From positions 1 through 40,128 of IMG/VR virus record IMGVR_UViG_3300021247_000226: DNA of 40,128 nt. One strand, 5' to 3'. This document shows positions 1 through 40,128 of this stretch, piece by piece. Each line of letters begins with the position of its first letter. Positions within the stretch are counted from its first letter, which is position 1. Origin of the DNA: a virus. Under the pieces are notes generated by a model. That model did no database searches and was not told the origin of the DNA. It was given only the letters and a program-made list of their open reading frames with translations. The position numbers and the translations under genes are program-made.

Positions 1-209
1 CCGACAAAGATACCGAGCAACCAGCTATTGGTGCTATTGATCGTACAAAACTAGGATTACTCGAATCAACTGGCGTATCTGCACACTCACTCGGCTCAGT
101 TATTCAGAACTTTCAGACATGGGGTGTACCACTTGATGAAGTCACATTTGTTAAAGGATGGTTTGAACATACCGTTAAAGAGAAATCCAATGACATTGAA
201 AAGATCGCA
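1..209. repeat. Left copy of imperfect terminal repeat
   Basis: These bases match 39919-40128. The first ~79 bases are identical; the rest carries about 19 substitutions, mostly at third codon positions, plus a one-base indel. Both copies encode the same part of a TylF-like methyltransferase. This most simply means the sequence is circular or circularly permuted with strain variation at the join, which gives a unit length of about 39,918 bases. A tandem pair of paralogous genes would look similar. Confidence 0.85.
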
Positions 210-401
210 TTGCTGCGACTTGACGGGGATCTGTATAGTTCAACATACGAATGTATGAAGTATCTTTACCCGAAACTTTCAAAGGGTGGCGTACTTATCA
301 TTGACGATTATAACCTGACTGGGTGTGCTCGTGCTATTCATGAGTTCATCAACAAAAAGCAAATCAAAAGAATCCACAACATAGCATTCTACGTAAAGTA
401 A
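3..401 (+). CDS. TylF-like methyltransferase, 3' part (start at window end)
   Basis: Open reading frame entering from the left edge, 132 codons to a TAA stop. The residues LRLDGDLYSS, GGVLIIDDY and the start of the domain found at 39702 fit the TylF/macrocin O-methyltransferase family, SAM-dependent enzymes that methylate sugars. If the ends join, the whole protein is about 205 residues. The stop overlaps the next start by one base (TAATG), as in a translationally coupled operon. It sits among glycosyltransferases and probably modifies a virion or host surface glycan. The substrate is unknown. Confidence 0.7.
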   Translation, partial: DKDTEQPAIGAIDRTKLGLLESTGVSAHSLGSVIQNFQTWGVPLDEVTFVKGWFEHTVKEKSNDIEKIALLRLDGDLYSSTYECMKYLYPKLSKGGVLIIDDYNLTGCARAIHEFINKKQIKRIHNIAFYVK

Positions 402-1096
402 TGAAGATCGCAATAGTAACATATTCGGACGACAAGGAACGATACCGCAAAGGACAACAACGCCAACAAGAGTCATTGCAAGCCGTTGGATTCACTGGCG
501 ATTATTACCACTTTCATTCATTCGAGGAAATAGGAAGCCCAACGCACGAGCAAGTACCATACGCATTCAAGCCTTACGCTATTCAGAAAGTACGTGCAAT
601 GGGTTACGATATTGTATTGTGGATGGATTCTCCCGTTTACGCTACGAAACCGCTTAACGATCTATTCGCAGCGATTGAAGCGCGTAAGGTTTTGTTATTT
701 GATAACATCGGCTATTCGATAGGTGACTATACATCCGACGAATGTTTGAAGTTACTCGGAATGGGTCGCGAAGAATCATTTACGCATCCGATGATAATGG
801 CTTGTGTTATGGGGTTTGACTTTCGAACGGTGAAAGCTAATGCGTTCTTCAACTCATATTTCGATGCGACACAAATCAAAGGCGCGTATGAAGGTGACTG
901 GTTCAATTACGACAACCAAGTATCAACCGATAAGCGCGTACATGGTCACCGTCATGATCAATCGGTAGCATCAATCGTAGCGGTCAAAATGAATATCAGC
1001 CCTATCATTCCGCATCATTCATTCCTTGCCTACTTCGGTAACGCTGGACATTTGCCACACGCGGAATCGGTTTGTTTAATTTCAGCAGGATTCTAA
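401..1096 (+). CDS. Putative GT-A-like glycosyltransferase
   Basis: 231 residues, ATG overlapping the upstream stop by one base. The order of features (N-terminal MKIAIVTYSDD, then a WMDSPVY segment in the place of a metal-binding acidic motif, then HRHDQSVAS) resembles nucleotide-sugar transferases with a GT-A fold that phages use to glycosylate surface structures. No family is certain from reading alone. It follows a methyltransferase and precedes a clearer GT2-type enzyme, which supports a role in the same glycan pathway. Confidence 0.55.
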   Translation: MKIAIVTYSDDKERYRKGQQRQQESLQAVGFTGDYYHFHSFEEIGSPTHEQVPYAFKPYAIQKVRAMGYDIVLWMDSPVYATKPLNDLFAAIEARKVLLFDNIGYSIGDYTSDECLKLLGMGREESFTHPMIMACVMGFDFRTVKANAFFNSYFDATQIKGAYEGDWFNYDNQVSTDKRVHGHRHDQSVASIVAVKMNISPIIPHHSFLAYFGNAGHLPHAESVCLISAGF

Positions 1097-1098
1097 CC

Positions 1099-1680
1099 AT
1101 GGTACAACTATCTATCCTCATTCGTTCGCTCGAAAATCGTCAGCAGAAGTTAGATCATCTATTGAGGTCGTTGTACATCCAAATCCTTGCACTCGAACCT
1201 AACAAGGCTGCACAGGTCGAAATACTCACAGACATTGATAATAAAGAGATAACGTCAGGGGCAAAGGCAAATAGGTTACTCGATAGAGCGCGTGGCAAAT
1301 ACGTGTGTTTTATTGACGATGACGACCATATCTATCCGCATTACGTTGAACTGATCTTACAAGGTTGTGCATCCGATGCCGATTGTATTGCAACGTCTGG
1401 ACACTATTCGAAAGACGGAAGCGCGAAACAACTATGGAAACTATCGAAAGACTATCACGACCACGATGCATTCGACGGTGAGCAGATTGTTCTATTCCGT
1501 AGAGCAAACCACCTGACACCGATTAAACGAGAATACGCAATTAAAGCGCGATTCCCTGACCTGAGTAAAGCGGAGGATAAGGAATATTCGCACCGCGTGA
1601 ATCAATATTTGAAAACCGAATACAAAATCGACAAACCAATCTATCACTACGATTATTCATCAGCAAATAAAGAATACTAA
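1099..1680 (+). CDS. GT2-type glycosyltransferase
   Basis: 193 residues from the ATG two bases after the previous stop. A longer frame from a TTG at 1072 overlaps the neighbour and is less likely. The N-terminus (LSILIRSLENRQ) matches a GT2 first strand, and CFIDDDDHIYPHY carries the aspartate-rich metal and nucleotide-sugar binding motif. The enzyme would transfer a sugar from an NDP-sugar. It is shorter than full GT2 enzymes, as is usual in phages. Confidence 0.75.
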   Translation: MVQLSILIRSLENRQQKLDHLLRSLYIQILALEPNKAAQVEILTDIDNKEITSGAKANRLLDRARGKYVCFIDDDDHIYPHYVELILQGCASDADCIATSGHYSKDGSAKQLWKLSKDYHDHDAFDGEQIVLFRRANHLTPIKREYAIKARFPDLSKAEDKEYSHRVNQYLKTEYKIDKPIYHYDYSSANKEY

Positions 1681-1681
1681 C

Positions 1682-1996
1682 ATGATCAACATTATTCTCA
1701 TTCCACTTGCTATCGGTCTGTTATTTGCAGAATTTAGTGGTATTCCTCAATCTTTTGCACGATGGTTAGCATCAAAAGGAATCGGTAAAGCAAACCACAA
1801 CGGATTCACTTTCACCAAGAAAATTCCGTACAAACTGAAACCATTCGGATGCGGTCTTTGTCTTACTTTTTGGCTGGCATTGTTTCTTAACGTATATTCG
1901 TGTAACTTTACATTCATCGAATCCGTTGGATTTGCTTGTATGTCATCGTGTATTGCTTACCTAATCATTACCCTACGTGACCGCATTAACCGATAA
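1682..1996 (+). CDS. Small membrane protein with CGLC motif
   Basis: 104 residues. Hydrophobic stretches near residues 2-18 and 57-97 suggest two or three membrane spans, with a PFGCGLCLTFW motif in the middle that recalls small phage DUF1360-like membrane proteins. Its place just before the terminase genes does not define a role. A holin-like or membrane-anchoring function is possible but unproven. Confidence 0.6.
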   Translation: MINIILIPLAIGLLFAEFSGIPQSFARWLASKGIGKANHNGFTFTKKIPYKLKPFGCGLCLTFWLALFLNVYSCNFTFIESVGFACMSSCIAYLIITLRDRINR

Positions 1997-2207
1997 CGAC
2001 TACGAAGAATTAAGACCATATATTCCGATCATTCGCAAATATCGCGAGATCGGTACATGGGTGTCAACGGCTGGTCATGAAGTAATGGCACGAGTCGAAC
2101 AACGAATCACGGGCGATATTAGCAACCTCAGATGTTCTGACTGTATCGCTCGATTGTACTCAATTATGAACGAATACCTAGATCAATACGAAAATGGCAA
2201 AAGATAA
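1977..2207 (+). CDS. Hypothetical small protein
   Basis: 76 residues from a GTG start that overlaps the end of the previous gene by 20 bases. Its own end overlaps the small terminase start by 14 bases. The sequence is largely helical with a CSDC pair near the C-terminus. The tight overlaps on both sides argue that it is translated as part of the packaging operon. Function not recognised. Confidence 0.6.
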   Translation: MTALTDNDYEELRPYIPIIRKYREIGTWVSTAGHEVMARVEQRITGDISNLRCSDCIARLYSIMNEYLDQYENGKR

Positions 2208-2661
2208 CGACATTCCAGAAGGATTAGAGGGACGGGACAATTTAGGCAGATTCGTAGCTGGTAATAAATGGGCAACTCTTAAGGGTGTGTTTCAATCAGA
2301 AGAACAACTGCAAGAGGCTATAGGTGAATACTTTGAATCGTCTAAACAGAAAAACGGAATATACAAACCTACCCTCACTGGATTGGTATTTCATTGCGGT
2401 TTTAAGTCATTGCAGAGTTTCTATGACTACGAAAAGGACGAGCGGTATTCTTATACCGTAAAAAGAGCGCGTCTATTTGTTCAATCATGCTACGAGGCAA
2501 ACCTTTACGGATTCGCTTGGGGCGGTGCTGCATTTGCATTGAAGAACATCGGTAAGGGCGATTGGAATGATGAGGTTATTCAGCAACAAAACCAAACAAT
2601 CACCACGGTTAATCCTATCGTAAAAGACTCAGGAACGCCACTAGGTGACAAGGAAGACTAA
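2194..2661 (+). CDS. terS: Terminase small subunit
   Basis: 155 residues. GRDNLGRFVAGN at the N-terminus, a helical DNA-binding middle and the C-terminal LKNIGKGDWNDE are typical of small terminase proteins of Bacteroidetes phages. It would bind the packaging site and load the large subunit. The stop overlaps the ATG of the large subunit by one base. Assignment rests on motif feel plus the neighbour. Confidence 0.75.
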   Translation: MAKDNDIPEGLEGRDNLGRFVAGNKWATLKGVFQSEEQLQEAIGEYFESSKQKNGIYKPTLTGLVFHCGFKSLQSFYDYEKDERYSYTVKRARLFVQSCYEANLYGFAWGGAAFALKNIGKGDWNDEVIQQQNQTITTVNPIVKDSGTPLGDKED

Positions 2662-3833
2662 TGTTTGACACGACCGTAGTCTATCAATCCTGTTGGGAAT
2701 CAAAGGCTGACATCGTTGTTCAGCAAGGTGGAACATGGAGCGGTAAGACATATGGAATCATGCAGGCGTTATTCAGTTACGCCATTTCAAATAACTACAT
2801 CATCACTGTAGTAGGTCAGGATATACCGAACTTGAAGCGTGGTGCATTGCGTGACGCTCAAACGATTGTATCTACCAGTCCTATACTACAATCGCTCATA
2901 TCGTCTTATAACGCATCAGATCGTATTTATAAGTTCCATTCGGGAACTGTTATCGAGTTTGTGTCGTACGATACCGAACAGAACGCACGTAACGGTAAGC
3001 GCGACATCCTATTCATAAACGAAGCGAACGGATTACCGTGGAATATTGCCGAACAACTCATCAACCGTACACGCGTTAGATCGTTCTTGGATTATAACCC
3101 GTCCGCTCCATTTTGGGCGCATGAGAAACTAATTCACCCGAAAATGTTCGGTAATAAGACCGTTCAGTTCGTTCGGTCATGGCACGTACACAATACATTC
3201 TTAACCGCTGATCAGCACGAACATATTGAGAAGCGATCGAAAGAGGATCCTGAGTGGGGCAGAGTTTACGGGCGTGGCAACACGGGAAAGATCGAAGGAC
3301 TGATATTCAGAAATTGGGGAGTTATCGAATCCATACCTCCACAGGCATCACGCGTTGCAGTCGGCATGGACTTTGGTTATACAAACGACCCGACCGCTAT
3401 TGTTGACGTTTACAAGATGGACAATGAGTTATTTGTCGATCTAATCTGCTACGAAACAGACCTCACTAATCCAAAGATAGCCGAGCGATTGAAAGCGTTG
3501 AACATTACTAACAATGTTGTAGCGGATAGTGCCGAACCTAAAAGTATCGCAGAGATTCGTTCTGAGGGCGTTTGGATTGATCCAGCGCAAAAAGGTAAGG
3601 ATAGTATCGTTAACTCAATAGATGTCCTTAAACGCTACCGTATTAACGTTACGAGCCGCTCACAGGCATTGATAGCTGAGATGAACTCATACAAGTGGAA
3701 AGAGGATAGGCTGACTGGGTTGAAACTACAAGAGCCTGCCGACCGCCAACGTGACCACGCAATAGATGCACTTCGATATGTAGCACTCAACAAGCTATCG
3801 AACCTCAACACGTCTTACTCTATCCGAGCCTAA
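2661..3833 (+). CDS. terL: Terminase large subunit
   Basis: 390 residues. The N-terminal ATPase has Walker A GGTWSGKT at residues 23-30 and a Walker B-like ILFINEAN near residue 116. The C-terminal RNase H-like nuclease shows GMDFGYTNDPTA near residue 233, VVADSAEP, and HAIDALRY near residue 366, giving the expected acidic residues. It drives DNA into the prohead and cuts it. It is slightly short for the family but complete. The packaging strategy cannot be read from the sequence. Confidence 0.95.
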   Translation: MFDTTVVYQSCWESKADIVVQQGGTWSGKTYGIMQALFSYAISNNYIITVVGQDIPNLKRGALRDAQTIVSTSPILQSLISSYNASDRIYKFHSGTVIEFVSYDTEQNARNGKRDILFINEANGLPWNIAEQLINRTRVRSFLDYNPSAPFWAHEKLIHPKMFGNKTVQFVRSWHVHNTFLTADQHEHIEKRSKEDPEWGRVYGRGNTGKIEGLIFRNWGVIESIPPQASRVAVGMDFGYTNDPTAIVDVYKMDNELFVDLICYETDLTNPKIAERLKALNITNNVVADSAEPKSIAEIRSEGVWIDPAQKGKDSIVNSIDVLKRYRINVTSRSQALIAEMNSYKWKEDRLTGLKLQEPADRQRDHAIDALRYVALNKLSNLNTSYSIRA

Positions 3834-3862
3834 ACATTACGCCCTTCCTCTCACTTGATTGT
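3831..3862 (+). promoter_or_regulatory. Candidate late promoter, copy 1
   Basis: TAAACATT (3831-3838), 13 bases, CACTT (3852-3856), 6 bases, ATG of the tail chaperone at 3863. The same two boxes with nearly the same spacing precede three other structural genes. If it is a promoter, the transcript would start very near the ATG. Confidence 0.5.
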
Positions 3863-4531
3863 ATGAGATGGAACGAAGTAAAGGTATCGCAATTACCTGA
3901 AATTCAGAAGCTAATTGAATACACGCCTACCGATCTAGTCGAACTACTAGACCGTGACATTGCGCTATTGTCAATTATTACTGGCAAATCCGAGGACTAT
4001 TTCAACGCGATGAAGTCGGATGCGTTCAATGTTATTCGCATTGAGTTGTACGAATTCATTAAGACTCAGCCAACCACAGAGTTCAGGCCTGAGTTCAAGA
4101 TAGGCGGGCGAAAGTTCACGACATGGATTGACCCGAAAGAAGTAACGACCGATCAACTTGCTGACATTCATCTGTTAAAGATTGATGGCAAGAACTACTA
4201 CTCTAAATTACCTCAGATTCTTGCGGTGTTTGCCAAAGAGAAACGCGGTCTAAAGTTTTGGGTTAAGCCGTTGACATTCTCTCAGAAGGTTGAACTGTTC
4301 AAATCGTTGCCCGCTGATACGGCTAACTCGATCAGTCTTTTTTTTTGCACGGTCTCGCCGAAATTAGAAACGGCTATAAAAAGCTATTTGGACTCAGCGA
4401 TAGAAAGCAAAGTGAACAATCTGATGAGCGTTTTGAAAAGTCTACAGCGTGGTCAAAGTGGGGATGGCTCGAAACAATCTACCAACTCACCAACGGGGAC
4501 AAATCGAAGGAAGCGGAATACTTCCAAATGA
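3863..4531 (+). CDS. Tail assembly chaperone, short (0-frame) product
   Basis: 222 residues if no frameshift happens. Residues 1-160 look like a folded chaperone domain. After the T9 run at 4338-4346 the 0-frame continues as a polar, low-complexity tail ending in basic residues. This fits gpG of siphophages, the unshifted product that coats the tape measure protein during tail assembly. It directly follows the terminase genes and lies behind a candidate late promoter. Confidence 0.65.
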   Translation: MRWNEVKVSQLPEIQKLIEYTPTDLVELLDRDIALLSIITGKSEDYFNAMKSDAFNVIRIELYEFIKTQPTTEFRPEFKIGGRKFTTWIDPKEVTTDQLADIHLLKIDGKNYYSKLPQILAVFAKEKRGLKFWVKPLTFSQKVELFKSLPADTANSISLFFCTVSPKLETAIKSYLDSAIESKVNNLMSVLKSLQRGQSGDGSKQSTNSPTGTNRRKRNTSK

Positions 4532-4629
4532 CCGTTATCGAGTTTTACAACAGACTCGCCATGATTCGGGACATTCAGGATGAACACAAAGAACGCATGA
4601 AGCAACTAGAGAATGCCAACAGAAAATAA
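3863..4629 (+). CDS. Tail assembly chaperone, frameshifted (gpGT-like) product
   Basis: A -1 slip on the T9 run (T TTT TTT, followed by G) joins codons 1-161 to a second frame ending at 4629, giving about 255 residues. The second frame (LHGLAEIRNGY, WLETIYQLTNGD, VIEFYNRLAMIRD) looks like genuine chaperone C-terminus, more so than the 0-frame tail. Its end overlaps the next gene by 17 bases. A missing T in the homopolymer, or natural fusion in relatives, would give the same protein, so programmed slippage is likely but not proven. Confidence 0.6.
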
Positions 4630-5197
4630 AACTATAGAGAATTTTTTGCAAGAATGGGCTCAATCTGTTACGGACATGATTCGGGAGAATCTTGAAAGTA
4701 AAGGTGAATACTATCGAAGAAGTACATTGGCTCAAGAAATTATTGCCCTTCCTGTAGAATCTACTAACGATGGTTACAGATTAGTTATTACTATGCCCGA
4801 TTATGGGCAATTTATTGATAAAGGAGTCAGAGGCAATAAAACGTCATTTGCAGCACCTCAAAGCGAATATGAGTTTAGGAATAAGATGCCTCCTGTTGAT
4901 TCGATAGTTTTATGGATTAAGAAAAGAGGTGACATAAATGTTGCATTATCGACAAAGAAAAAAGAGAAACTAAAGAGTCTTAAAACTAGACAAATAAAAA
5001 AAGCGTTTAAACAAAGATCATTTGATTATCAAGTTAGGCAAGTTGCTTTTGCAATTGCAAAAGGAGTACAACAAAAAGGAATAAGAGCAACACATTTCTA
5101 TTCCGAGATAGTCAACGACGATCTGTTGAATGAGTTATCGGCATCGCTTGGTTCAAAGTATGGTGAAATGTTTGAAGCAGAAATAGTATCATTATGA
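4613..5197 (+). CDS. Tail completion / HK97 gp10-like protein
   Basis: 194 residues. YGQFIDKGVRGNKT and a helical C-terminus after FYSEIVNDDLLN are typical of HK97 gp10-like tail completion proteins in Bacteroidetes phages. The family links the tail to the head-completion ring. The gene is AT-rich with many AGA and ATA codons compared with its neighbours, suggesting replacement by recombination. The end overlaps the next ATG (ATGA). Confidence 0.7.
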   Translation: MPTENKTIENFLQEWAQSVTDMIRENLESKGEYYRRSTLAQEIIALPVESTNDGYRLVITMPDYGQFIDKGVRGNKTSFAAPQSEYEFRNKMPPVDSIVLWIKKRGDINVALSTKKKEKLKSLKTRQIKKAFKQRSFDYQVRQVAFAIAKGVQQKGIRATHFYSEIVNDDLLNELSASLGSKYGEMFEAEIVSL

Positions 5198-6435
5198 GTA
5201 TCACGATAAGACAACAGCCTGCACTATGGGCACCGATATACAACCCGATGAGATTCATATTGGACTCAACCAATACGACTCAGCCTAATTTCAAGTACAT
5301 TGCAGACGTATATGTTAGCGGTGTAACGGATAGCGTTCGACTAACGATTGATGCGGATCCTAACTACGCTCAGGCTGACATCGACATTCACCGAATCGTT
5401 GAGTCTTATGTTAGTTCATCGCCAGCATATAAATCGCTGAGTGGATTTCAAAAGGCATCGAATAGTGCAATAGCATATGAGGTGAAGTTTGGAGAGCAGT
5501 ACGGAACAACGGGGTCAGTAGTCAACTATCCCGATCTAACTGTGACGGGTACGAAGTTTGCATTCAATGGCGCATATATGCCTTTAGATTGGCTCGACTT
5601 TGACGGGGCGGATGTTGCCTTAGAAGATACTGGACAGATATTTTCAGACAAGGAAGGTAATAGGCTCACGACGATGATCGGTAATGAGGAAAGTTACATC
5701 CACTATATTACCAATACAAGCGGAACGGTTTACTTTGCTGAGATAAAAACGTATGATGCAAATGGCGGGTTGATTCAGACGGCTAAGATTGAAAACGACT
5801 ACCAAGATGTAGGCGCATACGATCAGCGTAGAATGGTGTTCTATGCGGGCGTTCGTGGATTAAATGCAGCACCATTATACTCAGGCACTCAGCCCGTAAT
5901 TGATTCAAACGTTTATTCGTACACGGTTGCTCTGACCAACTGGATAGGCGTTAATCAATTGTTCGGAGGCTTACCGATTACATACGTTCTCAATAACGAT
6001 TGTAATGCAGGTCGTTCACCATTGACGCTACATTGGAAAAACACCAAAGGCGGATTTGACTCGTATCAATTCACGATGATTAACCGATATAAGACCGAAA
6101 CAAAGCGCACGACCTATGAGAAGCGAATTGGGACTATGGCGAATAACTCATGGTCATACAACCACTATGACGCTGGACGGAAGGTAATTGATACGAAAGT
6201 TCAAGCCCGTTACGAGTTGCAGTCTGATTGGGTATCAATGGAAGATCAGTACTTAATCAGTCAGTTGATCGAATCGCCTGAGGTATATTATGACGATGGC
6301 AGCGATTTCATTGCGGTTGTAGTTGTATCGCCTACAGAATCGCAAGTTAAATTTAATTTTCTTGGAGATAACGAATTGAACACGGTTAAGATTGTGGTTG
6401 AGTTGTCTATGGATTTCTGGAAACAACGCGGATGA
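5194..6435 (+). CDS. Tail structural protein (distal tail/baseplate-like)
   Basis: 413 residues, mostly beta-strand in character, no signal peptide. It sits between the tail completion gene and a 916-residue tail protein, overlapping both by four bases. In Bacteroidetes phages proteins of this size and place form the distal tail or baseplate. The N-terminal ITIRQQPALWAPIYNPM and the DSV-type strands are consistent, but no catalytic motif is visible. Confidence 0.55.
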   Translation: MSITIRQQPALWAPIYNPMRFILDSTNTTQPNFKYIADVYVSGVTDSVRLTIDADPNYAQADIDIHRIVESYVSSSPAYKSLSGFQKASNSAIAYEVKFGEQYGTTGSVVNYPDLTVTGTKFAFNGAYMPLDWLDFDGADVALEDTGQIFSDKEGNRLTTMIGNEESYIHYITNTSGTVYFAEIKTYDANGGLIQTAKIENDYQDVGAYDQRRMVFYAGVRGLNAAPLYSGTQPVIDSNVYSYTVALTNWIGVNQLFGGLPITYVLNNDCNAGRSPLTLHWKNTKGGFDSYQFTMINRYKTETKRTTYEKRIGTMANNSWSYNHYDAGRKVIDTKVQARYELQSDWVSMEDQYLISQLIESPEVYYDDGSDFIAVVVVSPTESQVKFNFLGDNELNTVKIVVELSMDFWKQRG

Positions 6436-9182
6436 GAAGGACGGAACTGATTATTAACGGTACAAGCATTGACGTTGAGAATGACGTATCTATGCCATTG
6501 ACCTATGCGATTAGTGACATCAAGAATCCTGATCAGCGCGTAGGTTCGCATTCGAAGACAGTTGAACTACCTGCAACGCCTTCGGTGAATAAGTTGTTCA
6601 ATCACATATTTGAGGTCAACTACGATATTCAGAACACATCACAAACGAATTTCAACCCTGACTTCAATCCGAATCTTAAAGCATCGGTAGTAGTTAAGGT
6701 TGACACTATCGAGCAGTTCAGAGGGTATATGCGATTGCGTTCTATTATTCGCGACCGTCAAAACCTAGACAAGATAAAATACAAGGTTGAGTTATTCGGT
6801 GAGTTGGCAAATATCATTCAGTTAATGGGTGATGCAAAGTTGACCGATCTGGGATTTGAATCATTCGATCATACTTACGATAGAACAAATCAGCAAGCCT
6901 CATGGACGGTAGCATCTGATAATGGATACTACTACCCAATGATTCAGTATGGTAATAATGACGGGGTTAATTGGCGTGTAGAGGACTTTTACCCAGCTAT
7001 CTACGCTAAGCAGTATTGGGATAAGATATTCGAGTACATAGGATGTAGTTATTCGGGGTCGTTCTGTAACAATGCGCCATTCACTAATCTAGTCATTCCG
7101 TTTAGTGGCGAATCATTTAAGCTATCACAAACTCAGGTAGAAGATCGTCAGTTCAGAGCAAAGACATCAGCACAATATGATGTACTTGGATCGACAAACT
7201 TCTATTCGACATTTACCAACCCGTTCGTTTTTGATAACGAAACAAGCGATCCAGACAATCAATACAATCCAGCAACAGGAGAGTTCACATGTGTAGATGC
7301 TGGTTTCTATGAGTTCGTTGTTAGTGGCTCGTTTGTTTATAGTGCCGTTGGTGCGAATGTGGTAAGTACAGGCGCATATCCTAGCATGATGCTGCACTTC
7401 TACCGTCAACGTGGATCGACTACAACATTTCTAAATGGTACGAATATCAGTGGGGCGCAGGTGTTGACATTGTTATCAGGCAATAGTACACCAACGACTA
7501 CATTCACATATTCATCTGACACTCACGAATTACAAGTTGGAGATATTGTTTACGCTAAACTATACGGTAATTATTTAGGAACATTCATAAGCGGTGCAGC
7601 TAATTTGCAGTTTTCTTTGTCCGCTGGCACGCTATTCTACAACACCGTCAATAACGCTTCAATCGTCGAGGGCAACACGTTGCAATTAAATCAAGCTATT
7701 CCCGAGGATGTTAGAATGGCTGATTTCTTTCTGTCAATCGTGAAGGAATTTAATTTGATGGTTGAGCCTGTTCGATCTGAGCCGAATTCCTATATCATCG
7801 AAACGGCTGATACTTTCTATTCGGGCGGTGTCACTCGTAACTGGTCGGAAAAGTTAGACGTATCACAATCGGTTGAGATTATGCCAATGGGTGCGCTTGA
7901 TGCGAGGCGTTACGTTTTGAAGCGTACAGATTCGGACGATTACTTCAACAAAGCATATCGGGAAGAATGGGGCGAAACGTACGGAATGAAAAAGTACGAT
8001 GTCAACAACGACTTTCTGAAAAACGTCAACGAGTTTGAGTCGATATTTACTGATACGCCAATAGTAGGACGTAATTCGGATGATCGTATCTATCCTGAGA
8101 TTTACACCATAGATTCAAGCGGTAACCCAAAACCAACGGCATCAGGTCTGAGAATGTTGTATGCAGGTGGTGCGATTACTACGGCTTATGCGTGGAATTA
8201 CGTCACAAGCGGAGGTACTTATTCCGAAACGACCTATCCATACGCGGGACATCTAAATAACCCAACTTCGCCTACGTTTGATCTGTCATTCGCTACACCT
8301 CGACGTGTATATTACAACGCTCAGAACTACACGGATGCGAACCTATGGAATACGTATCACTCAAAATACATCACAGAGATAACAGATAAGAATAGCAAGA
8401 TTCTCACCGCTTCGTTTTATCTGAAACCGTTGGATATTTTGTTATTGTCATTCCGCGATGTGATTTACTTAGACGTGGCAGGCATTAGTGGATATTATCG
8501 TTTGCAGCGTGTAATGGATTACGACCCAACAAAGGAAGGTGTAACTAAGTGCGAATTGCTTCGTATTGTCGCTGCTTCTGAATTCGCTGGTTCAATGTAT
8601 TCTGTCGCTAACTGGGCAGGGTCAACAGTATCGTTAACAAATACCGTCGTATCTCGTCCTCGAACTGTTGAAGGCGTATCAATCGGCGTGGGTCGTGACA
8701 TTCTAGCAACTGAGCGCAATAGTGGCTCAATCGTTGGCGGTGAATCGAATCGCTTGGGTGTTGGTGCTGAAAGGATTACAATTCTAGGCTCATCAGGCGT
8801 TACGGTATTTCCAGAAGTAACTGGCGCAACTGTTATCAACTCAGACGATGTAACTGTTACTGAAGATGGTGAAATTTGGATTGACGGCAATAAGTATGTA
8901 GGCGGGTCAAGTCAGATTCACACGGTAACAACGAGCCAAACGATTACAGGCGCGGGAACTTACTACTGTAGCGGATTGCTGACATTGACGCTAAGTACAT
9001 CGGTGCTAACTGTTAATGACCGCATTCAGGTGTTCAATATGAATAGTAGCACGGTAACAGTTGCAGGTGGAGGGGTGAACATTGTCTATGCAAATAATAA
9101 TAGCGTAGCCTCATTTAGTATGAATCATAAATACGAATCTCTCACTTTAACATGGACGGGTTCAAATTATATCATTACATAA
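6432..9182 (+). CDS. Large tail/baseplate protein with C-terminal fibre domain
   Basis: 916 residues. The first ~200 residues (ELIINGTSIDVE, GSHSKTVELPAT, KYKVELFGELANI) match the hub-like tail protein family of Bacteroidetes phages. Around residues 750-830 there are short repeating G-V-T-V type strands that suggest a beta-helix or trimeric shaft. The last ~90 residues look like a beta-sandwich tip that could bind a receptor. This is probably the baseplate hub and receptor-binding protein in one chain. Confidence 0.65.
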   Translation: MRRTELIINGTSIDVENDVSMPLTYAISDIKNPDQRVGSHSKTVELPATPSVNKLFNHIFEVNYDIQNTSQTNFNPDFNPNLKASVVVKVDTIEQFRGYMRLRSIIRDRQNLDKIKYKVELFGELANIIQLMGDAKLTDLGFESFDHTYDRTNQQASWTVASDNGYYYPMIQYGNNDGVNWRVEDFYPAIYAKQYWDKIFEYIGCSYSGSFCNNAPFTNLVIPFSGESFKLSQTQVEDRQFRAKTSAQYDVLGSTNFYSTFTNPFVFDNETSDPDNQYNPATGEFTCVDAGFYEFVVSGSFVYSAVGANVVSTGAYPSMMLHFYRQRGSTTTFLNGTNISGAQVLTLLSGNSTPTTTFTYSSDTHELQVGDIVYAKLYGNYLGTFISGAANLQFSLSAGTLFYNTVNNASIVEGNTLQLNQAIPEDVRMADFFLSIVKEFNLMVEPVRSEPNSYIIETADTFYSGGVTRNWSEKLDVSQSVEIMPMGALDARRYVLKRTDSDDYFNKAYREEWGETYGMKKYDVNNDFLKNVNEFESIFTDTPIVGRNSDDRIYPEIYTIDSSGNPKPTASGLRMLYAGGAITTAYAWNYVTSGGTYSETTYPYAGHLNNPTSPTFDLSFATPRRVYYNAQNYTDANLWNTYHSKYITEITDKNSKILTASFYLKPLDILLLSFRDVIYLDVAGISGYYRLQRVMDYDPTKEGVTKCELLRIVAASEFAGSMYSVANWAGSTVSLTNTVVSRPRTVEGVSIGVGRDILATERNSGSIVGGESNRLGVGAERITILGSSGVTVFPEVTGATVINSDDVTVTEDGEIWIDGNKYVGGSSQIHTVTTSQTITGAGTYYCSGLLTLTLSTSVLTVNDRIQVFNMNSSTVTVAGGGVNIVYANNNSVASFSMNHKYESLTLTWTGSNYIIT

Positions 9183-9183
9183 T

Positions 9184-9507
9184 ATGACATATTTAACATC
9201 ATTAGGTGGAGGGGGTGGAGGTACTACGATCTATACGATTACGGCATCCTCTACATTTACATTTGTTTCAGAAGACGATTTTGTGGTTAATACCATTTCA
9301 AACGGAAGTCTGACCAATAGTAACTTTCTGTCATTTAGTGTAATAAATTCAAACACATCAGGAGCGTCATTTGATGACTTTACAATTAGCGGAATTACCT
9401 TTAACATTGAAAATATAGTTGATAGCACTTCATTCGATATTCGTGCTTCATCAACAAGTAACGCAACGGGAACATTCACCATTACTTACAAAGTATTATA
9501 CTCATAA
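9184..9507 (+). CDS. Small beta-rich tail-associated protein
   Basis: 107 residues starting MTYLTSLGGGGGG: a glycine run followed by alternating hydrophobic/polar strands. It begins one base after the previous stop and ends three bases before the next ATG. The composition (Ser, Thr, Asn, Gly) is that of a fibre or tip accessory protein. No recognised family. Confidence 0.6.
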   Translation: MTYLTSLGGGGGGTTIYTITASSTFTFVSEDDFVVNTISNGSLTNSNFLSFSVINSNTSGASFDDFTISGITFNIENIVDSTSFDIRASSTSNATGTFTITYKVLYS

Positions 9508-9510
9508 CAC

Positions 9511-10965
9511 ATGGCAACAAAGATTCAAGGCGGGTCAAGTACATCGGGACAAGCCAACGTAACAACAGACTATGCACTTCAGGTATCGTTAGAAAGAAGC
9601 GCGGAAACAAATCCATCTAACGTATCAGCGGTTAAGATATTTTCAGAGAATGATAGCGGAACAAAAACAGGTACGCCTTACCTATACTCTCCTGAAACGG
9701 ATGAGGATTACCGTTTGCGAGTATCACAGGACACATTCCTAGATAATGAGACATTCAACTATACGGCTCAAAATACTGGTAAACATACCTACGTTACAAG
9801 CACGCTGACGGGTGGATGGTCAACCGCAGGCTTCACGACGAACTCAGGAGCAGTAACAACTACAACAACTGGGATGACATTCGGTACATACGCTGAATTC
9901 CCATTGATTACTAGCGGTCTGTTATATTGCGAATTTACCGCAAGTCTATCGGCTGCATTGACAACTAACTTCGTAATTGATTGCGGTTTGTTTCGTCGTG
10001 GTACATCAACTGCATACGCACCGACTGATGGCGTTTACTTTCGTATAAATGCTTCAGGTGTATTTGGTGTTATCAACTATAACGGTGCTGAAACAACTAC
10101 ATCTGTATTCTCATTTACGCATACGATTGGTAAGAAGTATCAGTTCATCATTGCTGTCTCTGAGCGTGAGGTGCAGTTTTGGATTGATAACGTACTTTAT
10201 GCCGCACTTGATACTCCAGTAGGTCAAGGTGTGCCGTACATGAGTACAACACTACCATTCTCTGTGCGTCATGCTCACACCGCAACAACGGGAGCAGCGA
10301 TTCAATTTATTCTTAACGATTACGGGGTGTCTATTGCAGGCGGTAATATCGTGAAGACATTAGGTGAGATTGGCAATACAATGTTTGGCTCTTATCAAGG
10401 TCTTTCAGGTGGTACAATGGGATCTCTAGCATCTTATGCCAACTCAGCCAACCCAACTGCGGCAGCACCATCTAACACCGCACTAACCGCTAACCTTCCA
10501 TCAGGATTGGGTGGTCAGGGTGCAGTAACGGCGGCGGCATCAGCGGCAACGGATGGTATTTGGGGAAGTTATCAGTTGCCATCAGGAACGGTATCTATTC
10601 AGGGTAAACGCTTAAAAATTACAGGCGTAGTGGTTGACGCGGTGAACATCGGTGCGGCAGTAGCGACAACATCTACAACGCTTCAATTCTCTTTAGCATT
10701 TGGGCATACTAACGTATCACTAGCAACCGCCGAAGCCATTGCAGCGAAAGCACCTCGACGTGTTGCGCTTGGATTTATGTCGTGGCTCGTAGGTGCAGCG
10801 ATTGGATCAGCACCATCGCAAGGGGCTATCAACGTAATGTTTCCTGAGCCGATCTATGTAAACTCAGGCGAATTCGTTCAGTTAGTCGGTAAGTTCTTAG
10901 TCGGTACGGCTACGGCATCTCAGGTTATCCAATTCGTTTGGCAGCCGATCTATTCATGGGAATAA
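9511..10965 (+). CDS. Tail fibre-like protein, lectin-like fold suspected
   Basis: 484 residues. The middle, from about residue 85 to 260, reads like a jelly-roll or LamG-like domain (YCEFTASLS, YFRINASGVFGV, KYQFIIAVSEREVQFWIDN). The C-terminal half is Ala/Gly/Thr-rich with more beta-strands. Such proteins line marine and freshwater phage tails and bind glycans. The role as an adhesin is an inference from composition and place before the tape measure gene. Confidence 0.55.
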   Translation: MATKIQGGSSTSGQANVTTDYALQVSLERSAETNPSNVSAVKIFSENDSGTKTGTPYLYSPETDEDYRLRVSQDTFLDNETFNYTAQNTGKHTYVTSTLTGGWSTAGFTTNSGAVTTTTTGMTFGTYAEFPLITSGLLYCEFTASLSAALTTNFVIDCGLFRRGTSTAYAPTDGVYFRINASGVFGVINYNGAETTTSVFSFTHTIGKKYQFIIAVSEREVQFWIDNVLYAALDTPVGQGVPYMSTTLPFSVRHAHTATTGAAIQFILNDYGVSIAGGNIVKTLGEIGNTMFGSYQGLSGGTMGSLASYANSANPTAAAPSNTALTANLPSGLGGQGAVTAAASAATDGIWGSYQLPSGTVSIQGKRLKITGVVVDAVNIGAAVATTSTTLQFSLAFGHTNVSLATAEAIAAKAPRRVALGFMSWLVGAAIGSAPSQGAINVMFPEPIYVNSGEFVQLVGKFLVGTATASQVIQFVWQPIYSWE

Positions 10966-10978
10966 TCAATAACGCAAC

Positions 10979-12610
10979 ATGGCAAAGTTAGAATTAGAAT
11001 TACTTATTAAGGATGCACAGGCTGCCAGTTCAGTAGGTGACATACGCAATCAGTTGAAAGACTTGAAAAACGCTATGTTATCCGTTGGTCAAGATTCTGC
11101 TGAATTCGATAAGTTAGCACAGGCAGCGGCTCAACTAAAAGAAAGAGTAAATGAAGCAAATGAATCCATAGCAAACTTTAGCCCTGATACTTTAGAAACA
11201 GTTGGCAATTTTGCAGGAAAAGCAGCAGCGGGGGTATCTTTAGTTACTGGCGCAATGGGACTTTTGGGTGTAGAATCGGAAGACACTCAAAAAATGATGA
11301 TGAAAGTACAGGCAGCAATGGCATTTGCTCAGGGTCTTCAACAAATGAAAGGCGTTGTAAGTGTTATGCAAAACATGGCTTCTGTCATAAAAACTAATCT
11401 AGTATCTGCATTTAGCACACTTAAAGGTGCTATTGCAGCTACTGGAATAGGTGCGCTTGTTATTGCAATAGGATTTGCTATTGAAGCTATTGGAGAATAT
11501 AATGATAGTGTTGAAGAACAAGCAGAGAAACAGAAAAAACTAAATGAAGAATTACAAAAGACAAATGAATTATATGATGCTCAGGCTTCAAAATCTGAAG
11601 TAGCAAGAAATGCAAAAGAGGGAGGATTAGATCAATTAAGGAGAGAAATTGATTTAATGAAAGCTAATGGGGCAACTGCTGATGAATTGTATGAAAAGAA
11701 AAAAGAAATAATAGATAAAGAATTATACAATCTTTCAGTTAGAAAAGCAACGGTAATAGAAGGTAGTGAGTTAGAACAAAAGTATCAAAAAGACATTTTA
11801 GATAAGCAAAATGAATTAGCTATATTAAATGCTGAACATAATAATAAAAAAGTAGATTCTCATAAAGTTGCCACAGAAAAAATAATCGCTCAAGAAAAAA
11901 TAAGTAATGATGATTTACTTTGGGAGAATGAGCGACTAGGTGAAGAACTTATTGCCCAGATGGAAGCGGAGAACGCTGCACAGGATGCGTTAATTGCTGA
12001 ACACGATCAGCACCGCTTAGAGATGTATCAGGCTGATCGAAAAGCAAAAGAGGAAGCCTACAAGAAAGCGCACGACTACAAAAAGAAACTTGACGAGATA
12101 GAGCGCAAACGTGAGGAACAAATGGCAAAGGACAAAATAGACTTTGCTAAGAATGTTCTAGGTACATTATCCGTATTAATGAAAGACAACGCGGATGCTC
12201 AAAAAGCTATCAGCGCAGCAACTACATTGATCGACACATACGCAGCAGCACAAAGCGCATTTAAGGCAGCTACTGCCAGCCCTATCACTACCGCATTCCC
12301 TGCTTATCCATTCATTCAGGCGGGTCTTGCCGTTGCTGCGGGTCTTGCCCGTGTCGCTGCGATCATGCGTGTAGATACTAGCGGTGCAAGTGCATCGAGT
12401 GGTGGCGGTAGTGCTGGGATGAGTGGAGGCGGTTCGTTGAGCGTATCTTCGCAGCCAAACGTATCAAGCGGTTCGCAGCCGTCAACATTACTAACTGAGC
12501 AAGGTAACGTAATGAATCAACAATCGCAGAATCCGATATATGTCAGCGTTCAGGAGATCCGCGAAACGGGACAAGTCGTTGAAACTATCGAGGAGCGGTC
12601 ACGATTCTAA
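10979..12610 (+). CDS. Tail tape measure protein
   Basis: 543 residues. N-terminal coiled coil, a hydrophobic segment (TGIGALVIAIGFAIEAIG, near residue 160), a long charged coiled-coil stretch to about residue 390, then an Ala-rich hydrophobic region and a Gly/Ser tail. This pattern marks tape measure proteins, which set tail length and help DNA entry. The size predicts a short siphovirus tail. Bases ~11100-11940 are much more AT-rich (AAA, AGA, TTA codons) than the flanks, suggesting mosaic exchange. The 3' end overlaps a gene on the other strand. Confidence 0.8.
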   Translation: MAKLELELLIKDAQAASSVGDIRNQLKDLKNAMLSVGQDSAEFDKLAQAAAQLKERVNEANESIANFSPDTLETVGNFAGKAAAGVSLVTGAMGLLGVESEDTQKMMMKVQAAMAFAQGLQQMKGVVSVMQNMASVIKTNLVSAFSTLKGAIAATGIGALVIAIGFAIEAIGEYNDSVEEQAEKQKKLNEELQKTNELYDAQASKSEVARNAKEGGLDQLRREIDLMKANGATADELYEKKKEIIDKELYNLSVRKATVIEGSELEQKYQKDILDKQNELAILNAEHNNKKVDSHKVATEKIIAQEKISNDDLLWENERLGEELIAQMEAENAAQDALIAEHDQHRLEMYQADRKAKEEAYKKAHDYKKKLDEIERKREEQMAKDKIDFAKNVLGTLSVLMKDNADAQKAISAATTLIDTYAAAQSAFKAATASPITTAFPAYPFIQAGLAVAAGLARVAAIMRVDTSGASASSGGGSAGMSGGGSLSVSSQPNVSSGSQPSTLLTEQGNVMNQQSQNPIYVSVQEIRETGQVVETIEERSRF

Positions 12611-12860
12611 TAGCCTCATCCACATTCATCACGACATGAATGCGACCAAACCATGAGGCGTGAAATTCAATCTGATCGTCTGTGAGTTTTCCGTTCGGCT
12701 GTTTCACCTCAATCAAATAATTCTTACCACGATAACCAACAAGCAAATCGGGCAGACCTTTAGCAGATAGTTGCTTTACGGTACACCCGATTTGTTTTAA
12801 TGCGTCGATAATCTCGCGTTCGTTTGCGTCACGCTTAGGGTTTCGTCGATGTAGGCTCAT
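12585..12860 (-). CDS. VRR-NUC-type PD-(D/E)XK nuclease
   Basis: 91 residues from the ATG at 12860 (MSLHRRNPK). The upstream frame is an unlikely extension. GLPDLLVGYRGKNYLIEVKQ is the nuclease signature with P-D...E-V-K. Such small VRR-NUC proteins cut branched DNA or act near replication. It is the only leftward gene in the structural region and overlaps the tape measure gene by 26 bases at its 3' end, so it is probably an independently expressed insertion. Confidence 0.85.
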   Translation of the reverse strand: MSLHRRNPKRDANEREIIDALKQIGCTVKQLSAKGLPDLLVGYRGKNYLIEVKQPNGKLTDDQIEFHASWFGRIHVVMNVDEAIRIVTAPR

Positions 12861-12879
12861 GTGCAAACATAATAAAAAA

Positions 12880-12898
12880 GCGGGACAATACGCCCCGC
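12880..12898 (-). terminator. Hairpin with U-run on the minus strand, upstream of the nuclease gene
   Basis: GCGGG (12880-12884) pairs with CCCGC (12894-12898) around a 9-base loop. On the minus strand it is followed by six T residues. It lies just before the nuclease start, so it could be a terminator that shields the gene or an attenuator in its leader. On the plus strand no U-run follows. Confidence 0.5.
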
Positions 12899-12950
12899 CA
12901 AAACAAACCAAACTGACCTATAATAAAACCTAACCGCTACAAACATAATC

Positions 12951-12982
12951 TAAACATTTGAGAAAAACAAGCACTTTAATAT
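12951..12982 (+). promoter_or_regulatory. Candidate late promoter, copy 2
   Basis: TAAACATT (12951-12958), 13 bases, CACTT (12972-12976), 6 bases, ATG of the prohead protease. The stretch from 12861 holds only this element and the hairpin. Confidence 0.55.
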
Positions 12983-13720
12983 ATGGCAAAGAATAAATTA
13001 CCGATCTACGAGTTAGATATCAACGAAGACGAGTTTAATAAGTCTGGCGTTCAGTATGTTGCACTTGTTGACGATCCAGCCGTTCAGATGAACTGGGAAA
13101 CATTCAGCAATGATGTACCGATGCAATTTGTGGCAGATAATGAGCGTCGAATTGTTACGGGTGTTCTTATGCGTGCCGATTACCCCATTTTCAGATCAGA
13201 CCCACAGCGAGGAGATCATTATGTGGTATTCAGCAAAGACAACATTGAGAAGATCGTTCAGAAATTTGCAAAGCTAGGCTATCACAACAACGTGAACATG
13301 ATGCACGAAGCCGAAGATGTACCCGAGGGGGTGTCTATGTTCGAGTCATTCATCGTCGATTCAACCCGTGGCATTCAAGCACCAAAGGGGATGAAAGTAG
13401 AAGATGGTAGTTGGATAGGTTCGTACAAAATCGATAACGATGCAGTATGGGCTGAAATTAAAGCGGGCAAATTCAACGGGTTCAGCGTCGAAGGTTTCTT
13501 TGGCTACAAGTTCGGAAACGAAACAGTACAGAAATTCATCGAGCCAAACGCGTACGAATCGCAGTCAGATTTTATGAGCAGATGCGTGCCTCATTATATC
13601 AATGACGGCAAGGCACAAGATCAAGCCGTAGCTATGTGTATTTCCATGTACGAAAAAGCGCAAGGATTCGAGGCGCAGATAGACTCGGTTCTTGCTATTC
13701 TAAACAGTATCGAATCATAA
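12983..13720 (+). CDS. Prohead protease (XkdF-like)
   Basis: 245 residues. QYVALVDDPAVQMNWE, VLMRADYPIFR, VNMMHE and SWIGSYKI...FNGFSVEGFF match XkdF-like phage serine protease domains, with the His and Ser expected in MMHE and FSVEG. The C-terminal SRCVPHYINDGKAQDQAVAM segment is a tail often seen on such proteins. It would mature the capsid and scaffold. It sits directly before scaffold and capsid genes, as expected. Confidence 0.85.
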   Translation: MAKNKLPIYELDINEDEFNKSGVQYVALVDDPAVQMNWETFSNDVPMQFVADNERRIVTGVLMRADYPIFRSDPQRGDHYVVFSKDNIEKIVQKFAKLGYHNNVNMMHEAEDVPEGVSMFESFIVDSTRGIQAPKGMKVEDGSWIGSYKIDNDAVWAEIKAGKFNGFSVEGFFGYKFGNETVQKFIEPNAYESQSDFMSRCVPHYINDGKAQDQAVAMCISMYEKAQGFEAQIDSVLAILNSIES

Positions 13721-13733
13721 CTCACTTATCAGT
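13701..13733 (+). promoter_or_regulatory. Candidate late promoter, copy 3
   Basis: TAAACAGT (13701-13708), 14 bases, CACTT (13723-13727), 6 bases, ATG at 13734. One base differs from the other copies and the spacer is one longer. The upstream box lies inside the end of the protease gene. Confidence 0.4.
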
Positions 13734-14411
13734 ATGAGCAAATCTAAAGAAGACTTTAAGGTAGTCCTTTCTAAATTGAAAGAGGCTGCCATTGCATTTA
13801 AGGCCGCAATGACTCCGATGAAGTTCGGTAGTTCAGTGCTTGCCGATGGTACTGTAATCGAATGGGAAGGTGAAGAGCCTATGCCAGCGATGAAAATTAA
13901 TGCAGTACTTCCTGATGGAACTTACGCACCTCTGCCTGATGGTGAAATAACTCTGCCTGAGAACGGTACAGTTATCACAGTTGAAGGCGGTGTAATTGCT
14001 ACGGTAACGCCAGCAGCGGCAGCACCTGAAAATGCCGTACCAGCTAATCCAGTTGCTAATACTGGAATGGAGAATCAAGGTGCGTCAATGACTCCGACAC
14101 AAGCGAAAGAGATTACTGAGCGTATCGAGAAGGTGAGTAAGTTTGCAACCGACGAAACCGAAGCGATCAAAAAGAACATCACCGAGTTGAGCGAAACAAT
14201 TGCACAGTTCAAGGCTGAATATGAAACACTCAAATCTGAAAACGATAAACTTAAGAATGAGTTGCTCGGATTCAGCAAAGTTGTTTCTGACGCTATCGCT
14301 GAAATTGGCGATCAACCACAAGACAATACAGTAGTAGAGCAGAACTTCCGTAACGAAGCAAAGCCTAAAGAATCAATCGAAGAATTCCGTAAACGCGTAT
14401 TCAACGCATAA
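13734..14411 (+). CDS. Scaffolding-like protein
   Basis: 225 residues. An N-terminal helical part, a Gly/Pro-rich beta segment (LPDGTYAPLPDGEITLPENG), then a coiled coil at about residues 125-190 and a basic C-terminus. A coiled-coil acidic protein between protease and capsid genes is the usual scaffold. The DGT/DG repeat segment is seen in related Bacteroidetes phage scaffolds. No enzyme motif. Confidence 0.6.
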   Translation: MSKSKEDFKVVLSKLKEAAIAFKAAMTPMKFGSSVLADGTVIEWEGEEPMPAMKINAVLPDGTYAPLPDGEITLPENGTVITVEGGVIATVTPAAAAPENAVPANPVANTGMENQGASMTPTQAKEITERIEKVSKFATDETEAIKKNITELSETIAQFKAEYETLKSENDKLKNELLGFSKVVSDAIAEIGDQPQDNTVVEQNFRNEAKPKESIEEFRKRVFNA

Positions 14412-14434
14412 CCAAAAAATAACAACACAATATC

Positions 14435-15424
14435 ATGGCAGGATTTACCACGTCATCCCTATCTAACTACACGGTAGAAGATCAGGCAGAATTAAGAGAA
14501 AAGGCAATCTATGGACCAGTGTCCATGCCTTTGTTCACGGTAGTTGAGGGTATCAAATACTCTGAAAAACTTCCGTATTTTACAACCGCTCCAGCAATGC
14601 AAGCCGATACAACTTGTGCTACACAAAACGTATCAGGTGATGGCGGTACATTCGCACAAATCACTTTGACCGTTGATGGTGTGAAGTACGAAGACGGATG
14701 GTGCTTCAAAGATTTGGAAAGCAAATTCACTAAGAAATACCTCCGCAAAGGGGCGAAACTTGATGAAGGTTCTGCAACTGAATTGATGAACACGCTTATC
14801 AATAACTACTACGGTGAGATCGCTAAGATTCACGAGTACGCTATCTGGCAGGCTTCAAAAACTCAGAACACATTCAACACGAACCTTAAGCAGTTCAACG
14901 GATTCATTCAGTCTCTTGAAACAGTTGGAGGTTACGTGAATCAGCAGACAGTTGCAGGTACATCGTACACTTCAATCACTACTGCAAACGTTCTGACAAT
15001 CTTCCAAAACCAATGGTTGGCAACACCAGCGGACATCAAGCGTAACGATAACCTTATCACTGTTTGCGGTGATGACACTTTCGACAAACTTGTTATCGCA
15101 TTGACTAACGCTAACTTGTACCACTACAACACAAACGGAGCTACTCCATCACGTGAGATGATGTTGCCGGGTACAAACATGAAGATCAAAGCCGTACCGG
15201 GATTGAACTCGGACAACGACTCACGTCTTCCAGCAGCATTCAAGAATCGTATCTTGACGTTCTACAAAGAGCAGGCAGTAGTTGGTACTGACATGGTTTC
15301 TGACATGGATTCTGATATGACTTGGTACGAGAAGAAGGATGATAAATTCTACCTTCGCTCACGTTACAAATTGACTACTGGATGGTTCTTCCCTTCACAA
15401 GTAGTATCGTTCGCAACAGTATAA
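14435..15424 (+). CDS. Major capsid protein
   Basis: 329 residues, first gene after scaffold, strong codon use and no overlap. Features consistent with an HK97-fold capsid: a long N-terminal arm, an E-loop-like region near residues 40-75 and a spine-type helix around residues 105-150. Length and place fit. No N-terminal cleavage site is obvious, though the adjacent protease suggests one. Confidence 0.75.
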   Translation: MAGFTTSSLSNYTVEDQAELREKAIYGPVSMPLFTVVEGIKYSEKLPYFTTAPAMQADTTCATQNVSGDGGTFAQITLTVDGVKYEDGWCFKDLESKFTKKYLRKGAKLDEGSATELMNTLINNYYGEIAKIHEYAIWQASKTQNTFNTNLKQFNGFIQSLETVGGYVNQQTVAGTSYTSITTANVLTIFQNQWLATPADIKRNDNLITVCGDDTFDKLVIALTNANLYHYNTNGATPSREMMLPGTNMKIKAVPGLNSDNDSRLPAAFKNRILTFYKEQAVVGTDMVSDMDSDMTWYEKKDDKFYLRSRYKLTTGWFFPSQVVSFATV

Positions 15425-15430
15425 CATAAT

Positions 15431-15452
15431 GGGGAGGTGTAAAAGCCTCCCC
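15431..15452 (+). terminator. Strong hairpin after the capsid gene
   Basis: GGGGAGG (15431-15437) pairs perfectly with CCTCCCC (15446-15452) around an 8-base loop, followed only by TTAAT. It may be a weak terminator or, more likely, a stability hairpin that protects capsid mRNA. Confidence 0.6.
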
Positions 15453-15468
15453 TTAATAACTTAGACAA

Positions 15469-15990
15469 ATGCCTTCATGTAGTTCAACTATCGCAGGTTC
15501 GGTACTTATCGATTGCTTCACAAGCAACGGAGGTATCAACGAAATTAAAATCAAAGCATGGGATTCTACCCTAACAGGTATTTCCGTTGCTTCAGGAGTT
15601 GCTACTCTTTCAGGAGGTGCGTTGAGTGGATGGAAAAAATTCGAGTGTGAGCAAGAAACTTCAATGGCGGATGATGCAGGCGCAACATCTAACACGGAAG
15701 GAACAACTGTATACACTCAGACAATTACCTACATCAACAACAAACTGAAAGCATCTTTCCGTAATACATTGAACAGTCTTCACGGTATGCGAGTACACGT
15801 AGCTGTTTATGACAATAACGGATTGGTGTGGTTATTCGGTTATGAGCGTGGTATGATTGTATCGGCTTCATCAGGAGCGACAGGTACGGCATTCAATGAT
15901 CGTAACGGATATTCTGTAACATTCTCAGGGCGTGAAAAGCAACCAATGGTTAGCGTGTCTAACGCTTGGTCAGTGCTGATCGACGCATAA
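15469..15990 (+). CDS. Major tail tube protein
   Basis: 173 residues. KFECEQETSMADDAG, TIT YINNK type strands and LHGMRVHVAVYDNNGLVWLFGYERG resemble tail tube proteins of Bacteroidetes siphophages. The protein would polymerise around the tape measure. It lies between capsid and portal genes, an order unlike lambda but seen in related phages. Confidence 0.65.
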   Translation: MPSCSSTIAGSVLIDCFTSNGGINEIKIKAWDSTLTGISVASGVATLSGGALSGWKKFECEQETSMADDAGATSNTEGTTVYTQTITYINNKLKASFRNTLNSLHGMRVHVAVYDNNGLVWLFGYERGMIVSASSGATGTAFNDRNGYSVTFSGREKQPMVSVSNAWSVLIDA

Positions 15991-16036
15991 CAATCTTTAC
16001 TAATCAGGTTCTCTCTGGTTTGGTTTAGTTCCGAAG

Positions 16037-16062
16037 TACACGCCCCGTAAGGCGTGTATTTT
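16037..16062 (+). terminator. Rho-independent terminator after the tail tube gene
   Basis: TACACGCC (16037-16044) pairs perfectly with GGCGTGTA (16051-16058) around a 6-base loop, followed by TTTTCG. It separates the capsid/tail tube unit from the next promoter-like element. Confidence 0.8.
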
Positions 16063-16069
16063 CGTTTAC

Positions 16070-16100
16070 AAACATTCTATTCTATTTCTCACTTAATGAT
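16070..16100 (+). promoter_or_regulatory. Candidate late promoter, copy 4
   Basis: AAACATT (16070-16076), 13 bases, CACTT (16090-16094), 6 bases, ATG at 16101. It directly follows a terminator, which makes a promoter role plausible. Confidence 0.55.
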
Positions 16101-16484
16101 ATGAAGCAATTAACACGCGGAGACATCAGTCAGTTCGTTTGCACCTTGAAAGAGAAGCAGACGTTGACATCCCCTTATTGGTTGCTTCGATTTGTAAAGG
16201 ACGGCACGAATGAAGAGGCTACCGTTATCTATTCAGATGCTGATGATACGAGCGTAAATAAAACGCGCTACAATCGTTTCAGAATCAACGAAGGCACGGA
16301 GATAACACTTGCATCAGGTATTTGGACGTATTACGCCTACGAGCAATCTAGCGCGGTAAATACGGACTACAGACTTGCAACGACACTATGCGAAATAGGT
16401 CAAGTGAAAGTAATATCAACAACAAGCGATCAATCTACATTCGAGCCTGACTACACTTACCAATATTCAGAGACAACACAATGA
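16101..16484 (+). CDS. Small structural protein upstream of portal
   Basis: 127 residues, beta-rich (KQLTRGDISQFVCTLKEKQTL, YYAYEQSSA). This family recurs in Bacteroidetes phages and prophages near neck genes and probably forms a small beta-sandwich in the virion. The precise role is unknown. The stop overlaps the portal start (ATGA). Confidence 0.6.
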   Translation: MKQLTRGDISQFVCTLKEKQTLTSPYWLLRFVKDGTNEEATVIYSDADDTSVNKTRYNRFRINEGTEITLASGIWTYYAYEQSSAVNTDYRLATTLCEIGQVKVISTTSDQSTFEPDYTYQYSETTQ

Positions 16485-18367
16485 GCGATTCAGTAGGAAG
16501 TAATCTGCATTTTATTCCATTCAACAATCGTAAGATTCCGAAGTTCTTGGAGGTCAAGAATAAGGACTGGATTTCATACGGTGAGAAAAATGATTATCCG
16601 TACTACTTGCTCGATCTTTACAAGCGATCTGAAACTAACTCGTCTATCATTAACGATAAGGTGAATTACATCGCTGGCGGTGGATGGACGTATGATAAGC
16701 GCGGAGTGGTAACAGTTGGTCAACGTGCAGTTGCAGAAAAACTAATTGATCAGCCATTTGCCGACACAAATCTGAATAAGACCACGCTGAAACTGGCAAA
16801 GGATTACGAGATTTTCGGAGGCTTTGCGGTGCTTGTCAAGTGGTCAAAGAATAAGCGATCATTTGCGCTTGAACACGTGGATTTCTGCAACATCAGAACA
16901 AACGCGGATAGAAGCAAGTTTTACTACACGCGCGGATGGTTCACGTATAAAAATGGTGTAGCAAAAGAGAACAAGAAACCCGAAGAGGAAAAGGATTGGA
17001 TGGTATACGATGCCTACGACCCGAATAATCGTGTCGGTACTCAGTTGCATTATTACGTAACGTACTTTCCCGATCAATACGTTTACCCTATTCCTATTTA
17101 TCAGGGTGCGTGTACGTGGATTGAATCTGAAATTGCTTATGCCGATTTTCAATATTTCAACATCAAAAAATCATTCAGCCCGACTAAGATAATCAACATC
17201 TACGGAACAGTGCCACCGATTGAGATGCAGGACGAAATAGCTGCAAACATCAAACGGAACTTTACGGGTGAGGAAGGTGATAGATTGGTCGTGGCGTTTC
17301 ATTCGTCTAAAGAACTAGGCACTGAGGCGGTAGATTCAATCGTTCAGGATGGTAGCGTGTTGTACGAAACAATCGCGACACAATCGAGCGAAAACATTTT
17401 CAAGGCACATCGATATCCTAAGTTGCTACTCGGAATTACTACCGAAGGAACGCTAGGACAACGAAACGAGACTGCAACATTTGAAGAAATGTTTCAAAAC
17501 AAATATGTCAATATCGTTCAGCGTGAATTTGAAGAGTTCTTCAACGGCATGGCTTCGGATATTGGCATCGGAATTAAGTTGAAATTGAAGCGCGTTAAAT
17601 CGGTTGACTGGATGCCAGACGATGCGACAATTGCGCGTGTGATTGGTGACGTTGATCTTGGAAAATACATTCGCGAAAAGATGGCATTCGACTCGATCAC
17701 AAAGCAGACGTTTTCAAGTCAAGAAAAAAAGGTTGATTTGGAGATGTTCGCAAAGTTCGGAGTGAATGCGGATTTGTACGAAGTTATCGACGAGCGCGAT
17801 ATTCCAACGACTGACCCGATTGAGATGGAGAAGTTCGAGCGCGATTACCTTTCACTCAATTTCGCAGATGTGAAGATCAAAAGTGTTGACCGATCTGTGT
17901 TGGATTTGATCAACAAAGACCCATTTATTCCCGTTGATGACATCGCTAAGGCTGCAAAATTAGCACCATCAGAAGTTAAGGATGCTATCGGTCGATTGGT
18001 AGAGAAAGGATATTTAACACCATCTAAAGAAACGATTGTAGGTGACAAAGTACCAACATACGAGGTATCAAAAGATGCGCAAAAGATTCTTTCAGAAGAG
18101 CCAGCAAAGACGAGTGCGTATCAGGTTATGTATCGCTATGATGTGGCAAGTGGAATGCCAAAAGCAGTTAGCGGTTCAAGACCATTCTGCGCTGAACTAA
18201 TGGCAATGAATCGACTTTATTCGCGTGAAGATATTAATGCGATGTCAGACCGTGAAGGTAGAAACGTTTGGACGCTTCGAGGCGGATGGTATCATAATCC
18301 CGAAACAGGAATTAATCAGCCTCAATGTAGGCACACATTTCGTCAAGTAATAGTACGCGCAAAATGA
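16481..18367 (+). CDS. Portal protein with winged-helix and MuF-like C-terminal parts
   Basis: 628 residues, longer than most portals. Residues 1-~430 carry portal-like stretches (DWISYGEKNDYPYYLLDLY, YITGGWTY-type loop, IATQSSENIFKAHRYPKLLLG). Residues ~470-530 read as a winged helix (VDDIAKAAKLAPSEVKDAIG). Residues ~555-628 (GSRPFCAEL, LYSREDINAMS, RGGWYHNPETG, CRHTFRQ) look like the C-terminal piece of Mu gpF-type head proteins. It would be the ring through which DNA passes. The extra domains may have fused from a minor head gene. Confidence 0.75.
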   Translation: MSDSVGSNLHFIPFNNRKIPKFLEVKNKDWISYGEKNDYPYYLLDLYKRSETNSSIINDKVNYIAGGGWTYDKRGVVTVGQRAVAEKLIDQPFADTNLNKTTLKLAKDYEIFGGFAVLVKWSKNKRSFALEHVDFCNIRTNADRSKFYYTRGWFTYKNGVAKENKKPEEEKDWMVYDAYDPNNRVGTQLHYYVTYFPDQYVYPIPIYQGACTWIESEIAYADFQYFNIKKSFSPTKIINIYGTVPPIEMQDEIAANIKRNFTGEEGDRLVVAFHSSKELGTEAVDSIVQDGSVLYETIATQSSENIFKAHRYPKLLLGITTEGTLGQRNETATFEEMFQNKYVNIVQREFEEFFNGMASDIGIGIKLKLKRVKSVDWMPDDATIARVIGDVDLGKYIREKMAFDSITKQTFSSQEKKVDLEMFAKFGVNADLYEVIDERDIPTTDPIEMEKFERDYLSLNFADVKIKSVDRSVLDLINKDPFIPVDDIAKAAKLAPSEVKDAIGRLVEKGYLTPSKETIVGDKVPTYEVSKDAQKILSEEPAKTSAYQVMYRYDVASGMPKAVSGSRPFCAELMAMNRLYSREDINAMSDREGRNVWTLRGGWYHNPETGINQPQCRHTFRQVIVRAK

Positions 18368-18888
18368 CATACAAAGTTTACACATTAAAATGCCCTACAA
18401 CTGGTGCTATTAAATATATTGGCGTTACAAATAATGTTTCGCGAAGATTTAGTGAACACCTATCGCGTGTAGAAGATACTGAAAAATATAGATGGATTAA
18501 TTCATTAAAAGAAAATGGATTAAAACCTATTTGCGAAATTTTGGAAGAAACAGAATACATGATGATTGCTTTCATGTTAGAAGAAGAATATATTAAATCG
18601 TATAAGGCTTTAGGGCATCCAATATTCAATATAACTGATGGAGGCAAAAACCCTCCGACCAGAAGTGGGTATGTATATACAAGGGCAGAAAAAGATCATC
18701 TTGCCAATTGTTCTACAAGAAAAAAACGAGTAGCGCAATTAGATAAATACGGGAATGTAATTGAGTGGTTTAATGGAGTTCGTGAAGCAGGAAGAAAAAC
18801 TGGAATAGATCACAGGTCAATTTCTCAGGTTGCTGCGGGTAGCAAAATTAGAAAATCCGCAGGTGGGTTTAATTGGAAATACGTTTAA
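18364..18888 (+). CDS. GIY-YIG homing endonuclease with NUMOD1 domain
   Basis: 174 residues. VYTLKCPTTGAIKYIG at the N-terminus is a GIY-YIG core, SRRFSEHLS follows with the conserved Arg, and the C-terminus (VAQLDKYGNVIEWFNGVREA) is a NUMOD1 DNA-binding domain. It is a free-standing selfish endonuclease that cuts phage DNA lacking it. Its AT-rich codons (TTA, AAA, ATT) differ sharply from the portal and connector genes on each side, marking a recent insertion. It overlaps the portal stop by four bases. Confidence 0.9.
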   Translation: MTYKVYTLKCPTTGAIKYIGVTNNVSRRFSEHLSRVEDTEKYRWINSLKENGLKPICEILEETEYMMIAFMLEEEYIKSYKALGHPIFNITDGGKNPPTRSGYVYTRAEKDHLANCSTRKKRVAQLDKYGNVIEWFNGVREAGRKTGIDHRSISQVAAGSKIRKSAGGFNWKYV

Positions 18889-18890
18889 CG

Positions 18891-19475
18891 ATGGCAACGA
18901 TATACAGAGCGAAATTAATGAAGACCAACGATGTCGGACTACTCTCATACGTTGAGAGTAATTTCGATGAGCAAATGCTTGGTCAGTTGATTTGGGACGT
19001 TCAAGAACTTTACATTCTGCCAATTATCGGAACGGCACTATACGATGAACTACGCACACAAATTCAGGCAAATACTTTGACGGCTGCGAATCAGACGCTA
19101 GTATTTGAAAAGATCAATCCTGCGTTAATGTGGCATCTGCTTAGCAAAGGTGCGCACATCTTCACTTACAAGATTAGGAATAAAGGAATAGTTACTCAGA
19201 CATCTGATAACGCTAATCCTGCAAGCATCGCGGAGATTGACAGAATGGTGAAGCAGTTTGAATCATTCGCACAGACTTATTCTGAACGCCTTATGCGTTT
19301 CCTTGTTGAGAACGAAAATACCTATCCGCTATACTCAAACGCAGGAAGCGGAGCAGATACTATTCATCCGACATTGAATCAATATAACATCGGGTGGCAT
19401 ATGCCAAGAACTAGCCCATTTGGAAACGGATATAACCCATGCTGCAATGGAGAAGAAAACACAATCGACATCTAA
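18891..19475 (+). CDS. Head-tail connector-like protein
   Basis: 194 residues from the ATG at 18891, two bases after the endonuclease stop. An upstream start at 18873 would overlap it. The helical sequence with WDVQELYILPIIGTALYDEL resembles connector (adaptor) proteins of Bacteroidetes phages, including the DUF6712 type. It would close the portal from below. Confidence 0.6.
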   Translation: MATIYRAKLMKTNDVGLLSYVESNFDEQMLGQLIWDVQELYILPIIGTALYDELRTQIQANTLTAANQTLVFEKINPALMWHLLSKGAHIFTYKIRNKGIVTQTSDNANPASIAEIDRMVKQFESFAQTYSERLMRFLVENENTYPLYSNAGSGADTIHPTLNQYNIGWHMPRTSPFGNGYNPCCNGEENTIDI

Positions 19476-19590
19476 GAAAGTAAAAGTAAACACACGTAAC
19501 CGCGTTAAGATCGAAATGTTCTTCGCAAAGATAAATGGCAACGACAACAAACATAACAACGCTCAATCAACTGGTAACAAATCTGCGTGA
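19447..19590 (+). CDS. Possible short basic protein
   Basis: 47 codons, Lys-rich N-terminus (KKTQSTSKKVKVNTRNRVK). It overlaps both neighbours in another frame. Small basic proteins occur at this position in related phages, but the overlap makes a chance frame quite possible. Confidence 0.3.
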   Translation: MEKKTQSTSKKVKVNTRNRVKIEMFFAKINGNDNKHNNAQSTGNKSA

Positions 19591-20005
19591 CATCGCGGAT
19601 AAGCATCAGATGATTAACGGCTTCATGTACGGAGAGACATGGGAGTTCTACCAATCGGGCGTGACTAATTCGCCTGAGATGTGGGTAAGTTGTGCTGGCA
19701 TCACTCGTGAACGTGCCGTTACTGTTTATGACCTTATCATTTATCTTGCTGACAATGTAAAGCGCGGAGAGATAAACGAGTTAGAAGTCGAGAGCGATTT
19801 AATACAGATCGCGGAGGACGTTATCTATCAGTTGCAGAACAACGACTACGGATGGAACATACCACAAGACACGACCATTCCCGTAAAGATTATGACCGAA
19901 CGAACGCCAAAAAACTTAACTGTCGCGGAGTTCTCGGTAAGCATCAGGACAAAAAAGCCCGCAAACATTTGCGCTATACCATTCACATCAAATCCAATAA
20001 CATAA
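19535..20005 (+). CDS. Tail terminator / neck-like protein
   Basis: 156 residues, alpha/beta (TTLNQLVTNLRDIADKHQM, VYDLIIYLADNVKRG, VIYQLQNNDYGW). Size, fold character and place after the connector fit a tail terminator or neck protein. No firm family is recognised. Confidence 0.5.
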   Translation: MATTTNITTLNQLVTNLRDIADKHQMINGFMYGETWEFYQSGVTNSPEMWVSCAGITRERAVTVYDLIIYLADNVKRGEINELEVESDLIQIAEDVIYQLQNNDYGWNIPQDTTIPVKIMTERTPKNLTVAEFSVSIRTKKPANICAIPFTSNPIT

Positions 20006-20012
20006 AAAGATC

Positions 20013-20357
20013 ATGGATCAGGAAACACAATCATCACTAAGCAATACCGTTACAAATTTCCGCGCTACTGTACGCGCTGGAGGTGTGACGTTGAAAGGAT
20101 TTTCAATTGATAACATCGCTAACACTGCAACGACTTATCTGAGCGTGTTTGGTGTTCCCGCTGCTAGCGTTACACTAGGAACAACTACGCCTATTTTCAG
20201 ATTCCCTATTTCTGGACAATCTGCGGTACTTGAAACTGCGAATGTATATAAATTCTTGGGGCAAGCTACTACAGGATTGAGTGCAGCCGTTACAACTACT
20301 GCAACAGGCACAACCGCGCCTTCAACTGCGGTGAGCGTTACACTTTACTTCGAATAA
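20013..20357 (+). CDS. Small structural protein, beta-rich
   Basis: 114 residues, mostly beta-strand with Thr/Ala-rich C-terminus. It lies between a neck-like gene and a fibre-like gene. It could be a capsid decoration or small fibre subunit, but no family is recognised. Confidence 0.5.
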   Translation: MDQETQSSLSNTVTNFRATVRAGGVTLKGFSIDNIANTATTYLSVFGVPAASVTLGTTTPIFRFPISGQSAVLETANVYKFLGQATTGLSAAVTTTATGTTAPSTAVSVTLYFE

Positions 20358-20358
20358 T

Positions 20359-20739
20359 ATGAGCATAGTAACACAATCAATTGGAGCGTATCAAACATGG
20401 ACGCCTACTTTTACGGGATTCAGCGTTGATCCAACTATAACATTTGCTAGATACACCACAATCGGAAAGATGTGCCATTGTGTTATTGTTATGGGCAGCG
20501 GAACATCTAACGCAACAACATTCACAATGACACTTCCTGTTGCTGCTGCTAATACTGGCATTGCAAAAAGTGCGGGTGCTGCTGCGGTTGATAACGGAGC
20601 AGCATTGACAACCGTACCTCGAATTGATACGGCAGCGAATAGTAATGTAGCTACAATTCGATCAAGTCCTGCTGCTGGTGCATGGACGGCATTAAGCACT
20701 AAGCGAGTTGAATTTTCAATCACATACGAAACTGTATGA
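20359..20739 (+). CDS. Fibre-like structural protein
   Basis: 126 residues. WTPTFTGFSVDPT followed by RYTTIGKMCHCVIVM and FTMTLPVAA is a beta-domain that recurs at the ends of many phage tail and head fibres, so it probably forms a trimeric tip. It overlaps the hydrolase start by four bases. Confidence 0.6.
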   Translation: MSIVTQSIGAYQTWTPTFTGFSVDPTITFARYTTIGKMCHCVIVMGSGTSNATTFTMTLPVAAANTGIAKSAGAAAVDNGAALTTVPRIDTAANSNVATIRSSPAAGAWTALSTKRVEFSITYETV

Positions 20740-21353
20740 TAACAATTGGAAGGCAAACTAAAAACATAATAATGCATGGAAATAGCCTTCTCAATTTGGC
20801 TTCGGGAAGTCTTATTCCTAATGGGCATTATTGTGGAACAAAGATTTATCAAAATCTTATTGCATCAACGACTAAGATTAATCTTATCAATCTTTCTATT
20901 AATGGAAATCCAACGTCTACAAAAATTTCGAATTGGGCAACTCAAACATTGCCAGTAATTAACCCGAATGACGTTGTAATTCTTTGGGAAATACAAAACG
21001 ATGTAAGTGCTGGCGGTTTAACAGGACAACAGGCTTACGACAATCTAGTTACGTTTGCTGGGCTTGTTAGAGGTGTTGGAGCGAAAATAGTTGTAGGATC
21101 GGCAACGGCTAGAAACCATACAAGTGATACCGATCAATTCACAAGGAATAGTGCTTGCAATACTTTGCTTCGTGCTAATAATTCGTTTTGTGATTTATTT
21201 GTAGACATTGGAGCGCAACCAAATTTTTCTACTCAAGCAGAAACAGCAAATACTACTTATTATCAGTCAGATAAATTGCACCATACAACGGCTGGATCGG
21301 ATTTAGTAGCTGCATATTTTGCAACTCAAATATTAAACTCAGGATTACTATAA
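20736..21353 (+). CDS. SGNH/GDSL-type hydrolase
   Basis: 205 residues. MHGNSL places the Ser nucleophile at residue 17. LWEIQND matches block III with its Asn, and DKLHHTTAG near residue 178 supplies the Asp-His pair. Phage SGNH enzymes de-esterify host glycans. It follows a fibre-like gene, which suggests a virion-borne deacetylase that trims surface polysaccharide during adsorption. The glycan is unknown. Confidence 0.75.
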   Translation: MITIGRQTKNIIMHGNSLLNLASGSLIPNGHYCGTKIYQNLIASTTKINLINLSINGNPTSTKISNWATQTLPVINPNDVVILWEIQNDVSAGGLTGQQAYDNLVTFAGLVRGVGAKIVVGSATARNHTSDTDQFTRNSACNTLLRANNSFCDLFVDIGAQPNFSTQAETANTTYYQSDKLHHTTAGSDLVAAYFATQILNSGLL

Positions 21354-21369
21354 GCATCTCCCCCGATGC
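21354..21369 (+). other. Short hairpin between hydrolase and holin-like gene
   Basis: GCATC pairs with GATGC across a six-base C-rich loop. No U-run follows, so it is not a standard terminator. Its role is open. Confidence 0.4.
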
Positions 21370-21375
21370 GAATAA

Positions 21376-21618
21376 ATGACCCGATTACGAATGGCACAAG
21401 GTAGCACTATGGATTTTTTAGGACATCACCCGATATTAGGGGCGATCATCTCAGGTACACACGTAGGAATCGGATTCTTACTTCAATCGCAGCATTTAGA
21501 ATTGCCTATAATTGTCATGCAACTATTTCAGATAGGCGCGTGGACTGTTGCAATGTTGGCGGGGGCTTTCACTATTTACGGTGTGTGGAAAACGCATCAC
21601 AAAAAACCGAAGAAATAA
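21376..21618 (+). CDS. Holin-like small membrane protein
   Basis: 80 residues with two hydrophobic spans (GAIISGTHVGIGFLL and IGAWTVAMLAGAFTIYGVW) and a basic tail (KTHHKKPKK). Size, two spans, charged C-terminus and position right before a muramidase fit a holin. Internal ATGs at the N-terminus could give a shorter form, as in dual-start holins. Confidence 0.6.
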   Translation: MTRLRMAQGSTMDFLGHHPILGAIISGTHVGIGFLLQSQHLELPIIVMQLFQIGAWTVAMLAGAFTIYGVWKTHHKKPKK

Positions 21619-21620
21619 AT

Positions 21621-22175
21621 ATGGCTGATTTTGAACTATACTACCCTAAACTAAAAGTACATGAGGGCGGATATGCCTCGGCTGAATATGCCGAATCAAT
21701 CGGTGATCGTGGAGGGGAAACGTATCTAGGAATTGCGCGTAATTTCAATCCCGAATGGCATGGGTGGCAGATCGTGGATGAATACAAAGCAAATCACGGT
21801 ATTCCTAAATGGAATAGCACAATTCCCGATGATCGTCTTCCTGCACTGGCAAAACAACTAACCAAAACTAAGTATTGGGATGCGCTTAAATGCGATTTAT
21901 ACGCATCTCAAAGCGTTGCGGAGTATGTGTGTGACTTCGGATACAACTCAGGCATTAAGACGGCTGCAAAGGCATTGCAAAAGGTTGTTGGTGCTGCTAC
22001 CGATGGAAACATTGGGAATCAAACATTAGCAGAATTACACGCTAAAGATCAAAAACAAGTATTCAATTCGCTTATTTCCTTTCGTGTCGAATTTATCAAT
22101 AACATCAAGTCATTGCGCCCTGATGTAATCAAAGGACTAATTAAACGAGCTAAATCATTCAAATTCGTATCATGA
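21621..22175 (+). CDS. Endolysin, GH108 N-acetylmuramidase
   Basis: 184 residues from the ATG at 21621. An earlier start lies inside the holin-like gene. VHEGGY with Glu at residue 15, followed by DRGGETYLGIAR, is the GH108 catalytic region. The C-terminal half, from about residue 100, matches the associated peptidoglycan-binding domain. It cleaves the glycan backbone of peptidoglycan. No signal peptide, so it needs a holin. Confidence 0.9.
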   Translation: MADFELYYPKLKVHEGGYASAEYAESIGDRGGETYLGIARNFNPEWHGWQIVDEYKANHGIPKWNSTIPDDRLPALAKQLTKTKYWDALKCDLYASQSVAEYVCDFGYNSGIKTAAKALQKVVGAATDGNIGNQTLAELHAKDQKQVFNSLISFRVEFINNIKSLRPDVIKGLIKRAKSFKFVS

Positions 22176-22660
22176 GCATAGGCACATTCATATCAGGCAT
22201 AGTTGGCGGTAAAGCATCAGATATAATTGATTCAGTCGGTAATGTTGCTGACAAATTCATTACAACTGGTCAAGAAAAAGAAGAGTTCCGAGCGGAGGTT
22301 CAAAAGGAAATCAATCGACACATTGAAGCAATTCAAACGGCTCAGAATGAAGAGTTAAAAACGTATCTAGCCGATATGTCAAACGCCCGTGATCGTGAAA
22401 TTCAGATAGCCACAAGCGATAAAGCACCAACAATTAACAAGATCATTCAGCCAATACTTGCTATTCTATTACTAGGTTCATGCTTTGTAATGTGGTACAC
22501 GATCTTATTCAAGGATATTCCCGAAGAGAAAGAAATGCTTGTTGCTGGCATAGTTGGCTCACTTACCACTATTGCAATGGGTGTTGTTTCGTATTATTTC
22601 GGTAGTTCATCTTCGTCTGCAAAGAAGCAAGATCAGTTGGATAAGATCATGAACAAATGA
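22172..22660 (+). CDS. 3TM-type holin
   Basis: 162 residues. An amphipathic helical N-terminal part followed by two hydrophobic spans (IIQPILAILLLGSCFVMW and AGIVGSLTTIAMGVVSYYFG) and a short charged tail. This is the layout of the phage/gene-transfer-agent 3TM holin family. It overlaps the endolysin stop by four bases. Confidence 0.75.
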   Translation: MSIGTFISGIVGGKASDIIDSVGNVADKFITTGQEKEEFRAEVQKEINRHIEAIQTAQNEELKTYLADMSNARDREIQIATSDKAPTINKIIQPILAILLLGSCFVMWYTILFKDIPEEKEMLVAGIVGSLTTIAMGVVSYYFGSSSSSAKKQDQLDKIMNK

Positions 22661-22666
22661 CGTAAC

Positions 22667-22695
22667 TTGCAAGTAACGTTTTTTGTTTATCTTAG
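22667..22695 (+). promoter_or_regulatory. Bacteroidetes-type promoter with palindrome
   Basis: TTG (22667-22669), 18 bases, TATCTTAG (22688-22695, one mismatch to TAnnTTTG). The -33 part lies in the palindrome ACTTGCAAGT, which may be an operator. It would serve the metallophosphoesterase gene. Confidence 0.45.
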
Positions 22696-22718
22696 CCTCG
22701 AACTAATACCACCAACTA

Positions 22719-23912
22719 ATGACCAAACGATCAGAGATTACCAAAGAATACTGCGAAAAGCTATCAAAGGCGAATAATACCGAAGTCGCTAGGGCGTTGC
22801 ATAAGAACTATCCCGACCTCTTCAGATCGGTAGAATCAGCACGTCAACACGTCAAGCAATTTCGGTTGAATAGAACTGATTCAGTCAATAACAAAGATTT
22901 GTTGATGCCTGACGAAATTATCCTATTAGATAATTATCGCGAAAGTAAAAGTACATTAGAAAAAGAATGTATTCGGGCTGGTGCTTCAGTTGAAGATGCG
23001 GAACGTTATTGGTATAAGCAAAAGCATATAAGCATATTGTTTAAGCCAAAACAACGCACTTTAGAAGACCTTAAAAAGGAAATGATGGAGGGCATGAGTA
23101 ACTATTCGCCATCATTCCCGAAGTTCGTCCGCAAGAAAATAAAGGACGGTCATTGTCTAGTTATTGACCCTGCCGACATTCACATCGGTAAACTTGCATC
23201 GGCTTATGAAACTGGTGATAGCTACAACGTGAAGATTGCAACGGAGCGCGTCATGCAAGGTATCGACGGAATTCTTCAAAAGGCATCAGGGTTTGAAATT
23301 GATCAGATCGTTTTAATCATTGGCAATGATATCCTCCACACGGATAACGCGAAACGAACGACAACATCAGGAACGCCACAAGATACAGATGGTCAGTGGT
23401 ACGATAACTTTTTGATCGCTCAGCAACTATACGTAAATGTTATCACCAAACTACTCGGAATCGCAAAGGTTCATGTAGTGCATAACGTATCGAATCACGA
23501 CTACATGACAGGGTGGTTCTTGGCTCAAATTGTTCAAACGTGGTTCAGGAAATGTAAGGACATCACATTCGATTGCGATATGAAACACAGAAAGGCATTT
23601 ATTTACCACGATAACCTGATCGGCACTACTCACGGTGACGGAGCAAAACAAAGTGATCTGAATAGTCTTTTAGCGCATGAGTTCCCGATGGCATGGAGTA
23701 AGACAAAGTTTCGATACATCTACACGCATCACGTCCATCACAAATCGTCTAAAGATCTTATCGGCGTCACGGTTGAATCGTCACGGTCGGCATCAGGTAC
23801 AGACGGATGGCATCATCGTAACGGCTATACGGGCGCGGTTAAAGCGATTGAGGCATACCTTCACCATAAGACACAAGGACAAGTTGCACGATTCAGTCAT
23901 ATATTCAAATAA
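22719..23912 (+). CDS. Calcineurin-like metallophosphoesterase
   Basis: 397 residues. A helical N-terminal part (~130 residues, DNA-binding-like start) precedes the enzyme: DPADIHIGK, GNDILH, VSNHDYM, GTTHGDGAK and THHVHH give the D-x-H, GNxx, GNHD-like, GH and HxH motifs of the family. It may be a phage nuclease or phosphatase acting on nucleic acid or nucleotides; the substrate is not visible. It lies after the lysis genes and behind its own promoter. Confidence 0.75.
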   Translation: MTKRSEITKEYCEKLSKANNTEVARALHKNYPDLFRSVESARQHVKQFRLNRTDSVNNKDLLMPDEIILLDNYRESKSTLEKECIRAGASVEDAERYWYKQKHISILFKPKQRTLEDLKKEMMEGMSNYSPSFPKFVRKKIKDGHCLVIDPADIHIGKLASAYETGDSYNVKIATERVMQGIDGILQKASGFEIDQIVLIIGNDILHTDNAKRTTTSGTPQDTDGQWYDNFLIAQQLYVNVITKLLGIAKVHVVHNVSNHDYMTGWFLAQIVQTWFRKCKDITFDCDMKHRKAFIYHDNLIGTTHGDGAKQSDLNSLLAHEFPMAWSKTKFRYIYTHHVHHKSSKDLIGVTVESSRSASGTDGWHHRNGYTGAVKAIEAYLHHKTQGQVARFSHIFK

Positions 23913-23918
23913 ATATCC

Positions 23919-24449
23919 ATGTTTGACAAGATTATTGATTTACTGACATTACTATGGAATGATCTATGGTGCTTCAAGATAATCAATGTTAATGAGAAAG
24001 GCGTTCGTCTTCGTTTCGGGAAGATTAATAAGATCATGGATGCAGGATTAGCATTTAAGATGCCATTCGTTGATAATCTGATAATTCAGTATGTTAAAGA
24101 CGATACGATTTTATTGCCATCGCAAAAACTAACTACGAAAGACGGGAAGACAATCACTATAACTGGGATGGTATTATATTGCGTAGAAGATATTCAGCCA
24201 TTTGTCTTGAATGCAAGTGTAGCGACTCAATCTATTTCGGACGTTGCATTAGGAACAATTTCGGATGTGATATTGAAAATGACATACGATGAGATACTTG
24301 AGTCGCTTGAAAAATTGTCGAATGAAATATCTAAGGCGGTTCGGCGTGAATGCAAACAATGGGGAGTTAAAATTGAGTACGTTAGATTGACAGATATAAC
24401 TACATCAAGGACATTCAATGTATTTAAGAATAGCGATAGTCATTTGTAG
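23919..24449 (+). CDS. SPFH/band-7 domain protein
   Basis: 176 residues. A short hydrophobic N-terminus, then VNEKGVRLRFGKINKIMDAGLAFKMPFVD, a classic stomatin/prohibitin/HflK-like opening, and a C-terminal helical part. Host SPFH proteins form membrane rings that control FtsH or protect the membrane. A phage copy may shield or modify such a complex. It is shorter than host forms. Confidence 0.75.
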   Translation: MFDKIIDLLTLLWNDLWCFKIINVNEKGVRLRFGKINKIMDAGLAFKMPFVDNLIIQYVKDDTILLPSQKLTTKDGKTITITGMVLYCVEDIQPFVLNASVATQSISDVALGTISDVILKMTYDEILESLEKLSNEISKAVRRECKQWGVKIEYVRLTDITTSRTFNVFKNSDSHL

Positions 24450-24582
24450 CTTATTGCCTAGTTGCAAAACCTACGAAGTATATGAGGATGATAGCATAAT
24501 GATTTTTACTGATAGTATTATTTATTATGTTGATCCTAATACTGATGAATTCGAATGCGATACTTTAATTTACCCGCAATAA
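24418..24582 (+). CDS. Small lipoprotein
   Basis: 54 residues, starting inside the end of the SPFH gene (32-base overlap). MYLRIAIVICSLLPSC is a short lipoprotein signal with lipobox LPSC (Cys at residue 16), followed by an acidic mature part. Candidates are an Rz1-like spanin part or a superinfection-exclusion lipoprotein. It pairs naturally with the membrane-active SPFH protein. Confidence 0.65.
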   Translation: MYLRIAIVICSLLPSCKTYEVYEDDSIMIFTDSIIYYVDPNTDEFECDTLIYPQ

Positions 24583-24604
24583 AAAAGCCCGATTTAACGG
24601 GCTT
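24581..24604 (-). terminator. Terminator of the leftward operon
   Basis: AAGCCCG (24585-24591) pairs with CGGGCTT (24598-24604) around a six-base loop. Read leftward it is followed by a run of six T. It ends the minus-strand operon that runs from 29.5 kb, and separates it from the converging late genes. Confidence 0.85.
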
Positions 24605-24608
24605 GGGG

Positions 24609-24821
24609 TTATTCTGATAAGATTTGTTCGATTAGATTGAGGTTGTCTTGTGACCAAGAAATATCTCTAAAGAAAAATATCGTGTATTCATAATCTGTCC
24701 GTCTAATATGGCGGCGAAAATCTACCAGCAAGTCCCGATAGATGTGAAGGCTCAACTTGTATTGATCGAACTCTGATAATTCGATGAATGACTTGTGTTC
24801 GTTTGACCAGTATAGTTTCAT
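24609..24821 (-). CDS. Hypothetical small protein
   Basis: 70 residues from the ATG at 24821 (MKLYWSNEHKSFIELSEFDQ). An extension to 24911 would translate a K/T-repetitive leader and overlap the next gene, so it is unlikely. Aromatic and charged helices (YEYTIFFFRDISW). Last gene of the leftward operon. Function not recognised. Confidence 0.6.
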   Translation of the reverse strand: MKLYWSNEHKSFIELSEFDQYKLSLHIYRDLLVDFRRHIRRTDYEYTIFFFRDISWSQDNLNLIEQILSE

Positions 24822-24831
24822 GGTTTTTGTT

Positions 24832-25128
24832 TTAGTTGCTCTGATTGTTTTTGTCATCTTGGTTTTTGTAGGTTTGGGTGAAGTAGGTTTGGGACGATAT
24901 TTTGCATTCATTAATCTCTACTAAAATAGCATCAACTACACCATCTGAGTGAGCCTTAATAATCTTTTCCCTCTCATTCGGGAGTTCTTTGATAAGTTGA
25001 TTTTTTATTAAAAGCAACTCAAAAATTTGATTGTCTAAATTAGAGTTTGCATTGAAGTGTTCTAATACTTCCAATCTCTCATCAATCCACTCGATGACGT
25101 TGGTTAGGGGTGTGTTCTGTTTGCTCAT
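24832..25128 (-). CDS. Small helical accessory protein
   Basis: 98 residues, helical: IEWIDERLEVLEHFN, then EREKIIKAHSDGVVDAI, a pattern (E-K-x-I-I-x-A-x-x-D-G) seen in many small Bacteroidetes phage proteins of unknown function. Preceded by an A/C-rich leader rather than a Shine-Dalgarno sequence. Confidence 0.7.
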   Translation of the reverse strand: MSKQNTPLTNVIEWIDERLEVLEHFNANSNLDNQIFELLLIKNQLIKELPNEREKIIKAHSDGVVDAILVEINECKISSQTYFTQTYKNQDDKNNQSN

Positions 25129-25166
25129 TTGCTTTTGGTTTTGTTATTGTGTGATACATTTTAGAA

Positions 25167-25397
25167 TTAGCGCATAGGTTCAAAGCCTCGGATGTGTACT
25201 ACTCCATGCAAAGCGTCAAAATAGAAATCTACTTTTTCAGGTTCTTTAGATTGTAGGCATTTATTCTCAGCATCGTAAACGCACAGCCCTTTGTATTGAG
25301 GATAATTACAATCAATAAATTCGATTAGATGCTGTGGTTTTGGTCTGCCAACATGATGAACTTCGTCTAACTTCTCCGCTTCGTTTTGGTTGCTCAT
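25167..25397 (-). CDS. Hypothetical small protein
   Basis: 76 residues, MSNQNEAEKLDEVHHVG start, with an IDCNYPQYKGLCVYD segment. It lies just downstream of the cassette-like region, in the leftward operon. Function not recognised; an A-rich leader precedes it. Confidence 0.6.
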   Translation of the reverse strand: MSNQNEAEKLDEVHHVGRPKPQHLIEFIDCNYPQYKGLCVYDAENKCLQSKEPEKVDFYFDALHGVVHIRGFEPMR

Positions 25398-25416
25398 AAT
25401 TTTGTTGGCTTTGTGT

Positions 25417-25443
25417 ATAAAAGGTGCGCAAATCTGCTAGTTA
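25417..25443 (-). repeat. Truncated attC-like half site (left array end)
   Basis: Read leftward it is TAACTAGCAGATTTGCG, nearly identical to the start of the site at 27380 (TAACTAGTAGATTTGCG), but it stops there and phage sequence follows. This marks the array's left end. Next to it GTTATGGCA and TGCCATAAC (25440-25468) enclose 11 bases, like an empty cassette. Confidence 0.5.
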
Positions 25444-25464
25444 TGGCACATTAAAACGATGCCA

Positions 25465-25690
25465 TAACACCAAATAGGCGCAATACTACGTTTTCGGTAC
25501 TTCAACACGTTTGTATATTAAAAATCCCAAAAAATACACGCAAAAGCAATCTGCTTCTATCCAAGTGTATTGTTCTGTTTTGGCATACTTGTTCCAATAA
25601 GTTCTGAATTGGTGTTTTGCTTTGTATTTTTTTACTTCTATCATAATATTTTGTTTTTAAATCCGTACTGCGCCTATTTGTGTTCCGTTA
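25465..25690 (-). repeat. attC-like hairpin enclosing a small gene
   Basis: TAAC at 25465, GTTA at 25687. Outer stem AAATAGGCGC (25472-25481) with GCGCCTATTT (25670-25679). The loop is about 180 bases and holds the 52-residue gene, unlike the short loops of the other sites. Confidence 0.5.
25486..25644 (-). CDS. Hypothetical protein inside a hairpin loop
   Basis: 52 residues (MIEVKKYKAKHQFRTYWNKY, then an aromatic WIEADCFCVYFLGFLIYKR stretch that may touch the membrane). The start lies behind an A-rich leader in the loop of an attC-like site. No known family. Small basic plus hydrophobic design would also fit a toxin-like peptide, but there is no support. Confidence 0.45.
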   Translation of the reverse strand: MIEVKKYKAKHQFRTYWNKYAKTEQYTWIEADCFCVYFLGFLIYKRVEVPKT

Positions 25691-25706
25691 GCAGAAATAA
25701 AAATTA

Positions 25707-25841
25707 CTACTGCCTCCAAAACCAATTACCTTTTAAGTGCTTTCTACCTTCTGGATAAAATTCTGCTTTATCAAAAGCTATCCACCATAATTCAAGTTTC
25801 CAAATAAAGAAACGTCTTTGTGCTACATTTAATTCTAACAT
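25707..25841 (-). CDS. Short cassette protein
   Basis: 44 residues, rich in Trp and basic residues (RRFFIWKLELWWIAFDKAEF). Its cassette is bounded by GTTAGCAGA and TCTGCTAAC plus a second complementary stretch. The ATG follows about 25 bases after the core. Unknown function. Confidence 0.45.
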   Translation of the reverse strand: MLELNVAQRRFFIWKLELWWIAFDKAEFYPEGRKHLKGNWFWRQ

Positions 25842-25863
25842 ATCCGTAATTTTTACTATCTGC

Positions 25864-25953
25864 TAACAGCGTATATACAAGATACGCCTACAAGCATTTG
25901 TTTATAATTTAAAGTTTTCATTAAGGCGTACCTCGTATATACGCAAACCGTTA
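25864..25953 (-). repeat. attC-like site (best example)
   Basis: TAAC, outer stem GCGTATATAC (25869-25878) with GTATATACGC (25935-25944), unpaired 5-base spacers on both sides, inner stem ACGCC (25884-25888) with GGCGT (25925-25929), a 36-base loop, then GTTA. This is the canonical attC layout. The loop carries an ATG that opens a 17-codon frame ending just before the next gene. Confidence 0.65.
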
Positions 25954-26397
25954 GTTGCAATACCTGAAATCCGTAAAGTGAATTACTGCCATTGGCTTTT
26001 TAGTTCTTACTTTAAACCACTCGCAAAAGTCATCAAACGATAATCCGTCATTCTTTGCTATTTCTTCCCAATTAACAGCTTTATCACCTATTGGAGCAAA
26101 TACAAAGTTTGTAGGGTCTTCCAATTTTTCAACTCCAACTCTTTCAAGTCTGCAAATTTCAACCTGTTTTGAGTTATAAGGTTTATCGCTCCAATATCTA
26201 ATTGATAATATTGCTTTGCCTTCATTGATTTCTTTTGCTCGTTTGCTCCACAATTCATAATTGGCTCTAATAGTGTGTATCTTTTCACATTCATTACTAA
26301 AAAGCCTTTTAATATTATCTACAAAACGAGTGCTTTCTCCTGCCCGAATATGAGTTTTCGGAAACTCTTTTGATACTGTTAATACAAATGTTTTCAT
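25951..26397 (-). CDS. ASCH-like (PUA-fold) protein
   Basis: 148 residues from the ATG at 26397. The frame stays open to an ATG at 26505 inside the upstream attC-like loop, so a longer form is possible. KIHTIRANYELW, AILSIRYWSDKPYNSKQVEIC and a C-terminal FCEWF segment resemble ASCH-domain proteins that bind RNA or modified nucleotides. The TAA stop is part of the TAAC core. Flanks GTTAGTTGCA.TACC are complementary over 15 bases with one mismatch. Confidence 0.6.
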   Translation of the reverse strand: MKTFVLTVSKEFPKTHIRAGESTRFVDNIKRLFSNECEKIHTIRANYELWSKRAKEINEGKAILSIRYWSDKPYNSKQVEICRLERVGVEKLEDPTNFVFAPIGDKAVNWEEIAKNDGLSFDDFCEWFKVRTKKPMAVIHFTDFRYCN

Positions 26398-26435
26398 ATA
26401 ATTAAAATTTATCGTTATTAAATCGGTACTGCAAC

Positions 26436-26562
26436 TAACAGCACCTACCAAAAAGGCGGGGCTTTCGGCTTCGTTAGAAGCATTTGTGCTTAAATTATCA
26501 TTCATCTTTATAAGTTTATTTTATGGTAAAAATCCCGCCCTTCTGGTAGCTGCAAAACGTTA
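26436..26562 (-). repeat. attC-like site
   Basis: TAAC, TACCA (26446-26450) pairing TGGTA (26544-26548), 4-base spacers, GGCGGG (26455-26460) pairing CCCGCC (26534-26539), GTTA. The loop (~73 bases) contains an A-rich leader and an ATG in frame with the neighbouring ASCH-like gene. Confidence 0.6.
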
Positions 26563-27234
26563 TATGAAAGTGGGCAGGAGTGCTTCGATTGAACTTTCGG
26601 GAAAAAGAAAAAGAAAAAATCTGCCCACGCTCAAATGATTTAGTGACCCAATGATTTCAAAAGGAAGTAAACACTTGCACGGCTGTCATCAAGTGGGTTG
26701 TGCTTTCTCAATCCATCAATTCCACATTCTGCACATCGGTCAATGCTTACATCTACTAATGTTGAAGCATCAAACAAGGGATATGGCATTGACCATTCTC
26801 TTTCTGTCGGGGCATCATTTACAATAGCGTGTAAAAAGTTTGTTTCAACTGGAAAATTTACATCGCTCCAAATTTCTGCCGTTTCTTTGTGCTTTACGTA
26901 GAAGTTGAAAAAAGCATCCCGAAGCTCTTTGTCTGTTTCGCAAGTCGGCATATCAGAAAGATTAGGTATTACATTTTGTTTAACCCAACCATTTGCTTTT
27001 TCAGCCCCCTCCTTGCTTAATAGTTCAAATCGGTCAAGTTCTGTTCCGCCTCTGTTTACTACAATAGCACCAACGGCAAATCCTGTTCCGTGTAAACTTG
27101 TGCTTTCTACGTCAAATAATAAAATGTTCTTTTGCATTTTAAATAATTTAATTGTTTTCCACGCTCATTTTTTCTTTTTCTTTTTACGTGCTTCTAATCG
27201 AGTGTAGTGCGTGAAAATCCCACCTTCATATAAC
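26559..27234 (-). repeat. Cassette with long complementary ends
   Basis: GTTATATGAAAGTGGG (26559-26574) is complementary to 27219-27234 with one mismatch. Inside are a perfect 19-base inverted repeat (A5GA5GA6T at 26602-26620 and its complement at 27167-27185) and a direct CCACGCTC pair. The exonuclease-like gene lies between. Confidence 0.65.
26640..27137 (-). CDS. DnaQ/RNase T-like 3'-5' exonuclease
   Basis: 165 residues. LLFDVESTS supplies the first acidic pair, WSDVNFPVE a middle Asp, and KHNPLDDSRAS the final His and Asp, so the DEDDh exonuclease layout is present. GTGFAVGAIVV fits the second strand of the RNase H-like fold. It would trim single-stranded DNA or RNA ends. It is a cassette gene with its own A-rich leader and lies in the same direction as the other cassettes. 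Confidence 0.75.
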   Translation of the reverse strand: MQKNILLFDVESTSLHGTGFAVGAIVVNRGGTELDRFELLSKEGAEKANGWVKQNVIPNLSDMPTCETDKELRDAFFNFYVKHKETAEIWSDVNFPVETNFLHAIVNDAPTEREWSMPYPLFDASTLVDVSIDRCAECGIDGLRKHNPLDDSRASVYFLLKSLGH

Positions 27235-27311
27235 ACGGGTTTTGCGTCAGTTTTGCCACCCACAAGCCCTACGCACAAAACCGAACGCAAAGCCCGAAAC
27301 CGTTTGCGTTA
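27231..27311 (-). repeat. Compact attC-like site
   Basis: TAAC, CGGGTTTTGCGT (27236-27247) pairing 27285-27296 in 11 of 12 positions, GTTTTG (27250-27255) pairing CAAAAC (27276-27281), a 20-base loop, GTTA at 27308. Confidence 0.65.
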
Positions 27312-27380
27312 TGTGCCAATAAACGGTGTGCATTGAAAGAAACATCTTTGCGTGTAAAACATTCGCAAATCTACTAGTTA
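27308..27380 (-). repeat. GTTA-to-GTTA spacer, copy 1 of an 75-base direct repeat
   Basis: GTTATGTGCCAATAAACGG begins a segment that is repeated, with differences, at 28065-28140. It ends with CGCAAATCT and GTTA and contains a TTTGCG/CGCAAA hairpin but no TAAC in the middle. It looks like an emptied cassette or a degenerate site. Confidence 0.55.
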
Positions 27381-27632
27381 TCGGCAATTGTAAACATCGA
27401 ATCCTCCGAAAGTAACATCCCTATATCTAACATAATATTCTCCTGTCGTTTCCGAAAAATGGAGAGAGCAATTTCGCAATCTAACATTATCGAATTTAAA
27501 CATACCGCCATTCCTATTAAGGTCAACTATTGCAGTATCCCATTTTTCTAAAATCTGTGGAAAAACAACTGCCGATAACACGGGTTTTGTGCCATTGGCG
27601 GTTTCGTTTTTCAATTCATCATTTGTAGTCAT
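27378..27632 (-). CDS. Cassette protein with attC-derived N-terminus
   Basis: 84 residues. The only ATG (27632) lies in the loop of the upstream attC-like site; residues up to about 22 (NGTKPVLSAVV) are read through its stem and core. The cassette proper encodes FPQILEKWDTAIVDLNRNGG onward, with short beta-strands. The TAA stop lies in the TAAC core. No family is recognised. Confidence 0.5.
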   Translation of the reverse strand: MTTNDELKNETANGTKPVLSAVVFPQILEKWDTAIVDLNRNGGMFKFDNVRLRNCSLHFSETTGEYYVRYRDVTFGGFDVYNCR

Positions 27633-27702
27633 ATCAAGTTTTGTTTATTAATTTAACATTTGTGGTTTAAATCGCCAACGGACACAAAGCCCGAAAACGT
27701 TA
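27576..27702 (-). repeat. attC-like site
   Basis: TAAC, CGGGTTTTGTG (27581-27591) pairing CACAAAGCCCG (27683-27693), 3-4 base spacers, TTGGCG (27595-27600) pairing CGCCAA (27673-27678), GTTA at 27699. The ~72-base loop holds the start codon of the neighbouring gene behind an A-rich leader. Cassette ends GTTATCGGCA.TTG (27377-27390 and 27566-27579) are complementary. Confidence 0.65.
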
Positions 27703-27710
27703 TGTTCAAT

Positions 27711-28025
27711 TTAAATCAACCCTGCGCTCCTGCGTGTTGAAAATAACCATGCTTCAAAATTATTCTCTGCATTTATATCCTGTTTAATTTTGTATTCTAA
27801 AAATTTCCTTTTACTCATTGCCATTGTTTCAATTTTTCGATCCTGATTCTTAAAATACCTTTCAGTTAAATAGTAAACTTCTTGCCCCCACTTTGTATCA
27901 AATATGAATACTAATTTTGTATCTAAGTAATCTCGTATTTCATCTGATAGTTTCCAATTTTTATTTACCCTTGCTTCTTTTCTATCATCAATAAGTTCGT
28001 CTATATATTTGCTTTCAAAATTCAT
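27711..28025 (-). CDS. Cassette protein resembling CysRS C-terminal helices
   Basis: 104 residues from the ATG at 28025. The frame continues upstream through an attC-like site but only with a TTG. DELIDDRKEARVNKNWKLSD followed by EIRDYL and DTKWGQEVYYL resembles the small C-terminal helical domain of cysteinyl-tRNA synthetase and stand-alone relatives. The role is unknown; a tRNA or amino-acid linked function would be a guess. Confidence 0.55.
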   Translation of the reverse strand: MNFESKYIDELIDDRKEARVNKNWKLSDEIRDYLDTKLVFIFDTKWGQEVYYLTERYFKNQDRKIETMAMSKRKFLEYKIKQDINAENNFEAWLFSTRRSAGLI

Positions 28026-28064
28026 TGATCTGTTGGTTAAAACTAAACATAATAGCACATTTGC

Positions 28065-28140
28065 GTTATGTGCCAATAAACGGTGTGTCTTGAAAGAAAT
28101 ATTTTTGCGGGGCACACAAACGCAAATCTGCAAAACGTTA
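28065..28140 (-). repeat. Direct repeat copy 2, degenerate attC-like site
   Basis: Same segment as 27308-27380, about 75% identical by eye. It is preceded by CATAAT in place of the usual CATAAC, so its neighbouring core is decayed. Confidence 0.5.
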
Positions 28141-28176
28141 TATGCTTTAAGATATAATTTGGTTGATTGCGAGGTT

Positions 28177-28198
28177 ACTATATCTTGTAAGATATAGT
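28177..28198. repeat. Perfect palindrome at the right end of the array
   Basis: ACTATATCTT, two bases, AAGATATAGT. A third AAGATATA lies at 28149-28156. No U-run follows in either direction. It may be a protein-binding site or the remains of the array entry point. Confidence 0.5.
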
Positions 28199-28204
28199 TG
28201 TTTA

Positions 28205-28414
28205 TTATGGGTTCTCGCTTTCTTTTATCGGGTTAGACAATTCTGTTTTCCATTTAATCGTGTCAGGTTGCAATGAGTCAACATACGGGCGTTGAACGTA
28301 CATAGACGAATCGACTTCAATCGGGTCAACCATGTGATACGGGTTGCATTCGCTCCAGCATGAATGCCAAAGGATAGCGACGAAGAGGAAGGAGGTGAGG
28401 AGGTAGAAGCGCAT
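28205..28414 (-). CDS. Small exported protein or lipoprotein
   Basis: 69 residues. MRFYLLTSFLFVAILWHSC is a signal peptide; the Cys at about residue 19 could be lipidated though the box is unusual. The mature part is acidic and proline-rich. Possible spanin or exclusion protein. Codon use is like the phage, not like the cassette block. Confidence 0.55.
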   Translation of the reverse strand: MRFYLLTSFLFVAILWHSCWSECNPYHMVDPIEVDSSMYVQRPYVDSLQPDTIKWKTELSNPIKESENP

Positions 28415-28416
28415 AG

Positions 28417-28596
28417 TTAATTTTGATTTATCTTAAACGAACGCATCCATCTGATCATGTGAATCCAATATGCTCCGTAAATTACTCCAACAGCGAACTG
28501 ATGGTTTTCGAATATGAAAGATAGGCACATGATAGCCATTCCAATGATAACAATCAATGTCCATAGCATTATTTTAATTATAGTTGCATTTCTCAT
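28417..28596 (-). CDS. Small membrane protein
   Basis: 59 residues with a hydrophobic span (LWTLIVIIGMAIMCLSFIF) and a second, weaker one (FAVGVIYGAYWIHMI), basic C-terminus. Its ATG overlaps the upstream stop (ATGA), which supports real translation. Function unknown. Confidence 0.6.
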   Translation of the reverse strand: MRNATIIKIMLWTLIVIIGMAIMCLSFIFENHQFAVGVIYGAYWIHMIRWMRSFKINQN

Positions 28597-28841
28597 ACTC
28601 TCGATTTTAGTTCTTGAAGCAGTGATTTATAATGGTGTTTAAGTTCTATGCAGACGCGCTCTGAATTGTGTTCTACTTTTTGAAAAAGCAACTCACATAC
28701 ATAACTGCACGCCTCCACGTGGAGAATAGCGCAATGAGTGGATGAGAATTTATGAAGATTGCCATCTACAAGTCCATTTGCATAAACTGCATATTGTGCG
28801 GTTATCTTATCCGCTTCTGCTTTGATTTGTTCGGGGGTCAT
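28593..28841 (-). CDS. Hypothetical small helical protein
   Basis: 82 residues, His- and Cys-containing helices (FSSTHCAILHVEACSYVCELL). Overlaps both neighbours by four bases, so it is translated with them. No family. Confidence 0.6.
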   Translation of the reverse strand: MTPEQIKAEADKITAQYAVYANGLVDGNLHKFSSTHCAILHVEACSYVCELLFQKVEHNSERVCIELKHHYKSLLQELKSRV

Positions 28842-29092
28842 GGCTTTGCGTGTTTTTGGATGAGGGCGGTTACTTCGTCGTATAATGCGAATGGAAATCT
28901 AATCCCATCTCGCATATCTGTTTCTGATAATTGATATACATTTGAACCGTGCAATTTTATTACCATTTGCAGCAACTCCGCTTTCTCCGCTTCGAGTTGA
29001 GCGATAGCCTTAATAAGATTCTGTTCTGTAACATTCAATCTCATGTCGCTACCTATACAAGCGGCATCATCTGAACTTAGTTCGTTGCTCAT
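28838..29092 (-). CDS. Hypothetical small protein with coiled coil
   Basis: 84 residues, coiled-coil stretch AIAQLEAEKAELLQMVIKL. Starts after an A-rich leader and overlaps the next gene by four bases. No family. Confidence 0.6.
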   Translation of the reverse strand: MSNELSSDDAACIGSDMRLNVTEQNLIKAIAQLEAEKAELLQMVIKLHGSNVYQLSETDMRDGIRFPFALYDEVTALIQKHAKP

Positions 29093-29093
29093 G

Positions 29094-29240
29094 CTATTTG
29101 GTTTTTATGAATTTCACATTGTCAATAGTTACGATCTGTACTTTGTCTTTCTTGACTTGAGCATACGCCCACGCTAGACTCATTCCGTGTGCATCCGCAT
29201 AACTGCGAATAGTTAGTAGGTGATTTGTTTCGACTTTCAT
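29094..29240 (-). CDS. Small helix-turn-helix-like protein
   Basis: 48 residues. HLLTIRSYADAHGMSLAWAY followed by a basic AQVKKDKVQIVTIDNVKFI resembles short phage HTH proteins of the 'ITVRDYAKKHNVS' type. It could be the regulator of the nearby divergent promoters, but this is only suggested by position. Confidence 0.55.
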   Translation of the reverse strand: MKVETNHLLTIRSYADAHGMSLAWAYAQVKKDKVQIVTIDNVKFIKTK

Positions 29241-29281
29241 ATTTTTGTGTTGGTTTTGTTAATAGTGCGTTATCCGGTAAG

Positions 29282-29527
29282 CTATTTATTAGCCCCATAT
29301 ATCCGGTACATTCCTGAAACTTTCCGGCACTTGAATTGCATATCCGGATATTCGTTTTGTAGGTCTGCGATTTCTGCTTTCGAGTTTTCTTTAGTTAAAT
29401 CAGATATTTCATTTGTATCTCTGATCAACCGGAAATCAGTCATTTGATTCCATTGTATTCCGTCTATTGTTAGGTAGCAATTTGCTGAATCTTTTACTCC
29501 TGATGCATTCCGGCTATTTGATTTCAT
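29282..29527 (-). CDS. First gene of the leftward operon, hypothetical
   Basis: 81 residues from the ATG at 29527. A longer frame upstream runs through the promoter region and is rejected. Polar, charged sequence (ENSKAEIADLQNEYPDMQF). Function unknown. Confidence 0.55.
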   Translation of the reverse strand: MKSNSRNASGVKDSANCYLTIDGIQWNQMTDFRLIRDTNEISDLTKENSKAEIADLQNEYPDMQFKCRKVSGMYRIYGANK

Positions 29528-29553
29528 GGCGTGGTTGTTTCTATTTGATATGT

Positions 29554-29583
29554 TAAAGATATAGTATAATATGTTACATACAA
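29554..29583 (-). promoter_or_regulatory. Leftward early promoter
   Basis: On the minus strand TTG (29581-29583), 19 bases, TATCTTTA (29554-29561), one mismatch to the Bacteroidetes -7 box TAnnTTTG. It would drive the operon down to 24.6 kb, including the cassette block. Confidence 0.55.
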
Positions 29584-29663
29584 CATTTATTTTGCATATT
29601 ATTTTATTACCGCTGATTATCAGCACTTTACAATTTATTTTATACAAAGTGTTGCACGTTACA
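29572..29663. promoter_or_regulatory. Operator-like sites between divergent promoters
   Basis: TGTTGTATGTAACA (minus strand, 29572-29585) and TGTTGCACGTTACA (plus strand, 29650-29663) agree in 11 of 14 positions and each contains the TTG of its -33 box. Midway lies the palindrome GCTGATTATCAGC (29612-29624). One regulator could control both directions. Confidence 0.5.
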
Positions 29664-29681
29664 CATTTTATCCTACCTTTG
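29652..29681 (+). promoter_or_regulatory. Rightward early promoter
   Basis: TTG (29652-29654), 19 bases, TACCTTTG (29674-29681), a full match to TAnnTTTG. It serves the early operon starting at 29711. Confidence 0.7.
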
Positions 29682-29710
29682 ACCCATACAAACAAACAAA
29701 AACAACCACG

Positions 29711-29884
29711 ATGAAAACGATTATCTTCAAATCAGAAAAAAAAGCTAAAGTCTATCAAGTCATTTCAGCTAAAAAACAAGGCGTATATTTAGAGGGTGAA
29801 ATCATCAGAACAGTTAAAACGGATAACATTGAAAAACTAAATACAAATGGACAATACGAAGTTACTGTTAACGAAATTAAATAA
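29711..29884 (+). CDS. First early protein, small
   Basis: 57 residues, Lys-rich with beta-strands (KAKVYQVISAKKQGVYLEGE). It lies 30 bases after the -7 box, behind an A/C-rich leader (ACAAACAAAAACAACCACG). An early host-takeover role is likely from position only. Confidence 0.65.
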   Translation: MKTIIFKSEKKAKVYQVISAKKQGVYLEGEIIRTVKTDNIEKLNTNGQYEVTVNEIK

Positions 29885-30107
29885 CATAGAAAAGCAACTC
29901 TATAAGTGCAGACAAGCAACTGCACTTACGGATGGTTTTGGTACAATGCGATTAGCAAAAAAACAAAGAAAAACTGAAGAGTTGGCTAAAGAGAAATATA
30001 AGGTAGTTGAAGAGCTATCTAACGATCTTGGATTTGATTTTTTTTGCGATGGGCATTGTCCTTGGTGTAATAGAAGTATTAACTGTAAATACCCATACAT
30101 AGGATGA
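29847..30107 (+). CDS. Small zinc-binding-like protein
   Basis: 86 residues. Helical N-terminal part and a CDGHCPWCNRSINC zinc-binding cluster near the C-terminus. Overlaps the first gene by 38 bases and the next by four. Possibly nucleic-acid binding. Confidence 0.55.
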   Translation: MDNTKLLLTKLNNIEKQLYKCRQATALTDGFGTMRLAKKQRKTEELAKEKYKVVEELSNDLGFDFFCDGHCPWCNRSINCKYPYIG

Positions 30108-30244
30108 AGAAATTTATTGATAATGTACTTTCTTTTTTATTCCCAATGGACAATCTAGGCATTGGGTGTTTAATAACTCCATTGCGCCTAATAGCAATAG
30201 GTTTTTTAATCTCACTAATAATAAAAATATGCCTCACTATATAA
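30104..30244 (+). CDS. Small membrane peptide
   Basis: 46 residues. A hydrophobic span (LRLIAIGFLISLIIKICL) at the C-terminus; starts in ATGA overlap with the previous gene. Function unknown. Confidence 0.45.
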   Translation: MKKFIDNVLSFLFPMDNLGIGCLITPLRLIAIGFLISLIIKICLTI

Positions 30245-30432
30245 AATCGGTTTGTGATTATTGTAATCTTGAAACAGAATATGTAATTCAAAGACCAGAA
30301 GGTATGATTCAATTAACGTGCCCTAACTGCAAAAACAAATTGACTGCAAATTTTGGCAAAATCATATGTCCTAAATGCAGAACGGAAAATTTTGAAAATT
30401 GCCACTCCATTAAATGCCCAATGAGAAAATAA
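30229..30432 (+). CDS. Zinc-ribbon protein
   Basis: 67 residues from the ATG at 30229 (MPHYIKSVCDYC). CDYC, CPNC and CPKC pairs plus two more cysteines form two zinc ribbons. Such small proteins bind nucleic acid or host RNA polymerase. It overlaps the membrane peptide by 16 bases. Confidence 0.65.
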   Translation: MPHYIKSVCDYCNLETEYVIQRPEGMIQLTCPNCKNKLTANFGKIICPKCRTENFENCHSIKCPMRK

Positions 30433-30454
30433 CTAACCGCACAAAACCACAACC

Positions 30455-30718
30455 ATGTCAACCTACTCAACCACATTAGACATCGAAGTTCAAGTAATAA
30501 TTTCAGAAGACATTGTATTGACAACTGACGTACCAGTAGAATGCTACCTCTGGACAAACGAAAAAATTGACCCTGAGAAATACGATGAGGAATTTTATTG
30601 CAGGGTTGAAAAAAGTTACGTCGAACCTGAGTGGTTTCACGTAAGATTTCGCGACATTGCTGTTCAGATGGCAGAAGAACAGTTTTTGCGCGATAAAGAC
30701 AAGTACGAACAAGACTAA
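30455..30718 (+). CDS. Hypothetical early protein
   Basis: 87 residues, acidic, mixed alpha/beta. Preceded by an A/C-rich leader (ACAAAACCACAACC) typical of Bacteroidetes translation starts. Function unknown. Confidence 0.6.
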   Translation: MSTYSTTLDIEVQVIISEDIVLTTDVPVECYLWTNEKIDPEKYDEEFYCRVEKSYVEPEWFHVRFRDIAVQMAEEQFLRDKDKYEQD

Positions 30719-30736
30719 CGACTAAAACCAAACCAC

Positions 30737-30913
30737 ATGAAAAAGAACCGAACATTTGAAGACCAAGCCCTCCACGATGTACGCGAGGCGGTAAAAGCAC
30801 ACCATGAGCGTAAAGGGCTGCAACTATCAACATCGGTCTATCCGATTATTACAAGCAAAGAAACTTACACGATCAGAGTAGTACACAAACCATCCGATAG
30901 AGTATGGCACTAG
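30737..30913 (+). CDS. Small early protein
   Basis: 58 residues, basic helices then beta-strands (ETYTIRVVHKPSDRVWH). Behind an A/C-rich leader; overlaps the next gene by ten bases. Function unknown. Confidence 0.55.
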   Translation: MKKNRTFEDQALHDVREAVKAHHERKGLQLSTSVYPIITSKETYTIRVVHKPSDRVWH

Positions 30914-31128
30914 ATGAAACAGTTGGAGACATCATCACTCCGACATTGGCCACAAAAATTGAGCAGATGCAACTTTGGTACGATAGAATAAATGATATAT
31001 TTGCAACTCATCCTGATCGACGTCAAGGCATCTATCGACAAACCATCTCAATGACAAAGCTAATCGACGAGCGTCAAGATGTACTTCAATGGCTTCGTAA
31101 ACATAAACAACCAAATAACACAAACTAA
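30904..31128 (+). CDS. Small helical early protein
   Basis: 74 residues, all helical (TLATKIEQMQLWYDRINDIF). It ends just before the SSB-like gene. Function unknown. Confidence 0.6.
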   Translation: MALDETVGDIITPTLATKIEQMQLWYDRINDIFATHPDRRQGIYRQTISMTKLIDERQDVLQWLRKHKQPNNTN

Positions 31129-31129
31129 C

Positions 31130-31618
31130 ATGAGCGAAACAAAAACCCACTGGAAAAAACTACGCAATCCGTTGTATCTAGGATCGCACGATTTCCAACC
31201 ACACGAAGAACGAATTGTTACGATCAAAAACGTACAAGTCGAAAAGGTAAACGGTACGGACGGATCGGTATCAGATTGTACAACGGTACACTTGGTAGAT
31301 TCAAAACCGTTCATTCTGAACTCAACCAACGCGAAACAACTTGCAAAGATTTTCGACACTCCATACATTGAAGAATGGGCTGGGCGTTCGTTCAAACTTT
31401 GTATTAAAACAATCAGAGCGTTTGGCGAAACCGTTGATGCACTACGCGTAAAGAATGAGCGCGTAGTAAAACAACTCCCACCGCTTACAATTGGATCGAA
31501 AGCATTTGATAAGTGCAAAGAGAAATTAGCAAGTGATCCGAGCGTGTTGGATAAGATCAAACAAAACTATTCAGTTACACCAGAAGTATTAGCAGCATTG
31601 ACCGATGGAACAGTTTAA
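31130..31618 (+). CDS. SSB-like/recombination-associated protein
   Basis: 162 residues from the ATG at 31130. HWKKLRNPLYLGSHDF, ERIVTIKNVQVEKV and LNSTNAKQLAKIF are typical of a widespread phage protein found beside YqaJ nucleases, likely an OB-fold single-strand binder. It overlaps the nuclease start by 14 bases, which supports joint function in recombination. Confidence 0.65.
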   Translation: MSETKTHWKKLRNPLYLGSHDFQPHEERIVTIKNVQVEKVNGTDGSVSDCTTVHLVDSKPFILNSTNAKQLAKIFDTPYIEEWAGRSFKLCIKTIRAFGETVDALRVKNERVVKQLPPLTIGSKAFDKCKEKLASDPSVLDKIKQNYSVTPEVLAALTDGTV

Positions 31619-32222
31619 GATCAGAGCATCTGCACTTCATAAGATTATGGGGAATGCTAAGAAAGAAGGCGAACTAAGTCAGACCGCTAAAACGTATTTG
31701 CACGAATGGTATGCAAACGAACGTCAGGATATTCATTCAAAGTATATTGAGAAAGGTGTAATGATGGAACTCGAAGCGATTGATTTCATGGCACGTGTTC
31801 TTGACTTTGGAATAGCAGAGAAAAACAAATTGCACTTTGAAAATGAATACATGATTGGTACGCCCGATGTAATTAACGGAGATACAATTGTTGACATTAA
31901 AGTGCCTTGGGATAAATGTACGTTTCAATCCAACGTGTTTGGAATGGATAAGAACTATGAATGGCAATTGAGATCATACATGATCCTAACGGGTTGCACA
32001 AATGCGATTCTATTCTATGCACTAATGGACACGGACGAATCAATCAACTACGGCAACGAAGTAATCTATTCAGATATGCCCGATGAAGATCGATGGATTG
32101 CTTACAAAGTTGAGCATGACGAATCAATAGAATCTGAAATTATCCAACGCGTAGAAATGTGTCGGGACTACCTGACAAAATACGATCAACAAGTTAGATC
32201 AAAACTTGGAAGAATTAATTAA
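31605..32222 (+). CDS. YqaJ-type PD-(D/E)XK exonuclease
   Basis: 205 residues. MIGTPDVINGDTIVDIKVPW contains the Asp and D-x-K of the catalytic core, and an earlier Glu (MELEAIDFM) and YEWQLRSYM complete the lambda-exonuclease-like layout. It would resect DNA ends for annealing-type recombination with the upstream SSB-like protein. Confidence 0.85.
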   Translation: MEQFKIRASALHKIMGNAKKEGELSQTAKTYLHEWYANERQDIHSKYIEKGVMMELEAIDFMARVLDFGIAEKNKLHFENEYMIGTPDVINGDTIVDIKVPWDKCTFQSNVFGMDKNYEWQLRSYMILTGCTNAILFYALMDTDESINYGNEVIYSDMPDEDRWIAYKVEHDESIESEIIQRVEMCRDYLTKYDQQVRSKLGRIN

Positions 32223-32227
32223 CCCAC

Positions 32228-32331
32228 ATCTTCCCAAGTGGCGCGTGGAGTTACCGATGCGTGTGTGATCAAATTGAACCTTTAGTCTTGGCTCAATACA
32301 GTATCGGTGAGATGTCCCGACTTGGGAAGAT
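32228..32331 (+). ncRNA. Candidate structured RNA
   Basis: ATCTTCCCAAGT (32228-32239) is perfectly complementary to ACTTGGGAAGAT (32320-32331). Inside, ACCGAT (32253-32258) pairs with ATCGGT (32303-32308) and a third stem forms around TTGA..CC/GG.TCAA. No open frame fills it. It lies just after the nuclease gene. It could be an intergenic regulatory RNA or a processed small RNA; no known class is recognised. Confidence 0.55.
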
Positions 32332-32342
32332 TATTCTGAAAT

Positions 32343-32522
32343 ATGCAACTATCCGAACTACTCAAACTAAGCTATTTTGAAATCAGTCAGCACGAGGAAG
32401 CAATGAACCTTCCACACGCAACGATTCAGAAGCATAAGGCTTGGAACAGACCGATTAGACCCGAATACATGGCGCGTATAAAATCGTATCATCCCGTATC
32501 ATTTCAACAAAAACTTTTTTGA
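32343..32522 (+). CDS. Small HTH-like regulator
   Basis: 59 residues. LSYFEISQHEEAMNLPHATI and the basic QKHKAWNRPIRPEYM resemble a short Cro-type helix-turn-helix. Starts 11 bases after the structured RNA. It may regulate the early operon; this is inference. Confidence 0.5.
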   Translation: MQLSELLKLSYFEISQHEEAMNLPHATIQKHKAWNRPIRPEYMARIKSYHPVSFQQKLF

Positions 32523-32528
32523 AATAAA

Positions 32529-32560
32529 TTTGCTTTTTGCAGATTAGAGTTGTATTATTG
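32529..32560 (+). promoter_or_regulatory. Promoter before the attenuator-like leader
   Basis: TTTG (32529-32532), 20 bases, TATTATTG (32553-32560, one mismatch to TAnnTTTG). A transcript would start near 32567, just before the leader. Confidence 0.5.
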
Positions 32561-32573
32561 CAATCGTAATGCT

Positions 32574-32674
32574 GAAACCCATTACTATGAAAACACTAAA
32601 ATTGCCAGTCACTACATTGCTGTTCATGTCCCACATGATCGGGTTTCCTTTGTAGTTGACTGGCATACTTTTTT
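32574..32674 (+). promoter_or_regulatory. Attenuator-like leader with crossing stems
   Basis: GAAACCC (32574-32580) can pair with GGGTTTC (32641-32647). TGCCAGTCA (32603-32611) can pair with TGACTGGCA (32657-32665), followed by T6 (32669-32674), a terminator. The two pairings cross, so they exclude each other or form a pseudoknot. A small CATGT-CCC-ACATG hairpin lies between. It would control the HNH gene. Confidence 0.6.
32587..32655 (+). CDS. Possible leader peptide
   Basis: 22 codons inside the attenuator-like leader, hydrophobic (LPVTTLLFMSHMIGFPL). Its stop lies in the terminator stem, so ribosome movement could choose between pairings. No run of one amino acid is present. Confidence 0.35.
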   Translation: MKTLKLPVTTLLFMSHMIGFPL

Positions 32675-32685
32675 ACATTAACATC

Positions 32686-33110
32686 ATGGCGAATTATTCA
32701 ACATTGCTACGTGATCCACGTTGGCAGAAAAACGGCTTGAAATATTGCAACGCGACAACTTTACGTGTCAGCATTGCAAGGACACCGAAACAGAACTACA
32801 CGTCCATCATTGGTCTTATTATGGAAAACCTTGGGATGCTCCAAATGAACAATTAACAACGCTTTGCAAATATTGCCATGCAATTGAGGAGGCGGTAAAA
32901 GGAGCACATGGTATTCCTGATCAGTTTTTTGGTCAGGGTAAATTAAGATATCAAGACGGTTTTATCCGAATTAGGAATTATGGCATATCTGGATATGTAC
33001 TTTTTTACTTTAATGGCGAAGATAACGCATACACAGGAATGGAGTTTTTAGCCACAGATACAGTTAATGACATTATAGAATTTCATCACAAACAATTGAG
33101 TAATGGCTAA
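32686..33110 (+). CDS. HNH endonuclease, interrupted by a one-base frameshift
   Basis: The first frame gives MANYSTLLRDPRWQK, then the A5 run at 32728-32732 shifts; one more A would continue as KRLEILQRDNFTCQHC. The rest has HVHHWSYYGKPW and CKYCH, the zinc-binding HNH core. Total about 141 residues. It may be a pseudogene, a sequencing error, or translated by slippage. A normal HNH nuclease of this type nicks DNA, possibly in packaging or as a homing enzyme. It overlaps the initiator gene by eight bases. Confidence 0.75.
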
Positions 33111-33810
33111 GGAGCTCCCGTATTTTAAATTTGAGCCATCATGCTGGGCAATGGGTCGTATTCAAAAACGATCCCACGAATCACAGTTGGCATTCATAAA
33201 TCTCTGTTGTATGTACTGGCATAAGTTGGGCGAAGTAGATGTTGAAACGGCAAAATTAAACTTTGGCGATGAGGAAATTTCTGAACTTTTGAAGTATAAA
33301 ATCATACATTTGAACGGCTTAAATTTGAGCATAAAGTTCCTTGACGAGCAACTTGAAGAGGTAGAAAGTTTCTCAAAGATTCAAAGTTTACGGGGAAAAA
33401 TCAGCGCAGCTAAGCGCAACCAGCGTTCAACCAGTGTTGAAGAAAACTCAACCAGTGTTGAAGAAAACTCAACCACCGTTGAACCACCGTTGCAAAAAAC
33501 TCAACCTATAAGAAGAGAAGAGAAGAGAAGAGAAGAGAAAAGAGAAGAAGAGAGTAACAAAACGCACAAATTTATTTTTGAAAATTCTTTTACTCAAATT
33601 GAAAACGTACAGAAAATATTAAAGCATAAGGGGCAAAGGTCTGAAGTAGAGAATGTGATACAACTGCTAAATCAATTTGATCCAATTTTTTACGTAACCT
33701 ATCCAAAAGGAGATTTTAAGAAATATTGTTTTAGGTTTCTTGATTTTGTTGAACAATACCAATTCAAAGCAGATACTTTTGCAACTCCAAACAACGACGA
33801 ACTATGGTAA
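33103..33810 (+). CDS. Replication initiator-like protein
   Basis: 235 residues. N-terminal ~95 residues (PYFKFEPSCWAMGRIQ) look like the winged-helix replisome-organiser type domain of phage initiators. The middle is a repetitive linker (STSVEEN repeated) and an Arg/Glu-rich tract, and the C-terminus is helical. It directly precedes the primase-helicase. The linker DNA carries iterons, as lambda O does. It probably loads the helicase at the origin. Confidence 0.65.
   Translation: MAKELPYFKFEPSCWAMGRIQKRSHESQLAFINLCCMYWHKLGEVDVETAKLNFGDEEISELLKYKIIHLNGLNLSIKFLDEQLEEVESFSKIQSLRGKISAAKRNQRSTSVEENSTSVEENSTTVEPPLQKTQPIRREEKRREEKREEESNKTHKFIFENSFTQIENVQKILKHKGQRSEVENVIQLLNQFDPIFYVTYPKGDFKKYCFRFLDFVEQYQFKADTFATPNNDELW
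33417..33491 (+). repeat. Iterons, candidate replication origin
   Basis: CAACCA(G/C)(T/C)GTT occurs at 33417, 33428, 33449, 33470 and, with one change, 33481. Spacings of 11, 21, 21 and 11 keep the sites on one face of the helix. Three are palindromic (TTCAACCAGTGTTGAA type). A purine-rich AT tract follows to about 33590, like the unwinding region of lambda ori. Confidence 0.6.
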
Positions 33811-35624
33811 TTCTAGACAAAAAAGTAACAATCGTAAAGGGAGTTACTGGCGTATATATGCACGAAATAACTGTTTCTCAAGCACTTGACCGTATCAAAA
33901 ACGGAAAGAGCCAAAAGACAGTTGAAGCGATCCGTTCTGAAATTGACATCAATAAACGGGACGGTTTGAAAAAAAACCTTCCAGCCGTGATATGGTCAGG
34001 AACATTCAAAGGAGCGCGGAAAGACGCGCATATTGAGCATTACAGCCATTTGATAGTTTTGGACATAGACAAGTGCGGAACGGAAGAGAAATACCGTGTA
34101 ATGCAAGATAAATACGTTTTTGCGGCATGGATCAGTCCATCAGGAAACGGAGTGAAGGCATTAATCAAGGTAGAAACGTCACGACACCGCGATCACTTCA
34201 GAGCGTTAAAGCGTAGATTTCCGCTGATTGACCCGTCAGGAGTTAATCCGTCCAGATTATGTTTTGAGTCGTATGATGCTGATTTGTATATCAATGAGGC
34301 AAGTGAAGTGTTCAAAGATGTGATTGCTGAAAACTCGGTAAACGAACAGACTGCATTCGAGAAACTTGTTGTATGGCTAACAAACAAAGGTGATGCGTTC
34401 GTTTCGGGCAATCGTAACCAGTTTATCTACAAACTAGCTTCTTCATGTTGCCGTTTCGGTATTGACGAATCGGATTGTATCAGCAACATATCCCGTGAAT
34501 ACCTCGGACGCGATTCGGACTTTTCAACTCAAGAGGCAATTCAGGCGATCAAGTCAGGATACAAAGCCAACAAGTTCGGATCGGCACAATTCGAGGATAA
34601 TAAATTGGTTGATACGAAGAGTCGTACAGAAATTGATCTTTCGATTTATGACCGTGATGTAAAATGCCGTGATGTAATATTTCCGCAAGATGTAAAAGAA
34701 AAAGCGGTTGACATATACATGAACGGATATGAGGCGTGTGAACCGTGGGGTGTGGCGCAGATTGATAATCTTTGGAAACTAAAACGCGGTGAAATATCGT
34801 TGCTATCAGGTTATGGAAATCAGGGTAAATCCACATTTCTTCAATTTTTGATGTTAAACAAATCACTTTCGGATGGCACGAAGTGGGGACTATTTGCGCC
34901 TGAAGATTTTCCAGTAGAAGAGTATTGTCATTCTTTAGTTGAAATGGCTGCTGGTATGCGATTGGATGCAGGGGAGAAGGGCTTGCGTATTTCTTTATCA
35001 GAATATGAACGGTTGTACGACAAAGTAACATCATATTTCTGCTTCATATATCCTGAAACAATTTCACCAACACCCGACTACATAAAAGAGCGTTTTTTGG
35101 AGTTGATCATCAAAGAGAAAATATCGGGCTGCATTATTGATCCGTTCAACCAACTTGCAAACGACTACTCGAAAACAGGGGGGCGTGATGATAAATACCT
35201 TGAAACATTTCTTTCCGACATTTCTCGTTTTTCCAAAGAAAACCACGTTTACACGATCATTGTCGCTCATCCTAAGAACCCGCGATTAGAGCAGGACGGA
35301 TCGTACAAATGCCCTGAAGTTTTTGATATTGCAGGTGGCGCGATGTGGAATAACAAGATGGATAATATTCTGATTTATCACAGACCAAACGCAGACCCGA
35401 TTTCAACGCTTTGTGAGTTTTGGTCAAAGAAAATTAGACGACAAAAGGTTGTCGGGATCAAAGGATCGTCACAATTCAACTATGACCGAAAGAAGAGAAG
35501 ATTCACATTTGGATTGAATGACTACATTGAAGATAAGATCATGCCAACATACACCCAAGCACAATTAACGCCAAATAATAATTTTCTAAACGAAACCAAA
35601 GAAGATGATCCATTCCCATTCTAG
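33804..35624 (+). CDS. Primase-helicase (VirE-like N-terminus, DnaB-like C-terminus)
   Basis: 606 residues. Residues 1-~190 (HLIVLDIDKCG, WISPSGNGVKALIKV) match the BT4734/VirE-type primase-like domain. Residues ~340-560 form a RecA-fold helicase: Walker A GYGNQGKST, LFAPEDFP, IIDPFNQLAN as Walker B, and IIVAHP. It would unwind DNA and prime synthesis; the phage relies on a host polymerase. Confidence 0.85.
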   Translation: MVILDKKVTIVKGVTGVYMHEITVSQALDRIKNGKSQKTVEAIRSEIDINKRDGLKKNLPAVIWSGTFKGARKDAHIEHYSHLIVLDIDKCGTEEKYRVMQDKYVFAAWISPSGNGVKALIKVETSRHRDHFRALKRRFPLIDPSGVNPSRLCFESYDADLYINEASEVFKDVIAENSVNEQTAFEKLVVWLTNKGDAFVSGNRNQFIYKLASSCCRFGIDESDCISNISREYLGRDSDFSTQEAIQAIKSGYKANKFGSAQFEDNKLVDTKSRTEIDLSIYDRDVKCRDVIFPQDVKEKAVDIYMNGYEACEPWGVAQIDNLWKLKRGEISLLSGYGNQGKSTFLQFLMLNKSLSDGTKWGLFAPEDFPVEEYCHSLVEMAAGMRLDAGEKGLRISLSEYERLYDKVTSYFCFIYPETISPTPDYIKERFLELIIKEKISGCIIDPFNQLANDYSKTGGRDDKYLETFLSDISRFSKENHVYTIIVAHPKNPRLEQDGSYKCPEVFDIAGGAMWNNKMDNILIYHRPNADPISTLCEFWSKKIRRQKVVGIKGSSQFNYDRKKRRFTFGLNDYIEDKIMPTYTQAQLTPNNNFLNETKEDDPFPF

Positions 35625-35862
35625 CCCCAAACGAATCCGCGACATCGTGGATGAGAACGAACTAATTTACGCCTCCCGTGTGTTATGGCTATTGCGCGAG
35701 ATGGCAATGGACGAGATCCGACCACTCGACCCGACTAATTACAACTATGAGCGTTTTGTTGGAGTAGTGAAATCCATCATTGACCTGAAGCTAGACCAGT
35801 CGTTCGGCTTCAACATAGAATTCAATCCTAACTATACCGCAATCAAAAAACTAGCATTATGA
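35605..35862 (+). CDS. Small early protein
   Basis: 85 residues, helical, acidic (RDIVDENELIYASRVLWLLRE). Overlaps the helicase end by 20 bases and the next start by four. Function unknown. Confidence 0.6.
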   Translation: MIHSHSSPKRIRDIVDENELIYASRVLWLLREMAMDEIRPLDPTNYNYERFVGVVKSIIDLKLDQSFGFNIEFNPNYTAIKKLAL

Positions 35863-36047
35863 ACAACCCTAACAGAGCCACCGCAGAAGAAATCTTCGAC
35901 ATCTGGTACAAAGGTCAGCATACCATTGCAGAACTAGCTAGAACTTACGGATGGGACATTTCAGCATTATCGCACGCATTTGATAGGCTACTGGACGCCA
36001 AACGACAAAAAAACAAAGAACAGAAGTGTTTATTTGCACATTTCTAA
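35859..36047 (+). CDS. Small HTH protein
   Basis: 62 residues. RATAEEIFDIWYKGQHTIAE followed by LARTYGWDISALSHAF is a helix-turn-helix. The last part overlaps the -33 box of the next promoter. Likely a DNA-binding regulator. Confidence 0.6.
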   Translation: MNNPNRATAEEIFDIWYKGQHTIAELARTYGWDISALSHAFDRLLDAKRQKNKEQKCLFAHF

Positions 36048-36063
36048 ATTATCATTACATTTG
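36033..36063 (+). promoter_or_regulatory. Strong Bacteroidetes-type promoter before the sigma-like gene
   Basis: TTTG (36033-36036), 19 bases, TACATTTG (36056-36063), a full match. The GTG start lies only five bases further, so the transcript is probably leaderless. Confidence 0.7.
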
Positions 36064-36068
36064 ATTCC

Positions 36069-36623
36069 GTGAATAGAGATAAGATAATCACGGAACTATA
36101 CGCTCATCCAGAACTCATCAAGGTAGCTAAACGCATGACCAATGAGGGCGTGCTAGACTATCGCGATTTGTTGACATCAGCGATTATGAAATTGATGGAA
36201 CTACCAGATGAGGCATTTTTTAAGATCGGCAATTATCGAGGATATGTGTACGGAATTATGCGACATCAGAATGCCAATCCGTATGAGCAATTCAACAAGC
36301 AGAACCAGTTTAGCGGATCTCAGTTGGTTGAGTCAATTACGGATCAATTTGTAGAGGATGCAACGGAAGAGCCTGAGTTTACCTACGATGAATTTGCAAA
36401 GTTTTGCTATGTGTCCGCTGAGTCCGATCATTCCGAAGATGTGAAATTGGCTGCAAAAGTGACGTATGGTTATCTAGTATATCAGCCGACGAACAAAGAA
36501 AAAAAGTCTTATCGCTCTTTTCAGTTTGAAACAGGCATTCACTATTCGTCTATTTGCCAGTACGTAAAGAAAATGAGAGAACTATACATTCATGAGAAAA
36601 ATCAGATTAGTAACGACCAATAA
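36069..36623 (+). CDS. Sigma-like transcription factor
   Basis: 184 residues from GTG. MNRDKIITELYAHPELIKVA, LTSAIMKLMELPDEAF and a C-terminal helical part (YSSICQYVKKMRELYI) resemble phage sigma-like proteins of Bacteroidetes phages. Placed between replication and late genes, it may direct host RNA polymerase to the late motifs. It overlaps the next gene by 32 bases. Confidence 0.6.
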   Translation: MNRDKIITELYAHPELIKVAKRMTNEGVLDYRDLLTSAIMKLMELPDEAFFKIGNYRGYVYGIMRHQNANPYEQFNKQNQFSGSQLVESITDQFVEDATEEPEFTYDEFAKFCYVSAESDHSEDVKLAAKVTYGYLVYQPTNKEKKSYRSFQFETGIHYSSICQYVKKMRELYIHEKNQISNDQ

Positions 36624-37767
36624 GACCGAAGCGCGGTTATTGTCGGGGATGGATTTGTACCGACTTGCTATTCCATATTCGGAGATTCAAAAAGCATCCG
36701 AGATGAAGTTGATGTCATTGGATGAGTTTGACATTGAAGAATGCGATGCGGACATTTACGTAATGAACCGACCGATGTCGTACAGAGCGCAAAAGGTTAA
36801 ATCTTCTGGCAAATTTCTGATCGTTGACATTGATGATTTTTGGGTACTTCCTACATGGCATCCAGCAAGCCCACAAATGTTAAAGGCTCAACTCGACTTT
36901 GCTGCTAAACATCCTGAGCGCGTAAAAGAAGAAGAGGTGCGTGCTGTTCGTGCGACATATAACATTCAGAAAGACTTCCCTGTTAACGTACTTGCCTCGG
37001 CTCGAATGGCTGACATTGTAACGTGCAGCACCGAAGCATTGCAACACGAACTAAGCAAAGTTGGAATTGATGCGGTAGTTGTAAGAAATAGCATTCATCC
37101 CAGTTTGCCTCAGTTTTCTCAATACAAAAACAAATCTAATCGCGTTCGGTTTGGATGGGTTGGCGGTACATTTCACCGTCGAGATATAGCACTCATGTAT
37201 GACGGTATTCGTAAGTTGCATTCAGATCCAACCGAACAAGGTAAATATCAGATCGCTTGTTCATTCAATAAGCATTCTGACTTTATCGAGTATGAGCGTA
37301 TCATGACTAATAACTACCAATGCTGCCCGCTTGAATATCGCGACTATCTTAAGTCCTATTCGCGTTTAGGCTCTCATATTGGAAACGACCAAACATACAA
37401 GCGTCTTTGGAACTTGCCCGTGTATGAATATGGAGCGCACTATGAGCAGATTGATGTAGCGTTGATACCACTTCAGCACGGTCTGTTTAATTCATGCAAG
37501 TCTGAACTAAAGATCATCGAAGCAGGAATGACGGGATGCGCTGCGATTGTGTCCGATGTAATGCCTTATAACAAATGGCTTAAGCATGGGTACAATTGCC
37601 TGTTGACAGACGGAACGAATGGATGGTATACGGCAATGAAAATGCTGATTAACAATCCTGACCTACGTCAAGAACTGGCAAACAATTTGAGAAAAACAAT
37701 CGAAGAAAACTTTGACACAATCAAACAAAGTAATATCTTAGCCACCGAACTAAACAAACTGAAATGA
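36592..37767 (+). CDS. GT-B glycosyltransferase (GT4-like)
   Basis: 391 residues. RFGWVGGTFHRRDI starts the C-terminal Rossmann domain, and CKSELKIIEAGMTGCAAI carries the E-x7-E donor-binding motif. The enzyme transfers a sugar from an NDP-donor with retention. It is the largest of five sugar enzymes here and overlaps the next gene by four bases. Confidence 0.8.
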   Translation: MRKIRLVTTNKTEARLLSGMDLYRLAIPYSEIQKASEMKLMSLDEFDIEECDADIYVMNRPMSYRAQKVKSSGKFLIVDIDDFWVLPTWHPASPQMLKAQLDFAAKHPERVKEEEVRAVRATYNIQKDFPVNVLASARMADIVTCSTEALQHELSKVGIDAVVVRNSIHPSLPQFSQYKNKSNRVRFGWVGGTFHRRDIALMYDGIRKLHSDPTEQGKYQIACSFNKHSDFIEYERIMTNNYQCCPLEYRDYLKSYSRLGSHIGNDQTYKRLWNLPVYEYGAHYEQIDVALIPLQHGLFNSCKSELKIIEAGMTGCAAIVSDVMPYNKWLKHGYNCLLTDGTNGWYTAMKMLINNPDLRQELANNLRKTIEENFDTIKQSNILATELNKLK

Positions 37768-38426
37768 AGATTGGAATTGGCGTAACAACGACATCCAAGC
37801 GACCACATCACAAAGCGCATTGGGAAAATATTGTACTATTCACTTCGCTCTGTCAAGGCATGAAGGTGAAGATTGTGAGCGATATTAACGGCATTGCAAA
37901 GGCAAAGAACGAATGCCTAAAAGCGTTGATAGATTGCGACTATGTATTTCTATTCGATGATGATTGTTTCCCGATTAAAGAAGGATGGGCGCAATTATTC
38001 ATCGACGCACACAAATCGACTGGATGCAACCATTTCAGCTACTTGCACAACTACCTTCACATCCGCAAATCTCGACAGATTACAGACGATGTGAGTGAAT
38101 ATAGTAACAGTGCGGGATGTATGTTATTCATCACCAAAGACGTAATTGATCGAGTTGGAGCGTTCAACGAGAACTTTGGACTATACGGCTACGAACACGT
38201 TGAGTATTCCATTCGATGTAAGTTGGCTGGACTAGCACCACATCACAATGTTTGCCCCGACAAAGCACCTGACTACATTTATTCGATGGATTTAGATTCT
38301 TGGCAGAAGTTTGATTTCGATCACTATCCAACCTTATCCGCGACCGATATGAACAATGCTCACGATGTATCGGTTGAGGTGTACAAATCAACTATTGACA
38401 ACCCTGAGATATACAGACCGCTATGA
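37764..38426 (+). CDS. GT-A glycosyltransferase (GT2-like)
   Basis: 220 residues. GIGVTTTSKRP at the N-terminus and YVFLFDDDCFPIKEGW with the metal-binding aspartates; a later GAFNENFGLYGYEHVEYS segment resembles the acceptor side of GT2 enzymes. It overlaps its neighbours by four bases. Confidence 0.8.
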   Translation: MKIGIGVTTTSKRPHHKAHWENIVLFTSLCQGMKVKIVSDINGIAKAKNECLKALIDCDYVFLFDDDCFPIKEGWAQLFIDAHKSTGCNHFSYLHNYLHIRKSRQITDDVSEYSNSAGCMLFITKDVIDRVGAFNENFGLYGYEHVEYSIRCKLAGLAPHHNVCPDKAPDYIYSMDLDSWQKFDFDHYPTLSATDMNNAHDVSVEVYKSTIDNPEIYRPL

Positions 38427-39100
38427 CCAACATTCTAGTAAAATACGCTTCACGTTCACGACCTGAGAACTTCCTGAGAGGTTTGCGTTCTATCTTTGAG
38501 AATGCACTTAACCCCGAACGAATCACAGTGCTTGTATCGCTCGACATTGACGATCCAAAGTTGAGCGAATACGATCTAAGTGAATTCCGTCAGTACAACA
38601 TCATCAAATGCGTTGGTACGTCAAAGAACAAGATCGACGCTATTAACCGCGACGTGAATGAATACAAAGGTCATTGGGACATCTTGGTTAATTTCAGCGA
38701 CGATATGGTATTTACTCGTGAAGGGTGGGATGATGTTATGAGAGAAGAAATTGATTCGACTTGGTTTTATTACGGCAAAGGATTTGTTTTTAATTTTACA
38801 GACCCGAACAACGGAGGCGCGTTAATGACCATGAGCGTAATGGATTATGAGTATTACATTCGTGACAGATATATCTACCATCCATCGTATGAATCGGTAT
38901 GGTGCGATAATGAGGCGCAAGACGTAGCAAAGAAAAGCAATAGGTTTGTAGATATTCACGAAGTTATCTTCGACCATCTGCACCCAGCCAACGGAAAAGC
39001 AATGACGGATGCGCAATATCAAAAGACCGAATCTGCTGCCGTTCATCACAAAGATCATCAGAACTACCTTAACCGAAAACAACTAAACTTCCCAGCGTAA
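38423..39100 (+). CDS. GT-A-like glycosyltransferase
   Basis: 225 residues. YASRSRPENFLRGLRSI and LVNFSDDMVFTREGWDD place the acidic motif as in GT2-like enzymes. VFDHLHP-type His residues lie near the C-terminus. It stops one base into the next ATG. Confidence 0.7.
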   Translation: MTNILVKYASRSRPENFLRGLRSIFENALNPERITVLVSLDIDDPKLSEYDLSEFRQYNIIKCVGTSKNKIDAINRDVNEYKGHWDILVNFSDDMVFTREGWDDVMREEIDSTWFYYGKGFVFNFTDPNNGGALMTMSVMDYEYYIRDRYIYHPSYESVWCDNEAQDVAKKSNRFVDIHEVIFDHLHPANGKAMTDAQYQKTESAAVHHKDHQNYLNRKQLNFPA

Positions 39101-39705
39101 TGTACTCACAGAATAACGAAGAACAAATCATTCTAAATTACTTCGGTGATAAGATCGGAAGCGTGTTAGACATCGGTGCTAATGACGGCAAGACATTCAG
39201 CAACTCACTTGCACTTATCGAACGCGGATGGGTAGCTACACTTGTAGAGCCTCACCCAGTAGCGTATGAATTGCTCACAAAGCTACACGCTGGAAATAGT
39301 AGCGTCGAATGCGTACGTGCTGCAATAGCCGACCATAACGACAAAACAACGCTTCATATGAACACGCCACACATCGCAAATGATACGGGACTGCTTAGTA
39401 CGATAAGTAAGAAAGAATCTGAGAAGTGGAGTAATGCCGTACAATTCACAGAGGTGCAAGTTCAATGCTTCACGTTCAAACGGTTTCAAGAGATATGGAA
39501 AATTGAAAAGTTCGACTTACTGACAATCGACGCGGAAGGAATGGACTACGCTATTTTATCGCAGATCAATCTAACCGAAGCAGGGTGTAGTATGGTTTGT
39601 GTAGAATACAACGGCATCGAGTTAGATAAGTACATCAACTACTGCGAACAATTCGGAATGAAAGTAAAGCACGTGAACGCTGAAAACCTAATCATGGCAC
39701 TATGA
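39100..39705 (+). CDS. FkbM-family methyltransferase
   Basis: 201 residues. VLDIGANDGKTFSN is SAM motif I, VEPHPVAYELL the acidic ribose-binding turn, and FDLLTIDAEGMDYAIL matches the FkbM post-motif. It methylates sugar hydroxyls. The ATGA overlap couples it to the TylF-like gene. Confidence 0.85.
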   Translation: MYSQNNEEQIILNYFGDKIGSVLDIGANDGKTFSNSLALIERGWVATLVEPHPVAYELLTKLHAGNSSVECVRAAIADHNDKTTLHMNTPHIANDTGLLSTISKKESEKWSNAVQFTEVQVQCFTFKRFQEIWKIEKFDLLTIDAEGMDYAILSQINLTEAGCSMVCVEYNGIELDKYINYCEQFGMKVKHVNAENLIMAL

Positions 39706-40128
39706 AACCAATCCATCCCGTATATTCATCAGTAGAGGTGCTGAACTTCACCGCTGAAATGACGCGCCTAGTCATTAACAATAAAGTCGAAGGTGACCTA
39801 ATCGAATGCGGTGTTGCTGCTGGTTCTCAACTTGCCATGATGCAACAAACGCAATTAGAACTTAACGAACACCGTAACGTTATCGGGTTCGATTCGTTCG
39901 AAGGTATTCCATACGCATCCGACAAAGATACCGAGCAACCAGCTATTGGTGCTATTGATCGTACAAAACTAGGATTACTCGAATCAACTGGCGTATCAGC
40001 GCATTCGCTTGGTTCAGTCATTCAGAACTTTCAGACATGGGGCGTACCACTTGATGAGGTGACATTCGTAAAAGGGTGGTTTGAACATACCGTGAAAGGA
40101 AAAGCCAAAGATATTGAAAGAGATCGCA
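39702..40128 (+). CDS. TylF-like methyltransferase, 5' part (continues at window start)
   Basis: 142 codons to the right edge. GDLIECGVAAGSQLAMM is SAM motif I and VIGFDSFEGIP the next strand. Near 40115 an extra base shifts the frame relative to the copy at the window start, possibly a contig-end error. Joined to 3-401 it makes a full protein. It is the last gene of the glycan block. Confidence 0.75.
   Translation, partial: MKPIHPVYSSVEVLNFTAEMTRLVINNKVEGDLIECGVAAGSQLAMMQQTQLELNEHRNVIGFDSFEGIPYASDKDTEQPAIGAIDRTKLGLLESTGVSAHSLGSVIQNFQTWGVPLDEVTFVKGWFEHTVKGKAKDIERDR
39919..40128. repeat. Right copy of imperfect terminal repeat
   Basis: Matches bases 1-209 (see left copy). Protein differences are few (E/G, S/A and N/K near the end), while silent changes are many, so both copies have been under selection as functional genes. 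Confidence 0.85.

Follow-up and report, generated by a model that had tools for sequence, protein, structure and literature searches.

The window analyzed here makes up one complete IMG/VR virus record (40,128 bases) and probably derives from a Bacteroidota phage, since the nearest relatives of its large terminase (40–48% identity) were a human-gut phage sequence and Parabacteroides and Phocaeicola phages. The two ends of the record (window positions 15–105 and about 39930–40018) had approximately 70 nt in common and then diverged, as would be seen with circular permutation of the genome or with a bubble in the assembly. On the minus strand, a module parse revealed gene modules with 15-nt terminal inverted repeats alternating with hairpins, and the resulting array is listed in Table 1.

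Table 1. Features of the cassette array on the minus strand of the window, in the direction of its genes.
Feature	Position	Strand	Basis
Cassette array (hairpin, gene module, hairpin, gene module, and so on)	25440..28136	-	Inverted terminal repeats and hairpins parsed
First hairpin, 83 nt; R' box after it decayed to ATTATGT	28054..28136	-	Fold z -2.56
104-residue gene, own ATG at 28025; module end TTGAACATAAC	27711..28025	-	
Long hairpin, 119 nt (second site of the preliminary description); loop with leader and ATG 27632	27580..27698	-	
Putative loop start codon for the 84-residue gene, TAATAAACAAAACTTGAT-ATG	27630..27632	-	Position and class statistics
Predicted 84-residue gene, probably started in the hairpin; no homologue in the collections searched	27378..27632	-	
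Module of the 84-residue gene; terminal repeats GTTATCGGCAGTTGT / ACAATTGCCGATAAC	27377..27579	-	
Copy of the array-end half-site, TAGTAGATTTGCGAATG	27346..27376	-	Direct repeat of 25409-25439, end consensus
Short hairpin, 67 nt, without loop start; precedes exonuclease-like gene	27235..27301	-	
Module of the 165-residue exonuclease-like gene (27137-26640, own ATG)	26559..27234	-	
Long hairpin, 119 nt (first site of the preliminary description); loop ATG 26505 in frame with next gene	26440..26558	-	
Module of the 148-residue gene (own ATG 26397 to 25951); repeats GTTAGTTGCAGTACC / GGTATTGCAACTAAC	25950..26439	-	
Third-site hairpin, 82 nt; 21-codon loop frame, end 25856	25868..25949	-	
44-residue gene, own start; module GTTAGCAGATAGTAA / TTTATTTCTGCTAAC	25707..25841	-	
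Giant hairpin, 218 nt; complete 52-residue gene (25644-25486) in loop	25469..25686	-	
Empty gene module, 29 bp, GTTATGGCATCGTTTTAATGTGCCATAAC	25440..25468	-	
attI-like half-site at array end, AAC / TAGCAGATTTGCGCACC	25409..25439	-	End consensus; insertion point by analogy with lillamy9-7

The short hairpin and the exonuclease-like gene that follows it were found as the same pair, in the same order, in L009, and the module termini of the 44-residue gene were the same in L086 and L108. The array-end half-site was duplicated within the window (25409–25444 and 27346–27381), and this repeat suggests two arrays in tandem, with its copy at 27346–27376 probably being the end of the first. The 29-bp gene-less module of the window was identical in 19 viral contigs (L017–L035) and absent from the genome contigs searched; its loop, TCGTTTTAATG, recurred in many short hairpins. 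A reading of this palindrome (25440–25468) as a dif- or attI-like recombinase site was considered and rejected, the contexts being those of an empty module between two hairpins. All three sites of the preliminary description formed hairpins when folded as single-stranded DNA, with z values of -3.55 (26430–26570), -1.40 (27570–27710, weak) and -5.11 (25855–25960).

That description had placed start codons in the loops of the two long hairpins, with frames staying open into the next gene, and this was confirmed in the sequence. The minus-strand ATGs at 26505 and 27632 lie in the hairpin loops after the A-rich leaders TAAAATAAACTTATAAAG and TAATAAACAAAACTTGAT, and their frames are open through the 3' arm and the core, giving 184 and 84 residues, respectively. 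The accompanying statement that the 84-residue gene has no other ATG was incorrect, there being one more in frame at Met44, a position too deep in the frame for a likely start. The 84-residue reading frame is itself a prediction, and no homologues of its product were found in viral contigs, phages, plasmids or genome contigs. We consider it quite probable from its layout that this gene belongs to a class with long hairpins and loop starts, described below, and that the loop ATG is its native start, our confidence being lower than for the class since the gene is without a homologue.

The 184-residue frame has an own ATG at 26397 with an AT-rich leader, and its homologues matched from about residue 33–36 only. 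This gene also occurred in L001 (93% identity) and L002 (90%), with the same 5' leader and with the ATG following GTTAGTTGCAG, but behind two other, unrelated hairpins having no loop of the 26505 type. Because the gene keeps its own start behind other hairpins in these relatives, the 148-residue gene within this frame most likely starts at 26397, and the loop ATG at 26505, though in frame, is probably incidental and not the main start; the proposal that the site starts this gene was thus not borne out. At the third site a loop frame does exist, as had been described, but it comprises 21 codons when counted from the ATG at 25921 and 13 when a second in-frame ATG is taken, and not 17. The first of these ATGs is ACG in the relatives L111 and L136, with the second being kept. 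The frame stops approximately 15 nt ahead of the next ATG, an arrangement in which translational coupling is possible. In L111 the corresponding hairpin frame is open from the second ATG deep into the loop, apparently as a gene, and the hairpin in the window may be a remnant of a cassette that carried a whole gene in its loop.

We analyzed similar sites more widely through an IMG/VR search using one hairpin arm, AACGKTTTCGGGCTTKGCG, which yielded at least 120 contigs and, among the matches listed, 98 distinct sites. Of the latter, nearly all those with a long loop had a leader and an ATG whose frame ran on as the long downstream ORF, whichever of the three phases that ORF took with respect to the core GTT. 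With long sites followed by one clear downstream ORF, the ATG was in frame in 49 of 50 cases, the exception having GTG. A general array parser, detecting modules with 15-nt terminal inverted repeats between hairpins, was used to lessen the bias of a one-arm search, and gave approximately 185 chains over both strands compared to 5 on reversed sequence, the parsed set comprising about 150 viral contigs. It replaced a simple AAC...GTT stem finder, the matches of which were mostly chance, by needing both the terminal repeats and the hairpins. With GTT and AAC set as parser requirements, GTTA was seen in 244 of 263 modules and GTTRRRY was matched by 28, while position 11 of the terminal repeat formed a G.T pair in 243 (92%), thereby marking the orientation of the module.

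Among 170 hairpin–gene pairs the hairpin length was bimodal (55–95 and 105–125 nt) and tracked the type of cassette. Modules that lacked an own start (n = 54, from 41 protein families) had an in-frame loop ATG in 50 cases (37 families), all with long hairpins, and the remaining four seem to be non-genes or modules assigned wrongly. The corresponding figure was 1 of 44 for own-start modules behind short hairpins and 26 of 62 for own-start genes behind long hairpins, and because of the latter proportion an in-frame loop ATG is weak evidence for any single gene. For the class as a whole the agreement is beyond chance, even if a single case could be luck: random re-pairing of hairpins and genes for the 52 start-less modules with long hairpins gave a mean of 28.9 in frame (sd 3.3, maximum 42 in 5000 permutations), compared to the 50 observed. 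A second set, from another arm together with three phage records, had 8 of 8 in frame. The survey of loops for a conserved ATG and frame, which the preliminary description had suggested as a check, hence found the frame kept. About a third of the cassettes in these phages of Flavobacterium and related bacteria had what is very probably the gene's own start codon in the loop of the hairpin ahead of it, and the base composition near these loop starts was similar to that near own starts, being A-rich and G-poor. Two similar loops, ATG-TTGATAGAAGAACTAAACAGCC in L039 and ATG-ATTGATAGAATTACTGAACAGCC in L064, differed by one base just past the ATG, each serving a gene of the corresponding phase. Phase-2 cassettes also had a GTG at the hairpin foot (CCCGTG/TTA), which could be the start of some phase-2 genes, with phase-0 cassettes lacking it. 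One module of L094 (minus strand, at 2321) held a loop-started ORF of 442 codons that by eye resembled a class I aminoacyl-tRNA synthetase (FPYPSGSGLHCGHYYNYAIM). A long hairpin was absent from the plasmids searched.

Thirteen records from cultured Flavobacterium phages contained the same long hairpin (93% identity). Here the deposited starts of methyltransferase genes lie inside the loops (mumin6-1 gp006 and gp013, filifjonk9-1 gp009 and tooticki6-1 gp004), as do those of small genes such as filifjonk9-1 gp007. The Pfam methyltransferase domain began at residue 37–46 in three loop-started proteins, past the part encoded by the loop. Peptides that would distinguish initiation in the loop are MIDRITEQPFCQTR for the methyltransferase gp006 of mumin6-1 and MTELSKNAQVPQ for module G19. 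The suggestion that a site can supply translation initiation was in this respect upheld, with the loop ATG being the only plausible start for a whole class of cassettes and the deposited gene starts agreeing with it, and on these comparisons the loop ATGs are very probably the native starts of the start-less cassettes. The Muminvirus pan-genome has been reported to contain 142 genes, of which 26 are core, and a methyltransferase was linked to plating efficiency (Nilsson et al. 2020, PMC7077304); the word integron is absent from that paper. Within 17 Baltic isolates (L182–L184 and L186–L199), cassette content made up much of the difference in the array region.

Comparisons between related arrays revealed what it is that moves. 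L011 (contig IMGVR_UViG_3300044732_000733) and L035 were identical over 126 nt up to ...ATTACCTATAAC, whereupon L035 had an 817-bp insert of a hairpin and a gene, after which both contigs continued with a shared hairpin. Had the excision been canonical, the hairpin retained would have been the other one; the difference fits a unit of hairpin followed by gene. In the 17 Baltic isolates, modules found in several downstream contexts held to one upstream hairpin, whereas their downstream partners varied; the constant upstream pairs were h3-G5 (7/7), h1-G16 (10/10) and h7-G0 (12/12), counting cases with the upstream hairpin parsed. Apparent exceptions were G1, G3 and one G15. For G3 and G15 the parser had skipped modules, and G1 had two hairpins with different arms and the same loop start, MQKSLFENE or MQKTLFENE. 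Between lillamy9-1 and lillamy9-7, an identical 439-bp unit of hairpin and gene was relocated from the interior of the array to its end, at AAC/TACAATATTACATG, with 0 mismatches and with exact closure of the vacated donor site. This end site was the same in 16 of 17 parsed isolates. The relocation and the constant upstream hairpins together indicate that the hairpin belongs to the downstream gene, so that the mobile unit, as judged from these arrays, is a hairpin with the gene downstream of it, the former being inherited with the latter. Such inheritance is not absolute, as own-start genes can swap hairpins. The notion that a site lends a start or a tag to newly arrived cassettes was contradicted by these results, since hairpin and following gene move as one.

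The window had no match to TIGR02249 or PF00589 and no integron integrase, and three Baltic phage genomes had no PF00589 recombinase match; the enzyme for these would consequently come from elsewhere. One type of tyrosine recombinase had relatives in 12 loci, lying downstream of the 3' end of the array and on the same strand where the array was resolved. These array-linked recombinases scored 199, 198 and 176 bits against NF040815 (XerA; cut-off 220) and 151–172 bits against TIGR02249 (IntI; cut-off 265), and in alignment to IntI4 (2a3v) residues 172–202 faced 175–248, with approximately 43 residues missing at the IntI insert. They are accordingly XerA-like in sequence and without the IntI insert. 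Annotated phage relatives were, for the best among the matches listed, about 30–38% identical. We infer that the XerA-like recombinase acts on these hairpins, and it would do the cutting in those arrays that it adjoins.

Differences between loop codons were spread equally over positions 1, 2 and 3 (61, 65 and 68, respectively), with 14 synonymous changes compared to 60 non-synonymous ones, and this comparison found no selection on the loop peptide. It thus appears that the loop start and its frame are maintained and the N-terminal tag is not, contrary to the earlier suggestion that the tag matters as a peptide. In predicted RNA the unpaired fraction was 0.68 at the loop start compared to 0.21 in the 5' arm; the loop value was modestly above that of shuffled loops (0.61), and accessibility is hence given no weight here.

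We propose that these sites serve as attC-like recombination hairpins in an integron-like system of cassettes carried by phages; they would recombine as folded single strands, and the cassettes would be of three types. Type 1 would be a short hairpin and a gene with its own leader and ATG. Type 2 would have a hairpin of about 105–125 nt, the unpaired loop of which carries an A-rich leader and an ATG, followed by a start-less gene module; ribosomes would begin in the loop and proceed by way of the 3' arm and the core into the gene, with start and frame being kept rather than the peptide. In type 3 a whole small gene would lie inside the hairpin loop. The 84-residue gene of the window would be of type 2, with the 148-residue gene using its own ATG at 26397.

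Three other explanations were weighed against this proposal. According to the preliminary description, sites would give start codons and N-terminal tags to any arriving cassette, with the canonical integron polarity in which the upstream cassette owns the site. That would account for an in-frame loop ATG at both window sites and for the many own-start genes in frame behind long hairpins (26 of 62), but it predicts a constant downstream hairpin, whereas the constant partner was upstream, and about 56% in frame, as in the permutation, compared to the 96% observed; with the loop peptides not conserved and the lillamy9 relocation contradicting it, we find it highly improbable. Even less credence can be given to chance, meaning that AT-rich loops hold ATGs and short arms are often open, the real starts being internal or non-ATG. 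The 184-residue case is accounted for in this manner and permuted pairing still left 56% in frame, yet coincidence fits poorly with 50 of 52 and 8 of 8, with loop phases that track gene phases over 41 families, and with a one-base indel just past the ATG that splits similar loops serving genes of different phases.

It is also conceivable, though unlikely, that a short loop frame keeps the mRNA hairpin open and couples translation with no fusion being made, like ORF-11 of attI1 or the ORFs of attC sites (PMC8876359). The stop ahead of the next ATG at the third site would agree with such a leader, as would L017, where the loop frame stops inside the core. The start-less genes, however, have no second start to couple to, and the first ATG of the third site is lost in L111 and L136.

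Expression of integron cassettes depends on outside signals and on position. A recombination site bearing the start codon of its own gene would make that start independent of neighbours, and the hairpin, a supposed barrier to translation, would become its starting place, so that one short DNA element would both move a gene and start its translation. We lean towards the view that Bacteroidota phages share a cassette-shuffling system distinct from integrons, with a XerA-like recombinase, an attI-like 3' half-site and hairpin-first cassettes whose hairpin doubles as initiation region, rendering a mobile gene readable in any position. Such a system would provide a route by which accessory genes turn over in cultured flavobacterial phages, where it is testable at once, and gene callers and proteomic searches would be assigning hairpin-coded N-termini to these proteins unnoticed.

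As in integrons and CALINs, the latter having been reported in phages (Qi et al. 2023, PMC9892861), the arrays consist of genes parted by imperfect palindromes with AAC...GTT core boxes, many records are without an integrase, and methyltransferases are among the cargo; the Polaribacter CALIN NC_028924 of that study gave no matches with our array parser. Whole-cassette excision with re-insertion at one end is also shared with integrons, seen here from the isolate comparison only, as is a site folding as a single-strand hairpin with asymmetric arms (one of the three window folds being weak), the large hairpin family having a long 5' spacer and a short 3' spacer. In contrast to integrons, with attC at the 3' end of the gene, the phage hairpin lies 5' of its own gene and carries start codons in its loop, the modules have 15-nt terminal repeats with a fixed G.T pair, the GTTRRRY of RYYYAAC / GTTRRRY is rarely met (28 of 263), and the array-linked recombinases are without the IntI insert. 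The cassette genes point to the array end, and a Pc at that end could therefore not serve them. The system is integron-like in action but departs from the family in three of the features tested, namely the IntI insert, GTTRRRY and a 3'-side attC. In the literature searched, outside of which lay preprints and most subscription journals, we came across no description of attC loops that hold gene starts, nor of cassettes with the hairpin first.

In the reverse integrons of Treponema, integrase and cassette genes likewise have the same direction, but transcription of intI runs toward attI and the cassettes are located past that site (PMC3607928, PMC4909258), whereas in the phage system the recombinase gene comes after the array, with the half-site between it and the array 3' end. 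The array-linked enzymes have their best sequence match in XerA/XerC-like tyrosine recombinases (NF040815, PDB 4a8e, 5hxy), from which they differ in scoring below the NF040815 cut-off and in adjoining cassette arrays. ORF-11 and ORF-17 of attI1 and short ORFs in attC have been described as aiding translation (Hanau-Bercot 2002 and Jacquier 2009, as summarized in PMC8876359), and there too a recombination site supplies initiation that helps a cassette gene. As far as that summary goes, they encode separate peptides coupled to the cassette's own start, whereas in the phage hairpins the gene's only start would lie in the site itself and the product would be a fusion.
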